In this document: piece by piece, positions 1 through 64,000 of the stretch
How positions within the stretch are numbered: the stretch's first letter is position 1
How the letters are laid out: every line of letters begins with the position of its first letter
NCBI RefSeq assembly: GCF_001886815.1
Contig: NZ_CP018099.1
Location: 2,850,501-2,914,500 of the forward strand
Direction: 5' to 3'
DNA length: 64,000 bases
DNA from: Caldithrix abyssi DSM 13497
Lineage (GTDB): Bacteria; Calditrichota; Calditrichia; Calditrichales; Calditrichaceae
Position numbers and translations under genes: made by a program
The notes under the pieces: model-generated
Seen by the model: the letters and a program-made list of their open reading frames with translations, nothing else
Databases searched by the model: none
What the model was told of the DNA's origin: nothing

Positions 1-881
1 TCAATGGACAGCGCGGTCATGATGCTAAAGGCATCGTGCGGTTCAAAAAAGCTGATCTCTCGCGGCGTAAGGCCTGCCGTTTTAAAGGCCCGTTGCGCGC
101 TCATCTGAACGCCTTGCAACATAAGCAGGTTTTTCCGATCATGCAATGCAACACTATCCGTACCCACCTCGCAGGCCAGCACCTCCACAAGCCGCCGATC
201 GTTCTTTTGTAATTCATCCAGCGGCGCCAGAATAACGGCGGCCGCCCCATCGGCAATGGGACTGGAATCGAGCAGATTGATGGGCTCGGCAATCATCTTT
301 GCCTTCAGGTACTGTTCAACGGAAATCGGCTGGCGAAACATGGCATGGGGATTGTACTGCGCATTATGATGAGCCAACACCGGAAAATGAGCAAACGGCT
401 CTTTGGTCAGCTTATGTTCAAACATAAAGCGTTGTTTGATCAGCGCATTCAGAGCCACAAAGGTCAGCCCCAGCGAAGTTTCAAAATCGGCGTCGGCCGC
501 TGTGGCCAGCGCGCCGGTAGAATGCCATCCGGCGTGCTCGGTCAATTTTTCCACGCCCACCACGGCAACGCATTTTTTTTGTCCGCTGGCAATGGCCAGT
601 ACGCCCTGCCTGAAAGCGGCAGCGCCGGAAGCGCAGGCGCCCTCCACTTTAACGGCCTCTATTCCGGCAAATCCGGCAAAATCGGCGATCAAAGCGCCCA
701 GATGCTCCTGTTCGCTCAACACACCGCCCAACATGTTGCCCACATACAAACCGTCGATTTCATTGCGCTGGGCGTCGTCCAGCGCTTGCCACAGGGCGTC
801 AACCGCCAGCTCGCGCAATGAACGATCCCAGTGTTCACGTACGGGCGTTTGCCCGATTCCAATAATCGCTACTCTCTTCAT
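1..881 (-). CDS. Thiolase (acetyl-CoA acetyltransferase family), 3' end cut by window edge
   Basis: Thiolase-fold enzyme, most likely acetoacetyl-CoA thiolase condensing two acetyl-CoA in the cytoplasm. Starts at the ATG at 879-881 (MKRVAIIGIGQT) and is open for 293 codons to the left edge, where it is truncated. The nucleophilic Cys lies in EGACASG (about residue 83) and the catalytic His in EPHDAFSI (about 282), both as in SCP-x/archaeal-type thiolases. It lies downstream of HMG-CoA synthase on the same strand. In archaea thiolase, HMG-CoA synthase and a DUF35 OB-fold protein form one complex, so acetoacetyl-CoA supply to HMG-CoA is the likely job; a DUF35 gene would be expected just beyond the edge. 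A lipid-transfer-type or fatty-acid thiolase cannot be excluded. Confidence 0.88.
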   Translation of the reverse strand, partial: MKRVAIIGIGQTPVREHWDRSLRELAVDALWQALDDAQRNEIDGLYVGNMLGGVLSEQEHLGALIADFAGFAGIEAVKVEGACASGAAAFRQGVLAIASGQKKCVAVVGVEKLTEHAGWHSTGALATAADADFETSLGLTFVALNALIKQRFMFEHKLTKEPFAHFPVLAHHNAQYNPHAMFRQPISVEQYLKAKMIAEPINLLDSSPIADGAAAVILAPLDELQKNDRRLVEVLACEVGTDSVALHDRKNLLMLQGVQMSAQRAFKTAGLTPREISFFEPHDAFSIMTALSI

Positions 882-978
882 ATTCCTGCCATTGGTTTAA
901 CGCTTTTTGATACCAACCCAAATAGATTTCATGGCGCCAATCCGGAACGCCGATAGAACAAAGGCAGCCATTAATCAA
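835..978 (-). CDS. Possible 47-residue ORF between HMG-CoA synthase and thiolase
   Basis: Weak candidate. The HMG-CoA synthase frame continues after its TGA with protein-like sequence rich in W, Y, Q and E (for example GVPDWRHEIYLGWYQKALNQ) until a TGA at 835-837, overlapping the first codons of the thiolase gene. A TTG at 976-978 preceded by AAGAGG at suitable spacing could start it. No family is recognised. It may be a small translated protein, the remnant of a longer C-terminus lost through the stop codon, or chance. Confidence 0.25.
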   Translation of the reverse strand: MINGCLCSIGVPDWRHEIYLGWYQKALNQWQEYEESSDYWNRANART

Positions 979-1032
979 ACTTAACCTCTTAAACTCCTGT
1001 ACACTTTCACCGTATTTGTCCCAATAAAGAGT

Positions 1033-2097
1033 TCAACTCTTCCGAATCTTATCACGAAAGCGCGCGTACTGACTGTAATCGATGAATCGGGCGCGCTCAA
1101 TGTAATTGGCGGTCAATGGCGCGCGGTTTCGTCGTTCAACGATTTTTTCGCTTACTTCAAAACAAAAGGCATCGCTGCCGGCGCCTGAACCAAAGCTGAC
1201 TGTCAGAATCAGATCGCCAGGGCGGGCCTCATCCAGAATGGCCGTTAAGCCCAGCATCGCTGATCCGGCATAGGTGTTACCAATCTGCGGAGCGAGTAAA
1301 CCCGCGTTGTATTGTTCCTGAGTAAAGCCCAGTTTTGCGGCGATCTTTTCCGGAAATTTTTGATTTGGTTGATGGAAGACGGCAAAGCGGAAATCTTGCG
1401 CTTTTAAGTTCAATGCTTCCATTAATGTGGCGGCGGCCGTCCCGATATGGTGAAAATAAGCCGGTTCGCCGGTAAAGCGATTGCCGTGCTCCGGGAATTT
1501 TTGATGATTGCGGCGAAAAAAATCGGGCGTGTCTGTTACGTAACTGTAGGCGCCTTTTAGAACGGCCAGCGCAATTTCTGCCGCGCCCATAATAAAAGCT
1601 GCGCCGCCTGCAGCCGCGGTGTATTCCAGCGCATCGCCCGGCCGCCCCTGGGCCGTGTCCATGCCAATGGCCAGCGCATAGTCGGCCATCCCGCTGCCCA
1701 CGTAGCCGATGGCGGCCTGCATGGCTTCGGTGCCCGCCTTGCAGGCAAATTCAAAATCACCGGCCGTGTTCGCCGGAGCAATGCCCAACGCCTGAGCCAC
1801 CACCGTTCCGCTGGGCTTGACCGCATACGGATGCGATTCGCTACCGATCCACACGGCGCGAATCTTTTGCGGTTCAATTCCCGCCCGCAACAAGGCGTTT
1901 TGCCCGGCTTCGATGCTCATGGTAATCGTGTCCTCATCTAAGCCTGGCACGCTTTTCTGTTTTACAGGTAATTGATTGCCCGTCTGCTCTCCCCGCCACA
2001 CGGCGGCGATGGTTTTGCTTTTAATGCGGTAACGAGGAACATAGGCGCCGTAACCGACAATCCCAATGCCGCGTTCGGGCTTCATGACTGTTTGCAT
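1033..2097 (-). CDS. Hydroxymethylglutaryl-CoA synthase, archaeal type
   Basis: Condenses acetoacetyl-CoA with acetyl-CoA to HMG-CoA, the entry to the mevalonate route. About 354 residues, the length of archaeal enzymes rather than the longer eukaryotic ones. The N-terminus [12 protein letters not shown], the Cys nucleophile in [12 protein letters not shown] (about residue 119) and the His in FHQPNQKFP match the archaeal family. I use the ATG at 2095-2097; the frame is open to a TTG at 2127, and a later Met precedes the conserved [10 protein letters not shown], so the start is uncertain by about 15 residues. It is the first gene of a unit running into the thiolase, with a 151-bp gap. Mevalonate-pathway function is inferred, as later pathway genes are not in the window. 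Confidence 0.93.
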
Positions 2098-2545
2098 TTT
2101 TTTACGTTTTCCTGACAACTGAGACAAACCACTTCTTTAAATTTGAGCTGGTTGAATTAAAAGAAAATCTTTAAATGAGGCAATGTTTGCGAGTATGTTT
2201 TAGAAAAAATTCAACCAAATAAAAATACATTTTTAAACAACAATATTCGTAATTATTTCATTTTTATGGATTTGTACACGTAACTGAAAAATAGTCTCCA
2301 AAAACTTCTCATTATTTTCTCATAAGTGCGGCGTTAAATTTCATCTTAAAGGCAATATTTTTCCTTGGCTGTTTACGATCCAGCGCAGGACAGACAAAGT
2401 AGGAAATGGGATTAACGGCATGAACGCTTGCTGACGATCGCCTAAAAATCAATTCGATCGTCTAATAGCGAAAGCGGGAAAAGAGGTATGTAAATCAAAT
2501 TTGTTTTCGCGCGGATGAAAGATGGCTGCAGAACGTTGCGCTTCA
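2098..2545. other. Gene-free spacer upstream of HMG-CoA synthase
   Basis: AT-rich spacer of about 450 bp between the HMG-CoA synthase start and the EVE-domain gene stop. It must contain the promoter of the first and the terminator of the second, but I see no convincing hairpin with a T-run and no clear promoter hexamers. Confidence 0.5.
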
Positions 2546-3019
2546 CTACAAATCAATCGGCCGCCGGAAGGCGATGATGGCCTGCCACTCTTCTTCTGTT
2601 ACCGGTTGAATGGAAAGGCGGCTGCCCTTTTTGAGTAGCATCATGTTTTCCAGCTGCGGAATCTTTTTGAGTTCATCGCGAGTAATGGGCGGATTAAATT
2701 CCTGGATGGCCATAATTTCCACGCCGTACCAGCGGGGATGTTGCGGATCGCTTTTCGGATCAAAATAGTCGGATTCGGGATCGAAGGCCGTGGGATCCGG
2801 AGAGGCCTCTTTAACCACGCGGGCAATGCCCACAATAGCCTGCGGTTTTGCAACGCTGTGGTAAAAAAACAACAGATCGCCTTTTTTCACCTCATCGCGC
2901 AACAGATTGCGCGCCTGATAATTGCGCACACCGTCCCAGAAAACCGTGCGCTGCGCTTCATTTTTCAAATCTTCCCAGGAATAGGCCGAAGGTTCACTTT
3001 TAAACAACCAGTATTTCAT
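2546..3019 (-). CDS. EVE domain-containing protein
   Basis: 157-residue single-domain EVE protein (PUA-like fold, formerly DUF55; relatives of human THYN1). The family is proposed to bind modified nucleobases in DNA or RNA. The start MKYWLFKSEPSAYSWEDL and the block WDGVRNYQARN followed by KGDLLFFYHS are diagnostic; the protein ends with the usual RLSIQPVTEEEW region. It starts 9 bp after the stop of the SDR gene and is probably cotranscribed with it. No methyltransferase or restriction gene is nearby, so a housekeeping role seems likelier than defence. Confidence 0.92.
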   Translation of the reverse strand: MKYWLFKSEPSAYSWEDLKNEAQRTVFWDGVRNYQARNLLRDEVKKGDLLFFYHSVAKPQAIVGIARVVKEASPDPTAFDPESDYFDPKSDPQHPRWYGVEIMAIQEFNPPITRDELKKIPQLENMMLLKKGSRLSIQPVTEEEWQAIIAFRRPIDL

Positions 3020-3028
3020 GATCCATCC

Positions 3029-3796
3029 TTATTGATTAATTTCCATGTTAAACATAGACGCATGCTCACGAATATCCCACTCCCGTTCGATGAACTGCGT
3101 ACTCTCCGTATCCATTAAAACGCGGCAGATAAAGCGGGCCACGATTTCAGGAGCCAACAATTTTCCTTCCTGTTTTAATTGAATAAAGCGCTCCAGCGCC
3201 GGGAAGTCCTCTTTTCGCGCCAGACGTACCTCATCCTGCATGGGCGTATTGACCACGCCTGGCCGCAGACTGCCCACATAAATTTCTGCAGCATTCAGTT
3301 CTTTATTCCACACCTGGTAAAGCATGTGCAGCGCCGCTTTTGAAGTACAATAAGCGCCCCAGCCGGCATACGCATGGTGCGCCGCTCCGGAAGAGATGTG
3401 CAGCACTCTGGCGCCTTTTCTTAAAAAGGGCAGCAATTCCTGCGTTAAAAAAAGCGGCGCTTCTACGTTGACGGCAAAATGCTGACGCCACTCGTTCAGG
3501 GTTACCGCCTTAAGCGCTTTGACCGGCTGGAGCTGCGCCGCATTGTGAATTAAAAAATTCAGCGCTCCGTCTTTTTCAACGCGCGCCCTGATCAGCGCTC
3601 TACCCTGTTCGGTAGAAACATCCGCTGCTAAAATTGAAATACGTTGCGGATTTTGTTTTTGAGTTTGTTCCAGCTTTGACAGACGGCGGCCAACAGCCAG
3701 AACCGACACACTGTATTCATTGGCCAGACAAACAGCCAGCGCCTGACCGATTCCACTACCGGCGCCTGTAACTAAAGCAATGCGTTTTTCGTCCAT
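3029..3796 (-). CDS. Short-chain dehydrogenase/reductase
   Basis: 255-residue classical SDR, an NAD(P)H-dependent cytoplasmic oxidoreductase. It has the cofactor-binding motif TGAGSGIG near residue 10, the NNAG-equivalent HNAAQ near 85, Ser at about 136 and the catalytic YCTSK (Y149, K153). The frame is open to 3847, but the Met at 3794-3796 is preceded by AGGA at 9 bp and begins right at the Rossmann fold, so I chose it. Overall it resembles sepiapterin/benzil reductase-like SDRs; the substrate cannot be read from sequence. First gene of a two-gene unit with the EVE protein. Confidence 0.9.
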   Translation of the reverse strand: MDEKRIALVTGAGSGIGQALAVCLANEYSVSVLAVGRRLSKLEQTQKQNPQRISILAADVSTEQGRALIRARVEKDGALNFLIHNAAQLQPVKALKAVTLNEWRQHFAVNVEAPLFLTQELLPFLRKGARVLHISSGAAHHAYAGWGAYCTSKAALHMLYQVWNKELNAAEIYVGSLRPGVVNTPMQDEVRLARKEDFPALERFIQLKQEGKLLAPEIVARFICRVLMDTESTQFIEREWDIREHASMFNMEINQ

Positions 3797-3914
3797 GCTC
3801 TTATTTCCTGTCTTTTTTGAAAGTTTAACCAACGTTTTAAAATACAAAAAAATTCCGGATCAGGCCAGTTCCGCCGCCGGCTGCAGCCTTAAGATTGGAT
3901 GTAAACTTTCAGGA

Positions 3915-4022
3915 GTGAAAAAAATCAAGTTAATCTTTTAATCATATTAATACGGTTCAAGAACCACCTCTAAACCTCTAAACTCTTATACTCTTAACTT
4001 TTCACACTCGCCATGTCGGCAA
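3915..4022 (-). repeat. Inverted remote copy of the 11.7-kb repeat's left end
   Basis: Read on the minus strand this matches 11722-11810 with small indels: both run from GACATGGCGAG through TATAAGAGTTTAGAGG and GATTAATATGATTA to GATTAACTTGATTTTTTTC. It lies in the 332-bp gene-free spacer between the SDR gene and the DUF3160 gene, so the spacer's own regulatory sites must lie around it. Confidence 0.8.
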
Positions 4023-4128
4023 TTCAAAGGGGCCTGGATAATTAATTAAAAACCAGGCAATAAACTTGCGACGGCCGTAGCCTTTAGTTATATTTCAATC
4101 GTTGAGGGTAAAAATGCTGGAGGAGGTA

Positions 4129-6675
4129 ATGAAAAAATTAACCTATTTTCCAGTTTTATTAAGCCTTGCCTGCAGTCTGCTGTTTAGCCAGTCCAATTTC
4201 AGTGTTGATGCGTACAGTCAATTTCTTAACCAGAACAAGGACCTGACCTATCTAGCCTTGACGGAACGTTTCCCGTTAAAATCGACCTATTACAAATTTG
4301 CGCCCGAGCAAATCAGGCTGAACGATTTTTTGTATTTTGACTCCGTTATGGCCAGCTACCATTTAACAGAGGAAGAGATTGCCCTTTTAAAACAGAACCA
4401 TTTTGTGGTTACGGAACGCCTTACTTTTGATTGTTTTGGGGAGGCGTTGCATGATATTTACATCAACGATTTGCCCGTTTTTCTTTCTACCGATGCCGTG
4501 CTGCACGCCCTGCACGCTTCGTATTATCAAATCCTTTCAGACGTGGAACTTTCTCTGTTAAAACCCAATCTGCGTAAAATTTTAGACGGGCTATACCATT
4601 CTTTTTCGTTGCTGGCGCAAAAGTACGAGCATGATCAAGCGCTTAGCGGCGCGCTGGGCGATGTGGATATTTACGTTACCATGGCTCGCTCCCTTTTAGA
4701 CGGCCAGCAGGCGCCGTCCCAATACATTGCACAGGCGAAAATCGATACGATCTGGCAGGCCATCGCCAGTGAACAAGTAGTCAATCTCAAGCTGTTCGCC
4801 GATCGTTTTCGTTCCATCGACGGCAGCCAATTTAAGGTTCGCGGACACTACACTCGAGACGGGTTACCCGAATATTTTAAAGCCATGATGTGGCTGGGAC
4901 GCATCGATTTCTTTTTGACCCCGCCTCCGGAGAATCCCTGGGAAGCGCCCTGGAGCCGTGAAGAAATAAGACGAATGAATTTGGCGGCCTTTATGCTCGA
5001 CGAGCTGCTCGACATGGCAGGCGTCCGTCCCCTGCTAAAAGAAAACGACCAGATCATCCGTTTTCTGGTGGGCGAAAGCGATAATTTAACGCCCGCCGAA
5101 ATCAACGATCTTAAAACGGATCTGGGACTGACCGACGCCGGGCAATTACTGGATGACGACACCTACGACCTCTATCAGGAAACATTGCGAACTTCCGGAT
5201 TGGGGACGCAAAAAATCCTTTCGCAGATCATGATGATGAATCCGTTCGATCCCGAACCCGGCCGGCTGCCGCTTTCCTTCCGTTTATTAGGGCAGCGTTT
5301 CATCATCGATTCCTACATCTTTTTTAATGTGGTTTTTGATCGCATCGAGTTCCAGGGCGAAAAAGTGTGGCGCCCTTTGCCCGATCCGCTGGACGTGATG
5401 TTTGTGCTGGGCAATGACGACGCTCTTTACCTGTTAAAAGATGAGATAGAAACGTACCGATACGCTTCGCAATTGAACGCCCTGCGCTACCTGGTGGACG
5501 CCTACGATGAAAGTTTTTGGGAAGCCTCGCTTTATAACGTGTGGCTGAACGCCATTCGAACGCTTAATCCCCAACCTTCTATGGCAACCATTCCAGATTT
5601 TATGAAGACGGCCGCCTGGCGGCAAAACAAATTGAACACGCAACTGGCTTCCTGGTCGCAACTCCGCCACGATAATTTACTCTACGCCAAACAATCGTAC
5701 ACCGGCGCCGCAGGATGCTCCTATCCTTACTCGTTGATCGAGCCCAATCCCCCATTTTACGCCGCCATCCGACAGTTTGCACAAATGGCTTATGAATACT
5801 TCCGACAATTTGGAAACGATGAAAATTTTCTACTCTCTAACATTCAAAATTACTTTGCACGATTAAACGCAACAATGACGCGGCTTGAACAAATTGCACA
5901 AAAAGAACTGGCGCAGGAAACGCTTAATGCCGATGAAATTGACTGGCTGCAGCGCATGCTTTTTATCAACGCTCAAAGCGGCGCGCCGCCCTTTGACGGA
6001 TGGTACGCCTGGCTGTATTATGTGCCCGAAGATGCCAGCAAAGAGGACTACCCAATCGCCGATGTGCACACCCAACCAACAGACCAGACGGGAGAGCCTG
6101 TAGGCCATGTTTTGCACGTGGGCACGGGCAAAATCAATTTAGGCATATTCCTGGCGCCCGCCCCTTACGAAAATCACCCGCCCGTGGCCTTTGTGGGGCC
6201 GGTCATGTCCTATTACCAAACAATAACCGACAATTTTAAGAGAATGACCGATGAGGAATGGGCGGAACTGGTAAAAGCAAACAAAGTTCCGCAACGGCCA
6301 GATTGGGTCAATATCTACCTGGCGGATGCCGCAGGCAAACAGCGTCTGCCGGGCAGAGAGCTCCCCGCCAGAATCTACACGAGCCTGCAGCCGGGCAATG
6401 GCAGTGCGCCGCAAAACTTTGTACTGTATCAAAATTTTCCGAATCCGTTCAATCCACAAACCACCATTCGTTACCATATTGCAGAAAAGACGCACGTAAA
6501 ATTGACGATCTACAATCTGGCCGGCGAAAAAATTGTCACTCTGGTTGATAAACAGCAAACAGCCGGAGAGTATCGCCAAATATTCAACGGGCATAACCTG
6601 CCAAGCGGTATTTACATCGCTCGATTAAAAACGCGCAAGCAAACACAAAGCATTAAAATGGCGCTGATTCGCTAA
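4129..6675 (+). CDS. Secreted DUF3160 protein with T9SS C-terminal sorting domain
   Basis: 848-residue exported protein of unknown biochemical role. An N-terminal signal peptide (MKKLTYFPVLLSLACSLLFS) is followed by a long DUF3160-type body: the block NDLPVFLSTDAVLHALHASY near residue 120 and the late block FVGPVMSYYQTITDNFKRMT are characteristic. The last 80 residues form a type A sorting domain (YQNFPNPFNPQTTIRY, then IYNLAGEKI, LPSGIYIARL and KMALIR), so export by the type IX system and surface attachment or release are expected. The start is the ATG at 4129, because GGAGGAGG sits at 4119-4126; the frame is open upstream to a TTG at 4102. Single-gene unit on the plus strand. Confidence 0.93.
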   Translation: MKKLTYFPVLLSLACSLLFSQSNFSVDAYSQFLNQNKDLTYLALTERFPLKSTYYKFAPEQIRLNDFLYFDSVMASYHLTEEEIALLKQNHFVVTERLTFDCFGEALHDIYINDLPVFLSTDAVLHALHASYYQILSDVELSLLKPNLRKILDGLYHSFSLLAQKYEHDQALSGALGDVDIYVTMARSLLDGQQAPSQYIAQAKIDTIWQAIASEQVVNLKLFADRFRSIDGSQFKVRGHYTRDGLPEYFKAMMWLGRIDFFLTPPPENPWEAPWSREEIRRMNLAAFMLDELLDMAGVRPLLKENDQIIRFLVGESDNLTPAEINDLKTDLGLTDAGQLLDDDTYDLYQETLRTSGLGTQKILSQIMMMNPFDPEPGRLPLSFRLLGQRFIIDSYIFFNVVFDRIEFQGEKVWRPLPDPLDVMFVLGNDDALYLLKDEIETYRYASQLNALRYLVDAYDESFWEASLYNVWLNAIRTLNPQPSMATIPDFMKTAAWRQNKLNTQLASWSQLRHDNLLYAKQSYTGAAGCSYPYSLIEPNPPFYAAIRQFAQMAYEYFRQFGNDENFLLSNIQNYFARLNATMTRLEQIAQKELAQETLNADEIDWLQRMLFINAQSGAPPFDGWYAWLYYVPEDASKEDYPIADVHTQPTDQTGEPVGHVLHVGTGKINLGIFLAPAPYENHPPVAFVGPVMSYYQTITDNFKRMTDEEWAELVKANKVPQRPDWVNIYLADAAGKQRLPGRELPARIYTSLQPGNGSAPQNFVLYQNFPNPFNPQTTIRYHIAEKTHVKLTIYNLAGEKIVTLVDKQQTAGEYRQIFNGHNLPSGIYIARLKTRKQTQSIKMALIR

Positions 6676-6676
6676 T

Positions 6677-6700
6677 TGGCAGAACGCTGCCGGTATTTTC
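6677..6700 (+). terminator. Weak terminator candidate after the DUF3160 gene
   Basis: A short hairpin GGCAG-AACG-CTGCC at 6677-6690, two bases after the stop codon, is followed by a mixed T-rich stretch. The stem is only 5 bp and the T-run is interrupted. Confidence 0.3.
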
Positions 6701-6725
6701 TTTACAGTCAGCAAATAACGTTTTG

Positions 6726-7223
6726 TCAAGCGTTTTTGTTCATCAAGTCGAACAGGCGATCGGCAAAGGCCTCAATCCATGGCGCATAATAGGCAAAAAC
6801 GCGGATTTGTTCTCTTTTCTTTAACAATTGGCGGCGATCTAACTTCCCCACGTGAAAAAGATAAAAGATCATCATTAAAGAATTAAAGTAATCGAGGCCA
6901 TGCCTGTCTGCGCGCGCCAACACCTTGCGATCATCGGAAATGACCGGGCAACCCAGCTTCAGCGCCAGGTCAATTAGTTGCCGGTCGGCCGGCGCACGAG
7001 ACAATTCATCGAACACCTTAATCGAAAAACTTGCTGGCAATCTCGCCTCATGCAGTACCGCTGCGGGAGTGGTCAATTCCAGTTGCGCGCCCAACTTGGC
7101 CAGAAGATTAATACGTTGCAGGTAAATCATTGAGCAGGCGTCAATAACGGCGCATTGTAATTGATCAAATTGACGGAGGACCTTTTGCGGATCAATGTTT
7201 GCAACTTTTGCATCTTTTTTCAT
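6726..7223 (-). CDS. PIN domain-like protein
   Basis: 165-residue protein with the acidic pattern of PIN-fold Mg-dependent ribonucleases: D28 in AVIDACSMIYL, E59 in VLHEA, D80 in APADRQLIDLA and D97/D98 in VISDDRKVLARA. Most PIN proteins are toxins paired with a small antitoxin, but none precedes or follows here; the divergent neighbour is an FmdB-like zinc ribbon 49 bp away. The C-terminal extension of about 45 residues beyond the usual PIN core suggests a stand-alone PIN protein. The function is not known, and VapC-type toxin activity should not be assumed. Confidence 0.75.
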   Translation of the reverse strand: MKKDAKVANIDPQKVLRQFDQLQCAVIDACSMIYLQRINLLAKLGAQLELTTPAAVLHEARLPASFSIKVFDELSRAPADRQLIDLALKLGCPVISDDRKVLARADRHGLDYFNSLMMIFYLFHVGKLDRRQLLKKREQIRVFAYYAPWIEAFADRLFDLMNKNA

Positions 7224-7272
7224 ATCAAAAAATTAATTAATTTTAGACAAAAAACAACAGGAGAAAAGGGCC

Positions 7273-7767
7273 ATGCCAATCTACGAGTTTTACTGCCATC
7301 GATGCAACACCATTTATAAATTTTTAAGCCGCACAATCAACACCGAAAAGATACCGAACTGCCCGAAGTGTGAAACGGTTAAATTAGAGCGCCGCGTTTC
7401 CACCTTTGCCACCATCTCTTCGCTCAACAACGATTCCGAAGGCGACGACGAATTTGCCGGAATCGATGAAAAGCGCATGGAGCGTGTTCTGGAATCGCTG
7501 GCGCATGAGGCGGAACACATCGATGAAAATAATCCCCGTCAGCTGGCTTCGTTGATGCGTAAGTTTGCAAAAGAAGCGGGCATTAATTTTGGCGAAGGCA
7601 TGGAAGAAGCGATCCGCCGCATGGAAAAAGGCGAGGACCCGGAACAGATTGAAGAAGAATTAGGCGACGCCATTGAAAACGAAGACCCCTTTTTATTGAA
7701 AAACTTCCGACACATTAAGGGCCAAAAAGCCAGACCAAAGATCGACGATCATTTGTATGATTTGTAA
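7273..7767 (+). CDS. FmdB-type zinc ribbon protein
   Basis: 164 residues. The N-terminal 45 residues are a FmdB/CxxC regulatory-type zinc ribbon, with Cys at 8, 11, 30 and 33 (MPIYEFYCHRCNTIYKF, then NCPKCETVKLERRVS). The rest is an acidic, Glu- and Met-rich helical tail, longer than the usual 70-110-residue family member. RBS CAGGAGAAAAGGG lies just before the ATG. Family members are annotated as putative regulators without biochemical proof. Divergent from the PIN gene; the 49-bp gap must hold both promoters. Confidence 0.85.
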   Translation: MPIYEFYCHRCNTIYKFLSRTINTEKIPNCPKCETVKLERRVSTFATISSLNNDSEGDDEFAGIDEKRMERVLESLAHEAEHIDENNPRQLASLMRKFAKEAGINFGEGMEEAIRRMEKGEDPEQIEEELGDAIENEDPFLLKNFRHIKGQKARPKIDDHLYDL

Positions 7768-8050
7768 GGTGAATGGCCGGGTGGTTGAATGGTTGATCTA
7801 AAAGTCAGGGGGTGAAAGGGAAACCGTTTCAACGGTTTACGCGAGTGAACTGCGAGAAAAAATGTGTCAGCGGTGGACGCTTTTCACCGTGATCGAGTTG
7901 GAGCCGTGCAAAATGTTCCTTTTCGTGTTGGAATGAATCCACCAACGCCAGAACGTCCGCCTGTGCTTCTAAAACCTGCGCACAAAGGATGACTTCACCA
8001 TCCAACACTGCTTATATTTCCTTTATTTACGGCTTTGGCAAAATTCCATT
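7768..8050. repeat. Spacer with AACCGTT palindrome
   Basis: Intergenic stretch carrying a copy of the dispersed palindrome AAACCGTTTCAACGGTTT at 7821-7838, the same family found near 28.1-28.4 and 53.4-53.9 kb. A fragment GGTTGAATGGTTGA at about 7783-7797 resembles text at 51.35 and 56.75 kb. No gene is evident. Confidence 0.65.
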
Positions 8051-8806
8051 TTAAAGCATGGCTGAAACCTGTGCCTGCGGAATGGCGCCGAAGCGTCGTT
8101 CACGCGATTTAAATTCGTCCACGGCCCGGGCCAGTTCTTCTTCTGAAAAATCGGGCCACATGACCGGCGTAAAATAGAACTCAGCGTAAGCGCATTCCCA
8201 CAGCAGAAAATCGCTCAGTCGCTGCTCGCCACCCGTACGGATCAACAAATCCACATCGGGCGCAGCGTCATCAGAGTGCATGGCCCTGGCCAGATATTGG
8301 GAGAATTTTTCACGCGTTAAATTTTGATCGTCGGCCGCCATTTGTGCGGCGCGCATTAAAACCTCGCGGGAGGAATAATCGATGGCAAGACGCAAATGTA
8401 AGTTAGTTCCGAGTTTTGTTTTCTCTTCCGCATCCTCCATCTGTTCCACCAGAGCGGAACTCAGACGATCGCGACGACCGATAAAAGAAAGCTTAACCCC
8501 ATTTTCAATACTGGTTTTTACCTCGCTGCGCAACTTATTCTGCAAAAGCTGCATCAGCATAGAAACCTCTTGCTGCGGTCTTTTCCAGTTATCAGCCGAA
8601 AATGCATACAACGTTAACGTTGCAATGCCATATTTGGGCGCGGCTTCAATAATCCGTTTTGCGGTTTCGGCGCCCTCCCGGTGCCCCCAGAAACGCGGCT
8701 TACCCCGTTGTTGGGCCCAACGGCCATTGCCATCCATGATTATGGCTACATGTAAAGAAATATCCATTTTATCATCCGGTCTGGTCAATTTCAGATGGTT
8801 GCTCAT
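8051..8806 (-). CDS. uppS: Isoprenyl transferase (undecaprenyl diphosphate synthase)
   Basis: 251-residue cis-prenyltransferase that adds isopentenyl diphosphate units in the Z configuration to farnesyl diphosphate, giving the C55 carrier for peptidoglycan and O-antigen synthesis. Signatures: IIMDGNGRWA with catalytic Asp25, FWGHREGA, TLYAFSADNWKRP, and the C-terminal IRTGGEQRLSDFLLWECAYAE block. Normal length. The start ATG is preceded by AGGAAG. The gene is solitary; cdsA, dxr or frr, often adjacent in other bacteria, are not here. Confidence 0.96.
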   Translation of the reverse strand: MSNHLKLTRPDDKMDISLHVAIIMDGNGRWAQQRGKPRFWGHREGAETAKRIIEAAPKYGIATLTLYAFSADNWKRPQQEVSMLMQLLQNKLRSEVKTSIENGVKLSFIGRRDRLSSALVEQMEDAEEKTKLGTNLHLRLAIDYSSREVLMRAAQMAADDQNLTREKFSQYLARAMHSDDAAPDVDLLIRTGGEQRLSDFLLWECAYAEFYFTPVMWPDFSEEELARAVDEFKSRERRFGAIPQAQVSAML

Positions 8807-8957
8807 AATCTTCCTGCCTGTTAATTATTTTGCCAAACATGATTGAATTAGTTAATTTTATTGCTTAGTTAGAATTAGTGTATTTAATAACATTGGTAGT
8901 TAGTGAAATTGATTGTAAGAGTCTTGAGATAATTGTGAGAAAAAAATAAGTTGTGCA

Positions 8958-11693
8958 ATGAATAATACAATTTCGGGCTTTCGTTTCGGGGAATTTGAGC
9001 TGGATCTAAAAAATCGACAGCTGAAAAAAAACAATCGTGAAATCCCTCTTAACTCCAAATATTTTGACGTCCTGGTTCTGCTGGTCGAGAATCAGCAACA
9101 ATTAACCACCAAAGAGCGCATTTTTGACACCGTCTGGAAGGACACCATTGTTACAGAATCAGCCCTCAGCCAGTGCATCAAAGATATTCGCAAGAGTCTG
9201 GGAGATAGCGCCCATCATCCCACGTACATCAAAACCATCGCCAAACATGGCTACATGTTCATTGCCGATGTTGAGCCTGTTTTAAGCGAACGATTTAGGA
9301 AGGCGGAAAAGGCCGAATCCTTCACGCGTCCCTACAAATTTCTGGACTATTTCAAGGAAGAAGATCAACATCTGTTTTTTGGCAGGGAAAAAGAGATCGA
9401 TCTGCTTTTCTCAAAAATTCTTGCCCATCGTTCTTTTATTCTTTACGGCAAATCGGGCGTGGGCAAAAGCTCGCTCATTCGCGCCGGTCTGGCGCCGGCT
9501 TTTAAAAACAGCGGCTTCCCGACTTTCGTCATCCGCAGTTTTCATGATCCGGCCGATCAACTGTTGCAATCGTTCAACAACTTAACCGGCGAAACAAACG
9601 AATCGCTGCAACAAATTGACTGGCAAACCCTGTTGACAAAGATCAAGCATCGATTAAAAAAATCCTTTATCATCTTTTTCTTTGACCAGTTTGAAGATTT
9701 TTTTCTGTTATTAAAAGAAAAAGATCGTCAGGCGCTGGTTGATGTTTTCTCCAAAATGCTAAACGATGAACAGATCAATATTCGCCTGGTGTTTGTGCTG
9801 CGCGAAGACCTGCTGGCCGAGATGAGTTACTTTAAACCGCTTCTGCCGGAAATCTTTCATCATGAATATCGTTTGCTAAAGCTGGGCAGAGAGCAGGCTG
9901 TTAAGGCCATTCTGGAGCCGGCCCGTGCAGTCGGCTGCCCTTTTGATCCAGAGCTGGCCAAACGTATTTTAAAAGACCTGGCCAACGGCGATCAACCGAT
10001 CGATCCTCCCCAACTGCAAATCGTTTGTGATGCGCTATACGATGCACGTGACGCTCAACATGGGATTACGCTGCAAAAATATGAAGCTATGGGCGGCGCG
10101 GCACAAATTCTGGAAAATTACATGACGCGCGTGCTCCATCGCTTTGACGGCGCCAAGCTGCACCTGGCCAGAGAGATACTCAAATTATTGATTAGCTTTA
10201 ACGGACAGCGCCTGGTTGTGCCCGTAGAGCAGATTGTCAGCCGTTTTGCCTCTTCCGATCATCCTGCGCAAGAAATACACGCACTGATTAATGAATTGTC
10301 AGACGCGCGCTTAATCCGCATTGGACGCCAGGAGGGCAAAAATTGGGTTGAATTGAGTCACGATTTTCTACTACCGCAAATTAAAAAGTGGATCTCAGAT
10401 GAAGAAAAGGGGTTGTATCAGGCGCGCTCCATCCTGGAACGGGGCCTGGAAGCCCACCGACACCACGGTCTTTTGCTCGACGAAGACGCCATTCAAATTG
10501 TTTTGCCTTTTGAGCGGCACTTGCGAATGACGCCTGAGGAAGCGTCTTTTCTGGCCAGAAGCTTACTATATCGCAAATATGTGCTGCCAGATTGGTTGAA
10601 AAATCAGGTCCCTGATCTGGCCAATCTTTTAATCGAATCGCTAAACGATGACGATCCCGCTGTGCGCATTGTCGCCGCCGAATCCAGCCTGCACATCCAC
10701 CATCCACAATTGGAACACGCGCTTTTTAAGCTTGCACTGTGGGATAAAGATTTGAATGTGCGCAAGACGGCCAGTATTGTTTACTTAAAAAACTACGGCC
10801 GCCAGGGGCAGAACAAGCTGGCCAGAGGGAAAAATGATAAAAAGGCGGGGTTGGTGCGGCGCGCCATCAGCCTGGCCTTTGCGCGTGATTTTGACATTCA
10901 TCTGGTGTATTTACGTAAACTCCCCCTGATGGTAATTCTTCTGGTGGTTACGGGATTGATCTGGGTGCGTCTGTATCGTAATCGAAAACAGATTTCGAAA
11001 AAAATTAGCGGTGCCACCTTTGGCGCCACCATGTCAGGGTTGCTGGTGGGCTCGTTGCTCACATTGATGCTGGCTTTGCTTAAACACCATCACTCTTTCG
11101 AAGCCATAACCTATTTACTGGTGCTCATTTCATTGGGCGGCATGGCTTCATTCTTTGCCGGGCTGGGCATCAGTAGCGGCATTGCCACCATGCGCTATGT
11201 GACCTATCGCCATAGTTTGTGGTGGATGGTGGTTGGCGGAACCCTGGGCGGCCTGTTGATCGGCGGAATGATTAACCTGATCGGCGTGGACATACTGCGC
11301 ACGCTTTTCGGACAGGAATTGATTAATATTACCGGCGCGCTGGAAGGAACCATTTTAGGTTTCTGCCTTTCTCTGGCGCTGACCATTTCTGAAATATTTT
11401 ATCCGAAGCATCGAATGGCAAAAATCCTTACCGCTGCCCTTTTTTCCACCATTGGCGCGATCACCCTTTCTCTTTTCGAAGGCAATCTCTTTAGCGGAAG
11501 CATTGCCGCCATCTCCCGTTCTTTCTCCAAATCTCAGATCAACCTCGAACCGCTTGCCTCTCTTTTGGGCGAAGTCCATTTCGGTCTTATTTCACGTCTT
11601 GTGCTCAGTTCAATTGAAGGATTTTTATTTGGCGGTTTATTTACGGCTGGAATGGAGATATTCGGCAATAAACACAAAGAAACACTGTTGTAG
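8958..11693 (+). CDS. Membrane-anchored winged-helix / nSTAND NTPase regulator
   Basis: 911-residue multidomain protein. Residues 7-105 form an OmpR/PhoB-type winged helix (GEFELDLKNRQL, then YIKTIAKHGYMFIADV), as in CadC-like one-component regulators. Residues about 135-470 are a STAND-type NTPase of the nSTAND1 kind: FFGREKEIDLL, Walker A GKSGVGKSS at 164-172, and a Walker B-like FDQFED near 242-247. Residues about 560-640 look like short HEAT-type repeats (DDDPAVRIVAAESSL and LNVRKTASIVYLKNY). From about 655 to the end there are seven or so Gly-rich hydrophobic segments, so the protein should sit in the inner membrane with its DNA-binding end in the cytoplasm. It is monocistronic, and target and signal are unknown. 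Domain calls are by motif; the combination is unusual. Confidence 0.85.
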   Translation: MNNTISGFRFGEFELDLKNRQLKKNNREIPLNSKYFDVLVLLVENQQQLTTKERIFDTVWKDTIVTESALSQCIKDIRKSLGDSAHHPTYIKTIAKHGYMFIADVEPVLSERFRKAEKAESFTRPYKFLDYFKEEDQHLFFGREKEIDLLFSKILAHRSFILYGKSGVGKSSLIRAGLAPAFKNSGFPTFVIRSFHDPADQLLQSFNNLTGETNESLQQIDWQTLLTKIKHRLKKSFIIFFFDQFEDFFLLLKEKDRQALVDVFSKMLNDEQINIRLVFVLREDLLAEMSYFKPLLPEIFHHEYRLLKLGREQAVKAILEPARAVGCPFDPELAKRILKDLANGDQPIDPPQLQIVCDALYDARDAQHGITLQKYEAMGGAAQILENYMTRVLHRFDGAKLHLAREILKLLISFNGQRLVVPVEQIVSRFASSDHPAQEIHALINELSDARLIRIGRQEGKNWVELSHDFLLPQIKKWISDEEKGLYQARSILERGLEAHRHHGLLLDEDAIQIVLPFERHLRMTPEEASFLARSLLYRKYVLPDWLKNQVPDLANLLIESLNDDDPAVRIVAAESSLHIHHPQLEHALFKLALWDKDLNVRKTASIVYLKNYGRQGQNKLARGKNDKKAGLVRRAISLAFARDFDIHLVYLRKLPLMVILLVVTGLIWVRLYRNRKQISKKISGATFGATMSGLLVGSLLTLMLALLKHHHSFEAITYLLVLISLGGMASFFAGLGISSGIATMRYVTYRHSLWWMVVGGTLGGLLIGGMINLIGVDILRTLFGQELINITGALEGTILGFCLSLALTISEIFYPKHRMAKILTAALFSTIGAITLSLFEGNLFSGSIAAISRSFSKSQINLEPLASLLGEVHFGLISRLVLSSIEGFLFGGLFTAGMEIFGNKHKETLL

Positions 11694-11745
11694 CGGTTCA
11701 TATCCGATCACGGCCTGAATTTCCGACATGGCGAGAGTGAAAAGT

Positions 11746-12063
11746 ATAAGAGTTTAGAGGTAGTTTTTGAACCTTGATTAATATGATTACAGGATTAACT
11801 TGATTTTTTTCGTTCGTGTAAGTTTGCACTCAAATTTAAGGCGAAATTTTGTTGGCACAAAAAGCAAATCATGGAAATCCCGAAATCAGGTAAATCATGG
11901 TTCAAAATTGAATGGTCGCCGGCCTGGCTCTCCTCTTCCCGCCTTTGCACGAAACTGCCCAGCGCGGGAATCTTTTACACCGTTGGAAATAATCTGCCAT
12001 GCGAAACTTCCCCCTCTCCCAGACTTTTATTCTGGGAGAGGGGGAATTAAAGGGGGTGAGGGC
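11746..12063 (+). repeat. Direct repeat, copy A (371-bp period)
   Basis: First of two tandem direct copies in the 895-bp gene-free stretch 11694-12588. It runs from ATAAGAGTTTAG to AGGGGGTGAGGGC. The right part has the inverted repeat CCCCCTCTCCCAGA ... TCTGGGAGAGGGGG around 12011-12044. The left end also occurs inverted near 3.9 kb, and the right end occurs at 38.8 kb, so this is a composite of dispersed elements. Confidence 0.9.
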
Positions 12064-12108
12064 CACTCCGGACATTTCCTGCCACCGTTGGGCAAAAAAG
12101 TTAAGAGG

Positions 12109-12434
12109 ATAAGAGTTTAGAAATTATGATGTAGTTTTTGAACCTTGATTAATATGATTACAGGATTAACTTGATTCTTTTCGTTCGTGTAAAGTTACAC
12201 TCAAATTTAAGGTGAAATTTTGTTGGCACAAAAAGCAAATCATGGAAATCCAGAAATCAAGTAAATCATGGTTCAAACTTGATTGGCCGCCAGCCTGGCA
12301 CTCCTCTTCCCGCCTTTGCACGAAACTGACCAGCGCGAGAGTTCTTTACACCGTTGGAAATAATCTGCCATGCGAAACTTCCCCCTCTCCCAGACTTTTA
12401 TTCTGGGAGAGGGGGAATTAAAGGGGGTGAGGGC
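12109..12434 (+). repeat. Direct repeat, copy B (371-bp period)
   Basis: Second copy, clearly related to copy A base by base over about 320 bp with scattered substitutions and one small insertion. The same G-rich hairpin lies at its right end. Downstream (12470-12515) follows a fragment of another dispersed sequence (TTTGCGCCCTTTGTGAATTCTTTGTGCGC type) also seen near 38.95, 51.6 and 62 kb. Confidence 0.9.
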
Positions 12435-12530
12435 AATTACGAGCAATAAAAAACTATTTTTAATTTTTACATTCTTTGCGCCCTTTGTGAATTCTTTGTG
12501 CGCTCTGTGGTTGCTTAACCCCCTGTTTTT

Positions 12531-12560
12531 AAAATAAAAAAGCCTGCAAAAGCAGGCTTT
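12531..12560 (-). terminator. Rho-independent terminator of the PpiC-type gene
   Basis: Perfect 9-bp stem AAAGCCTGC / GCAGGCTTT (12539-12547 with 12552-12560) and a 4-base loop. On the minus strand it is followed by TTTTTATTTT. It is placed 28 bp after the stop of the gene starting at 14016. Confidence 0.88.
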
Positions 12561-12588
12561 CTCTAAAAAAATAGCAACCGCAAGCATT

Positions 12589-14016
12589 TTAAAATTTGCG
12601 TACTCTGGCGGCCTTTTTCATCGCATTTAGAGAATCTACCACTTCTTTAATAAGCGGCTCATTATAAAGAACATCGTATTCGCTGCGCAGTTGTGCTGCC
12701 AACTGATCTTTGTATTCTCTGGCGCGCTCGCCCATTAAACGATTGCGCACAAAACGCTTGACTGTTTCAAAATCTTGATTGTTCCATTCTCGCTTGTGCT
12801 GCTCGTAATAGGCTTTAAGTTCGTCGTCGGTTATTTTAATTTGCTCGTTTACCAGCCGCTTAAGCGCCTCCCGCTCCAGTTTTTGCATACGTATCCGTTG
12901 ATACAAAGATTTGAATTGTTCGTCATTTAGCAGGCCCCGGGCCACGCCGTCGGCATACATTAAATTTCCGATTACCATCGTTTTGATATGATTCTCAATT
13001 TCGTCGTCGTAACGTAGCGGTACGCGCCGTGATGCCATTGATTTATTGTAGATCGTAACAAAACTATTAAGCGTAAATTGCCCGCCTTTATAGGTTACCA
13101 GCGGTTCATCCAGTTTTTCTTTGGGAATAGCCGAAACGTCCAGTTTTCCAACTCGATCAATCGGTACAAATGCTTTCTTAATTAGCGGATAAAGTTCCTT
13201 GTTAAAGGAAGCCTCGTATTTAATGAACAGGCTGTCTATATAATTATTACGGATTTGATTCAGTTTATATTGCAGTAGCCGCTGTTTTAATTGCGCCTTG
13301 ATCTCGCTAAGAGGCCTGTGTTCGATAGGTTTTTTATCAAGGATTTTTACTATGTTGTACCATCCGGCAATATAAATTGGCCTGGAAAGCTGGCCTTTTT
13401 TCAAGCCGAAAATGGCCTTTTCAAATTCAGGATCCAGACTGCCAGGAAAAATATAATTTGGCACTTCGCCGCCGTGTTCAAACGTTTGAACATCCAACGA
13501 ATATTTACGGGCAATTTTCCCAAAATTCGCTCCCCGGCGGAGGGCGCTGTAAAGCGAATCCGCCAGATGTTTAGAGCTGACGCGTAAATAGGCAATCTTA
13601 ACCTTGTATTTACTTTTATCGTAAAGCTCCTGAATTTCCTGATCGCTAACCTCCACATTAGCTGGAATAACCTGCCGATAAAGCGGACCGTTCATGCCGG
13701 TCATGGCACGTATCTTTAGCTGCTCCATCGCCTCTTTCATCTCTTTCTCTTCTTCGATTCCCTGGTCTAACAACTTGTTTACCAGTAAATAATTTTTCAC
13801 AAAATACTCGTCGATAAATTTCACAACATCGTCTCTGGAGAATTTTTTCGCCTCGGCAAACCCCTTACTCAAACGAAAGCGATTCATAAATACTTGTTTG
13901 TCCACACTTAATTTGCCTACCTGTGCAATATCTTTTTCTGGATTTGAAATTTCATTTTTCTGACAGGCTACAGTCATTAAAAGCAGAACAATAAGAAGAC
14001 TAAATAATTTACGCAT
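12589..14016 (-). CDS. PpiC/SurA-type peptidyl-prolyl isomerase lipoprotein
   Basis: 475-residue lipoprotein foldase that probably acts on secreted or outer-membrane proteins in the periplasm. The N-terminus MRKLFSLLIVLLLMTVAC gives a lipobox with Cys18. Residues about 140-240 form a parvulin domain (SLYSALRRGANFGKIARKYS, GGEVPNYIFPGSLDPEFEKA, then LKKGQLSRPI). It is flanked by helical SurA/PrsA-like segments, with a second, degenerate foldase-like region in the C-terminal half. The start ATG follows AGGGAG. Single gene with its own terminator. Secretion chaperone is the safe call; surA/prsA orthology is not claimed. Confidence 0.88.
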   Translation of the reverse strand: MRKLFSLLIVLLLMTVACQKNEISNPEKDIAQVGKLSVDKQVFMNRFRLSKGFAEAKKFSRDDVVKFIDEYFVKNYLLVNKLLDQGIEEEKEMKEAMEQLKIRAMTGMNGPLYRQVIPANVEVSDQEIQELYDKSKYKVKIAYLRVSSKHLADSLYSALRRGANFGKIARKYSLDVQTFEHGGEVPNYIFPGSLDPEFEKAIFGLKKGQLSRPIYIAGWYNIVKILDKKPIEHRPLSEIKAQLKQRLLQYKLNQIRNNYIDSLFIKYEASFNKELYPLIKKAFVPIDRVGKLDVSAIPKEKLDEPLVTYKGGQFTLNSFVTIYNKSMASRRVPLRYDDEIENHIKTMVIGNLMYADGVARGLLNDEQFKSLYQRIRMQKLEREALKRLVNEQIKITDDELKAYYEQHKREWNNQDFETVKRFVRNRLMGERAREYKDQLAAQLRSEYDVLYNEPLIKEVVDSLNAMKKAARVRKF

Positions 14017-14099
14017 TACGGCTCCCTTAATTTTTTATTGCTTAAAAACTTTTAATTTACTGATTTTAATAAAATAAATCTATTTTTTTATCACTTTGC

Positions 14100-14130
14100 A
14101 AAAATGACCCGGCAGCGCAGGTCATTTTTT
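14100..14130. terminator. Bidirectional hairpin terminator
   Basis: Perfect 10-bp stem AAAAATGACC / GGTCATTTTT (14100-14109 with 14120-14129) bordered by T-runs on both strands. It lies in the 387-bp gene-free gap 14017-14403. No known transcript ends here on the plus strand. On the minus strand it could stop read-through from the csrA-permease unit ending at 14610, or end an unannotated small RNA from 14131-14400. Confidence 0.7.
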
Positions 14131-14403
14131 CATCAGCACAACGTCGTTCAAAGCAATTGTGTTCGCCCGGGTTTTGCAAGATTCGGATGGCTTTTATCCA
14201 TTATCAGGCGGAGTAGGACGTTTTTTCGTACTATGAATGAAACCGCACAGTGCAGGCATACAATGCGAGGACACCGGCCATCTCCCCTTACATCTTTTTC
14301 CTCGAACGCTACTGATTTGAAGTAATGTCTTAAATTGTGTAAATTGATTTCAGTAAAATCAAATACGTGTCGGTTAAAGATACCGTTAAAAAGGAGGGAA
14401 AAG

Positions 14404-14613
14404 ATGGACAAAGACCATTTAATCGTTGAATATATGCGCATTTATTTTCATTCTCATCCGGAAAAGGTGCCCGATAACCCCGACGAAGCCTTTGCGCTTT
14501 TTCAAAAAATGCACAAAAAGTACAAAACCAAGTACATCAACGAATTCAAGGAAAAAAGCGAAAAATATGTCGATCGCTTTTTTGATCGGAAAGATAAAGA
14601 TAATTACTATTAA
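14404..14613 (+). CDS. Small charged hypothetical protein
   Basis: 69 residues, strongly supported as translated by AAGGAGGG at 14391-14398 ahead of the ATG at 14404. The frame is open further upstream, but no earlier start has such a site. The product is highly charged and helical with many Lys, Glu and aromatic residues (YMRIYFHSHPEKVPDNPDEA, then FQKMHKKYKTKYINEF). It has no signal peptide, membrane segment or cysteine. No family is recognised. It converges on the DMT permease gene, sharing its last 4 bp. Confidence 0.7.
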   Translation: MDKDHLIVEYMRIYFHSHPEKVPDNPDEAFALFQKMHKKYKTKYINEFKEKSEKYVDRFFDRKDKDNYY

Positions 14614-15491
14614 AGCGTGATAAACGCGGCCCCTGTTAAAATCAGTATGGTGCCGGATAGAGCCTTGAGGTAATGACGTTCTTTTAAAATGAAAAAGGCC
14701 AGCAGCGTACTAACCAGTACGCCTGCCCGCTTAAAGGCGATTACATAAGAGACAAACGTTAATTTGATGGCCACCAACTGACACCAGGCCAGCGCGGCGC
14801 TAACAATGCCAATCAATAAGATATATTTTTTGCCGCCGGAAGTAATTTTTAACGCTTCCGGCTTTTTTATTGAATTTCTGTTTTGCCATTTCCCCCAAAA
14901 TACAAAAACGCCTCCCAGCGCCAGATGAATAAAGGCGCCATAAAATTCAGGCGAGCTGGCGTTGACGGCAATCTTTTCCACGCTGGCTGTAATACTCCAG
15001 ATAAAAGCCACCAGCACCATCATCCATATTCCCTTTTCGCGCCAGTTGATTAAATGACGCCAGCCTTTTTCTTTCAGGTTCTCTGGAAGTTGCAAAATAA
15101 ATCCACCCAAAACTATGAAAATAATGCCAACAATCTTGCCCTTAGTTAACGCCTCGCCCAGAATCAGATAAGACGTCATAGTCAAAAACAGAGGCGTAAG
15201 ACCAACATAAGGCATAACAATCGAAACAGGATAATGGGCAATGGCCTTTAAAAGCAAATGATAAGCCACCGTATTCAATACCAGGCTGATTGAGAAGGCC
15301 ATTAAAAATAAACGTAACTCTACTCTGGTTGGAGATAAAAAAATTGCAGGAAGTAGAAGAATCCCTGCAATAAGGAAGAGATACTTTAATACAAAAGTTT
15401 GCTCAAAATATTTAGAAAGAATTTTGAGGAGAACAGACTGGACGCCAAAAAATGTTCCGGTCAATACTGATAAAATAAACCATAATTCCAT
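14610..15491 (-). CDS. EamA/DMT-family permease
   Basis: 293-residue integral membrane protein of the drug/metabolite transporter superfamily with about ten hydrophobic segments in two EamA halves. The repeated features are an early Gly- and Pro-rich helix with VSIVMPYVGLTPLFLTM in the first half and FKRAGVLVSTLLAFFILKE in the second; GTILILTGAAFITL ends the protein. It probably exports or imports a small metabolite across the inner membrane; the substrate cannot be inferred. It starts 11 bp after csrA and is the last gene of the engB-carboxylase-hydratase-csrA unit. Confidence 0.85.
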   Translation of the reverse strand: MELWFILSVLTGTFFGVQSVLLKILSKYFEQTFVLKYLFLIAGILLLPAIFLSPTRVELRLFLMAFSISLVLNTVAYHLLLKAIAHYPVSIVMPYVGLTPLFLTMTSYLILGEALTKGKIVGIIFIVLGGFILQLPENLKEKGWRHLINWREKGIWMMVLVAFIWSITASVEKIAVNASSPEFYGAFIHLALGGVFVFWGKWQNRNSIKKPEALKITSGGKKYILLIGIVSAALAWCQLVAIKLTFVSYVIAFKRAGVLVSTLLAFFILKERHYLKALSGTILILTGAAFITL

Positions 15492-15502
15492 TTAACAACC
15501 GG

Positions 15503-15715
15503 TTATTTTTTACCTCCATGCTCTTTCTTTTTCTGGGAGATCGTTCCGAAAGATACGCCCTTAATTCTTTTGTAAAGTTCTTCCCGATATATTTCCACAT
15601 CTTTGGGAGCGTCGATTCCTAACTTGATCTGATTACCGCTAATATCAACAACAACAATCCTGATATCGTCTCCGATGGTGATAGCTTCTCCCAACCTCCT
15701 TGTTAAAACCAGCAT
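15503..15715 (-). CDS. csrA: Carbon storage regulator CsrA
   Basis: 70-residue RNA-binding translational regulator that acts as a dimer on GGA-containing leaders. The start [20 protein letters not shown] and the RNA-binding loop [13 protein letters not shown] with Arg44 are canonical. The ATG at 15713-15715 is preceded by GGGAGGAGG; an upstream in-frame extension to 15748 overlaps the hydratase stop and is rejected. The C-terminal tail is Lys- and Gly-rich and longer than in E. coli CsrA. The usual flagellar partner FliW is absent; the gene lies between an enoyl-CoA hydratase gene (20 bp) and a permease gene (11 bp). Confidence 0.95.
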
Positions 15716-15735
15716 AAATCCTCCTCCCGGTAGGT

Positions 15736-16521
15736 TCAACTTTGCCAATTTGGTGTACGCTTTTCCAAAAACGCACTAATGCCTTCAAAAAATTCTTCCG
15801 TCGATCTGAATTTCGCATTAATTTCAGATAACGCTTTAATTTCCGTTTCAATTTCCTGATACGTTAAATCCAGAAATAAACGTTTGGTGGTGGCCATGGC
15901 CTGCGGCCCGTTATTGACCAATATACGCATCCATTCATGAACTTCCTTTTCAAGGTTTTCATCGCTTGCCACTTTATTGATCAATCCATATTGCAAAGCC
16001 TGTTCGGCGGTAATAATCTCGCCAGTTAAAAGCAATTCCCGCGCTTTTCGTTCACCAATTTGTCTTTTTAAAAAGGCAGATACCAGGGCGGCTACAAATC
16101 CAATTTTGACTTCCGGATAGCCGAATTTAGCGCCTGGCCTGGCAATAATCAAATCACAAACCGATGCCAGTCCACAGCCGCCCGCCAGAGCCGGGCCGTT
16201 TACCACAGCAATAACCGGTTTGGAAAAAGAGTAAATTTGCAAAAACAATTTTCCCAGGCTCAGTGAATCTTCAAAATTTTTCTGATAATCGAAATTTCGT
16301 AATTCTTTTAAATATCCCAGATCAGCGCCGCTACAAAAGGCTTTCCCTGCGCCTCTTAAGGTTACCACTCTAACCTTTTTATTGTTTTCCAGCCCGGAAA
16401 AGGCCGTTTTTAATTCTTCGACCATGACCTTATTCAGTGCATTTCTTTTCTCAGGACGATTTAAAATAACCTGAGCAAAGTTATCCTGAATTTCAACTTT
16501 AATGGTCTGGTAGCTTTTCAT
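15736..16521 (-). CDS. Enoyl-CoA hydratase/isomerase family protein
   Basis: 261-residue crotonase-fold enzyme acting on acyl-CoA thioesters in the cytoplasm. Signatures: [11 protein letters not shown], the oxyanion-hole blocks [15 protein letters not shown] and [20 protein letters not shown], and [12 protein letters not shown]. Its start overlaps the stop of the carboxylase beta gene by 4 bp (ATGA). That pairing suggests 3-methylglutaconyl-CoA hydratase in leucine breakdown, which follows methylcrotonyl-CoA carboxylase; this rests on context only. The second catalytic Glu position reads EVKIGF, compatible with hydratase activity. Confidence 0.9.
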
Positions 16522-18188
16522 GTTTGAATAACTCCCGGATTAAAAGTCTCAAATTCTGGAATATTGCTGACCGCCTCCAGAGTAACAATCAGACGCTGGC
16601 GCGTTTCTTCGGGCAATATCAATTCGTCAACCCACAAACGAGCCGCCGCATAGCGCGGATCGGTCTGTTCCTCATAGGTCTCTTTAATGGTTTTGAACAA
16701 CTCTTCCTTTTCTGCATCGCTTAACTTTTTACCGGAACGCTCCATTTGCCTGACGCGTAAATCCAGCAGCGTGTTAGCCGCCTGGGCGCCGCCCATTACG
16801 GCATATTTGGATGTCGGCCAGGAATAGATAAAATTGGGATCATACGCTTTGCCGCACATGGCATAATTTCCTGCGCCGTAAGATCCACCAATAATCAAAC
16901 TGATTTTAGGCACCACCGAATTAGAAACGGCATTAACCATTTTAGCCCCGGCTTTAATGATGCCGTTTTGCTCTGCCTCCAGCCCTACCATAAAGCCGTT
17001 TACATCGTGAATAAACAGCAGCGGAATGGTATTTTGATTACAATCCATGATAAATCTTGCCGCCTTTCCAGCGCTCTCCGTATAAATGACGCCGCCAAAT
17101 TGCGGCGGCTTTCCCTTTTTACGTATGTGCCGTTTTTGATTGGCGATTATTCCTACCGGATACCCCCCAATATGAGCATATCCACATACCAGCGTTTGCC
17201 CATAATCTTTTTTATATTCGACAAATTCCGAATTATCTACTAAGCGAGCAATGATTTCCCTCACATCGTATTCCTGGGTGGGATTAAACGTCATAATTTT
17301 GTACAAATCGCCGATCGGATAACGCGGATCCCTGGTTTCAATACGACGGATGGGCGATTGTTTTGCATGGCCCATTTGTTTTACCAGTTTGCGGATGTGC
17401 TTTAATGCCGCCGGATCGTTAGGTTCTTTAAAATCAATGGTTCCGCTGATTTCTGCATGCATGGTTGCCCCGCCCAGCTCTTCGGCAGAAACCACCTGCC
17501 CGATAGCCGCTCTAACCAGCGCAGGCCCGCCTAAAAACAGGCCGCTGCCCTCCGTCATCAAAACCGTGTCGGTCATTACCGGTAAGTAAGCACCGCCGGC
17601 CACGCACATGCCCATGATGGCAGTAATTTGCGGAATGCCTTTTGCGCTCATCCGGGCGTTTAAGTAAAATACACGACCAAAATCATCCTGATCCGGGAAA
17701 ACATCCTCCTGCAAAGGCAAAAAGATGCCAGCCGAATCCACCAGATAGATAGTTGGTAAATGATTTTTAAAAGCGATGGTTTGGGCTCTGATGACTTTTT
17801 TGGCGGTCATGGGGAAAAACGAACCGGCTTTCACCGTGGCGTCATTGGCAATGATCATGCACAGCCGACCTTCAATATACCCCAGGCCGCAAATGGTGCC
17901 TGCCGCCGGCGCGCCGCCCCACTCTTCGTACATCTTGTAAGCGGCATAGGTGCCCAACTCATAAAAAACGGTGCCAGGATCAATCAGATGTTTGATGCGT
18001 TCGCGAGCGGTCAGGCGGTTTTTGGCGTGCTGGCGTTCAATGTTTTTGGGCCCGCCCCCCAGATGAATGGCTTTTCGTTCTTCCTGAATGCGCGCCTTTT
18101 CTTTTTGCCAGTACTCCCGGTTGGCCTGTGATACCTGAGAAGCAAAATCGAATTGGGATTTAAGAATGTCGTCGCTTTCGTTCTTCAA
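16518..18188 (-). CDS. Acyl-CoA carboxylase carboxyltransferase (beta) subunit, methylcrotonyl-CoA type
   Basis: 556-residue carboxyltransferase that moves CO2 from biotin to an acyl-CoA. The N-terminal crotonase-like half carries GIPQITAIMGMCVAGGAYLP and FLGGPALVRAAIGQVVSAEE, typical of methylcrotonyl-CoA carboxylase beta. The C-terminal half carries SYGAGNYAMCGKAYDPNFIY. Start is a TTG at 18186-18188 with AAGGAG 6 bp upstream. The biotin carboxylase/biotin carrier partner is not encoded in this window. It is cotranscribed with the hydratase, which favours a leucine-degradation role over propionyl-CoA carboxylase. Confidence 0.92.
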   Translation of the reverse strand: MKNESDDILKSQFDFASQVSQANREYWQKEKARIQEERKAIHLGGGPKNIERQHAKNRLTARERIKHLIDPGTVFYELGTYAAYKMYEEWGGAPAAGTICGLGYIEGRLCMIIANDATVKAGSFFPMTAKKVIRAQTIAFKNHLPTIYLVDSAGIFLPLQEDVFPDQDDFGRVFYLNARMSAKGIPQITAIMGMCVAGGAYLPVMTDTVLMTEGSGLFLGGPALVRAAIGQVVSAEELGGATMHAEISGTIDFKEPNDPAALKHIRKLVKQMGHAKQSPIRRIETRDPRYPIGDLYKIMTFNPTQEYDVREIIARLVDNSEFVEYKKDYGQTLVCGYAHIGGYPVGIIANQKRHIRKKGKPPQFGGVIYTESAGKAARFIMDCNQNTIPLLFIHDVNGFMVGLEAEQNGIIKAGAKMVNAVSNSVVPKISLIIGGSYGAGNYAMCGKAYDPNFIYSWPTSKYAVMGGAQAANTLLDLRVRQMERSGKKLSDAEKEELFKTIKETYEEQTDPRYAAARLWVDELILPEETRQRLIVTLEAVSNIPEFETFNPGVIQT

Positions 18189-18236
18189 CTTAATCTCCTT
18201 ATTTTGGCCGATATTACTTCCAATGCAACAAAAATT

Positions 18237-18821
18237 TTAATTTAGAGCTTTTTTAATAAAAAGCGCAGTGTCCGCGATCAATTTTTTATCTTTTATTGAA
18301 AATGGCAAAATGTGGTTATCCGGAAAAAAGTCCTGATATTTTTTGATCACCTGGCGCAGTTGATTTTTTGACAGCTTATCGGTTTTGGTCAAAACAATAA
18401 AAAATGGTTTTTCCTGATACTGCAACCAGTCAACCATCTGCGCGTCCGATTCCATGATGTCGCGGCGACTGTCGATTAACAGGCAAAGAATTTTTAAAAG
18501 TTTGGACTGAAGAAGATAGCTTTCTATCAATTTCTGCCATTTCAATCTTTCGCTTTTAGAAATTTTAGCAAACCCATAGCCCGGCAGATCCACAAAAAAA
18601 TACTTTTTATCTACTAAAAAATAATTTATGCCTCTTGTTTTGCCCGGCGAAGAAGAGGTAAGCGCCAGATTTTTTTTCCCTAAAACCGCGTTGATTAAAG
18701 AGGATTTTCCAACGTTTGAGCGGCCCAGAAAGGCCACTTCGGGATATACCGGTTTCAAAATTTTTTCGGCACTTTTGACCGTAATATAAAATTCCGCTTG
18801 TTTAAATATGGGTGCTGCCAT
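18237..18821 (-). CDS. engB: Ribosome biogenesis GTP-binding protein EngB/YsxC
   Basis: 194-residue essential-type small GTPase assisting 50S subunit assembly. P-loop GRSNVGKSS at 33-41, switch region SSPGKTRGINYF, G3 VDLPGYGFA and G4-like LTKTDKLS are in order and spacing for the family. Normal length. It follows the trxA terminator and is probably the first gene of the unit that continues into the carboxylase beta gene after 48 bp. Confidence 0.96.
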   Translation of the reverse strand: MAAPIFKQAEFYITVKSAEKILKPVYPEVAFLGRSNVGKSSLINAVLGKKNLALTSSSPGKTRGINYFLVDKKYFFVDLPGYGFAKISKSERLKWQKLIESYLLQSKLLKILCLLIDSRRDIMESDAQMVDWLQYQEKPFFIVLTKTDKLSKNQLRQVIKKYQDFFPDNHILPFSIKDKKLIADTALFIKKALN

Positions 18822-18841
18822 GATTCATTCTTCTCTAACTA

Positions 18842-18876
18842 AAAAAGAGCTCTTCAGATCGAGGAGCTCTTTTTCT
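18842..18876 (-). terminator. Terminator after trxA
   Basis: 11-bp perfect stem AAAAAGAGCTC / GAGCTCTTTTT (18842-18852 with 18864-18874) with an 11-base loop and T-runs on both sides. It lies 20 bp beyond the trxA stop and marks the end of the long minus-strand gene run that begins at 27936. Confidence 0.88.
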
Positions 18877-18894
18877 TTTAACGGTTTGTCCTGC

Positions 18895-19224
18895 TTATTG
18901 ATCCAGATGTGGTAGTAGTTTTTCGAGGATTACTTTTTTAGGAACGGCCCCGATAATTTGATCAACGGGCTGTCCGTTCTTAAAAATAAGCAGCGTGGGG
19001 ATGGAACGGATTCCGTATTTCATGGAAACCTGCGGATTGTTGTCCACGTCCAGTTTACCAACCTTAAGTTTCCCCTGATATTCACTGGCCAGTTCTTCGA
19101 CGATTGGCGCAATCATTTTGCAGGGCATACACCACTCTGCCCAAAAATCTATTAAAACCGGAACATCTGATTTTATTACTTCTTGTTCAAAATTATCATC
19201 ATTTAGTACTACATAATTTCCCAT
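18895..19224 (-). CDS. trxA: Thioredoxin
   Basis: 109-residue cytoplasmic disulfide reductase with the complete thioredoxin fold: LIDFWAEWCMPCKMIAP around residues 25-40, the cis-Pro region YGIRSIPTLLIFKNG, and a terminal helix. The redox motif is WCMPC (C32, C35) rather than the common WCGPC. The start ATG has AGGAGG 9 bp upstream. Last gene of the 27.9-18.9 kb run, followed by a strong terminator. Confidence 0.95.
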   Translation of the reverse strand: MGNYVVLNDDNFEQEVIKSDVPVLIDFWAEWCMPCKMIAPIVEELASEYQGKLKVGKLDVDNNPQVSMKYGIRSIPTLLIFKNGQPVDQIIGAVPKKVILEKLLPHLDQ

Positions 19225-19256
19225 AAATTTAAGCCTCCTGTCCTTGAGTTAAGCGG

Positions 19257-19739
19257 TTATTTGTTTTTTCCTAATCGAATAATCGTTGCTTTTACCGTTG
19301 TGGTACCCTTTTCAATAAAATCCAGCCTTCTGGCCGCTTCTAATGAAAGATCCAGAATGCGGCCGGCCTTAAATGGGCCGCGGTCATTAATTCGTACCCG
19401 AACTTTTTTACCGTTTTGCAGGTTCTCCACTTCCAGAATGGTTCCAAAAGGCAAAGACCTGTGGGCGGCAGTCAGTTCAAACATATTGTAAATTTCACCA
19501 TTGGCCGTTTTGCGCCCGTGAAACTTACTGGCATAAAATGAGCACTGCCCTTTTAAGACCTGCCCTACGTAATATTTGTGGCTTCTTTCTTTTCCGGGTA
19601 AAGAATCCGCGCTACTACTAAAGCGTACCGTAGATGAACAGTACGTAGTAGTAATTGATGTGATCGTGATTAAAATAATAAAAAATGGGTTTAAAGAAAA
19701 GAATATGTTGAACCGAAATTTCATTTTTTTAAACTTCAT
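19257..19739 (-). CDS. rlpA: RlpA-like double-psi beta-barrel protein
   Basis: 160-residue exported RlpA-family protein. Homologues are septal peptidoglycan lytic transglycosylases or cell-wall-binding lipoproteins. It has an N-terminal hydrophobic signal (about residues 10-34) and a DPBB domain with [38 protein letters not shown] and [17 protein letters not shown]. The catalytic Asp region NDRGPF is intact. It lacks a SPOR domain. The ATG follows directly on the TAA of the TPR lipoprotein gene, indicating translational coupling. Confidence 0.9.
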
Positions 19740-21880
19740 TTACAAATCTCTTTTGCGATCGATTTTCGGCTTTGGTCTTGCTTCTCTTTCCTCGGGCACA
19801 GGAGCCGTTTTTTGCGGCTGCTCCTCTTGCTCCCGGACCGTGCTTTCGGCGTCGGCCTGCTCTGTTTTTTCGTCTTTTTCTTCCGCAGGTTTTTCCTCTG
19901 GTTCCGGCGGCGGTGGCGCTATCTTCCTTTTAGCGATCGCTGCATATTTCGATTTCGGATATTCCTTTATCAGTTCCGAGTAAGCGTCAATCGCTTTCTG
20001 AACGTCCTTCAGATGTTTTTCGTAGATATAGGCGATGGCAAAACGCGCCTTCTGCGCCCAAACGCTGCCCGAATCTTTAAGAGCAATCTCCTGTAAGAAT
20101 TTCAAGGCTTTTTGATAGTCGCCATGATCCATCAAATCCTCTGCCTGGCGGTACAAAGTGTGCGACTGAGAGACCTCTTCAATGTCGGTTTTAAGCTCTG
20201 TTTTACCGCTTAATTTTTGCCCGTAAATGGTATTTGGATAGGTGGCAATGATCAATTGCTTAATGGAATCGGCTTTAAGCGAATCATGTTTTAAATTGTG
20301 ATAAATGTAATACAAGGCATAATATGATTTGGGCGTAAGAACCGAATCTTCAAATTGCTTGATAAACGTCCTGTAAGATGCTGCGGCGCTGTCGTAATTT
20401 TGATATTTCAACAGAAAAAACTCGGCCTTGGCAAAGGTGTTCTTCTTGAAACTCTCGTTTACTTCTTCCGGGGTTCGGCTAACCAGAACCTTTTTGGCGC
20501 GCTTTTTTAGCTTCTTTTTAGGAAATATTTTCAAGCTGTCTTCATACGTCAAAGTCGTATCTCGCCTGAAGCGACTTAAGGAATCTTTGTAAGAGCGTAC
20601 TCTTTCCCAGAACACATCGTTTTCGCGTCTGGGAATTTCAAACGCCACTTTAGGCTTTTCACCCATAGAAGGCGTTAAACTTTGCGCTGTATTTAACTCT
20701 TCTTTCTGCCCGACCAGCACACTATCGCCGGCCACTTCCATGCTGTCGGTCAACAAAGAATCGCCGCGTTCCAGTTTTGCAAGGTCCCGATAATCTTTTC
20801 TCAACTGATCCCTGATTTTGAGATATTCTTTAAGCAAATTCGCTTTTTCGCGGGCATCCTGCAGAACTTCCGGATGGGTTTTGAGGTTTTTAACTTTCTG
20901 GTAATAAACCTGAGCCGAATCAAAATTGGCATACTCAAATTCATAAAGCTGACCCAGGTAATAATAGCTTAAAATGGCTCCTTCTTTTCGAGGATATTTT
21001 TTAATGATCTCGTAGTAATAGTCGCGAGCCAGATCGGTTTCGCCCTGAATTTCGTACAAATTGGCCAGGCGCGTTTCAATCAATGAAAACTGGTCTTTGA
21101 AACGCGGCGATCCCAACATTTTCCTGAGAATTTTTTCCGCTTCTTCATAGCGTTCAAGTTCGATCAAAGACTCTACCTTTTTAGCGGTGGCTTCATATTC
21201 ACGAATGGCGGGGATATCCAGCTTACTGAGCACATCATAGCTTTCAATGGCATTGTCGTACTGCTGCAGTTGATAATAAGCATCGCCCATCATGAACAGG
21301 GCGTCTCCTTTAATTTCGTCGTCTCTGGTAATTTCCACGGCTCTGGAGAGAAAATCTATAGCTTCTTCGTAATCTTCCTGTTCAAAATGGAGTTTGCCCA
21401 GAATGTAAAATGCCTCTGCCGCCAGACGTTTTGGTAATTTTTGTGAAAGCAAGGAATTTAGCAGTTCCAGCGCTTCCTCTTTCTTGTCTTGAGCCACGTA
21501 TGTTCGGGCTAACCACAATTTAGCCTCAGGGATTAATTCGCTTTTAAGGAATTTGAGCAGAAATTGATTAAGCGTACGTTCGGCCTTGGTGTAGTCGCCG
21601 ATGTGGTAGTAGGCTTTGCCAATGAGCAGCAGAGCGTCGTCGGCATATTTATTACTATCTCCGTATATTTTAATTAACTTCCAGGATTTTTCGATGGCCG
21701 TCTGATAGTTTTTTTCACATCGCCGGGTATTTTTTGACCGCTTTTTACATTTTTCTGCTTTTTTAAAGCCTGGTTGTAATATTTTTTGGCGTTGAAAAAG
21801 GTGTTGTAATAAGCGCAGCCCAAAAGAAAAATTAAAGCCAGAATAATGCCGCTTTTAGGGTTTAAAAATTTCATAATCAC
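19740..21880 (-). CDS. TPR-repeat lipoprotein with a single-base frameshift
   Basis: Read as one gene of about 710 residues interrupted by a frameshift. The first part (21880 to about 21715) gives a signal and lipobox LIFLLGCAYYNTFFNAKKYY. The frame then runs out, but after a -1 shift at the seven-T run 21709-21715 (plus strand) it continues as NYQTAIEKSWKLIKIYGDS into an uninterrupted TPR array ending at 19740. The array has about ten repeats and a Pro/Glu-rich tail. It is a periplasm-facing lipoprotein scaffold. The YNTFFNA motif resembles the start of T9SS lipoproteins PorW/SprE, which suggests a secretion role (inference). The break may be a sequencing error, a slippage site or a real mutation. 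rlpA follows without a gap. Confidence 0.82.
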
Positions 21881-21889
21881 CTGAATTAA

Positions 21890-22606
21890 TTAAATTTTTT
21901 CTAACAATAAAACAAGTCCGGTCAAAAGTTTTGCCGGATTGCCGGCCACAAATTCATCCATACTATCCGTTAAAACGCCGGGTTCCTTATTTAGTTCTAC
22001 CAGATACGCTCCGTTTGCTTTGGCGATTAAAGGCAATGCCTGATGGTCTTTATGTACTTCTTTTAAGCAAACCGTGATGAACAACTCGGCATCGGCTGCC
22101 GCCTGCTGCGCTTTTTTCAGGATTTGCTCATCAATCGTCTCATCGTTTAACAGCACATCGGGCCGGGCGCTGTTACCACACGCGGGACAGACCGGCACCA
22201 CCGGATCGTCTTCACGCAGATGATAGAACCGTTTGCCGCAGCTCTGACAAATATTACGCCGAATATTCCCTCGTAATTCGATCAGATTTTTATTTCCCGC
22301 AATTTGATGCAAACCGTCTATAGAAGTGGTAATCAATGTAAAATCATCATACCGGTTTTCAAGATCAACCAGGGCATAGTGCCCTAAATTGGGTTTACAA
22401 CTGGCTAATTGCTGACGAATTTTTTTCACATTTTCCCAGAATTTTTGCTGATCATTCTTTAACTGATCAATAGTAAACAACTCATTTAGCGCGCCATTGT
22501 TCCCCTGAGTTAAAATATCATGAGCTTCCGTGCACAGGGTATCGCCGGTTAAAACAACAATTTGCGAAGCCTTTAAAAAGCGCTGAATAAATTTATTGGT
22601 AAACAT
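21890..22606 (-). CDS. Sirtuin-like protein with degenerate active site
   Basis: 238-residue Sir2-family fold. It keeps the structural zinc ribbon (C120, C123, C140, C143; ICQSCGKRF and VCPACGNSARPDV) and the order of NAD-binding motifs. However, the canonical GAGxS...GIPDFR reads LTGDTLCTEAHDILTQGN, TQNID reads TTSID (93-97), and the catalytic His of ELHG is Arg112 (ELRG). These residues are needed for deacylation in known sirtuins, so an inactive binding protein or altered chemistry is likely. It sits between the tryptophanase-like gene (33 bp) and the TPR lipoprotein gene (9 bp). Confidence 0.85.
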   Translation of the reverse strand: MFTNKFIQRFLKASQIVVLTGDTLCTEAHDILTQGNNGALNELFTIDQLKNDQQKFWENVKKIRQQLASCKPNLGHYALVDLENRYDDFTLITTSIDGLHQIAGNKNLIELRGNIRRNICQSCGKRFYHLREDDPVVPVCPACGNSARPDVLLNDETIDEQILKKAQQAAADAELFITVCLKEVHKDHQALPLIAKANGAYLVELNKEPGVLTDSMDEFVAGNPAKLLTGLVLLLEKI

Positions 22607-22639
22607 GGTACACTTTCAATGCCTTTTTTATTACCTTAC

Positions 22640-24015
22640 CTACGCTATTGGTTTTAATCTTGCCGTAAAATGTCTCAAAAAATCCGCTTCGTATTCAATG
22701 GTAAAACCTTTTAATTTTTCGCGCTCCCGATAAATTTCTATAATGGCTTCTGCCACGTACTGCATGTGCATGTTGGTGTAAACGCGCCGGGGGATGGCCA
22801 GACGCACCAACTCAAGTTTTGGGGGAATCATCTTGCCGGTTTGCGGATCTTTTTTAGCCATCATTAAACTGCCAATTTCCACCGAGCGAATGCCGGCCCT
22901 TACAAAAAGCTCAACAACCAATGCCTGGCCAGGAAACTGTTCTGGCGGAATGTGCGGCAAAAACCGCCGGGCATCCACATAAACCGCATGGCCGCCTACC
23001 GGCTTTACAATAGGCACGCCTTCCTTATCCAGCATTTCGCCCAGAAACCTGGTTTGATTAATTCGAAAGCGCAGATAGTTCTCGTCCAATACTTCCTTTA
23101 AGCCGCGCGCAATGGCTTCCAGGTCGCGGCCGGCCAGACCGCCGTAAGTTTTAAACCCTTCGATCAAAATCAGCATATTGGTAATGCGCTGCGCCCACTG
23201 ATCGTCGTTCATGGCCAGAAAGCCGCCAATATTCACTAAACCGTCCTTTTTGGCGCTCATGGTGCAGCCATCGGCATAACTGAACATTTCCTGCGCAATT
23301 TCAAGAATGGTTTTATCCTGATAACCGTCTTCCCGTTCCTTGATGAAATAGCAGTTTTCAGCGAAACGGCAGGCGTCAAAAAAGAAAGGAATGCCGTGTT
23401 TTTTAGCCACAGCGCTGACTTCGCGAATGTTCTGCATGGAAACCGGCTGCCCCCTCCGCTGTTATTGGTTACGGTTAACAGAATGATGGGCACACGATCT
23501 TTACCATACTTTTGAATGGCCGCTTCCAGCTTATCGATATCCATATTGCCTTTAAAAGGATGCAGATTCTGGGGATCCATTCCCTCGTCAATAACACAAT
23601 CGATGGCCTGCGCTTTATGGTATTCAACATTCGCGCGTGTGGTGTCAAAGTGAATATTATTGGGAACGACATCGCCTTCTTTTAAAATATTGGAAAAAAG
23701 TAAATTCTCAGCCACTCTTCCCTGATGCGTGGGAATTACATTTTTAAAGCCGAAAATATGACGAACCGTTTCCTCAAAATGATAGTAGTTTTTACTGCCG
23801 GCGTAAGATTCATCGCCCAACATTAACCCGGCCCACTGATTGTCGCTCATGGCCGAAGTTCCGGAATCGGTCAGTAGATCGATGTAGATTGAATCGGCCG
23901 GAATCATAAAAATATTGTATCCCGCTTCTTTTATTAATTTTTCGCGTTCTTCTCTGCTGGTAATCTTTAAAGGTTCGACCACCTTTATTCTAAAAGGTTC
24001 TGCCGGAAATTGCAT
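22640..24015 (-). CDS. tnaA: Tryptophanase/tyrosine phenol-lyase family beta-eliminating lyase, frameshifted
   Basis: PLP enzyme that would split tryptophan (or tyrosine) to indole (or phenol), pyruvate and ammonia; about 458 residues when repaired. The 5' part (24015 to about 23455) contains FPAEPFRIKVVEPLK, LTDSGTSAMSDNQWAGLMLG and PTHQGR. The 3' part (to 22640) contains SAKKDGLVNIGG (PLP Lys), GGLAGRDLEA and a family-typical end HFTARLKPI. The two join inside NNSGGGQPVSMQN if one G is added to the G5 run (C5 at 23450-23454, plus strand). GIRSVEIGS resembles tryptophanase rather than tyrosine phenol-lyase, which has an Arg here. RBS CAGGAG precedes the ATG. No tnaC-like leader is seen. Confidence 0.87.
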
Positions 24016-24030
24016 TTGGATCTCCTGTTG

Positions 24031-25128
24031 CTATTGAATGACCTGTTCGCTTTCGGGATCGAAAAAGTGTATTTTATCAGGCTTTAAGGCTAACTTAAGC
24101 CTATTGCCGACCTTAATCAAATCTGACGGCTGAAAACGCGCATTTAATTGTGTAGTTCCGCAAGTTAAATAGGCGTAAGTTTCCGAGCCCATGGGTTCAA
24201 TGACTTCGATCAGGGCGTCAAGACGCGGCCAGTCTTCAAACTGACCGTTGGCCACAATCAGAAAATGCTCCGGCCGAATCCCGATAATGACCTCATTTTT
24301 GGCGTAGTGTTTTAATTTTTCCTGGTGCTGCGGCGTTAAATCCAGCACAAAATCGGCCGTTTTAAATTTTAAACTTCCGTTGCGCTGCAACTGGCCTTTA
24401 ATAAAATTCATTGCCGGACTGCCGATAAAGCCGGCGACAAATAAGTTGACCGGATGGTTGTAAAGTTCGAGCGGCGAGGCCACCTGCTGGATCACGCCGT
24501 CTTTCAATACAACTATGCGGTCGCCCATGGTCATGGCTTCTACCTGATCGTGGGTGACGTAAATCATGGTGGTTTCCAGCCGCTGATGTAATTTGCTGAT
24601 TTCGATGCGCATCTGAACGCGTAGTTTGGCGTCCAGATTGCTCAGCGGCTCGTCAAATAAAAACACCTGCGGCTGACGAACAATGGCGCGTCCCACAGCC
24701 ACTCGCTGACGCTGCCCTCCGGAAAGCGCTTTAGGCTTGCGATCCAGATATTCCATCAGCCCTAAAAGCTCGGCCGCATCATGCACACGCTTTTGAATCT
24801 CATCTTTTGGCAGCTTACGCAATTTCAAACCAAAAGCCATATTATCAAAGACCGTCATGTGCGGATATAACGCGTAGTTCTGAAAGACCATGGCAATATC
24901 GCGATCTTTCGGCGGAACGTCATTCACCAGTTTTTGACCGATGAAAATATTCCCCTGGGTGATATCTTCCAGGCCGGCAATCATTCGTAAAAGCGTCGAT
25001 TTACCGCAGCCGGATGGCCCAACCAGAACCACGAACTCTTTGTCTTTAATTTCGAGATTTGCGTCTTTGATGGCGGTTACATTATTTTCATAAACCTTGT
25101 AAACATGTTCGAGTTTTACAGAAGCCAT
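24031..25128 (-). CDS. Sugar-type ABC transporter ATP-binding protein (MalK/UgpC family)
   Basis: 365-residue ATPase that energises a carbohydrate or glycerol-phosphate importer. Walker A GPSGCGKST at 37-45, Q-loop region VFQNYALYPHMTV, signature LSGGQRQRVAVGRAI, Walker B VFLFDEPLSNLD, then a C-terminal TOBE regulatory domain (IGIRPEHFLIV). No permease or binding protein is adjacent, as is common for shared MalK-type ATPases that serve several importers; the solute-binding protein at 36.4 kb is a possible but unproven partner. RBS GGGAGG; 15 bp from the lyase gene. Confidence 0.93.
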   Translation of the reverse strand: MASVKLEHVYKVYENNVTAIKDANLEIKDKEFVVLVGPSGCGKSTLLRMIAGLEDITQGNIFIGQKLVNDVPPKDRDIAMVFQNYALYPHMTVFDNMAFGLKLRKLPKDEIQKRVHDAAELLGLMEYLDRKPKALSGGQRQRVAVGRAIVRQPQVFLFDEPLSNLDAKLRVQMRIEISKLHQRLETTMIYVTHDQVEAMTMGDRIVVLKDGVIQQVASPLELYNHPVNLFVAGFIGSPAMNFIKGQLQRNGSLKFKTADFVLDLTPQHQEKLKHYAKNEVIIGIRPEHFLIVANGQFEDWPRLDALIEVIEPMGSETYAYLTCGTTQLNARFQPSDLIKVGNRLKLALKPDKIHFFDPESEQVIQ

Positions 25129-25143
25129 TTGCTTCCTCCCGGG

Positions 25144-26058
25144 TTAAAAATAAATGAAAAATATCACGGGTATGAGCACAATAAGCGCCATACCTGCTTC
25201 GCTCACCAGATGCAACTGAGACATCCGGTACATTAGAAAGCGATACTGAAATCCACTCTTTAAATATTTTTTATTGTAGTACATTTGAATCATTAACAAA
25301 AATATAATCGCTCCGAACAGAAAGATAATGATCCAGACGAAGGCTGTCCAGAAAAGATAAAATTGGTTGAACAAATTTTCGACGTCAGGAAAAATCAATC
25401 CTCTGTAATAAAATATAACGGTCAGGCAAAAGAGAGTTAATATCAGGTAGCTGGCGCCGTAAAGGAGTAAATTATTTTTCTTAACGCTCTTTTTAATCAG
25501 CCAGTTGGCAAATAAAGCCAGGGCAAATGATGTGATCAGGCCCAGTAAAATCCAGAATTGACGGGAAGGTTCGTCTGCCGCAAGCGGTAGTGAGTTCATT
25601 TGAGCGTAAATAAAAGATAGTTCGGACATAAGCAACCAATATAGAACTACGGCGCCAATAATGTCCCAGACGGCAAGTAGAACCAAGCCGGCAAATAATT
25701 TTTGAGTTAAAGAAAGCTCAAACCGATATTGATAATTTTTTTTCAGGCTCAATTGCATCAGCAGCCAGAAGAACAGCGCCATGACGACCAATTGCCACAA
25801 GAAATAGACCGATAAAAGAACTACCAGATTATGATTCAAAAATTTTTGCTGCAAGGGATAGGCCAGCGCCGCCAGATGGATCATTTTAAAGAAAATGACG
25901 CCTAAAAACAGGCCGCTGATCAACGCAGACGCCCATGTCTTCTGTTTAAGGTTGTCTTCCGCTTCTTTGCCGATGAGCCGCCCTTTGAGGAGAAATAATA
26001 GAAAAATTGCAAGCCATTCCCACCCAATCGAAATGATAAAAAGATAATCGAACAGCAA
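25144..26058 (-). CDS. Polytopic membrane protein of unknown function
   Basis: About 304 residues with roughly eight long hydrophobic helices separated by short Lys/Tyr-rich loops (for example SLKKNYQYRF and KKSVKKNNLL). No transporter or enzyme motif is recognised. The frame is open to a TTG at 26082, overlapping argD, but AGGAG at 26065-26069 (minus reading) favours the TTG at 26056-26058. It lies between argD and the ABC ATPase gene, with tight spacing on both sides. It does not look like an ABC permease, since the EAA-type loop is missing. Confidence 0.75.
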   Translation of the reverse strand: MLFDYLFIISIGWEWLAIFLLFLLKGRLIGKEAEDNLKQKTWASALISGLFLGVIFFKMIHLAALAYPLQQKFLNHNLVVLLSVYFLWQLVVMALFFWLLMQLSLKKNYQYRFELSLTQKLFAGLVLLAVWDIIGAVVLYWLLMSELSFIYAQMNSLPLAADEPSRQFWILLGLITSFALALFANWLIKKSVKKNNLLLYGASYLILTLFCLTVIFYYRGLIFPDVENLFNQFYLFWTAFVWIIIFLFGAIIFLLMIQMYYNKKYLKSGFQYRFLMYRMSQLHLVSEAGMALIVLIPVIFFIYF

Positions 26059-26074
26059 AATGCTTTTCTCCTGT

Positions 26075-27256
26075 TTATCCAAACGCCTTTTGAAATGTCA
26101 GCTGCAATTTTTCAATAGCCTCGTCCACGTGGGTCTTTTCAATAATGAGCGGCGGCACAAAGCGCAAGGTGTTACCTCCGGCAATATTGAAAAGCAGCCC
26201 GTTTTCGAAAGCGGCATCCATCAAATCCCTGGCGCGCTCTTTGACCTCCAGCCCTACCATTAAGCCCTCGCCGCGCACGGCGACAATGTGCTCCGGATAC
26301 TTTCCGGCAAATACACCCAATTGTTCTTTAAAGTATCGGCCGACCTGCGCAACATGATTAAGGAACGATTGTTGAGCCACCTCGTTCACCGTGGCCAAAC
26401 CAGATGCACAGGCCAGAGGATTTCCGCCGTAGGTCGTGCCGTGTTCGCCCGGGGCAAATATTTCAGCCAGCTTCTCGTCCAGTACAAACGCTCCAAGGGG
26501 CAGTCCGCCGCCCAACCCTTTGGCCGTGGCGAACCCGTCCGGTCGAAATCCGTCTTTTTGAAAATAATAAAAATATCCCGTTCGGCCAACTCCGGTTTGG
26601 ATTTCATCGGCAAATACCAGAAAGTCAAACCGCTCTCTAAGCTGGTACAGCTCTTTCAAAAAGCCGACATCCAGCGGCCTTACCCCGCCTTCTCCCATAA
26701 TTCCTTCGTAAAAAACGGCTAAGGTGTTTTCGTTAACGGCCTGTTTTAAGGCCGCCGTGTCATTGGCCGGAATCATTCTACAGCCGGGCAGCAAAGGTCT
26801 GAAACTTTTTTGATATTTTTCCTGCATGGTGATGGAAAGCGCGCCGAGGGTGCGGCCGTGAAAGCAGCCCTGTAGAGCGATAATCTCCGATTTTTGGTGG
26901 TGAGTGCCCCATTTTTTTGCCGCCTTGAGCAATCCTTCGATGGCTTCTGTGCCGCTGTTGGTGAAAAAAACGCGCCGGTAACCGGTAAGCTCCACCAGGC
27001 GCCGGGCCAGTTCTACCTGCACATCCTGAATAAAGTAGTTGCTAAGATGTAAATTGCGATTGAGCTGCGCTAAGATGGCTTTTTGGATTCGCGGATGTTG
27101 ATAACCAAGCGCATTAACGGCAATACCGGCAAGAAAATCCAGATATTTGTGCCCGTTTTTGTCCACTAAGTAAACGCCCTCCCCACGCTCTACATCAAGG
27201 GGAAAGCGTTTGTAAACATTTACAAGATAGCGATTGGCGTTCTGGAGAACGTTCAT
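26075..27256 (-). CDS. argD: Acetylornithine/succinylornithine-type class III aminotransferase
   Basis: 393-residue PLP aminotransferase, probably the N-acetylornithine aminotransferase step of arginine synthesis. Signatures: LDFLAGIAVNALGYQHP, TNSGTEAIEGLLKAAKK, FHGRTLGALS, FADEIQTGVGRTG, and the PLP-lysine block TAKGLGGGLPLGAF. Length and motif order fit ArgD; the family also includes ornithine, GABA and diaminopimelate aminotransferases, and no other arginine gene is nearby to settle the substrate. It overlaps the upstream TPR gene by 4 bp. Confidence 0.9.
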   Translation of the reverse strand: MNVLQNANRYLVNVYKRFPLDVERGEGVYLVDKNGHKYLDFLAGIAVNALGYQHPRIQKAILAQLNRNLHLSNYFIQDVQVELARRLVELTGYRRVFFTNSGTEAIEGLLKAAKKWGTHHQKSEIIALQGCFHGRTLGALSITMQEKYQKSFRPLLPGCRMIPANDTAALKQAVNENTLAVFYEGIMGEGGVRPLDVGFLKELYQLRERFDFLVFADEIQTGVGRTGYFYYFQKDGFRPDGFATAKGLGGGLPLGAFVLDEKLAEIFAPGEHGTTYGGNPLACASGLATVNEVAQQSFLNHVAQVGRYFKEQLGVFAGKYPEHIVAVRGEGLMVGLEVKERARDLMDAAFENGLLFNIAGGNTLRFVPPLIIEKTHVDEAIEKLQLTFQKAFG

Positions 27257-27936
27257 TTTTCTTCTGCCATAATGATTAACTGCGCTTTGGCGTCATTCGC
27301 CCGATTTGATTTTTCGTATTTTTTGATGACTGTTTCAAAGGCCTTTTTGGCTTTATCTTTTTGCCCGGCTTTCAAAAAATTGCGTCCGGCCAGGTAAAGA
27401 TAGTTGGCGGCTTCCACAAAATCGGGCGCTGTTTTTTGAGCTTTAAGATAATATTCGGCCGCTTCCTGGTGCGCCCCGCGATGTTCCAGGCAGGCAGCGT
27501 AACCGGCCAAACCGGATGCCTTTAAGATTTTACTGCCATCGTAAGAATCGATGAACTTTTTAAAGGCCGCCTCGGCTTCCTCATATTTTCCCTGCTGGTA
27601 ATTGAGGTTGGCCAGCACAAAATAACCCTGGTCGGCGGCATCCGTGCCATCATAATCTTCCAACAATTGGTTCAAAAATTGTCTGGCTTTGGCGTAGTTC
27701 ATGTTTTGATATTCCACCTGCGCCAACCCCAGTAAGGTGGCGGCCTTCAGGTCGCGTGTTTGCTGATGATTCCGATAGAGAATGATCAAAATAATCAGCG
27801 CTAAAACAACGCCCACAACAATCATCACCTGCTTGGAATTTTCTTCTAAATAGGTCTTTGCGTTTAAAGCCGCCTCTACAAATTTATCTTCTTTCAATGC
27901 CTTTTTGGTGATCTTTTTCTTTTGTGGCTTTAACAT
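27253..27936 (-). CDS. Membrane-anchored TPR protein (YfgM-like)
   Basis: 227 residues: a Lys-rich cytoplasmic start, one membrane helix (about 37-56, VMIVVGVVLALIILIILY), then four to five tetratricopeptide repeats (for example YFVLANLNYQQGKYEEAEAA). This architecture matches YfgM/BamD-like envelope assembly factors, with the TPR domain outside the inner membrane. First gene of the long minus-strand run; AAGGAG precedes the ATG. The exact partner is unknown. Confidence 0.82.
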   Translation of the reverse strand: MLKPQKKKITKKALKEDKFVEAALNAKTYLEENSKQVMIVVGVVLALIILIILYRNHQQTRDLKAATLLGLAQVEYQNMNYAKARQFLNQLLEDYDGTDAADQGYFVLANLNYQQGKYEEAEAAFKKFIDSYDGSKILKASGLAGYAACLEHRGAHQEAAEYYLKAQKTAPDFVEAANYLYLAGRNFLKAGQKDKAKKAFETVIKKYEKSNRANDAKAQLIIMAEEK

Positions 27937-28694
27937 AAAAATCTCCTTCTTGACTTCGTTACAGGTTTTATTCTAAATAATTAAAAGTTACAAATTTAAA
28001 GACTGAACTAAATATAATCAAATTCAATTTTTAGACAAAACTTATTCTTTGTTTTTCCGGTGGTTTTTGCTGGGCGTGGGGATACTGGTTCATTTTATTG
28101 GGGGAAAGGCAGTGGTTGAGGGGGAACCGTTTTAACGGTTTGCGAATTTTCACAGGGCAGTTTTTTTCACAGTATAAGATAAATTGGACAAAGATAGCGG
28201 TTGAGCGCGGTTAACGGTGTGCCGGCTCTCTCGCCTTTTTGTGGGCGGGGCGCCATCGTTGTTCGAATTTTGTCCACCGTTTCAACGGTGTAAAAACGCA
28301 TAATGTACGGTATCATAAACGTGCCGTTGGAGAAGGCCGGAAAACCGTTTTAACGGTTTGCGGCGCCTTTCACCTTCCGTTTTTTAAACGCATTGAACAC
28401 CTAAAGCGACTCTGAAACCCGGAATCAATTTAACCCCAGCGAACACAGATATGACGCCGAAAGCGCCATGACCGTACATAAACATTTGGATTATTAAGAC
28501 AAGAATTGCTGCGCCGATCTCTAAAGGGCGCTACATCTTAATTTTCCCGGCGGCTTCCTCTTTACTGCCTACTGCTTACTGCTTACCGCATTCTGGCATG
28601 AATTTTTCTGCAGTTGTGAAAAAGAGATTAAAAGACAGGAAAAAACCTCCCTGTTTTTAAGTTCAGTCCATTCCCTGAATCCTCCTCCCGTTCG
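27937..28694. repeat. Gene-free spacer with three AACCGTT palindromes
   Basis: About 760 bp without a credible gene. It contains three members of the palindrome family: AACCGTTTTAACGGTT at 28125-28140, CACCGTTTCAACGGTG at 28275-28290 and AAACCGTTTTAACGGTTT at 28342-28359. Between 28563 and 28590 there is a short TACTGCTTACTGC-type simple repeat. The promoter of the TPR-argD run must lie near 27940-28000. Confidence 0.7.
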
Positions 28695-28767
28695 TGCCCC
28701 TGGAGAGATTCGAACTCCCGACACAAGGCTTAGGAAGCCTCTGCTCTATCCTCTGAGCTACAGGGGC
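28695..28767 (-). tRNA. tRNA-Arg (anticodon CCT)
   Basis: A 73-nt cloverleaf on the minus strand. Acceptor stem GCCCCTG / CAGGGGC, D-arm TAGCTCAGAGGATAGAGCA, anticodon loop TTCCTAA with CCT at positions 34-36, and T-arm GGGAGTTCGAATCTCTCC. The discriminator is A and CCA is not encoded. It reads AGG codons. Confidence 0.96.
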
Positions 28768-28786
28768 AATTTTCGCCTGCAAATTT

Positions 28787-28814
28787 AAATTAGAAACAGG
28801 TAGAATACAAACAA
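28787..28814 (-). promoter_or_regulatory. Possible sigma-70-like promoter of tRNA-Arg
   Basis: Read on the minus strand: TTGTTT (28809-28814), a 16-bp spacer, TAATTT (28787-28792), about 20 bp ahead of the tRNA 5' end. The hexamers match the consensus only moderately. Confidence 0.3.
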
Positions 28815-28970
28815 AAATTATTCGTTCCGATATTTTGAGGGGCTGAATTCATTCAGGTAGCAGCTATTTGCGTCAAATAATTGATCAAGCCGATTAAAAA
28901 ATCATCTCTGCTTAAGTTTATTTGGCTGCGGCTGTGCTGTCTTAGCGTGAACTCAAGTTATCATTTGGAA

Positions 28971-28999
28971 AAGTTGGCGGAATGGAAGTCCGCCAACTT
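28971..28999 (-). terminator. Terminator of the asnS-YHS lipoprotein unit
   Basis: 11-bp perfect stem AAGTTGGCGGA / TCCGCCAACTT with a 7-base loop, 15 bp after the YHS lipoprotein stop, followed on the minus strand by TTTT. Confidence 0.8.
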
Positions 29000-29014
29000 C
29001 ATATCATACAGAAT

Positions 29015-29392
29015 TTAGTGAGGGTCGTTCTCATTGTGCATGTGTTCATGGCCTTCTTCATGTTCGCCTTCTTTATGCATGCCTTCCATTTTTTCCATCC
29101 GTTCGTGTAAAGCGGCCAGCGTTTTTTCCGGATTGGCTTTAAAAGTATCCACACACTTCGGACCGCAAAAACCGTAAACTTTATCTGCATAGTGAACGGT
29201 ATCGGCAACTTCGGCGTCCGTTTTTAAAATCATTCCGCAGGCTGGACAGATATTGGTTTCCAGTTCTGCCAGCTTAAACTTGGCCTGCTCAACAGTCTGC
29301 GGCTGCTCCTGAACGGTTTGCTCCGCTTTCTCCTGCTTTTCGCAACCTAACAACAAAGCAACCGCAGCCGTTAATATAATGAAATACCTCAT
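29015..29392 (-). CDS. YHS-domain lipoprotein with His-rich tail
   Basis: 125-residue lipoprotein, probably metal-binding in the periplasm. Signal plus lipobox ALLLGC, a Glu/Gln-rich linker, then a YHS/TRASH-like domain: NICPACGMIL, DTVHYADKVYGFCGPKCVDTF and NPEKTLAAL. The tail is rich in His, Glu and Met (GEHEEGHEHMHNEN), as in copper or nickel handling proteins. RBS AGGAGG. Last gene of the asnS unit, 30 bp after apt and before a strong hairpin. The metal is unknown. Confidence 0.82.
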   Translation of the reverse strand: MRYFIILTAAVALLLGCEKQEKAEQTVQEQPQTVEQAKFKLAELETNICPACGMILKTDAEVADTVHYADKVYGFCGPKCVDTFKANPEKTLAALHERMEKMEGMHKEGEHEEGHEHMHNENDPH

Positions 29393-29422
29393 TTTGTTCC
29401 TCCTGCTTAATGAATTAGCCCA

Positions 29423-29950
29423 CTAAAATTTGATCAATGTTTGCACCGGATAGCCCTCTAACTTTTTAATCCCCTCTAAAAAGGTCAATTCGATTAAAAA
29501 GCAAATAGAAGCAATCTGTCCTCCACAGCGTTCGATTAATTGAGCGGCGGCCACAGCGGTTCCTCCGGTAGCCAATAAATCATCGATCAGTACTACTTTC
29601 TGTCCTGTTTTTACAGCATCCTGATGAATTTCCAGCGCATCCGTGCCATATTCCAATTCGTACGTTTCTTTAAACGTTTTGTATGGTAATTTTCCGGGCT
29701 TACGAATTGGTACAAACCCTTTGTTCAGCTTCAGAGCAAGAGCGGCGCCAAAAATAAAGCCGCGCGACTCCACAGCAGCAACTACATCAATATTTGTGTT
29801 CTTCAAGACATCTGCGAACAATTCAACGGAAAGAGCAAATAGCTCTGCGTTCTGAAGGACGGGCGTGATGTCTTTAAAAAGGATGCCCTCTTTTGGAAAA
29901 TCAGGCACATCCCGAATGGCATTCTTTATACGTTCCACTTTGTTTTCCAT
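29423..29950 (-). CDS. apt: Adenine phosphoribosyltransferase
   Basis: 175-residue salvage enzyme converting adenine and PRPP to AMP. Family features: IRDVPDFPKEGILFKDITP at the N-terminus, VESRGFIFGAALA, RKPGKLPYKT, and the PRPP-binding block VVLIDDLLATGGTAVAA. Normal length. ATG with AGGA 8 bp upstream; 16 bp after acyP in the same unit. Confidence 0.97.
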   Translation of the reverse strand: MENKVERIKNAIRDVPDFPKEGILFKDITPVLQNAELFALSVELFADVLKNTNIDVVAAVESRGFIFGAALALKLNKGFVPIRKPGKLPYKTFKETYELEYGTDALEIHQDAVKTGQKVVLIDDLLATGGTAVAAAQLIERCGGQIASICFLIELTFLEGIKKLEGYPVQTLIKF

Positions 29951-29966
29951 GCTCTAATTCCTTTAT

Positions 29967-30245
29967 TTAAAAAGCAATTTCAAATGAACGATATTTATCC
30001 GACGGTATATCCAGCTCTTCGATATCCATATCAACCACATAAGCAAAGCCAGGGCCGCGGTTCAGTTCCTGAATAAATTGATTCAAAACCGCTTCTTCGC
30101 CTTGCGCCAAGACTTCCACATTTCCATCTGGCAGATTGCGTACATAGCCCGTTAGCCCCAACTCACGGGCTGCCTGTCGGGCAAACCAGCGATAACCAAC
30201 GCCCTGTACGCGTCCTTTGACAATAATTTTTAGCGTCTTTTTCAT
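29967..30245 (-). CDS. acyP: Acylphosphatase
   Basis: 92-residue enzyme hydrolysing carboxyl-phosphate bonds. The signature GRVQGVGYRWFARQAARELG gives the catalytic Arg, and GYVRNLPDGNVEV gives the catalytic Asn. The ATG at 30243-30245 overlaps the stop of the LOG-like gene by 4 bp; the longer open frame to 30320 is rejected because [15 protein letters not shown] is the usual N-terminus. Confidence 0.95.
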   Translation of the reverse strand: MKKTLKIIVKGRVQGVGYRWFARQAARELGLTGYVRNLPDGNVEVLAQGEEAVLNQFIQELNRGPGFAYVVDMDIEELDIPSDKYRSFEIAF

Positions 30246-30700
30246 GCGATCATCGATAATAGTTTTTGCATGGCTTCTTCGGCAGATTGAGCCGTCGGCA
30301 TCGTCGGTTCCACATCCCACGTATAAATGCCAACCAACGGTTTTTCAAGCTGCAGAGCAAAAGCAATTTCGGAAAGCGTGCCGAACTTTCCATCAATGGC
30401 AATCAATCCTTCTGCCGCGCGCACCACCAGCAGGTTTCGCGCAATGCCCAATCCCGTTGGAATGGCCACCTGAATATAAGGATTCGCCTCGCTGGTGTCT
30501 TCCCCAAGCAAAATGCCAACTGTTAAGCCGCCCTGTTCTGCACATCCCCGGGCTGCGGCCTCCATAATTCCGCCGCGCCCGCCGCACACCAGGCCATAAC
30601 TATTTTTAGCAATCAACCGCCCTACCTGATAGGCAATCTCTTCCAGTTCCGGCGTAGCGTCCCTCCCGCCGATCACACCAATAAGCTTTTTCATCATCAC
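30242..30700 (-). CDS. TIGR00725-type LOG/lysine decarboxylase-like protein
   Basis: 152-residue Rossmann-like protein of the TIGR00725/LOG superfamily, related to phosphoribohydrolases that release bases from nucleoside monophosphates. It shows [13 protein letters not shown], a nucleotide-binding [14 protein letters not shown] and [15 protein letters not shown]. The usual catalytic PGGxGTxxE motif reads DGKFGTLSE, so activity is uncertain. It is coupled to asnS (4-bp overlap upstream) and acyP (4-bp overlap downstream). A nucleotide-salvage role would fit the neighbour apt. Confidence 0.85.
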
Positions 30701-31992
30701 GGATAAATTCTTTGCAACAATCGTGGAAACGGAATGGTCTCGCGCACGTGTTTGGTTCCGGTAATCCAGGCTACCGTTCGCTCGATGCCCAGACCAAAAC
30801 CGGCGTGCGGAACGGATCCGTATTTACGCAAATCCAGATACCATTCAAAATCTTTCTCATCTAAGTTGTGCTCGCGAATACGCTGCAATAAGGTGTCGTA
30901 ATCATCTTCACGCTGCGAACCGCCAATGATTTCGCCGTAACCTTCAGGCGCCAGCATATCCATGGCCAGCGCAAATTGCGGTTCTTGCGGATCGCGTTTC
31001 ATGTAAAAAGCCTTTATTTCCGCCGGATAGTGGTGAATTATAACCGGCTTGTCAAATTCTTCCGACAAAATCGTTTCATCTGCCCCGCCAAAGTCATCGC
31101 CATACGGAAAATCAACGCCATGTTTCTTCAATATTTCAACCGCTTCATTGTAGTGAATTTTAGGAAACGGCGGAACGGTGTTCTCCAGTATCTTCGTATC
31201 GCGCTCCAGTGTTTCCAGCTCTGCCCTGCGATTTTTCAAAACGGTCTGCACGATGTACGAAACGAATTCTTCTGCCAGCTGCATGTCGTCCTGCAGGTCA
31301 AAATAGGCCACCTCCGGCTCGATCATCCAGAACTCGGTCAGATGCCGACGCGTTTTGGATTTTTCGGCACGAAAGGTCGGGCCAAAACAGTACACGCGCC
31401 CAAAGGCCATACAGGCTGCTTCGGCATATAACTGCCCGCTTTGCGTCAAATAGGCCGGCGATCCGAAATAGTCGGTCTTAAAAAGCGTGGTAGTGCCTTC
31501 CGCCGCATTAGGCGTAAAGATAGGCGAATCCACCAGAACAAAATCGCGCTCGTTAAAAAATTGACGGGCGGCATTTATAATTTCATGACGAATGCGCAGG
31601 ATGGCATGCTGCCGTTTGGAGCGAATCCACAAATGACGGTGATCCATCAAAAAATCAATACCGTGCTCTTTTTTAGTAATGGGATAATCCTTTGCGATTT
31701 GCACTATTTCAATATCAGAAACGTGCATTTCGTAGCCCAGGGGCGAACGTTTGTCCGCAACCAGTTTACCGGTTACAATCAAAGAAGATTCCTGCGTCAG
31801 CAGTTCCGTCTTTTCAAATACTTCGTCAGATACCTCGCTTTTAACTACCACGCATTGAATAATTGCTGAACCGTCGCGCACGAGCAAAAAGCGCACCTTT
31901 CCGCTCGATCGCATGTTGTACAGCCAACCTTTTATGGTTACTTCCTGATTTTCGTACTGGGCCGATTGACTGATTCGGATAACAGGTTTCAT
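30697..31992 (-). CDS. asnS: Asparaginyl-tRNA synthetase
   Basis: 431-residue class II synthetase that charges tRNA-Asn. An N-terminal OB-fold anticodon-binding domain ([20 protein letters not shown]) is followed by the catalytic core with motif 2 ([19 protein letters not shown]) and motif 3 ([15 protein letters not shown]). The length fits AsnRS and not the longer bacterial AspRS. RBS AGGAAGGA. First gene of the asnS-LOG-acyP-apt-YHS unit. Confidence 0.96.
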
Positions 31993-32091
31993 AGATCGAA
32001 TCCTTCCTATTCTGTTTCTGCTGCTGTCATCAAATTAGAGTTTCAAATATAAGCAAGGCTTTAAATTTAAGCAAGAATTGTACATCGCCGG

Positions 32092-33108
32092 TTAATCGAC
32101 TTTCTTCTCACTGCTAAGAAACTTTTCCAATAAAGCGATATCGTCAGCCGAACCGATATAAAGCGGCGTTCTTTGATGCAATTCTTTTGGCACCACCTCT
32201 AAAATGCGCTGTTTGCCGTCAATGGCCCGTCCTCCTGCCTGTTCAACGATAAAAGCCAGCGGATTCGCTTCGTAAAGAAGGCGCAATTTACCTTTCGGCG
32301 CCTTCTTGCTCGGCGGATATAAAAAGATGCCGCCGTACAGCAGGTTTCGGTGAAAATCGCTGACCAGAGAACCGATATAGCGGGAATTCATCGGACGGTT
32401 TGTGTCGCCATCCACCTGTTTAATGTAGCGCACATACTGCTTGACCGGCTCATCCCAGAACTCAAAATAACTCTCATTGATGCTGTAAATTTTCCCCTTT
32501 TTAGGTGTTTTAATATTGGGATGAGAAAGAACAAATTCTCCGTAACTGGGATCCAAGGTAAATCCATATACGCCATTGCCCGTGGTGTAAACCAGCATGG
32601 TGCTGGATCCGTAAATAACATATCCTGCGCAAATTTGTTTAAGCCCCTGCTGCAAACAATCCTTTACGCTGCCCGGCCTTCCTTCTGGCGTAACGCGATG
32701 GTAAACGGAAAAAATGGTGCCCACGCTAACATTGGCGTCAATATTGGACGATCCGTCCAGTGGATCAAAAACGACCACGTACTTACCCAGCGGATATTCA
32801 TCCGGGATGGGAATGATATCGTCGGATTCTTCGGAAGCCATCACACAGGTGTGGCCATTGTGATCCAGTGCTTTGATTAACGTTTCGTTCGCAAATTGAT
32901 CCAGTTTTTTTACAACTTCTCCCTGCACGTTAACGCTACCCGTCTCCCCTAAAATATCCATCAATCCAGCCTTATTTACATGATAGGAGATTAACTTGGA
33001 CGCAAATGCAATATCGTTCATCAAATCCGTAAATTTACCGGTGGCGGTTGGATATTTACGTTGTTCCTCAATAATGTGACGTGTTAAGGTAATAATTTTA
33101 CCACTCAT
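32092..33108 (-). CDS. fbp: Fructose-1,6-bisphosphatase, class I
   Basis: 338-residue gluconeogenic phosphatase producing fructose 6-phosphate. The metal-binding block [20 protein letters not shown] is intact, together with ASEESDD upstream, [16 protein letters not shown] and, near the C-terminus, [26 protein letters not shown] precedes the ATG. It appears monocistronic, 99 bp upstream of asnS on the same strand. Confidence 0.97.
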
Positions 33109-33365
33109 ACCATACTCCCCATATTTTCAGTTTTAAAGACAAAAAGATAGCAATAATTTATGAAAAAAATATTTAAAGATAAATGGTTATTTTACATTTT
33201 TTATTTTTTTTTGAATTTAAAAGATAAAAACACAGCCTCGCCGCCCAATAAGCACAACCCGCCCACACACCGTATAATAATTCGTAATTCATAATTTTTA
33301 ATGTTGCCCCCAAAACGCCTTTAGCGATTAACCAGTTAACGATTCAATGACTAACGTCAGCTTCC

Positions 33366-34823
33366 CTATTTTAACTCCAGTTCCTTGCACATGCGATGGA
33401 AATTGGGCGGAGCCAGGCCTAAGAGACGCGCGGCCTGGGCGTCGCTGGCAGCGCGTTTTCGCACAAATTCGAAATATTTTTTTCTAAACGCTCGTTCGAT
33501 CTCGCGCCAGGGCGTAATATGGATCGGGTCCCACTCAAAACCATTCTCAGAATCAACGGCAGCTCTGCTCTTCGGCGCAAGCCCCAGCGAATCTTTCACG
33601 TCGCTCACATCGATCATACCATCGACATTGTAAAGCAAACGCTGAACCACATTCTGCAGCTGACGTACATTGCCCGGCCAGTCAAATCCCTGTAAATAAT
33701 CCATGGCCGACGAGGAGATTTGGGGAACGTCAACGCCCATGGTGTGCGCAAAATGCTTAAAAAAGTGTTCGAGGAGAAGCGGAATATCTTCTTTGCGTTC
33801 TCGCAGGGGGGGAATGTACAGGTTAATCACATTCAAACGATAAAAGAGATCTTCGCGAAATGTTTTTTGCTGAACCGCGCTGATCAGATCTTTGTTGGTT
33901 GCGGCCACAACGCGCACATCCACTTTAACCTTATCCGTCCGACCAATTTTATCGATCTCTCCATCCTGCAATACGCGCAACAGTTTCACCTGAGCCGAAA
34001 TGGGCAGCTCCCCGATCTCATCCAGAAAGAGCGTCCCCTGATTGGCCGCCTCGAACAGGCCGATTTTTTTCTCCACGGCGCCAGTAAAAGATCCTTTTTC
34101 AAAGCCGAACAGTTCGCTTTCAATCAAATCGTGGGGTAAACTGCCGCAATTGATGGTCAAAAACTTTTCGAAACGACGCCGGCTTAAATAGTGCAAATGT
34201 GTGGCGACCAATTCTTTTCCCGTTCCGCTTTCCCCTAAAATCAAAACCGTGGCCTCCTGCTGGGCGATTTTAGCGATTTTGCTTCGTAAAGCTCGCATCG
34301 CCTCCGATTCGCCGATAAGCGCTTTTTGTTGTAACAACTCTTCAATCGATTGCTCCAATTTCCGCTTGGAAGACTGCTCCTTTTTAAGCAAACGCCGCTT
34401 TTCGAATGCATTGAGAATGCTGAGAATAAAATCCGTGGGTTGATAGATAAAATCCTCAATATCGCCGGGATATTTGGTGCAATACCACATGGCGCCGGCC
34501 TCAATCAGGCGATTGGCAAAATCGAAATCCGTGATGTTAACCGTCATTTTGGTGATTACAATAATCTGAAGCGTGGCATCCACCTCTTTAATTTTACGGA
34601 TCAAATTTTCGCCCGTAATGCCGCCCAGCAACTGATAGTCCATGATGACCACATCAAAATAATTAGGCGATTTTTTCAACGCCTCCAGCGCAGATTGCCC
34701 GTCGGCAACAATCTTTTTAATACGAATTTGATCGGATAACGGCGCAATCGTTTTCTGTACGCGTTTGACGTCATATTCCTCGTCTTCAATTAACAGAATA
34801 TTTATTTTTTGATTAAATTGCAT
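33366..34823 (-). CDS. Sigma-54-dependent response regulator (NtrC type)
   Basis: 485-residue transcription activator. A receiver domain (ILLIEDEEYDVK; phospho-acceptor near D62 in VVIMDYQLL) is followed by an AAA+ domain with Walker A LGESGTGKE, sigma-54 contact loop GSFTGA (Gly-Ser instead of the usual Gly-Ala), Walker B GTLFLDEIGELP and the R-finger region. It ends in a Fis-type helix-turn-helix (AQAARLLGLAPPNFHRMCKE). I start at the Met at 34823, ahead of QFNQKINILLIED. The gene overlaps the histidine kinase stop and is the output of the three-gene sensory operon. Confidence 0.93.
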   Translation of the reverse strand: MQFNQKINILLIEDEEYDVKRVQKTIAPLSDQIRIKKIVADGQSALEALKKSPNYFDVVIMDYQLLGGITGENLIRKIKEVDATLQIIVITKMTVNITDFDFANRLIEAGAMWYCTKYPGDIEDFIYQPTDFILSILNAFEKRRLLKKEQSSKRKLEQSIEELLQQKALIGESEAMRALRSKIAKIAQQEATVLILGESGTGKELVATHLHYLSRRRFEKFLTINCGSLPHDLIESELFGFEKGSFTGAVEKKIGLFEAANQGTLFLDEIGELPISAQVKLLRVLQDGEIDKIGRTDKVKVDVRVVAATNKDLISAVQQKTFREDLFYRLNVINLYIPPLRERKEDIPLLLEHFFKHFAHTMGVDVPQISSSAMDYLQGFDWPGNVRQLQNVVQRLLYNVDGMIDVSDVKDSLGLAPKSRAAVDSENGFEWDPIHITPWREIERAFRKKYFEFVRKRAASDAQAARLLGLAPPNFHRMCKELELK

Positions 34824-36348
34824 GTTGTGTCCCCTCATTCTTTTCATGTGTGCCAGGCGCCTTACGGCTTATTTTACCAAAAGGAATAAAAATGATGAAA
34901 CTCGCTCCGCCTGCTGAACTATTTTCCGCCGAAATCTTCCATCCGCAGCGCAAAGCGATCTGATACGACAGATAGCATCCATAGCCCGTTCGGCGCCCCT
35001 CTTCTTTGGTAGAAATATTCTCCAGAAACAGGCGCTGAATGCCGTCTGCTTCCTTGCCCAGTAAATCCTCTCTAATTCCTTTTCCATTATCGCTAATCCG
35101 AATGCTCCCCAATTGGTTTTGCGCATCGTAATGCGATTGAATTTCAACATGGATGGTCTCAACCTTGCTGTGATCAATCGCATTTTGAATGAGCGGCTCG
35201 ATAATTTCCCACACCACAAACTCATTGATATTGACCAGCGGAAGGCGATCATCAAGTTTTAACGTAAACTGAACCGCCTCGCTTTGACTGGAAGTTCTTT
35301 GAAAAATAGCATCCACAATAAAACGAATGACGCCGTTCAAATCGGTTTTGAATATCGGACTTCGAATGGTTTGTAAGGGCGGATCGTACCACTTCATATC
35401 GTAAATAACGCGGCTGATAAAATTGGCGTACTGGCTGATTCGATGACGAATATCCTCAAAATTATTTGGATTCAGGTTGCGCAGGTCTTCTTTAATAAAA
35501 CCCATTATCTTTTCTGCTTTATGATGTGTGTGATAAATCCTTTTGGTAAACAACGCCTCTTTTTGATGCGCAATATGTTCTTTAATATATCTTTCCCGTT
35601 CTTTAAATAACAACTGTTGCGCTTCATCTCTTTCGCGGACGGTATAAGCCGAAATATAAAACATGGCCAGCAAACCAAAAAGAATTAAAGCCGAAAAAAT
35701 CAATGCCGTTTCATCATAATTGGACGTAATTTGAGTCGTAATAAAACCGAAGTCCGGTTTTATGCGCATGAAAAGCGCGCCAAAATATTCGCCCCGCGGA
35801 ACCAGAGGTACAAAAACCTTGTAAACCTGGCCTTCTTCCAGACTTAAAATTTGCTCTTTCCGGCGGATATTTTCCTCCAGCTCTTTGTAAAGCCCAATGG
35901 CCTCGTCGTGCACGTGTTCGGTCTGCAACAATCGGGGATTATCCAGATAAAAAAAATCAAACAAAGACTGACCGTTATCAATGGCATAGTACTGGCCCTC
36001 AATTTCGCCCAATAAACAAACTTCCTGAATATTGCGTTGAAGAATTTGTTGGGAAAAGATGATATTAAACGCCTGGATTAACTCGCGACGTTCCTCCGCG
36101 CTGTATGTTTTTTTAGTCGGATTGGTCTCCATCAACAGTTCGATAGATGTCGATGTTAAATTAGCTATTTTCTCGGCCGAATCCAGCTTGTACCAATTTT
36201 CGGTTTGATCAATTAAATGATGCAACGAAACTTTATTGATGTAAGAAACAAGCAACTGAAAGAAAATAAGCACCATAAACAAAACGGCCAGATGCTTCCA
36301 TTCAAAATGATACTTTTTAAATTGTTCGAATAATTTACGTTTCATCAT
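34813..36348 (-). CDS. Membrane sensor histidine kinase
   Basis: About 511 residues: membrane helix near 20-40, an extracytoplasmic sensor of about 170 residues, a second helix (ALIFSALILFGLLAMFYIS), a coiled coil, a dimerisation region, and an ATPase domain with N-box EIIEPLIQNAIDHS, G1 ISDNGKGI and G2-like GYGCYLSYQIAL. The usual H-E-[LIV]-[RK]-x-P phospho-site is absent; His residues in IYHTHHKAEKIMGF are the candidates. ATG near 36348 follows GAAAGAG; the frame is open to a TTG at 36357. It is sandwiched between the binding protein and the sigma-54 regulator genes. Confidence 0.88.
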   Translation of the reverse strand: MMKRKLFEQFKKYHFEWKHLAVLFMVLIFFQLLVSYINKVSLHHLIDQTENWYKLDSAEKIANLTSTSIELLMETNPTKKTYSAEERRELIQAFNIIFSQQILQRNIQEVCLLGEIEGQYYAIDNGQSLFDFFYLDNPRLLQTEHVHDEAIGLYKELEENIRRKEQILSLEEGQVYKVFVPLVPRGEYFGALFMRIKPDFGFITTQITSNYDETALIFSALILFGLLAMFYISAYTVRERDEAQQLLFKERERYIKEHIAHQKEALFTKRIYHTHHKAEKIMGFIKEDLRNLNPNNFEDIRHRISQYANFISRVIYDMKWYDPPLQTIRSPIFKTDLNGVIRFIVDAIFQRTSSQSEAVQFTLKLDDRLPLVNINEFVVWEIIEPLIQNAIDHSKVETIHVEIQSHYDAQNQLGSIRISDNGKGIREDLLGKEADGIQRLFLENISTKEEGRRTGYGCYLSYQIALRCGWKISAENSSAGGASFIIFIPFGKISRKAPGTHEKNEGTQHAI

Positions 36349-36353
36349 CTCTT

Positions 36354-37676
36354 TCAATTAATATTGGTCCTGTGAGAATTAATCTCTTTTTCTGCCATTT
36401 CCAGTGCCTGCTCAATTCCAACTTCATTTTTCAACGCCTGATGAAAATAAAACGACAAAATATCGGAAACGCGCGTGTAATCGCTGCGCATGGGCCGATG
36501 CTGCCCATTTTGCAACAAACGGTAATGCAATGCCAGCCGGGGAAAACGAGCCAGAAAGACGGAATCCTGATAAACCGCTTTTAAAGCCGGTAAATAGTGC
36601 CCGGAACTAAAAAGCAATTTTTGATTCTCGGCCTCCTGTAAAAACTTTATAAATTGGATCGCCTCATCCTTGTGTTGCGAATTCTCCGAAACCATCAGAT
36701 TCCACCCACCGTAAATAGCCCGGGCGCTTTTCGTTCTAAAATAAGGGACAGGCGCAACGCCAATTCGCACATTTTTTTGCGTCTGCTGATTATATTCCTG
36801 CACGCTAAATTCAAACCCCGGCCACCCTCGAACAAAATAGCCGTCATGCTGCAAAAGATAATTATAACACTCCACTTCATCGAAACCGGTAACAACCGAC
36901 GGAGTCAGTCGATCTCTGTGAATCAGATGGTGCAGATGTTGCAAAGCGGCGACAATTTCGGGCTTATGCAGATCTATTGAATCCGCTAAAAAAGTAGCGG
37001 CAATCTGTTCGGGCGTAAGCAATTCGTAAAAAACACACATCAACCCCTCAAAATTATTGGCAGGAAACAGGAAAACGGGCCGCCCGCTTTCGCTCAGTCT
37101 TTTTCCTAAAGCTAAAAACTCCTCCCACGACATTCTCTGATCCAGCTTCCGTTTTATTGCTTCATAATCCGGCAACTTTTGCAACAGATCGTCCCTATAA
37201 TACAACAGGCCCACGTCCAGATACAGCGGAGCGGCCATCAATTTATTCTGATAAAAACAGGTTCTTAAGGATTGCTGTAAAAATTTTTGTTTCCACTTTT
37301 CAGAAAAATAAGGATCGAGCGCTAAACTCCACCGGGAAAAGCGTTGCGTCCAGATGATATCTACGGCAAAAACATCTATCTTTTCACTTTTGCTGCGCAA
37401 TGAACGCGCTAAAATCTCCTTACGTTCGTTGGTAGAAAATTTGCTGAACGGTAAATTGACAGGAACGACCTCGATTTGCCCGGCATATTGTTTATTGAAG
37501 CGATCGATTAAAAGCTGATGCGTTGCAGAAATGTTGTCCACGTAATACAATTTAACAACGTCCTGCTCGGGCAATGGGCTAAAGCTGAGCACATAAAAAT
37601 AGAAAAACAAAACAAAAAATCCTGCAACCGTTAACCAGAACCACAAAGAACGATTTTTCTTTAAATTCAGCATCCC
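36354..37676 (-). CDS. Membrane-anchored extracellular solute-binding protein
   Basis: About 440 residues of the ABC sugar-binding (SBP family 1) fold. A signal anchor near the N-terminus (SLWFWLTVAGFFVLFFYFYV) is not followed by a lipobox. It is followed by VVKLYYVDNISATHQLLIDR, DVFAVDIIWTQRFSRWSLAL, APLYLDVGLLYYRDDLL and GGWNLMVSENSQHKDEAIQF. No permease or ATPase lies beside it. Its stop overlaps the kinase start region, so it is probably the ligand-sensing partner of the kinase rather than part of an importer (inference). The start is taken at MLNLKKNRS; an open frame extends to 37724. Confidence 0.86.
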   Translation of the reverse strand, partial: GMLNLKKNRSLWFWLTVAGFFVLFFYFYVLSFSPLPEQDVVKLYYVDNISATHQLLIDRFNKQYAGQIEVVPVNLPFSKFSTNERKEILARSLRSKSEKIDVFAVDIIWTQRFSRWSLALDPYFSEKWKQKFLQQSLRTCFYQNKLMAAPLYLDVGLLYYRDDLLQKLPDYEAIKRKLDQRMSWEEFLALGKRLSESGRPVFLFPANNFEGLMCVFYELLTPEQIAATFLADSIDLHKPEIVAALQHLHHLIHRDRLTPSVVTGFDEVECYNYLLQHDGYFVRGWPGFEFSVQEYNQQTQKNVRIGVAPVPYFRTKSARAIYGGWNLMVSENSQHKDEAIQFIKFLQEAENQKLLFSSGHYLPALKAVYQDSVFLARFPRLALHYRLLQNGQHRPMRSDYTRVSDILSFYFHQALKNEVGIEQALEMAEKEINSHRTNIN

Positions 37677-37945
37677 ATCATCTCTGTTTTTTATTTTGTA
37701 AATTATGATTTTAATAATGGTCATGCAATATTTATTACAAAAATGCGAATGGGGCTTTCAACTCACACAGGGTTTCGACAGTGGAAAAAAGTTACATACG
37801 TAACGCGTTACAACAGGCGTAAATTTTATTTGTCATTTATTATTTAACTCCAAAACTGTATTCAGAACAATTTTTCACCTGTCGCCGGAAATTATTTAAT
37901 AAAAATTACGTTTGAAATCTATGGACAAAAAAAGGAGATTGAAAT

Positions 37946-38566
37946 ATGAAATATCGCACAATATTAATGGTTCTAAGTCTGATCGTAATCAATGCAACCA
38001 TGGCATTTAGCGGAAAGGAGCAAAAAGTGGAAAAACATCTTGAAAAGGCAACGCTGGGCGGGGGCTGTTTCTGGTGTCTGGAAGCCATCTATCAACGCGT
38101 TAAAGGCGTGGAAAGCGTGATTTCTGGTTATGCTGGCGGCAATGTAGAAAATCCAACCTACGAGGCGGTTTGCACTGGCACCACAGGCCATGCCGAAGTT
38201 GTTCAGATCACCTTTAATCCTGATATTATTAGCTATGAAGACATTTTAAATATTTTCTGGCAAATTCATGACCCCACGCAGCTCAATCGTCAGGGCAACG
38301 ACATTGGCACGCAGTACCGTTCGGTCATCTTTTATCACAATGATGAACAAAAGCAAACGGCGCTGGCTTCTAAAGAACAACTAAAAAAAGAGCAGGTGTA
38401 TCAGAAGCCCATTGTTACAGAAATCAGTTCGTTAGACAAATTTTACGCGGCGGAAAAATATCATCAGAATTATTTTAACAACAATCCTTCGCAAACGTAC
38501 TGTCAGATAGTCATTGCGCCCAAGTTGAAAAAGTTCAAAAAGTCTTTTACCGAATATTTAAAATAG
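37946..38566 (+). CDS. msrA: Exported peptide-methionine (S)-S-oxide reductase
   Basis: 206-residue MsrA with an N-terminal signal (MKYRTILMVLSLIVINATMAFS), so it acts outside the cytoplasm to repair oxidised Met in envelope proteins. Catalytic block GGGCFWCLEAIYQRVKGV, then SGYAGGNVENPTYEAVCTG, DPTQLNRQGNDIGTQYRS, and AAEKYHQNYF. AAGGAG precedes the ATG. The gene is alone; an MsrB domain is absent. Divergent from the sensory operon across a 269-bp gap that holds the perfect palindrome GTAACGCGTTAC at 37800-37811. Confidence 0.95.
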   Translation: MKYRTILMVLSLIVINATMAFSGKEQKVEKHLEKATLGGGCFWCLEAIYQRVKGVESVISGYAGGNVENPTYEAVCTGTTGHAEVVQITFNPDIISYEDILNIFWQIHDPTQLNRQGNDIGTQYRSVIFYHNDEQKQTALASKEQLKKEQVYQKPIVTEISSLDKFYAAEKYHQNYFNNNPSQTYCQIVIAPKLKKFKKSFTEYLK

Positions 38567-39274
38567 CGCTGTGCAACCGCCAGGCGCTCAACAAATTCGC
38601 CAGAAGTGCAAAAGAAAATTAAATAATGCGTAATTAGGAATACTTCCTTCGAAAGATCTAATGCCTTAGCGTGCGAAAATTTTTACGCTGTTTTAAAAAC
38701 TCATCCCCCAGCCCGAGGGTGTCTCAAAAGCGAAATTAAATGCATATTTATTTATAATTATGGATAACCTTACATTAGCCCTCACCCCCTGCCCCCTCTC
38801 CTGAAAATCGGGAGAGGGGGAATTAAAGGGGGTGAGGGAAAGAAAAAATTTATAAAAATACATTATCTTTGACTTTTGGGACAGCCCCGGGCGTCAATCT
38901 TGCCGGCATGATGTGTTTTTTACTTACATGTTGAATAATTGGTTTTATTTTTCCTTTGCGTACTTTGTGACTTCTTTGCGCTCTTGGTGGTTCGTTTTTG
39001 GTTGCGGATATGCTGCCTTGTATGAGAGTTCAAAGAAAAGCCGGCTCAGCCCCATATTAAAGGTCAAACAATAAGAAATTTCCGGCCGGGAATCTTTTAA
39101 CTCCGCTCTTTATTTTTGTTTGCATTAAATCACTTCCCCCTCTAATTTTAATCGAAAAGGAATTCGTCCCTAATTTAAATTTTTTAAATCCTGTTGCAGC
39201 GTAGCAATGGATAAAAAAGGGAAAACGGGCATCTTGCCGCAAGGCATTCACCGGCTTAAAGGAGAGATAATTCC
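38567..39274. repeat. Gene-free spacer with mixed dispersed repeats
   Basis: About 700 bp. 38641-38700 has the CTTCGAAAG ... CTTAGCGTGCGAAAATTTTT sequence also seen at 61.9-62.4 kb. 38779-38838 is a cruciform-like element described separately. 38950-39020 has the TTTGCGTACTTTGTGACTTC ... GGTTCGTTTTTGGTTGCGG type also seen at 51.6 and 62 kb. No gene is evident; the nhaC promoter must be near 39150-39270. Confidence 0.75.
38779..38838. repeat. 60-bp inverted-repeat (MITE-like) element
   Basis: Perfect 12-bp ends CCCTCACCCCCT and AGGGGGTGAGGG enclose a second inverted repeat (CCCCCTCTCC with GGAGAGGGGG). The right half matches the right ends of both copies of the 11.7-12.4 kb repeat. Confidence 0.85.
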
Positions 39275-40759
39275 ATGGAGCATTTTGGTTTCTGGTCTTT
39301 GCTTCCGCCTTTGTTGGCCATCGTTTTAGCCATTAAAACCAGGCAGGTCTTTCTTTCGCTTTTTTTCGGCATATGGATCGGTTGGGTGGTACTCAACAAT
39401 GGTCATCTTTTTCACGGCACATTAGCCAGCATCGATGCGCTGGTGAATGTTTTTAAAGAACCGGGCAATACACGCACCATCATGTTCAGCGCCCTGGTCG
39501 GCGCCCTGATCACCTATATCCAGCGTTCCGGTGGCGTGGACGGTTTTATTCAATATGTCAACCGCTTTTTACAAAAGGTGGAGAAACGAAGGAAAGGAAA
39601 CAGCCGACGCACCGTGCAGTTAATGGCCTGGGCAACCGGCGTGGTCATCTTTGTGGAATCCAGCATCAACGTTCTGACGGTCGGTTCCATCTACCGGCCG
39701 ATCTTTGACCGGCTAAAAATCCCCCGCGAAAAGCTGGCCTACATTGCCGATTCCATTTCGGCGCCCACCTGCATTTTAATTCCCCTCAACGCCTGGGGCG
39801 CGTACATTATGGGGCTTTTGTTAGCGCAGGGATTAAGCAATCCGTTCAAAATTATGCTGTATGCCTATCCCCTTAACTTTTACCCCTTTCTGGCTATGAC
39901 TGCCGTACTGGTTGTCATTTTAACGCAAAAGGATATTGGCCCCATGAAAAAGGCCGAACGCAGGGCCAGAGAAGAAGGTAAGGTCATTGCCGACAACGCC
40001 GTACCTATGATGTCCAACGAGATCGTTAGCATGGCCAAAAAAGAAGGCGTTGTTCCCAGAGCACGGAATATGTTAATCCCCATCGCCACCATGGTTTTTA
40101 TGATGCCTGTCGGTCTTTTTTACTCGGGATGGGCGCAATTGTCAGATCCGGGCAGCATGTCTCCTGGAAAACTGTTTTTTGAAGCCATCGGACAGGGCTC
40201 CGGTTCAAAGGCGGTTCTCTGGGCGGTTTTAAGCGCCTTGCTGGTCGCGGCCGTCATGTATCGCACTCAAAAGATTTTTAAACTGCAGGAGTTGATAGAT
40301 CTTTTATTTAAAGGCGTTGGCGGATTAATTCCCCTGGCTTTGTTGATGATGCTGGCCTTTGCCATCGGTAAACTTTGCCGCGAACTGGGCACCGGCATTT
40401 ACGTGGCCGAAATTGCCCAGCAGTGGTTAAGCCCCCACTTTGTGCCGGTTATTATCTTTCTGGTTTCCTGCTTTATCGCTTTTTCCACCGGCACGTCCTG
40501 GGGAACGTTTGCCATTATGCTGGCCATCGCCATTCCCATGGCCCAGAGCATGCAGGTTCACATTCCTCTGGTGGTCGGCGCAGTGCTGGGAGGCGGGGTA
40601 TTTGGCGATCACTGTTCGCCCATTTCAGATACGACCATCATTTCCTCCATGGCTTCGGCCAGCGACCATATTGACCATGTTAAAACGCAATTGCCTTACG
40701 CTTTAATGGCGGGTACGGTTGCCGCGCTCTTTTATCTGGTCGCGGGATTTGTCTATTAA
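39275..40759 (+). CDS. nhaC: NhaC-family Na+/H+ antiporter
   Basis: 494-residue inner-membrane secondary transporter with about eleven to twelve helices. NhaC-family features include SLLPPLLAIVLAIKTRQVF at the start, GRIIMFS-like TIMFSALVGALITYIQ, SSINVLTVGSIYRPIFDRLK, FSTGTSWGTFAIMLAIAIPM and GGGVFGDHCSPISDTTIISS. It expels Na+ for H+ (or exchanges related substrates such as malate/lactate in subfamilies). AAGGAG precedes the ATG. Monocistronic. The downstream 226-bp gap shows no clear terminator. Confidence 0.92.
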   Translation: MEHFGFWSLLPPLLAIVLAIKTRQVFLSLFFGIWIGWVVLNNGHLFHGTLASIDALVNVFKEPGNTRTIMFSALVGALITYIQRSGGVDGFIQYVNRFLQKVEKRRKGNSRRTVQLMAWATGVVIFVESSINVLTVGSIYRPIFDRLKIPREKLAYIADSISAPTCILIPLNAWGAYIMGLLLAQGLSNPFKIMLYAYPLNFYPFLAMTAVLVVILTQKDIGPMKKAERRAREEGKVIADNAVPMMSNEIVSMAKKEGVVPRARNMLIPIATMVFMMPVGLFYSGWAQLSDPGSMSPGKLFFEAIGQGSGSKAVLWAVLSALLVAAVMYRTQKIFKLQELIDLLFKGVGGLIPLALLMMLAFAIGKLCRELGTGIYVAEIAQQWLSPHFVPVIIFLVSCFIAFSTGTSWGTFAIMLAIAIPMAQSMQVHIPLVVGAVLGGGVFGDHCSPISDTTIISSMASASDHIDHVKTQLPYALMAGTVAALFYLVAGFVY

Positions 40760-40985
40760 TAGATCAATGTTTCCTCATGATAGATCACCGCAGTTTTCAT
40801 GTGGGCGTGTACGGAATTTTTGATGAATACGTAACGCGTGACGCGTTAGAGGTGAAAAAAAAATCTCAAGCCATTACTCAGGCTTCAACACTAATAAGCG
40901 CTTTACGCATCACGCATTACTCATTACGAAGCTACCTGTGCAGTAGCTCTGTGAGTACCTTTTGCAGCTGCTCAAATCAAAGTTT

Positions 40986-41954
40986 TTAGGTCTGGGGTTT
41001 TGCCGCGCTGGGCCGCACTGCGCTTTTTTCCAGCTTGCAGGCCTGAACAATATCTTCTATTCTGGCTTCGGCCACGGCAATATAGGTATCTGCCGCGCCA
41101 TAATACATTTTCAAAGTTCCGTCCGGCTCGGGAATTACGCCGCACGGGAAAACCACGTTGGGCACGTCGCCGGTACGTTCGTAAATTTCTTCCGGCCCAA
41201 AGATAAAATGCGGCGTATGACCGATTACCTTTTCCGGCTGATTCAGATCCAGTAAAAGCGCGCCCACGCGGTAGAGTTTACCGCTGCCGGTTTGTCGAAC
41301 GCCATGATAGAACAGCAGCCAGCCTTCAGCGGTTTTAATCGGCGGCGTGGAAATGCCCAGCTTACCTGAGCTCCAGCCCGGCTGAGGGGCCAGCAGCACT
41401 TTTGCGTTGCCCCAGTGAATCAGGTCGGGAGAGAACTGAATCCAGATGTCGCCGCGCGCGCCCCCAAAGCCGCCCGGCCGATCAATCATCACATATTGAC
41501 CGTTAATCTTTTCCGGAAAGAGTATGGCGTCTTTATTGTCAACTTCGGTAATCAAAGCCAGACGCTCAAAGTGTTCAAAATCTTCCGTAAAGCCTATGCC
41601 CACACGCGGCCCGTGCGGGCCAAAAGCTGTGTACGTGATGAAATATTTTCCATCCAACTCCGTAATGCGCGGATCTTCCACGCCATAGCGCTCGTACACC
41701 TCAAAGGCCGGATCTTTAGAGGGCACAATCCAGGGACGGGAATCCACCTTAAAATGGTAACCGTCTCCGGAACGGGCCAGAGTCAGGTGACTATAGCCAC
41801 GCAGGTCTTCCACGCGCAACAGCAGTAAATATTCTCCCTGATACTTGACAGCCGCGGCATTAAATACCGTATTGCAGGGATAGGGAATGTCCTCTCGCTG
41901 GATAATGGGATTTTTATGATAGCGTTTAAACGGTTTTAGCAAAGCCGTTTGCAT
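40986..41954 (-). CDS. GH130-family glycoside phosphorylase/hydrolase
   Basis: 322-residue five-bladed propeller of family GH130, whose members phosphorolyse beta-1,4- or beta-1,2-mannosides. Visible family blocks: YHKNPIIQREDIPYPCNTVF, LLRVEDLRGYSHL, YGVEDPRITELDGKYFITY, IDRPGGFGGARGDIWIQF, WLLFYHGVRQ and VVFPCGVIPEPDGTLKMYYG (Asp in YGAAD follows). The ATG at 41952-41954 has AAGGAGG upstream, so the extension to 41978 is rejected. It is cotranscribed with a glycosyltransferase gene 20 bp upstream. Substrate class is inferred. Confidence 0.9.
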   Translation of the reverse strand: MQTALLKPFKRYHKNPIIQREDIPYPCNTVFNAAAVKYQGEYLLLLRVEDLRGYSHLTLARSGDGYHFKVDSRPWIVPSKDPAFEVYERYGVEDPRITELDGKYFITYTAFGPHGPRVGIGFTEDFEHFERLALITEVDNKDAILFPEKINGQYVMIDRPGGFGGARGDIWIQFSPDLIHWGNAKVLLAPQPGWSSGKLGISTPPIKTAEGWLLFYHGVRQTGSGKLYRVGALLLDLNQPEKVIGHTPHFIFGPEEIYERTGDVPNVVFPCGVIPEPDGTLKMYYGAADTYIAVAEARIEDIVQACKLEKSAVRPSAAKPQT

Positions 41955-41974
41955 GAAGCGCACCTCCTTTTCGT

Positions 41975-43114
41975 TCATTCTACCCAGATCGTTCGCGATT
42001 CCAGTAAGGGGTCTTTCGACAATTCCCGATAAATCTGCAGATGTTTTTCAGCCACCTTGCGCCATGAAATTTCTTCTTTAACATATTTGAGCGCATTTTG
42101 CGAAAACTGGCGCGCCAATTTTTCATCTGTTAAAATGCGCGTAATATTTTGAACGTATTCCTTTTCGTTGCGACTGACCAATCCGCACTGCGCGCGCTGC
42201 ATAATGTGTTGCATGGAACCGCTGTTGCTGACCACCAGCGGCTTGCCAAAGGCCAGGCTGTGCGCCAGAATTCCACTCTGCGAATTGATTTTGTACGGTA
42301 ACACAATGACATCCGCGGCCGAGATGATCGTATCAAAAATCTGTTGTTCCAGCTGCCCGCGGATGACGTAAATCCGTTCTTTAAGCGGCGAATCCTCAAT
42401 GCGCTGGAACAATCTGGTGCGGTATTCGCGATATTCGTGGCCGCGCACCTTTCCTGCCAGCACTAAAATGGCATCCGGAACGCGTCTGGCGATTTCAGGA
42501 AACAAATCTACAATGTATTCAAAATTTTTACTGGGCCGGAAATAACCGATCATTAAAATCACTTTTTTGTTCTTCGGCAGTCCGATCTTTTGTTTGGCAT
42601 TTTGAACGGGCTGGACTTCGCGCGCCCCGTGTTCGATCACATGAATGGTCTGCGGATCGATGCCCGAAATATTTTTCAAGAGCACTTCTTTCTGGTAATT
42701 TTCATGGACAATCACGCGATTGGCGTTTTGCACGATGTTTTGCAGAATGACGTGCTGTTCATGCACCATTTCGCGATAAACGGTGTGCAGCGTGGCCACC
42801 ACCGGGATTTGGTTCATTTTAAACAGCGCAATCAGTGGAACGACCTGCACGCCGTAATGCTTGCCAAACAGTCCGAATTCGTGTTGGATGTGCACCACAT
42901 CCGGCGAAAAGCGCATCATGGTGGAAAAAGCTTTTTCGGCCAGGTCTTTGTCTTCGTAATCAAATACCGGGAACACCTGCTGTCCGCTTCCTCCTAAGTG
43001 CGAGACAACGTAAACATCCTGGCGCAGACCGCGCAAAGCATCGATCAAAAATTGAGAATAAGTAGCGATTCCACATTCGATGGGCGGATAGGTACTGATG
43101 AATCCAATACGCAT
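41975..43114 (-). CDS. Family 4-type glycosyltransferase
   Basis: 379-residue GT-B fold retaining glycosyltransferase. N-terminal acceptor domain MRIGFISTYPPIECGIATYS, with VVHIQHEFGLFG and VATLHTVY. C-terminal donor domain with VILMIGYFRPSKNFEYIVD, ADVIVLPYKINSQSGILAHS (the E/S-x7-E-like site) and FGKPLVVSNSG. It probably uses a nucleotide-sugar (mannose is plausible given the GH130 neighbour) in cytoplasmic glycan or solute synthesis. RBS AAGGAG. First gene of the GT-GH130 pair. Confidence 0.9.
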   Translation of the reverse strand: MRIGFISTYPPIECGIATYSQFLIDALRGLRQDVYVVSHLGGSGQQVFPVFDYEDKDLAEKAFSTMMRFSPDVVHIQHEFGLFGKHYGVQVVPLIALFKMNQIPVVATLHTVYREMVHEQHVILQNIVQNANRVIVHENYQKEVLLKNISGIDPQTIHVIEHGAREVQPVQNAKQKIGLPKNKKVILMIGYFRPSKNFEYIVDLFPEIARRVPDAILVLAGKVRGHEYREYRTRLFQRIEDSPLKERIYVIRGQLEQQIFDTIISAADVIVLPYKINSQSGILAHSLAFGKPLVVSNSGSMQHIMQRAQCGLVSRNEKEYVQNITRILTDEKLARQFSQNALKYVKEEISWRKVAEKHLQIYRELSKDPLLESRTIWVE

Positions 43115-43244
43115 CCTTCAGCTCCTTTCCTTAAGTTGAATGCTACCTTTTAGATTCAGCAGCCTTTAATGAAGATACAGACACGGTATTTAATAGGTGG
43201 AACAAGCATTCTTTATTTGCAAATATCGCTTTGCCCGGAGGGTT

Positions 43245-43356
43245 CACTGACTTTGCAAATCGCCTGCTGGCAAGCAGTGTAGCGCAGCAAATTTCCCTCT
43301 TTAGTTTGGGAGATTGATTTGTGCATCAATAAGCTTCAAAAGCTCGATTAAGATTT
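43245..43356 (+). repeat. Direct repeat, left border of accessory island
   Basis: About 112 bp starting CACTGACTTTGCAAATCGCC and ending GCTCGATTAAGATTT. It matches 45621-45732 with one visible mismatch (C at 43337 versus A at 45713). It contains a small hairpin CTGCTGGCAAGCAG. It sits in the 410-bp gene-free gap 43115-43524, whose remaining bases show no other structure. Confidence 0.95.
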
Positions 43357-43524
43357 AAAGATGTACTTCATTAAAAGGCGAGTGCCCCCTATATAGGTAA
43401 ATAAAACTTGAAGTAATCAATAAATTCTATTAAAAAGTTCTAACTCTCTCACAGCAACTGCTGTTTTGACTGGATACGCAGACTGAAGGCAAAACTTCAA
43501 AGTAATATATCGACCTCACATTAT

Positions 43525-44439
43525 TTAAAGTGCATTAAAAATAATATATTCTTTTTTTAGCGAAAAATCTCCATTCATTCTAATAATCCAACAATCATTA
43601 ACTTTATCAATACTTTTTATTAATTTGCTTTCGATTTTAGGATACTTATTTTTAAATTCTTTAAAAAATTCTGATTTTGGATATTCTTTATAATAACTAC
43701 CATTTACTCCTTCATCGAAAACAGAACACTTAATTCTTGGCCATGCAATATCATCAATAACCAAAATTATTAAGCGTTGCCAATTATAATTTTTTAATTG
43801 TTTTGCGGCGTTATATGACTTACAAAGAACAAATTTTACAATATCATTTTCATCATAACATCGAGCTCTACCATCCGAAAAAGAATTGAACATTTCATCT
43901 TCAATTCCAATGTATTTTACCTCAATTGCATATTTTTTTGCGATTGTAGAATGAGCTTCAATGTCATAAGCACCGCCTAATGCTCCAAGATTCACTATTT
44001 TCCATCCTAAACTTTCAAGCCAACATGCACAAAGTAATTCACATAGTTTTCCCATATAATGTTTAGATCTTTGGTGTCGCCTTTTTTCATTTTGACGAAA
44101 TTGGTTGTCTTTTAATAGCCAATTCTCCTTTAAATCAGCAATGTAGTTTGGGCTTACATCTTCTCGTAACTCATTACCCTTCAATAAATAACGATGAATA
44201 GGAGTTGTAATTTTGTAAAGGGAACCTTGTGAAAGTGCATTCAGCGAAAGTGGTAAATGTCTTGATTTCCCGACGCCACTTTTGCTTAATTGTGACAAAA
44301 TACCCCAAACATCATCGGGTAATAACACTTTTTGCAATGCAGAGCATTTTTGCCGGATAATCGAAAGTTTCTCTACCGCTTCATTAATTTCAATGTTTTT
44401 ACGTAATTGACACAAACATTTAATATCGAAATTTTCCAT
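43525..44439 (-). CDS. PD-(D/E)XK nuclease-like protein of unknown family
   Basis: 304 residues. The central region reads GKLCELLCACWLESLGWKIV, then GGAYDIEAHS and YAIEVKYIG, giving E134, D159 and E173-x-K175, the order and spacing of a PD-(D/E)XK nuclease core. The N-terminal 125 residues are helical and Lys-rich; the C-terminus is Asn/Lys-rich. Base composition and codon use (AAA, ATT, AAT) are clearly more AT-rich than the flanks, suggesting transfer. No methyltransferase accompanies it, so an orphan restriction-like or abortive-infection effector is possible. Start follows 6 bp after a 33-residue membrane peptide gene and lacks an evident RBS, suggesting coupling. Confidence 0.72.
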   Translation of the reverse strand: MENFDIKCLCQLRKNIEINEAVEKLSIIRQKCSALQKVLLPDDVWGILSQLSKSGVGKSRHLPLSLNALSQGSLYKITTPIHRYLLKGNELREDVSPNYIADLKENWLLKDNQFRQNEKRRHQRSKHYMGKLCELLCACWLESLGWKIVNLGALGGAYDIEAHSTIAKKYAIEVKYIGIEDEMFNSFSDGRARCYDENDIVKFVLCKSYNAAKQLKNYNWQRLIILVIDDIAWPRIKCSVFDEGVNGSYYKEYPKSEFFKEFKNKYPKIESKLIKSIDKVNDCWIIRMNGDFSLKKEYIIFNAL

Positions 44440-44445
44440 ATTTTG

Positions 44446-44547
44446 CTATATGTATAATAAAAATGCATCTAAAAATTTACCAACAACTGCTCCAAAAGCA
44501 GCGCTACCGATAATCGCTAAGATGAATGAACTTGAATGCATACCCAT
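44446..44547 (-). CDS. 33-residue single-helix membrane peptide
   Basis: Small ORF too short for usual calling: MGMHSSSFILAIIGSAAFGA continuing VVGKFLDAFLLYI. Nearly the whole chain is one hydrophobic helix with small-residue (Gly/Ala/Ser) spacing. GAGG lies 2 bp before the first ATG and 8 bp before the third-codon ATG, so the second start may be used. The stop is 6 bp before the nuclease-like gene. It could be a leader, a toxic peptide or a membrane effector/anchor for the nuclease-like protein; no homologue is recognised. Confidence 0.5.
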   Translation of the reverse strand: MGMHSSSFILAIIGSAAFGAVVGKFLDAFLLYI

Positions 44548-44710
44548 CGCCTCGTTTTATGGTTAATTATTCGGCCTGACGATTTATTTAAAAAGATTCT
44601 CCTCACTAAATTTTTTCATTTGTGTCGCGCACTATAACCGTACGAGCTCATTATAAACCAGGCCAATTCCGCGTTGAACGTTTTTCATCCGAACAAAATT
44701 AAATTTTATC

Positions 44711-44992
44711 TCATTTTTTAGACAAATTTTTTAATTCTTTTTCTACTCTTTCTACTAAAAACATTTTTAATAGCGATTGGTAAGGTATGTCTTTCTTATT
44801 AGCAAGAAATTTTAATTCATCAATTAACGATTGGGGAACACGAAGAGAAATCGTTTTTAAAGACGGTTTTAAATTGGGCATAATTAATTCTTCCCCATTA
44901 TTCCAATCAATATAATCTGTAGAATCATGAGCGGCCCAGAATTCTCTTTCTTTATCTTCATCTTTAAATTTTGGTATTTTTTTCTTTTTCAT
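44711..44992 (-). CDS. brnA: BrnA/CopG-like antitoxin
   Basis: 93 residues. A charged N-terminal part with FKDEDKEREFWAAHDSTDYI, typical of BrnA antitoxins that neutralise the toxin, precedes a ribbon-helix-helix DNA-binding segment (TISLRVPQSLIDELKFLANK, then DIPYQSLLKMFL). It overlaps the upstream toxin gene by 4 bp. Expected to repress its own operon; no operator was identified with confidence. Confidence 0.85.
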   Translation of the reverse strand: MKKKKIPKFKDEDKEREFWAAHDSTDYIDWNNGEELIMPNLKPSLKTISLRVPQSLIDELKFLANKKDIPYQSLLKMFLVERVEKELKNLSKK

Positions 44993-45300
44993 AACATCTT
45001 CCTATATATTTCTCTTTCTTTTTTACTCATATCTCTTGCTGAAATAATTCTTATCTGTTTATTTCTTATTGTAAAAACAACAAATAGTTTCCTCCCTAAG
45101 TCTGTTTGTCCTAAAGCATAAAATCTATGTTCTGCATCTGAATGACGTGTATCATGGTAGACTAAAAACGGTTTATTAAAAAATATCTGTTCACACTCAG
45201 AATTAGCCACCTGGTGTTTAAGCCAATTTTTATCTTTATTTCCAGCATCCCACTGGAATCCTGTACATTCTTGAAGTAATTTTTTAATTTCATCTTCCAT
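44989..45300 (-). CDS. brnT: BrnT-family ribonuclease toxin
   Basis: 103 residues with the BrnT pattern: TGFQWDAGNKDKNWLKHQV, a central IFFNKPFLVYHDTRHSD, RFYALGQTDLGRKLFVVFTI and the C-terminal IRIISARDMSKKEREIY. BrnT toxins are RelE-like ribonucleases. The start is the ATG at 45298-45300 (MEDEIKKLL); the longer frame to 45336 starts without support. First gene of the TA pair, toxin before antitoxin as usual for brnTA. Confidence 0.88.
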   Translation of the reverse strand: MEDEIKKLLQECTGFQWDAGNKDKNWLKHQVANSECEQIFFNKPFLVYHDTRHSDAEHRFYALGQTDLGRKLFVVFTIRNKQIRIISARDMSKKEREIYRKML

Positions 45301-45464
45301 ATAGTTGAGTATATGATATGAATATACAAATGTCAAATATAATTAAAATTTTTTCTTAAGTATTGAGAAAGAATACAGAACTTTTGTGTCCATCAATGGG
45401 AGTACACATTTTTTAAATGAATCTGGCAGATGATTAATTTTTAAAAATTTCCTTTCCAGGGCAG

Positions 45465-45580
45465 CACAGCCGCAACCAAAATCAACCGCAACGCGCGAAG
45501 AGTAATTTTCTCGCAGATTACGCCAATCATCGCAGAAAATGATTAAACAAATTATTTTGAGACCAAAGTTAAGCAAATCG
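45465..45580 (-). repeat. Dispersed repeat (inverted relative to 51.6 kb)
   Basis: Minus-strand reading matches 51640-51748: TTGTTTAATC, then TGGCGTAATCTGCGAGAAAA and GGTTGCGGCTGTGCTGCC. An open frame through it (45343-45705) is an artefact of this repeat. Confidence 0.8.
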
Positions 45581-45620
45581 GCACAATTACTCCCCAAAAA
45601 TTTTCTAATACGAGAGGCGC

Positions 45621-45732
45621 CACTGACTTTGCAAATCGCCTGCTGGCAAGCAGTGTAGCGCAGCAAATTTCCCTCTTTAGTTTGGGAGATTGATTTGTGC
45701 ATCAATAAGCTTAAAAAGCTCGATTAAGATTT
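45621..45732 (+). repeat. Direct repeat, right border of accessory island
   Basis: Second copy of the 43245-43356 sequence in the same orientation. The sequence then diverges (TTAAGATATG against AAAGATGTAC). About 2.26 kb lie between the two copies. Confidence 0.95.
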
Positions 45733-45933
45733 TAAGATATGTTTCCGCGATTGAATATCTGACAGGCCTGTCGGTTAAGGGGATTTTTGATACCGTTCAT
45801 TTTGAGACCTATCAGGCGTAAAATATTCGCTTTTTTTTCTTCTGGACGTTAACTTCTCATCAAGCACAGAAAAATCATCCAATAAAGTATTTTTTGTGAA
45901 AATGCCAGGACATTAAAAGCGGAGAATGACGTC

Positions 45934-47211
45934 ATGCGCAGCATTCTTTTTCTTGTTTTTTTTACACTGATTAGCTGTCAATATCCGATGATGGATGAAG
46001 ACGACGATTTTTCTGATATATATCCCACGCCAGATTACCTGCGCGTCATTTCCATTGGCAAGCACGCCTTAAAACTGGAATGGTCGCCAATGTACGGAAG
46101 ATATGCAGACAGCTTTTTTCAGATTGAGCGTTCCGACGGCGATACCGCCTTCGTTGTTTTAGATGAACGCGTAACGCACAACTATTTTTTCGATTATTCC
46201 GTTGATCCTGCGAAACAATACACCTATCGACTAAAAGCGTACAACTCCTGGGGTGAATCGAACTTTTATTACGTTCGCGTTAAATATGATCTGTTTCATC
46301 AATTAAAAACGACCATCGATTTTCCCACTACGCAAAAATTAAAGATATCCCGTTCCGGTAAAATGTTTGCGGCCAGTAGCGAAAATCTTTTAATGGTCTG
46401 GGACAACCAAACTCTACAACCTGTTCAAGAGTTTTCTGAAAACAGCGCGTACATTGGAGATTTTGAGTTTTCTGCGCTGGGGCAGAATATGATCTACACC
46501 AGTGATTCAATCGTTAAAGGCATACATCTACCAGACGGCGAAACTCTGTTCACCTTTGCGACCAAAAATAAAGTGGCCGCGCTGGCCTCCTCCTCTGATC
46601 TTTCCAGGATTATGATTGCCACCTCGGTGGACACTGGCAAATCGTTCTCTTTTGACCTGATCATGTACCAGCCGGACGGCAGACTTTTATGGCAGAAAAG
46701 CAACACCGGCATTGTTTACGACGTGCTCTTCACACACGATGACAAGGAGGTAATCGCCATGCACTATGGCAAAATCTGTATTTTCAGCGCCCGGGACGGC
46801 AGCCTGATCATGGAAAGCGGATCGGAGGGCGATTTCTACCATTCGCCCGCATTAAACTACGACGGCAGCGCTTTACTATTTTTGCGAGGAAATATTAACG
46901 GAAAATACCTGAATGTGCTTGACCTGCAGTCAAAACACATTGAAGAATATTACCTTAGAGAAAGCCATTACAACAGCATCGTTTCTTTTGTTCAAATGGG
47001 CAACACCGACACCCTGATTTATGGCGATGCCAACTACATCCGTTTTATTACCATGGGAGCAGAAAGAGCCTTTTATTCCTTTGCCGCCACGTTAAACCAA
47101 ATTCGGTATGTCGTTTACTCGCCTTTAACGGGCGATCTGTATTGCCAGGCGCCGGGCGAGCCCATTTACGTGTATGGGGCAACCAAAAGCGAACAATGGC
47201 GAGCCTATTAG
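45934..47211 (+). CDS. Lipoprotein with fibronectin type III and beta-propeller-like region
   Basis: 425 residues. Signal and lipobox MRSILFLVFFTLISC, acidic linker, one FN3 domain (about 33-120: YLRVISIGKHALKLEWSPMY to AYNSWGESNFYY), then WD40-like repeats without strict WD motifs (KLKISRSGKMFAASSENLL, FEFSALGQNMIYTSDS, VLFTHDDKEVIAMHYG). Probably an outer-envelope binding protein; ligand unknown. GGAG lies 9-10 bp ahead of the ATG. Solitary, immediately right of the accessory island. Confidence 0.8.
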   Translation: MRSILFLVFFTLISCQYPMMDEDDDFSDIYPTPDYLRVISIGKHALKLEWSPMYGRYADSFFQIERSDGDTAFVVLDERVTHNYFFDYSVDPAKQYTYRLKAYNSWGESNFYYVRVKYDLFHQLKTTIDFPTTQKLKISRSGKMFAASSENLLMVWDNQTLQPVQEFSENSAYIGDFEFSALGQNMIYTSDSIVKGIHLPDGETLFTFATKNKVAALASSSDLSRIMIATSVDTGKSFSFDLIMYQPDGRLLWQKSNTGIVYDVLFTHDDKEVIAMHYGKICIFSARDGSLIMESGSEGDFYHSPALNYDGSALLFLRGNINGKYLNVLDLQSKHIEEYYLRESHYNSIVSFVQMGNTDTLIYGDANYIRFITMGAERAFYSFAATLNQIRYVVYSPLTGDLYCQAPGEPIYVYGATKSEQWRAY

Positions 47212-47337
47212 ACAGGCTTTAGAAAACGTTTTGCGCCTATATGTATTTGTATTCAGAGCTCAAAGATTTTAATCATGTCTAAAAGCCACATTAAGACATT
47301 GCTACCATGCTAAGCCTTACTAAATCCAGCATAACGC

Positions 47338-48906
47338 CTATTCCCGGTAGTGGCAGCCCATGCTTCGGCGGTTAATCCAGGCCGCGTCGGCCACGATAAT
47401 GGCCGTGCGTACCGCATTGCGTAATCCGATCAGCTCATCGCTCAGTTTACTCACGCGATAGAACCGTTCGATTTCATTTTCCAGATTTCTTAAATCGCGT
47501 CGGGCGCGTTGTAAGCGATGGGTTGTGCGCACCAATCCCACATAGTTCCACATGATGTTGCGAATAGAGCTCATGTCCTGATTGATCAAAGCCGGATCCG
47601 GATCAAATTCACCGATGTCTTCCCAGTCCCGAATACTTTCTGCGTGGTGGAAGATGGCTTTGGAGATATTTTTGAGGATATGCTGCGCCGCGCTGTGCGC
47701 CCATACAACACCTTCCGGCAAAGAAGTGCTGGCCAGACGGTTAGCGCCGTGCACGCCAGTGCAGGCCACTTCGCCCACGGCGTACAAATTTTCTACAGAG
47801 GTCTTGCCGTTCTCATCCACCAGAATCCCTCCGCAGGCATAATGGGCCGCCGGTACCACCGGAATTAAATCGGTAGTGGGATCGACGCCAAATTCCAGAC
47901 ACTTTTGATAGATGAATGGAAATTCGCTTTTAATGCGCTCAGCAGGAATGTAAGATTTCATGTCCAGATAAACGTGCGACATGTCGTCCTGAAGCATCTG
48001 CTTATGCATGCTGCAGGCCACGAGGTCGCGCGGGGCCAGGTCTTTCCAGGTAGGCGCAAAATTTTGCATAAAAGGCTTGCCGTTTGCATCAACCAATCGC
48101 GCTCCGGCGCCGCGCACCGCTTCCGAAATTAAAAACGTTGGTTTGTATTCGTGGTAAAAAATGGTGGGATGGAACTGGATGAATTCCATATTTACAATGC
48201 GCGCGCCGGCACGATGCGCCATGGCGATGCCGTCGCCGCGCGCGGCCGGCGGATTGGTCGTTCGTTTAAAAATTTGCCCCAGACCGCCCGTGGCCAGAAC
48301 GGTTTTTTTGGCCAGTACCTTGACCACCTGCTGCGTTTTTTGATTAAACAAATAGGCGCCCACGCAACGATTGGGCTCGTAAACGGCCAGCCGGTTTAAC
48401 GAATGATGGGCCGGCGTCAAAATATCGATGGCGGTGTGGTTATCGAGCAGAGTAATATTGGCGTGGCTGTTAATGAGCTGATTGATTTTTTTTTGAATGG
48501 ATTTGCCCGTGGAGTCTCGCACGTGAATGATACGCTCGATGCGATGTCCGCCTTCGCGCACCAGCGAAAACTTACCGTCGGCCTGCCGATCAAATTCAAT
48601 GCCCAGTTCTTCAATCAAAATTTTCTCAACCAGGGTCGGGCCTTCGCTGGCGATCTTGTGCACGGCCGGCGGGTAACTATGCCCCGCCCCGGCCTGCATG
48701 ATGTCTTCGGCCAGTAATTGCGGGCTGTCATCTTCACCTTTGTAAATAATTCCGCCCTGCGCGTAATAGGTGGCGGTGGCGTTTTCGCTGCTGCCGTGAC
48801 GCGCCAGAATAACTTCCACGCCGGCATTGGCCAGTTGAATCGCCGCAATTCCCCCGGCAATTCCGGCGCCAATTACCAGCACTTCGGTTCGATATTCTTT
48901 TGACAT
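47338..48906 (-). CDS. nadB: L-aspartate oxidase
   Basis: 522-residue flavoprotein oxidising aspartate to iminoaspartate, the first step of de novo NAD synthesis. FAD-binding VLVIGAGIAGGIAAIQLANA, substrate region RTTNPPAARGDGIAMAHRAG, MEFIQFHPTIFYH, and HYACGGILVDENGKTSVENL with GEVACTGVHGANRLAS are as in NadB rather than SdhA. The C-terminal three-helix domain is present. Third gene of nadC-nadA-nadB, 79 bp after nadA. Confidence 0.96.
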   Translation of the reverse strand: MSKEYRTEVLVIGAGIAGGIAAIQLANAGVEVILARHGSSENATATYYAQGGIIYKGEDDSPQLLAEDIMQAGAGHSYPPAVHKIASEGPTLVEKILIEELGIEFDRQADGKFSLVREGGHRIERIIHVRDSTGKSIQKKINQLINSHANITLLDNHTAIDILTPAHHSLNRLAVYEPNRCVGAYLFNQKTQQVVKVLAKKTVLATGGLGQIFKRTTNPPAARGDGIAMAHRAGARIVNMEFIQFHPTIFYHEYKPTFLISEAVRGAGARLVDANGKPFMQNFAPTWKDLAPRDLVACSMHKQMLQDDMSHVYLDMKSYIPAERIKSEFPFIYQKCLEFGVDPTTDLIPVVPAAHYACGGILVDENGKTSVENLYAVGEVACTGVHGANRLASTSLPEGVVWAHSAAQHILKNISKAIFHHAESIRDWEDIGEFDPDPALINQDMSSIRNIMWNYVGLVRTTHRLQRARRDLRNLENEIERFYRVSKLSDELIGLRNAVRTAIIVADAAWINRRSMGCHYRE

Positions 48907-48985
48907 GATTGGTACCGCCCGAATGTTAGTCGTTTACGTAAAGTTTATCAATTATGTTAATAAATACTTAATGCTCCCGACGGGT

Positions 48986-50029
48986 TCAAAACAATTCAAT
49001 CATCCGACGCACCGCTTTTTCGGCTCGTTTTCTGATATCCTCGGGCACTTCGATCACATAGCGCGTTTGTTTTAAGGATTGCAGGGTGTCTTCCAGCGTA
49101 ATTTCTGCCATGTGCGGGCAACGATGCGTACAGAGTCGCAGCATCTCCTTTTCTGGATGGGCGGCCATGATGTTATCGCCCATGGAGCATTCAGTTAACA
49201 ACAGATAATGCGGCGCGTCGTGTTGCTCAACGTATTTGATCATGGCCGAGGTACTGCCGGCAAAATCCGCTCTGGCCGTCACCTCCGGGCTGCATTCCGG
49301 ATGGGCCAGCACCACCACATCCGGATAAAGTTTGCGCGCATTTTCGATGTCTTCCACGGTGAACAATTCGTGCACCTCGCATTTGCCGTGCCAGCCAATA
49401 ATTTGATAATCCAGATCGGTATCGAGTTTTATTTCCGGCCAACCCTTCATTTTAGTGGGAAAGATGATGTGTTTGCCGGTTTCGCGGGCCACGTTTCCGG
49501 CCAGATATTCATCGGGCAAAAAAATCACGGTATCTGAGTTTAGAGATTCCACCACTGCTTTAGCGTTCCCAGAAGTACAGCAAACGTCGCTTTCGGCTTT
49601 AACCTCTGCGTACGTGTTGACATAGGTAACCACCGGCACGCCCGGAAATTTTTCTCTTAAAAGGCGAATATCATCTGCGGTGATGCTTTCCGCCAATGAG
49701 CAGCCCGCTTTTTCTGCCGGCAAAAGCACGGTTTTTTCAGGACTTAGAATTTTAGCGGTTTCGGCCATAAAGCGCACACCGCAAAAGACGATAATGTCTT
49801 TATCGGTTTCCGCCGCCTTACGCGCCAGTTCCAGCGAATCGCCTTTAAAATCGGGTATGGAATGAAACAGCGCCGGTTCCATGTAATTGTGGCCCAGAAT
49901 AACGGCGTTGCGTTCTTTTTTTAATTGGTTAATTTGCACCGCCAGTTCGGCTTTCAGACGAATTTCCGCCTCTGGCATAATTTTATGCAATTTCTGATAG
50001 AGCTCTTCGTACATCCGATCGATGCTCAC
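48986..50029 (-). CDS. nadA: Quinolinate synthase
   Basis: 347-residue [4Fe-4S] enzyme condensing iminoaspartate with DHAP to quinolinate. Three conserved Cys sites are seen: DVCCTSGNAKAVV, LAHPECSPEV and CTHRCPHMAEITLEDTLQSL. YVNTYAEVKAESD and the NYMEPALFH region also fit. GTG start at 50027-50029 with CAGGAGG upstream. Second gene of the nad operon. Confidence 0.96.
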   Translation of the reverse strand: MSIDRMYEELYQKLHKIMPEAEIRLKAELAVQINQLKKERNAVILGHNYMEPALFHSIPDFKGDSLELARKAAETDKDIIVFCGVRFMAETAKILSPEKTVLLPAEKAGCSLAESITADDIRLLREKFPGVPVVTYVNTYAEVKAESDVCCTSGNAKAVVESLNSDTVIFLPDEYLAGNVARETGKHIIFPTKMKGWPEIKLDTDLDYQIIGWHGKCEVHELFTVEDIENARKLYPDVVVLAHPECSPEVTARADFAGSTSAMIKYVEQHDAPHYLLLTECSMGDNIMAAHPEKEMLRLCTHRCPHMAEITLEDTLQSLKQTRYVIEVPEDIRKRAEKAVRRMIELF

Positions 50030-50049
50030 GGTTCCTCCTGAAAATAAAA

Positions 50050-50871
50050 TTAGACTATTAAACTCACATCCAGCGCTTTTACAGAGTGGGTCAACGCGCC
50101 CACAGAAATAAAATCGACTCCGCTTTCGGCAATAGGCCGAACGGTCTCAATGGTCACATTACCTGAAGCCTCGAGGGGAATTCGGCCTCCACAAATTCCA
50201 ACCGCCTGTTTCATGGTTTCCGGGGACATGTTGTCCAATAAAATTCGGTCCACTCCAGAATCGATGGCTTCGCGCAGCTCATCAAGGTTTTTAACTTCAA
50301 CCTCGATGAGGCGCTGTTTTTTGTCGCAAACCCGTACCCGCTCCACGGCCTGACGAATTCCCCCACAGGCGACAATATGGTTATCTTTTATTAAAACCAT
50401 GTCGTACAGCCCAAAGCGGTGATTCTGACCGCCGCCAATGCGCACCGCCCACTTGTCAAAATACCGTAAGCCCGGCGCGGTCTTGCGCGTATCCAGGATT
50501 TTTGCGCGCGTGCCTTTCACAGCTTCTACCATTTGACGCGTCAGAGTGGCAATGCCAGACATGCGCTGCAAAAAATTCAAAGCGGTGCGCTCCGCGGTCA
50601 AAATGGCTCTGGCCTTACCTTTTAACAGAGCAATTTTTTCGCCGGGGCGCACGGCGTCGCCGTCCGACTTATTCCATTTAAACTGAATCGATGGATCAAG
50701 TTCCTGAAAGCAGGCTAAAAAGACCTCAAGCCCGGCAATAATACCGTCGGACTTGGCTAAGAGACGTGCGACAATTTCTTTGTCTTCTGTGATGGTGCAG
50801 TCGGTCGTGACATCGCCGTCGCCGATGTCTTCCGCCAGGGCAAGTTTAACCAGGTTGTGCCAGTCGTTCAT
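50050..50871 (-). CDS. nadC: Nicotinate-nucleotide pyrophosphorylase (carboxylating)
   Basis: 273-residue quinolinate phosphoribosyltransferase giving nicotinate mononucleotide. Family blocks: LAEDIGDGDVTTD, ERTALNFLQRMSGIATLT, LDTRKTAPGLRYFDKWAVRI, GGGQNHRFGLYDMVLIKDNH and VDRILLDNMSPE. The Met at 50871 has GAAAGAG upstream; an ATG 18 bp earlier has none. First gene of nadC-nadA-nadB. No NrtR or NadR site was recognised upstream. Confidence 0.96.
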   Translation of the reverse strand: MNDWHNLVKLALAEDIGDGDVTTDCTITEDKEIVARLLAKSDGIIAGLEVFLACFQELDPSIQFKWNKSDGDAVRPGEKIALLKGKARAILTAERTALNFLQRMSGIATLTRQMVEAVKGTRAKILDTRKTAPGLRYFDKWAVRIGGGQNHRFGLYDMVLIKDNHIVACGGIRQAVERVRVCDKKQRLIEVEVKNLDELREAIDSGVDRILLDNMSPETMKQAVGICGGRIPLEASGNVTIETVRPIAESGVDFISVGALTHSVKALDVSLIV

Positions 50872-51743
50872 TTCAAATCTCTTTCCCATTCAATTTTTTG
50901 TTTCAGCTAATTTAACAAAAAATTAGTAAAATATTAAAGGAATTTTTCAGGTGTGCAGTAAGGGAGAAAATGGTTGAATGAACGACCGTTTTGCATGAGA
51001 AAATGGGCGTTTTTTTGAAAATGGGCCGCGACTGTCATTTCTCATCCCGCCGCTGGCGGGGCGAAGAATCCATTCAAAACAACAAGGGGATTCTTCACTC
51101 CGCTTACGCTTCGTTCAGAATGACAAGCAAACGTGAAGGGCATTTCCTGGGCTGGCCTTCACGCCGTCCAGCAGTTGCGGTACTCCGTTCTGAATGACAG
51201 ATCGGGGCAGGTCGCTCTTTAACTCTTACACTGTTTACTCCTCAACGATCAGTATCAAAAACTGTAAACCATGAGAATACTTCCTCTGGAAGACCTAACC
51301 CGCCCGGGAGAGATTTGAAAATTTTTGTGCTGCTGGATTGGTTGAATAGTTAATTAGTTGAATGGTTGAATAGTTAGTCTGTCATTTCAAAAAGTTTCTG
51401 CAAATGTGGTGAATTCCTACCACCGTTTACGTAGGGGCGAAGGATTTCCAAGAACAATTCAGCGATGGTAAGCATTAATCTTTAGTCATATAAAAATAGC
51501 ACTCTGGATAAAGTAGGGTTGGAAATCCTTCGCCCTTACAAGTACGTTCATTCCTGATCTTTTGTCTGGGAGTGAGGATCGAGCGAGCAAGGGTAATTTA
51601 TTTTAAAACATTCATTGCGCCCTTTGTGACTTCTCTGGTTGCTTGAAATAATTTGTTTAATCTTTTTCTGCGATTATTGGCGTAATCTGCGAGAAAATTA
51701 CTTTGCGCGCATTGCGTTTGATTTCGGTTGCGGCTGTGCTGCC
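50872..51743. repeat. Gene-free spacer with dispersed repeats
   Basis: About 870 bp upstream of nadC. 51035-51200 has an ATTCTTCACTCCGCTTACGC / GTTCAGAATGACA and CTGGGCTGGCCTTCACGC type repeat (also 56.8 and 63.9 kb). 51340-51380 has degenerate GGTTGAATAGTT units. 51280-51335 has the AATACTTCCTC element. 51610-51748 has the GCGCCCTTTGTGACTTC ... GGTTGCGGCTGTGCTGCC element. No gene is evident. Confidence 0.75.
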
Positions 51744-52805
51744 TTAGTTTTTTTTATCTTTCCATTCGTAGAAATAGGCGCAGTCGTATTTTTTATTTTC
51801 CTTTCCGTCAAACACGGCAAAGTCTGTCGGCCCGTAAATGGAAGCAGCGCCAAATTCGCCCTTTTTATTTACTGCGTATAGCTTTAAACTGAAACTCGGA
51901 AGGCCCTTTTTATTCTTCAGATTTGGAAGTTTTGCGTGATCAATAACGCGTTTTAGTACTTTTTTACAGGCTTCTTCTGGAGAATACCCTTCTCGCATGT
52001 ACTCGACCACCTGATACGAAGATAAATTCTTCAGGTTTTCTTCACCGCGACCGGTAGAGCCGCAAGCGCCTACTTCATTATCGACATATAAGCCAGCGCC
52101 AATGATCGGGCTGTCGCCCACTCTGCCCGGTATTTTGAACGCCAGCCCGCTGGTGGTAGTGACGCCCGAAAGGTTTCCATTCAAATCCAGGCCCAGGCAG
52201 GTAATGGTGCCGGTAATATCAAGCAATTTTTTATATTTTTCAGGAATTTCTTCCAGAGGGGGCAAGAACCAGTCGTCTTTATCGCTCAGGCTTTCCTTCC
52301 AGTACAGCCAGATTTTCCGCGCTTCATCGGTTAATAATTCTTCTTCTTTAAAACCATGGGCGCGCGCAAATTTCAAGGCGCCCTCGCCAACCAACAAAAC
52401 GTGATCGGTACGCTCCATAACCAGCCGGGCTACTTTAGAAGGGTTTTTTATATTGCGCAGCGATGCTACCGCTCCGGCGTTGTGTGTGGGGCCGTGCATT
52501 ACGCAAGAATCCAGCTCAACAACGCCTTCTTCGTTTGGCAAGCCGCCATAACCAACAGAATGGTCTTCCGGGTCCTCTTCTACGATATTTACGCCGGCAA
52601 TAACCGCATCCAGCGCATCCGAACCGTTAAGCATCATCTCTGCGGCCTTTTGTGTGGCTCTTAATCCATTTTTACTGGATACCGCGATTACTTTCCCCCG
52701 CGGGGCGTTTGTATTAAAAGAGGCCGCTCGCAGAAATTTTCCTTTTAAAACAGCTCCGCTTAAAGCCGTTAAAAAAGTACTTTGTAGAAATAAACGACGC
52801 TTCAT
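51744..52805 (-). CDS. Exported asparaginase-2/glycosylasparaginase family hydrolase
   Basis: 353-residue Ntn-hydrolase expected to self-cleave before a Thr and act on isoaspartyl peptides or GlcNAc-Asn. A twin-arginine-like signal (MKRRLFLQSTFLTALSGAVL) suggests Tat export. DGSDALDAVIAG-like NGSDALDAVIAGVNIVEEDP, DHSVGYGGLPNEEGVVELDS and GNLSGVTTTSGLAFK with GRVGDSPIIGAGLYVDNEVG are canonical. The nucleophile site reads ITGTITCLGLD; Gly rather than the glycosylasparaginase Asp precedes the Thr, as in isoaspartyl peptidases. GGGAG precedes the ATG. Monocistronic. Confidence 0.9.
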   Translation of the reverse strand: MKRRLFLQSTFLTALSGAVLKGKFLRAASFNTNAPRGKVIAVSSKNGLRATQKAAEMMLNGSDALDAVIAGVNIVEEDPEDHSVGYGGLPNEEGVVELDSCVMHGPTHNAGAVASLRNIKNPSKVARLVMERTDHVLLVGEGALKFARAHGFKEEELLTDEARKIWLYWKESLSDKDDWFLPPLEEIPEKYKKLLDITGTITCLGLDLNGNLSGVTTTSGLAFKIPGRVGDSPIIGAGLYVDNEVGACGSTGRGEENLKNLSSYQVVEYMREGYSPEEACKKVLKRVIDHAKLPNLKNKKGLPSFSLKLYAVNKKGEFGAASIYGPTDFAVFDGKENKKYDCAYFYEWKDKKN

Positions 52806-53406
52806 GATGTATGATCTCCCTTTTAATGAAATTATTTATGATCAAAAAACATATCGCCCTTATCCAGAATGTCTATGTAAAAATCAATGGATTATTTCTC
52901 TTTGTCAAAACACCGCCTTTTGACTTAAATGTTAAAGCATACTGCGCTGTCAAAAATTTCAAGATACAAAACAATGGAATGTTTTGCAACAATGCTAACA
53001 GAGATTTTTACCCGCACCTCGTTCTTTGTGAATGAACAACACATTCCTGTTCAGCGTAACCATAAAGTCAGTACCGCCTAAAAGCGATGCAAAAAAAATC
53101 TGTTTCATAAATAAATGTTAGCGCCGACCTTCGCTATCGGCGGTTTCACCATTCGTCACTCCTCAAAGGCAACAAGCTATGTGAATGATGCACACCAATC
53201 ATAACGCATTTTATTTAACCTTTAAGGAGATTTTAGCTTTTCTGAAAAATATGCGTCCAAATTTTAAGCATCATGGTCTCGGCTGATTTTTTTTTACTCG
53301 AAATATTCTTTGTGGCGGGGCCTGGAATGGCCAGTCAACTTTTACGCTCTGTACTTTTTTCCTGGGCCGACGGCGGCGGTATTCTTTCACGCCGGAATAA
53401 GTTGAA
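52806..53406. other. Gene-free spacer before the tandem repeat
   Basis: About 600 bp between the asparaginase-family gene start and the 223-bp repeat. I see no gene, RNA or convincing regulatory site beyond the RBS region of the hydrolase. Confidence 0.5.
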
Positions 53407-53945
53407 AACCGTTGAAACGGTTCCTTTTGCATTCCTGCCCGAACGATCATCCCACCGTTGAAACGGCGGGCTATTTTCAGCCATCCCTACGGGATTTTAA
53501 GTTGACGATCTACTGGTACATCCCTTCCTTGTTACGTGGGAAGAGATTTTTCACGCCGCGTTACGGATTCCCTGTGGAAAGAAGAGCGCCTTAGCAATGA
53601 ATGATTTTTCTTCTGTGTACATTGTTGTAAACCGTTGAAACGGTTTCCTTTGCATTCCTGCCCGAACGATTTTCCCACCGTTGAAACGGCGGGCTATTTT
53701 CAGCCATCCCTACGGGATTTTAAGTTGACGATCTACTGGTACATCCCTTCCTTGCAATGTGGGAAGAGATTTTTCACGCCACGTTAAGGTTTCCCTATGG
53801 AAAGAAAAACGCCTTAGCAATGAATGATTTTTCTTCTGTGTCCATTGTTGTAAACCGTTGAAACGGTTCTTTTTGCATTCCTGCCCGAACGATTTTCCCA
53901 CCGTTAAAACGGCGGGCTATTTTCAGTTATCCTTACCGGATTTTT
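53407..53945 (+). repeat. 223-bp tandem repeat, about 2.4 copies
   Basis: Units start with AACCGTTGAAACGGTT at 53407, 53630 and 53853, exactly 223 bp apart; the third is partial. Each unit has two palindromic CCGTTGAAACGG-type sites about 45 bp apart, then CGGGCTATTTTCAGCCATCC, CCTACGGGATTTTAAGTTG and a 3' part ending CTTCTGTGT(A/C)CATTGTTGT. Open frames within it are frame artefacts. Gene-free sequence continues to 54116. Confidence 0.95.
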
Positions 53946-54116
53946 CAATTATCCAGTCAATTTTTACATCCTTTTCCAGAATCACAATCAGTAGAAGATC
54001 TCACATCCCGCCAGGCAGGAGACCGTTCAACCATGTTACGATGCCTTTCAATCACGCTTCTCGCTCGTACAAGCATTAGGGCTTACGAAGAAAATCGTCT
54101 CAAGCGTTGGTTTTAT

Positions 54117-56591
54117 CTACTGTCGCACCATATTGGCTTTATCCAGTTTCCATTGATTTGAAAAATAGCCGATCGCTTTGATGGCGGCAAGTCCATAATT
54201 GTAAATAGCGGATTGAAACACCATAAAATCCGGATAGCCGTTGCCTGCGTAAAGATATTTTTGCGTATTGGTGGCGCGCATGCCTTTAATTCCCGTGCCG
54301 CCGACCACGCCCACCAAAGCAAAATCGCTGTCTCTGCGCGGAAAAATAAATAAAGCCGCAAGATCGTTTCCCTTAAGCGTTTCAGAGCCGATTTTAATTT
54401 TTCCTTCTAAAACCTGGATGGGGCAATCTTTTAATAATTTTTTCCAGGCGCCATTTGTCCGGGCGTTGCCGTAAAGAATGACGTTTCTGTCTTGATATTT
54501 TTCGGGATCGAATTCCCGATCCAGAATAATATCCACAGAACCATTCCCCTGATACCAGAACACTTCTGCATCATATCGGGCTTTTTCAAGAGCCCAGGCG
54601 TTCTCTTCTTTTGATCCTTTGCTGCCCACAACAAATAAGACCTGATTCCGGAAAGCGTCTTTAAAGCCACCGTAACGATGCGGTCCTTTATCCTGCCTGG
54701 GCCATTCGCTTGTCTTTACCCAGCGATTATCAATCTTTTCAAAGAAGAGAGCGCCTTTTGCCGGCCAGGTTAAATCTTTTAAAATCTGTCCGTCCAATTC
54801 AACCGTAACAGGTTGTCCCGGAGTTAATGGGCTTAAATCAATTTTCAGCCGTGCGATATTCTGGGTTTTACCGTGTAATTTGCGATTGCCTGGATCGACT
54901 TGAATGTCTATTTTGCTGAACTCAAACGCTCGCTGCTGGGCATAAATGGTAATCCAGCGGTTGGTAGCCGAAATACCCGGGCTGGCCGTAACAAACTGGA
55001 TTTGTCTGATCTGCTCCGGGGTGGGACGCGCGTGCCGCGCAAAAAAATCAAATAATGGCGGCCAGTCAACGCAATCTGCGCCGGGCTCATCGCTACGATC
55101 CCACCAGTGTCTGGCGCCAGGTTCTTCATGGTACACAAAGTCGCGGTGCCCTATTTCCTTCAAAATTTCTACCATTTTGCGCGATTCTTGAACCGGAACA
55201 ACACGATCAGAGTCGCCATGAATAATGTACACGCCCAGTTGTTTATAATTTTCAGCTAACAGGGGTGTTCTGCTGGGCGCATTGGCGCGCAGCAACATTT
55301 TCTCAACCGGGCCAGTCTGGCCTGAGGATTCTGGTTTTACATAGGTAAAATAACTGATCCATCCGGCGCTGGGGCCAATCGCGCCAAATTGATCCGGATA
55401 GTGCGCGCCAAGCTGCCAGGTCCCGTGGCCGCCCATAGAATGGCCGGTTAAATAGATGCGCGCCGGGTCAATATTCCATTTTTGTTTTACGGTATTCAGG
55501 ACTTCCAGGGCATCCAGACGCCCCCAGTCTTCCCAATTGTATCCAAAAGGGCGACGATTGGTAGCCGCTACAATGTGTGTCCATTTTTTAGGAAAGTAGG
55601 CCCGGGCCTGGTTCAAAGCTTCCACGCCTGCGCCATGTACAGAAAGCACCAACGCCCGGGGAGAACCATCATGCATCTGAGCCGGATTTATGGCAAAATA
55701 CTGAACGCTGCCGTCAATATGGCTGATAAAGGTATGTTTTTGAACATCCTCTGTACCTACCACTCTTAAATTAATTTTAGTCTGCGCCACACGCTTTCCT
55801 TTCCAATTCAGGTAAAGCGTAACGGGCAGATCGCCTTTTTCTTGCGGCGCTCGACCTTTAATGAAAAAGGGAACCTTGCGCACCGAAAAGGGCTGAATGA
55901 TCGGTACTTTTGTTTCCGGAATAAGCGGATTGTCTGAGGAAATGGTTACATCCTTCAGGGGGCTGGCCGTATTGTTCAGCACCACCACGGCGGCCGGTGC
56001 ATCCATACGCTGCCCGCTAATCAAATCCGGCAGGGTCACATCATTGGCGTTAAAGGCAAGGTCTGCGGAAGGGGCGTGAATGACCACTTTTAATCGTCCG
56101 CGATAACACTTAAATAAAAACGTATTTTGCCCTTTCTTTAACTGTACCGGTAAAGCAGATAAACCAAACTCTGGTCCGTGCGGACTGTTTTGATCATGGC
56201 TTTGATACGGATTTCCGACTCTGGGTTGACCGTTAACATACACCAGATTATGGCCGCGCCCATCCAGAATAATTGTTTTTTCTTTTTCTGCGTTTATGGT
56301 AAAGAAGGCGTAAAAAGCGCGTTTGTCTTTGGGACGATACCATCCGCTGCTATCTATTGTGATTTTTTGCCAGACTGCCCTGCCTCTTTGTCCGAATTTA
56401 ACTTGCTGTCCGGGGAACGGCAATTGGAAGTTGCCATCGACCAGCGCCTGTTCCAGCGGATCTACCTGCACAAAACTCCAGCGATCGGCGTGCGGGATTT
56501 CCAGAATTAAATATTGATCAATAATTTGTTGGGCAAAAACAAAGGGATTAAAAAAGAGTATGATTAAAAGGAAGAATTTAAAACGGTACAT
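54117..56591 (-). CDS. Secreted alpha/beta-hydrolase (esterase/peptidase S9-like)
   Basis: 824 residues with a signal peptide (YRFKFFLLIILFFNPFVFAQ). An N-terminal beta-rich part of about 290 residues precedes a hydrolase core: LVLSVHGAGVEALNQARAYF, nucleophile elbow LTGHSMGGHGTWQLG, Asp in YIIHGDSDRVVPVQES and His in PGARHWWDRSDE. The C-terminal 270 residues include a second beta-rich domain. It resembles carbohydrate-esterase or phospholipase/carboxylesterase families linked to plant polysaccharide use. No T9SS tail. RBS GAGGAGG. Monocistronic. Confidence 0.85.
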   Translation of the reverse strand: MYRFKFFLLIILFFNPFVFAQQIIDQYLILEIPHADRWSFVQVDPLEQALVDGNFQLPFPGQQVKFGQRGRAVWQKITIDSSGWYRPKDKRAFYAFFTINAEKEKTIILDGRGHNLVYVNGQPRVGNPYQSHDQNSPHGPEFGLSALPVQLKKGQNTFLFKCYRGRLKVVIHAPSADLAFNANDVTLPDLISGQRMDAPAAVVVLNNTASPLKDVTISSDNPLIPETKVPIIQPFSVRKVPFFIKGRAPQEKGDLPVTLYLNWKGKRVAQTKINLRVVGTEDVQKHTFISHIDGSVQYFAINPAQMHDGSPRALVLSVHGAGVEALNQARAYFPKKWTHIVAATNRRPFGYNWEDWGRLDALEVLNTVKQKWNIDPARIYLTGHSMGGHGTWQLGAHYPDQFGAIGPSAGWISYFTYVKPESSGQTGPVEKMLLRANAPSRTPLLAENYKQLGVYIIHGDSDRVVPVQESRKMVEILKEIGHRDFVYHEEPGARHWWDRSDEPGADCVDWPPLFDFFARHARPTPEQIRQIQFVTASPGISATNRWITIYAQQRAFEFSKIDIQVDPGNRKLHGKTQNIARLKIDLSPLTPGQPVTVELDGQILKDLTWPAKGALFFEKIDNRWVKTSEWPRQDKGPHRYGGFKDAFRNQVLFVVGSKGSKEENAWALEKARYDAEVFWYQGNGSVDIILDREFDPEKYQDRNVILYGNARTNGAWKKLLKDCPIQVLEGKIKIGSETLKGNDLAALFIFPRRDSDFALVGVVGGTGIKGMRATNTQKYLYAGNGYPDFMVFQSAIYNYGLAAIKAIGYFSNQWKLDKANMVRQ

Positions 56592-56942
56592 CGTTCCTCC
56601 TCAGAATTTGTTATTTTTTTCGCGAAAATAAACATTTTTTTAAATAAAACCAATTTTTGTTTTACTTATTTTGACCGTAACCAGCTTCAATAATGCCGTT
56701 TAAAATACTTCCTGCAAAACATCTGTCTCGCCATGGCCGGATTGGTTGAATGGTTGGATGGTTGGATGGCTGAATGGTCGCCGGCCTGTCATTCCAATCC
56801 TGCGCTGCGGGATTAGAATGACAGTAAAACAACGAAGGGATTCCCCGGGCTGGCCTTCGTTTCGTCCTGTTTCAGAAGGGACTTCACTCCGCTACGCTCC
56901 GTTCAGAATAAAAGGATGGGAGAGACGCTCCGGGGGCAATAG
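56592..56942. repeat. Gene-free spacer with dispersed repeats
   Basis: Contains GGTTGAATGGTTGGATGG simple-repeat units at about 56742-56780 and a copy of the CCGGGCTGGCCTTCG ... CTCCGTTCAGAAT element (56784-56912) also found near 51.1 and 63.9 kb. No gene is evident. Confidence 0.7.
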
Positions 56943-56943
56943 A

Positions 56944-56969
56944 AAAGCCGACTCCGCAGAGCCGGCTTT
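56944..56969 (-). terminator. Terminator after the CBM9-like T9SS gene
   Basis: Stem AAAGCCGACTC / GAGCCGGCTTT with one mismatch and a 4-base loop; on the minus strand it is followed by TTTTCT. It lies 25 bp after the stop at 56995. Confidence 0.75.
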
Positions 56970-56994
56970 GAGGGGATGTTTTTAAGAGATGGCC

Positions 56995-59520
56995 TTATTT
57001 TATTAACAGCATCTTCCTTGTCTGAACAAAATCGCCTGCTTTAATCTGGTACATGTAAACGCCGGAAGACAGATCGCGGGCGTCAAAGGTTACCTGATGC
57101 GTGCCGGCGTTTTGCTTTTGATTAACCAGGGTGGCGACTTTTTGTCCCAGCACATTGTAAACGGTCAATTGCACCTGAACGTTTTTGGCCAGAGCGTAGG
57201 TAATGGTCGTCGTCGGGTTAAAGGGATTCGGGAAATTCTGTTCCAGGCGGAAGTCGGAAAGCACAGAGTTATGATCGCCGATGGCGGTTTCTATCCCGGC
57301 GGTGTCGCCCACCCAGGTGTAGCTCCAGAACTGAGCGCCCTGCCATGAGGTGTCGTTATTTTTTTGAGAATAGGAAAGAATACCCTCGCGTACGTTTGGA
57401 GCATCGGAATCGTGAATCACCAGATCCAGCGGAATGCGCATACCGTTTACAGGATGGAAACGGGCATCTCCCGCGGCGTTACGTGTGGGCAAAGAATCAA
57501 GCGGTATCTTCACCTCAATGACGTAATCGGAAGTTCCAAAATCGGTAAAATTATAGTTATCGGAAGGATTGCTGAACATAGCCGGATCGAAGCCGTTCGT
57601 TTCACTATGAAAACCGTCTTTTAAAAGGACAAACTTATAGTCCGGTTCTTCGCCTCTTAAAAAGCCATAGTGCTGAGTGGTAAAATTGTAAAGCCCAATG
57701 TAAACTTCGATGGCGTCATCTTCCCAGAAATTACCGGCAGGATCGTAACTGAAAATATCGTCCAGAACATCAAAAGCCATGTAAAGATATTCATCATCCA
57801 CCGCTAAATAGCAGGTAGCGGTTAAATCGTCGTCGTTGTCAAAGGTACCGCCCGCCACATGGCTTACGGAAGGCTTTAACTCAAAGGGCATGATGGCATT
57901 GGGATCCCATTCACTCAAATCGCCGTCAGCGGCAAAATTAGCCGGAGGCGTTAACGAAATGGTGGGAATCCCCTTCGCCATATTTTCAACGGCTCCGGAA
58001 ACGCCGGCCTCAGAAACATTGCCAGAGGCGTCCGTACAGGTAACGGCGTAATATCTGGTTACCTGTTTGTCTTTTAACGGGTAATAAATAAAATGAGCGG
58101 CCGATTGCGTTCCTTCCGGTACCGCTTCGGCAACCACTTCCACGCCTGGCGCCGTTACATCGGTAATCGGTTGTTCGCTGGCGTAAACGGTGTAAGATTC
58201 TTCACTTTCGCCGGGCACATCCTGCCAGATGACCAGATTGTAGTAATCGGCCGGCACGGCCGTAACCCCGGTGGGCGCAGCAGGCGGAATGACATCAATT
58301 TCCGGATTGCCTGTCCAAAGATCCGTAATTAAAATGGTTTTACCGGCAGATGAAACGCCATTGGTCATAAACTGTAAGGTGCTAACATGGGAAGAATCAA
58401 AATTAGAAGTTCCATCCTGATACGGAAATTCACTCAATTTAAAGGCATACTCGTGCCATTGATTATCCGCCACAGGGTCAAAAATCATGCCGCGTTTTGC
58501 CGTGCCGTCTTCAATCTGCACACGCAGCGTTCCCGTGCCTTCTTCGGCTTTCATTTTAAACTTCAAGGAATCGGTGACCCAGATAAAAGACATATCATAC
58601 GGCGGATCGATATTCCAGCCTGCGCCGCTCCAGCCGTTGCCCCATTCGTCTCCGGGAATCCACTGGATGGCATTTTTACCTTCAGGCGCTACGCCTTCAA
58701 CCACTTCCATGGAAGATTGTCCCCAGGTGAAAGTGGTTAAAGCATTGGCCAGCGATTTTCCATTAAAAAAGATAAAGGCCTTTTTGGCCGGGGAATAAAG
58801 CACGATATGATCCACAATAACGGTGCCCTGCGAGTAATCGCCTTCACCGCCTCCGCTAATGGAAAACTCGAAAGAAAAACCTTTAATCTGATCCAGATCC
58901 AGAACATCATTGCCCTGAATGCCTGCCCAGCCGGTACGGTTAAATGACTGTCCGCCCCACTCGTCAGAATTGGGATCATCGCGTCCGTCTTTCAGAGCCA
59001 TCTTGAACACATGCCATCCAGGCTCATCGTCAAGAATATGGTGAAAGGAATAGTAATATTCGCACTCCGTTACATCGTAGGTGGCCGCTCCATTGGCAGC
59101 ATCCGAAACATCGTGTAAGTTGAAACGAAAATGCACGCGTCCCGGTAAACTTTGCGGAACGGCGTTGTAATACCAAACCATGATGGAATCGTAATTGGAC
59201 CAATTGTACACTCCATTGGAATCCGGATTCCAGTGTTCCACTTTGGTGTATCCGCCCCACGATTCTGTGTTATGCGCGGAATATTCCAATTTTAAGGCGC
59301 CCGCGCCGGAATAGACGATATCATTCACATACTCGTAATGAATCCAGCCATAAGCCGAATCGGCATTCGTGTTTGTCTGGTAATGCTGACCGCCATGGTT
59401 ATCGAACCAGGCCCAGAAATTGGTGTCAGCCGGAGCGGCATCAAAATCATCAAATAATACCTGCTCCTGAGCAAACAACCATAATGGAACGATCAAAATT
59501 AATAGCAAAATACGCTTCAT
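56995..59520 (-). CDS. Secreted T9SS protein with CBM9-like sugar-binding domain
   Basis: 841 residues. Signal peptide (MKRILLLILIVPLWLFAQ), then two beta-sandwich regions resembling carbohydrate-binding domains (for example GALKLEYSAHNTESWGGYTK), an FN3-like region (PPAAPTGVTAVPADYYNLVI), a CBM9/DOMON-like domain (FAADGDLSEWDP, CYLAVDDEYLYMAFDVLDD, WEDDAIEVYIG), and a C-terminal type A sorting domain (LEQNFPNPFNPTTTITYALA, then VLGQKVATL, LSSGVYMYQI, KMLLIK). No catalytic domain is recognised, so a glycan-binding surface protein is likely. RBS GAGGAGG; next upstream is the GH5 gene, 239 bp away. Confidence 0.87.
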   Translation of the reverse strand: MKRILLLILIVPLWLFAQEQVLFDDFDAAPADTNFWAWFDNHGGQHYQTNTNADSAYGWIHYEYVNDIVYSGAGALKLEYSAHNTESWGGYTKVEHWNPDSNGVYNWSNYDSIMVWYYNAVPQSLPGRVHFRFNLHDVSDAANGAATYDVTECEYYYSFHHILDDEPGWHVFKMALKDGRDDPNSDEWGGQSFNRTGWAGIQGNDVLDLDQIKGFSFEFSISGGGEGDYSQGTVIVDHIVLYSPAKKAFIFFNGKSLANALTTFTWGQSSMEVVEGVAPEGKNAIQWIPGDEWGNGWSGAGWNIDPPYDMSFIWVTDSLKFKMKAEEGTGTLRVQIEDGTAKRGMIFDPVADNQWHEYAFKLSEFPYQDGTSNFDSSHVSTLQFMTNGVSSAGKTILITDLWTGNPEIDVIPPAAPTGVTAVPADYYNLVIWQDVPGESEESYTVYASEQPITDVTAPGVEVVAEAVPEGTQSAAHFIYYPLKDKQVTRYYAVTCTDASGNVSEAGVSGAVENMAKGIPTISLTPPANFAADGDLSEWDPNAIMPFELKPSVSHVAGGTFDNDDDLTATCYLAVDDEYLYMAFDVLDDIFSYDPAGNFWEDDAIEVYIGLYNFTTQHYGFLRGEEPDYKFVLLKDGFHSETNGFDPAMFSNPSDNYNFTDFGTSDYVIEVKIPLDSLPTRNAAGDARFHPVNGMRIPLDLVIHDSDAPNVREGILSYSQKNNDTSWQGAQFWSYTWVGDTAGIETAIGDHNSVLSDFRLEQNFPNPFNPTTTITYALAKNVQVQLTVYNVLGQKVATLVNQKQNAGTHQVTFDARDLSSGVYMYQIKAGDFVQTRKMLLIK

Positions 59521-59759
59521 AAAATGTCCTCCTCTTGTTGGTTAAAATGATTCGTTAACGTGGATTTTTTGTTTTTCTTTCGCAATTTATTCTGTTCCTC
59601 CTTTCCTTGTCTGTTCACTTACCTGTCCTTGGGTTGATCGCCGTAACTGTTCGGCAAACAAACGGGCTCGTTTTGCACTCCCGCCGACGACTTGAATGTT
59701 TTCCTGAAAAAACAGGATAGACAGAAATAAAGTCATTTGAACATTGAACGTTCTCCTGC

Positions 59760-61763
59760 TCATTTTAATAGCACCATCTTTTTTTGCTTTTCATTTTGCC
59801 CGACCTGAACGCGATAAAGGTAAATCCCCGAGCCTACCGAACGGTTTTCCAAATCCCTTGCCGACCAGAAAAAGCTACCCGCTCCGTTTCCCTCCATGAC
59901 ATCTGAAAAAACAAGTCTCCCACGCAGATCAAAAATATCCAGCCTTACGGTGGATTTTTGGCCCACATAAAACGGAATACGCGTGGCGCCGTTAAACGGA
60001 TTGGGGTAATTTTGCCCCAGTTCAAATTTAAACGGAACTCTGTCCTCGCCCTCGATGTCGGTCGTCTTAATAAATTCCATCTGATTGATATTGAAACCGC
60101 CGTTTAAAAATTTTAAGGTAAGCAGGCGTTGGCCGCTTTGCAGGGCTAAATTTTTAATGGTGATGGTGTCCCAGTTGTACCAGCCGCCAGTCTTATTAAT
60201 CGAGATGGGGTCTGTAAGGGCAAGGTCATCCATTAACAACTGCACCTTACCGCTGCTTTGAGGGCTGGCCACGCGCAAGATCACATCGTAGAGCCCGTTA
60301 CTTTTAACCTGAATGGTGTAGTTAAGCCATTCGCCAGATTCAATCCAGCCCACGCTATATTTTGCGCCGCCATCATCCCGGCTCTCTTCAATATCCACTC
60401 CGTCGTTGCGATACTGCTCTCCTGTGTTCCATGGCGTGTAAACGTCCCATCTGGTTCGTTGATAGTCCGTATCGTGGTAAGCCACGCCATTGCCGCCGTA
60501 ATCAAAATCGACGCAATTAATCGTTCCGGGAATTTCATGTTTTTTAAAGGGGCTGCTCCGCGTTAAAAAATCTGGATTAAAAAGCGCTTGCAAAACATCC
60601 GGCCTAAAGTCGCATTGTTCAAATTTTAAATTCTCTGCGGTTTGCATTAAAACGCCAAAAGCAAAGGTCTGATCCGGTTTGGCCCCCTGGCCGTTCCAGT
60701 AATCGACCAGCGATTGAAAACCGGACGTCAGCCGAGCGGAAAAAGGGCTGGTGATGGTTTCGAACTTTTTGTGCGTCCACCAGCACCAGCTTACCTTATT
60801 TTCTTCCAGCATTTGCACCACGCTGGCAAACCAGTGGTTAGAATTTTCACCGCTCTCGCCCATCCACAAAGGCGTTCCATAGGTTTTACGGATATTCAAA
60901 TAGCTTTGAATGGTTGCTACTGAGGTTTCGTTCCAGTACTTGTGGAAGCTGTAAGACAGGTTGGCGTCCCACGGCGGAGTTAATGAAGTAAAATCGGTGC
61001 CATACCAGTTGCCTTCAATAAAAACGATGTGGTTTGGATCCACCTGACGAATGGCCGAGGTAATGCGCATGTACAAACTGCGTAGTTCAGTGGCTGGATA
61101 GCCTTGCGGCAGGACCGGTTCGTTCAATAAGTCGTAGCCGACCACCGTGGTATCGTTGGCGTAACGCTGGGCAATTTTTTGCCAGATTTCCACCGTTCGA
61201 TCCTGATTAGCCGTTTCGGTCCAGAGGCGCGCCTCAAAACCATCGCTATCGCTAATGTTGTCGGCGTTTTGCCCGCCCGGCGCGCAATGCATATCCAGAA
61301 CCACATAAAGACGATGGGCCCGGCACCACTCGATCAGTGAATCGATAACCGCAAAACCTTCTTCCAGATAGACGCCCGGCTGACCTTCCGGAGAAAGCAA
61401 GCGATAATTAAAAGGCAGACGGATTAAATTGAATCCCCAGGAGGCGATTAACTGAATATCTGCTCTGGTTACATAATTGGCGCGGTATTTTTTCCAGAAT
61501 TGATCGGCATTGCTTGCGCCAATCACATCTTCAATTTGCGCGTTGATGGAGGAAGGGGAGCCAAAACCCGGCATGTGAAGCATGTAGCCCTCAGGAACCA
61601 GCCAGCCGCCAAGCCCCAGTCCTTTAAAAAACACTTCTTTCCCCTGTGCGTTAATGAACATGCCGCTCTTTGTTTTAATGAAAGCAAATGCCGGATCTAA
61701 AGCAGACGCCATTAACGCCAGCGCAAGAAGAAGGCCAATCTTTTTGCTCTGCATTCCAACCAT
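59760..61763 (-). CDS. Secreted GH5 glucanase with CBM6-like and T9SS domains
   Basis: 667 residues. Signal peptide followed by a GH5 TIM barrel (about 35-400): FFKGLGLGGWLVPEGYML, FNLIRLPFNYRLL, VVLDMHCAPGGQN, acid/base Glu in VGYDLLNEPVLPQ, and nucleophile Glu in TPLWMGESGENSNHW. A CBM6-like domain follows (VGWIESGEWLNYTIQVKS), then a type A sorting domain (LGQNYPNPFNGATRIPFYVG to GIYLYRVQV ... KKMVLLK). It likely cleaves beta-glucan or beta-mannan outside the cell. M1 is chosen because AAAGGA precedes it; the frame has no earlier ATG. Confidence 0.92.
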   Translation of the reverse strand: MVGMQSKKIGLLLALALMASALDPAFAFIKTKSGMFINAQGKEVFFKGLGLGGWLVPEGYMLHMPGFGSPSSINAQIEDVIGASNADQFWKKYRANYVTRADIQLIASWGFNLIRLPFNYRLLSPEGQPGVYLEEGFAVIDSLIEWCRAHRLYVVLDMHCAPGGQNADNISDSDGFEARLWTETANQDRTVEIWQKIAQRYANDTTVVGYDLLNEPVLPQGYPATELRSLYMRITSAIRQVDPNHIVFIEGNWYGTDFTSLTPPWDANLSYSFHKYWNETSVATIQSYLNIRKTYGTPLWMGESGENSNHWFASVVQMLEENKVSWCWWTHKKFETITSPFSARLTSGFQSLVDYWNGQGAKPDQTFAFGVLMQTAENLKFEQCDFRPDVLQALFNPDFLTRSSPFKKHEIPGTINCVDFDYGGNGVAYHDTDYQRTRWDVYTPWNTGEQYRNDGVDIEESRDDGGAKYSVGWIESGEWLNYTIQVKSNGLYDVILRVASPQSSGKVQLLMDDLALTDPISINKTGGWYNWDTITIKNLALQSGQRLLTLKFLNGGFNINQMEFIKTTDIEGEDRVPFKFELGQNYPNPFNGATRIPFYVGQKSTVRLDIFDLRGRLVFSDVMEGNGAGSFFWSARDLENRSVGSGIYLYRVQVGQNEKQKKMVLLK

Positions 61764-62525
61764 TCAACGCTATCCTTTATTGACATAAAAGCCCCACAGA
61801 CCTATCATTTTTACAAGTTTAGTGCCAAAACAGAATGGGAATAAAAACAGGCACAAAGCCCGTCTTTTTCAGGTTAATGATTATTGTTTCGATAAGCGAC
61901 ATTATTAGAATGATAATCCAATCTGCCATTAAAATACTTCCTCCGAAAGGTCTGACGTCTTAGCGTGCGAAAAACTTCGTGAATGCCTAACACGTAACTC
62001 GTTACCCGTCACGCGTTACTTGTTACGCTGTCAAGTGCCTGGCGTACTTTGCGGATTTTTTGCGCTCTTAGTGGTTCGTTTTTGGTTGCGGCTTGGCTGC
62101 CCTGAAATGCTTTCTTTAAAAAACGTAAAGTCTTAGCGTGCGAAAATTTTTGCTCTGTTTTAAAAAGTAAATTGTGCCGATTTGCTTGGTTTTCGTCTTA
62201 CATGTTGAGATATAGTTCTATTTTTTCTTTTCGATCTTGGCTTTCCCTTTTCAGCTGACGCTGAACAGAAGGGTTTGCGTGAAAAAATCTTTGCGCTCTT
62301 TGTGGTTCGTTTTTGGTTGCGGCTTGGCTGCCCTGGAATACTTTTTTTAAAGATGCCGCTGTTTAGCCTGTGAAAATTTTTGTGATCGTGGCTTCGATAC
62401 GCCTCGTCCTTCAATAGCACAATCAGGATAATAAACCGCCGGCGCTCATTGAGGCAATTAATTTTTGAAATTGCATCGAAAAAACTGTAATATTATGTAG
62501 TTTAATAAATCTAATTCAGGGGGCC
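61764..62525. repeat. Gene-free spacer, tandem array of dispersed elements
   Basis: About 760 bp. 61926-61976, 62105-62165 and 62337-62390 carry the CTTAGCGTGCGAAAATTTTT-type element. 62043-62103 and 62283-62335 carry the TTTGCGCTCTTAGTGGTTCG ... GGTTGCGGCTTGGCTGCCCT element, so a compound unit of roughly 235 bp is repeated twice. 61988-62030 has AACACGTAACTCGTTACCC-type palindromic text. No gene is evident. Confidence 0.8.
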
Positions 62526-63755
62526 ATGATGAGGAGTCTTCGCGTTTCCGTTTCCATGTTTTCTCTTTTAATCTTTATTTTACTCTCCTGTTCTAAAGAA
62601 TTGCCTTTTGAGTCCCATAACGATCTATCCACGCCGCAGGTTACTCTGCAAACGATTGAGGGCAGCACCGTTTACGAAGGAGTTTTGCCGGGCGGCGCTC
62701 TTTTTAAGATCTGGATGCCCGACAACTGGAACAACAAGCTGGTTATTTTTGCGCACGGTTATGTGGATCCCACCCAGCCGGTGGCCATTCCCGAATCGCA
62801 GCTAACTTTAGAAGATGGCACGTATGTTCCCGATCTGGTTACCGAAATGGGCTACGCCTTTGCCACCACCAGCTATCGAGAAAACGGTTTTGTCGTTCAG
62901 GAAGCGATTATCGATCTGGTTGAACTGGAATTTAAGTTCGAAGAACTTTTACCAGAGCCGGAATTTGTTTACCTGATTGGCGGTTCGGAAGGCGGATTAA
63001 TAACGATTAAATCGTTGGAAATGAAAGAATTGTACGATGGCGGTCTGGCCCTGTGCGGCCCGATTGGCGATTTTCAGAGGCAGGTCAATTACGTTGGCGA
63101 TTTTCGCGTATTGTACGATTACTTTTTCCCTGGCGTTTTACCCGGCAGCCCGATGGAAATTCCGGATGAATTGATCGCCAACTGGGAAAGCAAATATGTG
63201 CCCAGAATCCTGAGCCTGATGCAAACCTATCCCGACCGTGTTCAGCAGCTCATCCGCTGCGCCAGAGCGCCGGTTGATCCAAACGATCCTGCGACCTTGG
63301 CCCAAACGGTGTTGGGTGTTTTGTGGTACAATGTGTTTGCCACCAACGATCTGGTGGCCCGCGTGGGCGGCAACCCATACGACAACATGGATCGTCAGTA
63401 CCACGGCTCCGGCGACGACCAGTACCTGAACAAAAATGTGCAGCGCTTTAAGGCCGATCCCGAAGCGCTGGCCAATTTAAAACGCATGTACGACACCACC
63501 GGTGACCTCAACAGGCCGGTTGTGACCATGCACACGGTGGGCGACCCGATTGTTCCGGCCTGGCACGAACGCCTTTACCGGGAAAAGGTTTTCCCTGAAA
63601 ACGGACGCATCATGTACACCAACGAGTTCATCTGGCGCTATGGCCATTGTAATTTTACCAAAGAGGAAGTGCTAAAAGGTTTTACCTTAATGATCCAAAA
63701 GGCCAAGCTTTTCAAGGAACTGCAATTGCCGATGCCAAGCATGGTCGTCCGTTAA
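62526..63755 (+). CDS. Alpha/beta-hydrolase lipoprotein
   Basis: 409 residues. Lipobox in SLLIFILLSC, so envelope-anchored. The hydrolase core shows VIFAHGYVDPTQP, nucleophile elbow LIGGSEGGLITIKS, PVVTMHTVGDPIVPAWHERL (acid) and WRYGHCNFTKEEV (His). The lid region (about 190-320) has several Pro/Asp-rich segments. The reaction is unknown; tannase/feruloyl-esterase-like or peptidase use is possible. ATG doublet at 62526, with GGGGG 3 bp before. Solitary. Confidence 0.85.
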   Translation: MMRSLRVSVSMFSLLIFILLSCSKELPFESHNDLSTPQVTLQTIEGSTVYEGVLPGGALFKIWMPDNWNNKLVIFAHGYVDPTQPVAIPESQLTLEDGTYVPDLVTEMGYAFATTSYRENGFVVQEAIIDLVELEFKFEELLPEPEFVYLIGGSEGGLITIKSLEMKELYDGGLALCGPIGDFQRQVNYVGDFRVLYDYFFPGVLPGSPMEIPDELIANWESKYVPRILSLMQTYPDRVQQLIRCARAPVDPNDPATLAQTVLGVLWYNVFATNDLVARVGGNPYDNMDRQYHGSGDDQYLNKNVQRFKADPEALANLKRMYDTTGDLNRPVVTMHTVGDPIVPAWHERLYREKVFPENGRIMYTNEFIWRYGHCNFTKEEVLKGFTLMIQKAKLFKELQLPMPSMVVR

Positions 63756-64000
63756 AATCGGTGGTAATATCATTCTAAAATCGCCATTGGGGCTGTCCCA
63801 GAAGTTGGAGTAGTTGAACACTGGCCTTTCATTCTATTTAAATTACAAGGATAAGAGACCGTCCAGTAGCCTCCTTAAAACAACAAGAGGATTTCCTGGG
63901 CTGGTCTTCACTCCTTTCAAATTTTCCGGACGCAAACTGGCGCTTCATTTAAAATGACAGGACGAGACAGATAGGAATTAAAATAAAAAAATGCGCCATA
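63756..64000. repeat. Gene-free right end with dispersed repeat
   Basis: 63886-63964 carries the TTTCCTGGGCTGGTCTTCACTCC ... AAAATGACAGG variant of the 51.1 and 56.8 kb element. No gene is evident up to the window edge. Confidence 0.65.

Follow-up and report, generated by a model that had tools for sequence, protein, structure and literature searches.

To our knowledge, the STAND transcription switches described so far, MalT and AfsR, are not membrane proteins, and the membrane one-component regulators CadC and ToxR carry no NTPase. CadC and ToxR cross the membrane with a single helix and sense on the periplasmic side, AfsR is soluble and lacks a membrane domain, and MalT is likewise soluble and bears a C-terminal LuxR-type HTH. 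In E. coli, MalT is the STAND protein that serves as a transcription activator and switch (PMC10427625). In AfsR, the STAND module controls an OmpR-type domain that recognizes a pair of 11-bp direct repeats, and autoinhibition is relieved by ATP binding (PMC10936776). Responses to the state of the undecaprenyl pool have been described in other proteins. SigM of B. subtilis responds to the level of undecaprenyl phosphate, and analogous pathways are expected in other bacteria (PMC11081497); fouling of the undecaprenyl pool increases CreD more than 30-fold (PMC12152626), and colicin M also induces it strongly (PMC3599342). The sensing and rationing of undecaprenyl phosphate by bacteria are still largely open, and the protein described here is a candidate for a different solution.

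We analysed a stretch of 64,000 nucleotides (the window) from Caldithrix abyssi DSM 13497, the genome of which is a single contig of 4.98 Mb. It encodes a protein that unites a STAND NTPase with the layout of a membrane one-component regulator and brings along a predicted operator and a likely target, the divergent gene uppS2 (Table 1). UppS2 is predicted to be a second undecaprenyl-pyrophosphate synthase, an enzyme that supplies the lipid carrier of cell-wall sugars. We consider it probable that this protein is a one-component, nucleotide-gated regulator of the inner membrane acting on its own gene and on uppS2.

Table 1. Features of the regulator locus, with positions counted in the window
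Feature	Position	Strand	Basis
uppS2, cis-prenyltransferase of a separate UppS clade	8051..8806	-	PF01255, 262 bits
Putative operator TTGAGATAATTGTGAGAAAAAA with a pair of TGAG half-sites at 11-bp spacing	8924..8945	+	Same site in 14 genomes
wHTH-nSTAND1-HEAT-membrane regulator gene	8958..11693	+	911-aa ORF; domain matches; 13 same-architecture homologues
OmpR/CadC-type winged helix, residues 1-110	8958..9287	+	Pfam Trans_reg_C; CadC, ToxR and OmpR by sequence and fold
nSTAND1 NTPase including C-terminal winged-helix part, residues 125-492	9330..10433	+	Pfam nSTAND1; motifs; Foldseek
All-helical HEAT-like segment, residues 493-640	10434..10877	+	HEAT_2 below cut-off; alphaRep profiles; model helices
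Predicted membrane domain, residues ~645-905: hydrophobic segment 1 (655-673) and six-helix core	10890..11672	+	Hydropathy

The reading frame of the regulator begins with ATG and contains no internal stop. The preliminary description had recognized an OmpR-type DNA-binding domain and a STAND NTPase in it, and both were borne out. Trans_reg_C matched residues 27-101 with 60.9 bits against a Pfam cut-off of 26.2, the closest PDB sequences of the winged helix were CadC, ToxR and OmpR, and Foldseek aligned its fold with the same three proteins at TMt 0.74-0.88 (up to 0.88 for ToxR and 0.82 for CadC). The NTPase region matched nSTAND1 (PF20703) with 201 bits against a cut-off of 27.1 (E=6e-59, 364/379 positions). 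Its Walker A motif, GKSGVGKSS at residues 164-172, reads GRSG[VA]GKSS in most homologues; GxSGxGKSS and DQFE are kept in all of them, the Walker B-type DQFE (residues 243-246) being invariant, and across the set G[KR]SG[VA]GKSS, DQFE, RED and HD are invariant or nearly so. By fold, this region matched the AAA+ proteins Orc1/Cdc6 as well as EfAvs5, a SIR2-STAND protein. No BTA domain was matched by Pfam, and the spacing between winged helix and NTPase is only ~20 residues. Membership in a larger set of nSTAND1 paralogues was ruled out, as the host genome gave a single match above the cut-off.

The HEAT-like repeats reported earlier stand as a helical, HEAT-like segment. HEAT_2 reached 25.0 bits at residues 557-636, slightly under its cut-off of 27.7. 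By profile the segment resembles designed alphaRep proteins (PDB search, E down to 2.8e-23), and the helices over residues 530-610 were modelled with a pLDDT of ~90-95. The full-length model had a pTM of 0.45, at which the packing of the domains is uninformative.

Some further features were observed in the window. Just downstream of the regulator gene lie two 300-nt direct repeats (11740-12039 and 12111-12410), 92% identical and 371 bp apart, each with the C/G-rich palindrome cccctctcccagacttttattctgggagaggggg. A DUF3160 protein with a C-terminal type IX secretion sorting domain is encoded at 4102-6675 (+), and two Acido-Lenti-1 RNA matches of 51.1 bits each lie about 220 bp apart at 53451-53496 and 53674-53719 (+).

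The same architecture, proposed earlier for one protein, was recovered in 14 genomes from two phyla, Calditrichota and a KSB1-type phylum. Among 40 Calditrichota genomes, nine including that of C. abyssi encode a homologue, full length in eight and deprived of its N-terminus by a scaffold gap in the ninth (L013); the eight further Calditrichota proteins are 41-76% identical to ours. Five KSB1-type genomes were found to carry it, L030 first and then four more in a search of 82 genomes of that phylum; the wider genome scan used one peptide pattern and missed KSB1-type members with GGNLFS. The gene is present in one copy per genome, and all regions of the protein are conserved at similar rates. 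Judged from these sequences, the architecture is not a chance fusion, because homologues occur in eight further Calditrichota genomes and in five of the second phylum. Other nSTAND proteins with long, very regular HEAT-like arrays were seen in the same KSB1-type genomes (L081 4169-7084, L082 1-2763 and L084 3169-5466), the one in L082 adjoining a SIR2-like gene. In a close relative, a gene for an MjaI-type restriction endonuclease lies downstream of the STAND homologue (L021 4476-5117).

The C-terminal part of the regulator is strongly hydrophobic and Gly-rich over residues 645-900, where hydropathy gave seven hydrophobic segments and structure prediction gave long helices (pLDDT 75, pTM 0.73 for the membrane domain), in keeping with the Gly-rich polytopic, and not soluble, C-terminus noted before. 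Neither hydropathy nor the models revealed a large periplasmic domain in this part. The membrane domain had no sequence match in PDB and its model no fold match there at E<0.001, and its assignment to a known transporter or Pfam family was ruled out, with sub-threshold noise as the only result. In the homologue alignment, mean column identity was 61% over the full protein and 65% in the membrane domain. In a single hhalign comparison, TM4-5 resembled TM6-7 as if the pairs were a repeat (E=1.2e-5).

The organization of this domain is illuminated by a short relative, Swit_5304 (L120), a protein of 382 aa annotated as 'transcriptional regulator, CadC' on a sphingomonad plasmid, which lacks both the NTPase and the HEAT segment. 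Its winged helix is 45% identical to ours over 119 residues and its membrane core 31% identical over 177 residues (716-891 in the numbering of our protein), and it shows six hydrophobic segments, segment 1 being absent. The annotation of about 8 kb to each side of its gene contains no uppS. The loop charges of our protein match the positive-inside rule if segment 1 is non-spanning: the stretch after segment 1 holds a mean of 4.8 Lys/Arg, and a net positive charge is likewise found in loops 3-4 and 5-6 and at the C-terminus. Owing to these charges and to the lack of segment 1 in Swit_5304, the more likely topology consists of six spanning helices and one non-spanning segment with both ends inside, so that the seven helices counted before hold as hydrophobic segments but are probably six plus one. 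As winged helix and membrane core occur together without the STAND part in Swit_5304, the core is supported as the input module, and the NTPase would be a gate inserted between them. The core looks like a probable new sensor module, common to this NTPase-less regulator on sphingomonad plasmids.

UppS2 (PF01255) is encoded beside the regulator gene, on its divergent side, in 14/14 loci. In 11 of them no other gene comes between the two; in G121, G119 and G120 uppS2 lies in the same divergent direction at 0.9, 2.0 and 5.4 kb, respectively, and the genes in between encode small membrane proteins, a DUF4153-like protein or other products. Among the 40 Calditrichota genomes, UppS2 was present in ten, including all nine with the STAND gene. 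In the tree, UppS2 and the housekeeping UppS encoded by these genomes fall into separate clades with a support of 100/100. The catalytic D, N and R of the UppS family, aligned with E. coli UppS, are invariant in 17/17 UppS2 rows; ten alignment columns separate the clade from housekeeping UppS, and its specific residues near the active site include S-D-F for S-N-F and W-E-C for W-Q-x. Most genomes carry a housekeeping UppS in addition. UppS2 appears alone in G006, G013 and G036, where draft gaps are possible, and this would fit an enzyme able to serve as housekeeping UppS. Directly after uppS2, creD is found in four loci (G037-G040). Being adjacent in 4/14 loci and absent from the genome of C. 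abyssi, creD was ruled out as a universal partner, and the link to the envelope thus rests on the other lineages.

Three additional UppS2 loci (L080, L104 and L105) are devoid of the STAND gene, and all three are also devoid of the TGAG repeat described below. In L104 and L105 the genes immediately before uppS2 encode a winged-helix protein of the HTH_34 family and a membrane protein with four helices, and in L080 the four-helix gene alone takes this place. The four-helix membrane protein, the HTH_34 regulator and uppS2 make up an apparent operon in these two KSB1-type loci (L104 507-2318; L105 7797-9607). The order HTH_34 then uppS2 recurs as an operon on the Aureimonas plasmid pAU20b (L123 5548-8612), where the gene after uppS2 encodes a match to linalool dehydratase/isomerase (Ldi); the UppS2 of this plasmid may make a special isoprenoid. 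For the loci as a whole, the simplest reading of the gene orders would be a swap of regulators at the conserved target uppS2.

The plasmid bears on an alternative that overlaps with our main reading, namely that the regulation is as we propose but that the product of UppS2 in general is a specialised isoprenoid, the regulator sensing this product or its effect on the membrane. We regard this as possible though doubtful. The separate clade with its own residues near the active site, the Ldi-family neighbour in Aureimonas and PRK14839 as the best NCBIfam model of UppS2 all agree with it, but every known catalytic residue is retained, UppS2 is the sole UppS-family gene in the three genomes named above (draft gaps could explain this), and the creD neighbours point to the envelope.

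Upstream of the regulator gene we identified a direct repeat with an exact period of 11 bp. TGAG-N7-TGAG precedes the STAND gene in 14/14 loci, always on its coding strand, and a third in-phase TGAG copy is present in 10/14, against a chance expectation of 0.07 summed over the loci (dinucleotide shuffles). The strict shuffle test leaves out L015, which does have the site but in which N runs mask the start codon and the ORF start that was chosen falls inside the site; sequences are non-independent at genus level, and about eight lineages remain when this is considered. In C. abyssi the second half-site ends 18 bp before the start codon. An 11-bp direct repeat is the operator geometry of OmpR/PhoB-type domains, which makes it a candidate site, and we infer that it is the operator of the regulator. 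Coding sequence was ruled out as its origin by the period, which is not a multiple of three, and by the position before the start codon; a ribosome-binding site was ruled out by the varying distance to the start codon and by the presence of up to three units 11 bp apart. TGAG repeats with 9- and 11-bp steps, as in KSB1-type loci, also occur upstream of the NTPase-less Swit_5304 (TGAGCGTCATGAGAAGCATATGAGG), so the repeat appears to go with the winged helix. Some loci have the form GTGAG-N6-GTGAG. The CreB site, TTCAC-N6-TTCAC, is likewise an 11-bp direct repeat (PMC3660660), and its reverse complement GTGAA-N6-GTGAA resembles this form, as a resemblance only.

The position of the repeat bears on what is controlled. 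In most loci 3-25 bp separate it from the STAND start codon, no matter how far away uppS2 lies, and it stays close to that codon even where the intergenic region measures 250-600 bp. This closeness favours autoregulation over control of uppS2. A promoter for uppS2 could not be placed consistently across the loci, and in the window a -10-like TACAAT on the minus strand after the repeat is too weak for placing a promoter. Conserved adjacency would not in itself prove regulation. The protein might then be a purely autoregulated membrane regulator or one of distant genes, with uppS2 linked to it otherwise, for instance by a shared polyprenyl-lipid pathway, and the 5.4 kb that part the two genes in one KSB1-type locus would suit this. 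We hold it to be unlikely, as two of the loci without the STAND gene have another DNA-binding regulator beside uppS2, and as no distant regulon is visible: a pattern search of the C. abyssi genome gave one other strict match to the repeat, within a coding region. A wide regulon was ruled out on this ground, and the regulator therefore looks local.

For a regulator of its own gene and uppS2, the following scheme is proposed. The six-helix C-terminal core would hold the protein in the membrane and is its likeliest input domain. The nSTAND1/HEAT part would be cytoplasmic, resting in an autoinhibited state and switching to an ATP-bound, self-associating form like other STAND proteins. In that form, adjacent OmpR-type winged helices would occupy the tandem TGAG repeats and control, by activation or repression, the regulator gene and uppS2, and also creD or further membrane genes in loci that contain them. 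Membrane residence, ATP gating and uppS2 as a target are what we infer here; as for the signal, we guess that the lipid carrier runs short or is sequestered, or that the envelope is under stress. In its most specific form, which we put forward tentatively, the STAND ATPase would directly sense the polyprenyl carrier or its flux through the six-helix domain, so far undescribed, and set the transcription of a dedicated second UPP synthase, as a complete homeostat made of one protein. The preliminary description had arrived at a membrane-tethered, NTP-gated transcription switch; this is still the best reading, with gating and membrane residence as predictions, and it is strengthened by the operator-like repeat, the conserved divergence from uppS2 and the NTPase-less relative, although the target gene and the repeat had been missed.

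A role as an anti-phage or surveillance STAND protein of the Avs type, with the membrane domain as effector and the winged helix regulating expression or sensing DNA, is very improbable: conflict systems often contain nSTAND domains (PMC8195603, PMC10907252) and the fold search matched EfAvs5, but no PADLOC model matched, the single copy, the even conservation and the constant pairing with a biosynthetic gene in both phyla differ from fast-evolving, mobile defence genes, and the conserved operator-like repeat points to transcription, so a defence system was ruled out on the missing PADLOC match and stable synteny.

A nucleotide-gated membrane regulator of this kind can be set beside several known systems. 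AfsR is a Streptomyces SARP having a STAND module of the NOD/NB-ARC type, TPR and a BTA domain, whereas the present protein has no BTA domain and combines nSTAND1 with HEAT-like helices and with a membrane domain that is polytopic. The novelty is this membrane domain, the pairing of an OmpR-type domain with a STAND NTPase being already known from AfsR (PMC10936776). MalT and our protein would both be STAND transcription switches, but MalT has no membrane domain. CadC and ToxR are similar in the winged helix, CadC being nearest in sequence and ToxR in fold, and in the predicted membrane residence; they differ in that our protein has a six-helix core with the NTPase in between, and it would work like one of them without being a member. 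Swit_5304 shares the winged helix, the membrane core and the TGAG repeats and differs by the absence of the NTPase, the HEAT segment and segment 1. SigM with its membrane anti-sigma complex in B. subtilis and CreBC-CreD in Gram-negative bacteria are known systems linked to the membrane that respond when the carrier is scarce or fouled or when the wall is damaged (PMC11081497, PMC12152626, PMC3599342). Their proteins are unrelated to ours; should our guess at the signal hold, a single protein would here unite all the steps.

Follow-up and report, generated by a model that had tools for sequence, protein, structure and literature searches.

The 223-bp tandem array in the 64,000-nt stretch of Caldithrix abyssi DSM 13497 DNA analyzed here (the window) is probably built of REP-like arms that would be recognized as single-stranded DNA, spread in trans and, more tentatively, amplified locally, rather than of an RNA gene. 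The arm has a defined anatomy of three hairpins, it lies beside Y1-HUH transposase genes with a prevailing orientation in several phyla, and its elements are spread through genomes in many copies.

The array and its three-hairpin unit

TRF reports a single tandem array here, at 53401-53944, with a period of 223, 2.4 copies, 92% matches and a score of 941. A repeat search of the window finds two full 223-nt copies, 93% identical to each other, and a 98-nt part that occurs three times (Table 1). As the sequence-only reading had it, the three starts are spaced exactly 223 and 223 bp apart; its pair of palindromes about 45 bp apart in each unit is also confirmed, at a measured distance of 46 bp (core starts 53409/53455, 53632/53678 and 53855/53901). 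The paired palindromes of every unit are of the CCGTTGAAACGG type, the second palindrome of unit 3 being CCGTTAAAACGG. Each unit reads HP3 (AACCGTTGAAACGGTT), 27-28 nt, HP1 (CCCACCGTTGAAACGGCGGG; CCCACCGTTAAAACGGCGGG in unit 3), a 12-nt linker starting with CTA, and HP2 (ATCCCTACGGGAT). The HP1-CTA-HP2 core of units 1 and 2 scores as a member of Rfam family RF01687, Acido-Lenti-1 (at least 37 bits), and that of unit 3 falls below this score. All units point the same way (+++), so the array consists of single arms in direct tandem and not of the inverted pairs that define REPINs. Three further AACCGTTNAAACGGTT palindromes lie elsewhere in the window on the minus strand, with a related CACCGTTTCAACGGTG between the copies at 28125 and 28343.

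Table 1. Array units, hairpins and related palindromes, in window positions.
Feature	Position	Strand	Source
Tandem unit 1 (223 bp)	53401-53623	+	TRF and repeat search
Tandem unit 2 (223 bp)	53624-53846	+	TRF and repeat search
Tandem unit 3, partial (98 bp, arm only)	53847-53944	+	TRF and repeat search
HP3, unit 1 (gene-proximal type hairpin, AACCGTTGAAACGGTT)	53407-53422	+	palindrome search
HP3, unit 2	53630-53645	+	palindrome search
HP3, unit 3	53853-53868	+	palindrome search
HP1-CTA-HP2, unit 1 (RF01687 Acido-Lenti-1)	53451-53496	+	Rfam, 51.1 bits
HP1-CTA-HP2, unit 2 (RF01687)	53674-53719	+	Rfam, 51.1 bits
HP1-CTA-HP2, unit 3, HP2 decayed	53897-53942	+	31.4 bits, under the Rfam gathering score of 37
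HP3-type palindrome, solitary	7822-7837	-	pattern search of window
HP3-type palindrome (AACCGTTAAAACGGTT), 218 bp from the next one	28125-28140	-	pattern search
HP3-type palindrome, partner of the 28125 copy	28343-28358	-	pattern search

Copies in this genome and in others

The genome (4,978,541 bases, one contig) contains 29 matches to RF01687, 14 of them over the cut-off, and 14 well-known control genomes contain none. The palindrome AACCGTTNAAACGGTT is found exactly at 38 places; with up to one mismatch there are 42 matches on the forward and 39 on the reverse strand (palindromic places count on both), and because the backward-read control gives 1 and 0, this copy number is not due to chance. 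A whole-genome blastn search with window positions 53300-54050 returned 53 matches, self included. To describe the core, we used a model, R1, of 46 positions and 13 pairs built on 21 diverse core sequences taken from the window's phylum: 49 printed Rfam cores gave 26 aligned sequences after removal of near-duplicates and L089, and 21 after removal of five cores of 45 or 49 nt. The R1 helices covary, with 97.4% of cells paired, 9 of 13 pairs changed on both sides, and a covariation score of 0.571 compared with 0.161 in shuffles. Covariation is likewise strong in matches near transposase genes, where the alignments are fitted to the model.

R1 has 120 matches in the genome at E ≤ 0.01. Leaving aside the 18 weakest (E 0.002-0.01), the remaining 102 (E below 1e-3) form 26 clusters, several of which are tandem inverted pairs with a unit of ~271 bp; in the arrays near 2.83 Mb, inverted pairs (-+) occur nine times. 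The 38 exact HP3 places and 120 core matches are what is expected of REPs, short palindromes in many dispersed copies. The sequence-only reading had held a lack of other copies or of a conserved fold against its own proposals; copies are found by the palindrome, blastn and R1 counts alike, and the two R1 helices covary strongly.

A 54-bp tandem array of nine copies, with units CTATAATCATGTCATCCCTTCGGGATT, lies at ~754774-755245 of the genome (L310). Its first copy looks like the left half of HP3 fused to the right half of HP1, a hint that the two palindromes have exchanged sequence. A strand bias of HP3 was considered and set aside: the GAA strand lies on the G-rich strand in 17 of 20 clusters (two of 22, near the presumed origin, were left out, and the three exceptions include the window array). 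Tested against 0.5 this gives p = 0.003, but p is 0.044 when the expectation is set at 0.65 to allow for gene orientation; that baseline is rough (20 samples of 10 kb), and a hand recount raises it to 0.68, weakening the bias further.

In other genomes the pattern recurs. R1 matches are present in 21 of 22 named genomes, with up to 115 per genome, and RF01687 matches in 13 of the 22, over the cut-off in 10; these 22 are a subset of 57 and were mostly picked for their R1 matches. Among the 150 matches listed there are 30 cases of close neighbours, arranged -+ in 19, +- in 7, -- in 3 and ++ in 1, and the -+ pairs among these listed matches, 135-194 bp apart, all come from three Acidobacteriota (G043, G045, G046) and Desulfomonile (G054).

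Arms beside Y1-HUH transposase genes

The sequence-only reading was right that no such transposase gene lies in the window: the three Y1_Tnp (PF01797) genes of the genome, L031, L032 and L033/L180 (protein P0001), are all outside it. They are diverged (L031 and L032 are 33% and 29% identical to P0001) and carry the motifs of TnpAY1 subclass 1.2, with Phe in place of Tyr in P0001. We examined two sets of loci with such genes: an own-phylum set of 62 loci, taken from 77 transposase matches after removal of 15 fragments or weak matches, and a named set comprising all 57 genes found by a scan of GTDB contigs. Genomes that have the gene contain 1-8 matches, fragments included. In 113 aligned proteins (of the 119, six shorter than 90 aa were left out), the subclass 1.2 motifs are conserved, WQ in 98 and Q in 110, and the catalytic residue is Tyr in 106, Phe in five and a gap in two; membership in the subclass (HUH, WQ, Y---Q--HH, ~150 aa) is thus by motif and not by the clusters of Quentin et al. 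The Y---NP motif of RAYT (TnpAREP class 2) proteins is not the pattern here: the residue four places after Tyr is Q and not N in 110 of 113. The search for a RAYT gene that the sequence-only reading proposed has a divided answer, with no classical class 2 gene but with Y1-HUH genes carrying Y---Q--HH elsewhere in the genome.

R1 matches crowd these genes. In the own-phylum set, the density of matches of at least 20 bits falls from 2.30 per kb at 1-150 bp to 0.46 (151-300 bp), 0.39 (301-600 bp), 0.07 (601-1000 bp), 0.010 (1-2 kb) and 0 (2-3 kb). In the named set the corresponding values are 1.27, 0.74, 0.26, 0.025, 0 and 0.023 per kb, and at 15 bits or more the ratio of the first bin to the 1-2 kb bin is ~100 for the own phylum and ~70 for the named set. 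Three of the R1 rows (L066, L067, L070) themselves adjoin genes (L142, L145, L156) and match by construction, a flaw from which the named set is free. Around IS110 genes, the control (30 of 34 matches, those with loci), no match of at least 20 bits occurs in any of 30 loci (87 kb), and the two of at least 15 bits are both in one locus. The intergenic nature of the flanks cannot account for a density gradient this large.

A match of at least 20 bits lies within 300 bp of the gene in 23 of 62 own-phylum and 17 of 57 named loci, on both sides in 12 and 9 of them, respectively; as a group, then, the genes are flanked by their own REPs, as in a REPtron, with the reservation that the loci are not independent, several being from closely related organisms (e.g. 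Flavobacterium) or sharing one genome. In roughly two loci out of three (39 of 62 and 40 of 57), there is no R1 match of at least 20 bits within this distance. The flank count takes in matches from ~15 bits upward, with L205 (named set, 15 bits) also outside it. Within 300 bp and at 15 bits or more, the elements point outward in 53 of 72 own-phylum and 40 of 51 named cases: upstream of the gene they lie opposite to it rather than in the same sense (25 to 11 in the own phylum, 23 to 5 in the named set), and downstream in the same rather than the opposite sense (28 to 8 and 17 to 6).

Most gene-adjoining R1 matches fall under Rfam's cut-off. Matches at the gathering score lie within ~300 bp of the gene in three of 20 own-phylum loci scanned (L142 and L145 twice each, L156 once) and one of 15 named loci (L217), the scanned loci (20 of 62 and 15 of 57) having been picked among those with R1 matches. 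Scans of 18, 15 and 20 loci bring no Rfam family besides RF01687 up to its gathering score. Acido-Lenti-1 has been linked with group II introns; in these same 18, 15 and 20 loci that link finds no support. Across 40 genomes, RF01687 and the gene are both present in 20, RF01687 alone in 3, the gene alone in 11 and neither in 6, so that their presence is weakly linked.

The flanks also reveal the structure of the arm. Outward from the transposase gene a flank can carry, in this order, HP3, ~25 nt, HP1, CTA, ~8 nt and HP2, and because the gene flanks show this HP3-HP1-CTA-HP2 order, the window unit can be recognized as one arm, repeated. A strict search for three hairpins with perfect stems finds 17 arms among 232, in 15 of 119 loci (one of the 17, in L194, looks fortuitous by eye). 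No such arm turns up when the full set of 232 is shuffled 20 times by mononucleotide, in the reversed arms or on the wrong strand. The HP3-HP1 gap in these strict arms has a median of 25 nt (IQR 24-26, range 13-27; 27-28 in the window), and the HP1-HP2 gap a median of 11 nt (IQR 10-12, range 4-13; 12 in the window): arm spacing is near-constant while arm sequences diverge. Perfect hairpins with stems of at least 7 occur in 98 of 230 arms compared with 37 of 389 control gene ends, and such hairpins followed by CT number 28 in arms and 1 in control gene ends. A lone hairpin followed by CT, with the other two missing, is less telling than the full arm (33 real, 14 reversed and 8 wrong-strand arms). 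Arms of the same locus resemble each other in inverted orientation in 35 of 110 loci and in direct orientation in 25 of 110, the latter being expected for palindromes.

The foot of HP1 resembles the GT[AG]G guide that REPs carry (PMC6006769) without matching it. On the minus strand it reads ATAG in the window; NTAG stands at this position in 19 of 21 rows of set A3, 46 of 84 of A4 and 21 of 60 of A5 (the named set), and GTAG is rare, in 1, 5 and 11 of the same rows.

Individual loci show how the hairpins vary. An AACCGTT-type HP3 palindrome lies beside the transposase genes of L123, L140, L150, L180, L181 and L183; AACCGTTNAAACGGTT itself flanks the genes of L140 and L150 and those of two Neomarinimicrobiota loci, L181 and L183, and in L181, L183 and L150 a second hairpin follows 23 to ~31 nt beyond it. 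At L033/L180, AACCGTTTAAACGGTT precedes the start and a AAACTGTTAAAACAGTTT-like sequence comes right after the stop. Some of the loci without a strong match have other palindromes: in L169, from the same genus, the gene is flanked by another family, GGTCATAAATGACC. Inverted GTCATTCCCGC...GCGGGAATCCA palindromes lie within ~125 bp upstream of a subclass 1.2 type gene in L137 (G029:C297); this pair, which resembles CGTC-tagged REPs, is the one case that a simple pattern finds in 119 loci.

Phe replaces the catalytic Tyr in five proteins: L180 (own genome), L123 and L169 (same genus), L172 and L216. L180 and L123, from two species, are sisters (66% identical by blastp, FastTree support 0.986) within a clade of five tips that also includes L140, L160 and L150 (support 0.85). 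Four members of this clade (L180, L123, L140, L150) have AACCGTTNAAACGGTT in their flanks, and L160 has AACCGATGAATCGGTT instead. The other two genes beside this palindrome, L181 and L183, branch outside the clade, so the palindrome tracks the protein lineage in part only. The Phe gene of the own genome, L033/L180, has no R1 match in its flanks. L032 keeps the catalytic Tyr and has R1 matches of 30 bits at 32 and 625 bp from its 3' end. Because the AACCGTT-flanked gene is the one with Phe, either L032 more probably drives the family or the family is no longer mobile. A 244-bp tandem array of 2.9 copies (L314 1947-2663, genome ~608446-609162) ends ~640 bp from L032.

Tandem arrays with a period of at least 60 give 21 rows within 600 bp of the genes (15 of 119 loci, 132.6 kb) and five rows further out (620.3 kb). 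IS110 control loci hold five such rows in 87 kb; tandem arrays are therefore not peculiar to Y1-HUH genes.

Recognition DNA or RNA

How such arms could be used can be proposed from their arrangement. The arm (HP3, 27-28 nt, HP1, CTA, HP2) stands in mirror image on the two sides of a Y1-HUH gene, and elsewhere in the genome arms occur singly, in inverted pairs (REPINs) and in tandem arrays. The transposase would recognize the hairpins in single-stranded DNA, probably while the DNA is being replicated, with the TAG at the minus-strand 5' foot of HP1 serving as a putative counterpart of the REP guide tetranucleotide, and would move or copy the arms in trans; the window copies would have come from such an event. 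More tentatively, the 223-bp array may then have expanded in place as identical arms recombined or replication slipped from one to another. The protein-binding option of the sequence-only reading is compatible with this putative pairing of transposase and arm, since the transposase is predicted to bind the hairpins. Its REP/REPIN option was right in kind, with two changes: the partner is not a classical RAYT, and the window copies are in direct tandem and not in inverted pairs.

Rfam's own reading is that of a structured small RNA, with the plus strand of the two hairpins transcribed and working as RNA, and Weinberg et al. 2010 (PMC2864571) call Acido-Lenti-1 'probably' RNA. The scores of units 1 and 2 and the strong covariation of both helices are in its favor, although hairpins formed by single-stranded DNA suit covariation equally well. 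Structured RNAs tolerate G-U far more than A-C pairs. The elements have 15 G-U and 25 A-C pairs (201 distinct rows, 1800 cells, weak and partial matches included), whereas 32 tRNAs encoded in the same genome have 28 G-U and 1 A-C in 384 cells of their acceptor and T stems (Fisher p 1.9e-7). Reading the elements on the opposite strand gives 25:15, a split not different from even (p 0.15). The 15:25 ratio argues against selection at the RNA level. Folding one arm (53407-53498), as the sequence-only reading had suggested, gives a modest z of -1.67 for plus-strand RNA and a somewhat better -2.78 for minus-strand DNA. Its structured-RNA option agrees with the Rfam record, but the pairing has no RNA-type wobble bias and the elements crowd transposase genes on both sides. 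Nor are mirror-image flanking of a transposase gene, inverted pairs and tandem arrays features of an RNA gene. The array's neighbours are two long minus-strand ORFs (51744-52805 and 54117-56591), the element strand is antisense to both, and all six promoter-like sites found are on the minus strand. We consider a small RNA unlikely.

It is also improbable that the arms are simply the left and right ends of an ordinary IS200/IS605 element moving as a unit, with the dispersed copies as deleted MITEs. The protein family is the same: NCBIfam labels all three own-genome proteins as IS200/IS605 transposases, and L032 weakly matches the solved transposase 2f4f (E 0.0067). IS200/IS605 ends, however, bear hairpins on the same strand, and most arms in the present loci are inverted and directed away from the gene. 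Nor is there the multi-copy, near-identical unit of an insertion sequence, the genes being few and diverged next to as many as 120 elements. Equally, an array kept by the host for protein binding or termination, in chromosome organization or transcript ending and with its mobile origin now irrelevant, appears very unlikely. Host uses of REPs are known, and terminator-like sites number 11 across 52700-54200 against a shuffle mean of 1.8. Such a role leaves the association with transposase genes unexplained, and the array is absent beside the G002 orthologue of a flanking gene, where the other neighbour differs and synteny is broken, leaving no clean empty site.

Mobile, REP-like recognition arms are the reading that we prefer, and the system can be compared with those already described. 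Relative to RF01687, the core scores as a member (units 1 and 2) but makes up two thirds of a three-hairpin, transposase-flanking arm whose wobble pairs are not RNA-like. REP/REPIN/BIME elements and their RAYT (TnpAREP, class 2) share the small dispersed palindromes, inverted pairs, arrays and flanking of a low-copy, diverged Y1-HUH gene; they differ in the protein (Y---NP rather than Y---Q--HH), in the foot, here mostly ATAG or TTAG, and in that the elements described here have three hairpins at near-constant spacing, with single arms in direct tandem in the window. CGTC-tagged REPs are likewise palindromes of Bacteroidetes and other phyla that form inverted dimers, but the likeness of 'CGTCCC' in HP2 and HP3 is superficial, and De Nocera et al. 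2013 (PMC3733652) report that their stems measure 8-9 bp, that they have CCA tails and that no transposase is associated with them. The closest protein relatives are those of TnpAY1 subclass 1.2 (DH[VI]H, WQ, Y---Q--HH, ~150 aa, low copy), for which the table of Quentin et al. 2018 (PMC6006769) enters 'no' under REP, whereas here arms flank many genes bearing these motifs. A REP/RAYT-like system with a subclass 1.2 partner would be new, since the subclass is listed without REPs. Among the papers listed from a mostly open-access literature, none connects flanking palindromes with Acido-Lenti-1 or with subclass 1.2 in its title or abstract; PMC2864571, PMC13298647 and PMC10059132 contain the name Acido-Lenti-1.

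The broader proposal, whose chances we judge to be about even, is that the whole Acido-Lenti-1 family is no RNA but the outer part of an unrecognized REP/REPIN system, in which Y1-HUH proteins of subclass 1.2 would recognize three near-constantly spaced hairpins in single-stranded form, in at least Acidobacteriota, Bacteroidota, Planctomycetota, Neomarinimicrobiota, Desulfomonile and the window's own phylum. It includes a Phe relative kept in two species of the own genus, perhaps binding hairpins without strand transfer. The Rfam label of Acido-Lenti-1 as a small RNA probably needs revising. If the proposal is true, a candidate small-RNA family of unknown role would become transposase recognition DNA. 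Acido-Lenti-1 matches in genome annotations would then be read differently, among them those in a 2026 Tannerella paper, which suggests from such matches that they may regulate neighbouring protease genes (PMC13298647), and a Y1-HUH subclass listed as having no REPs would gain a substrate open to in vitro test.
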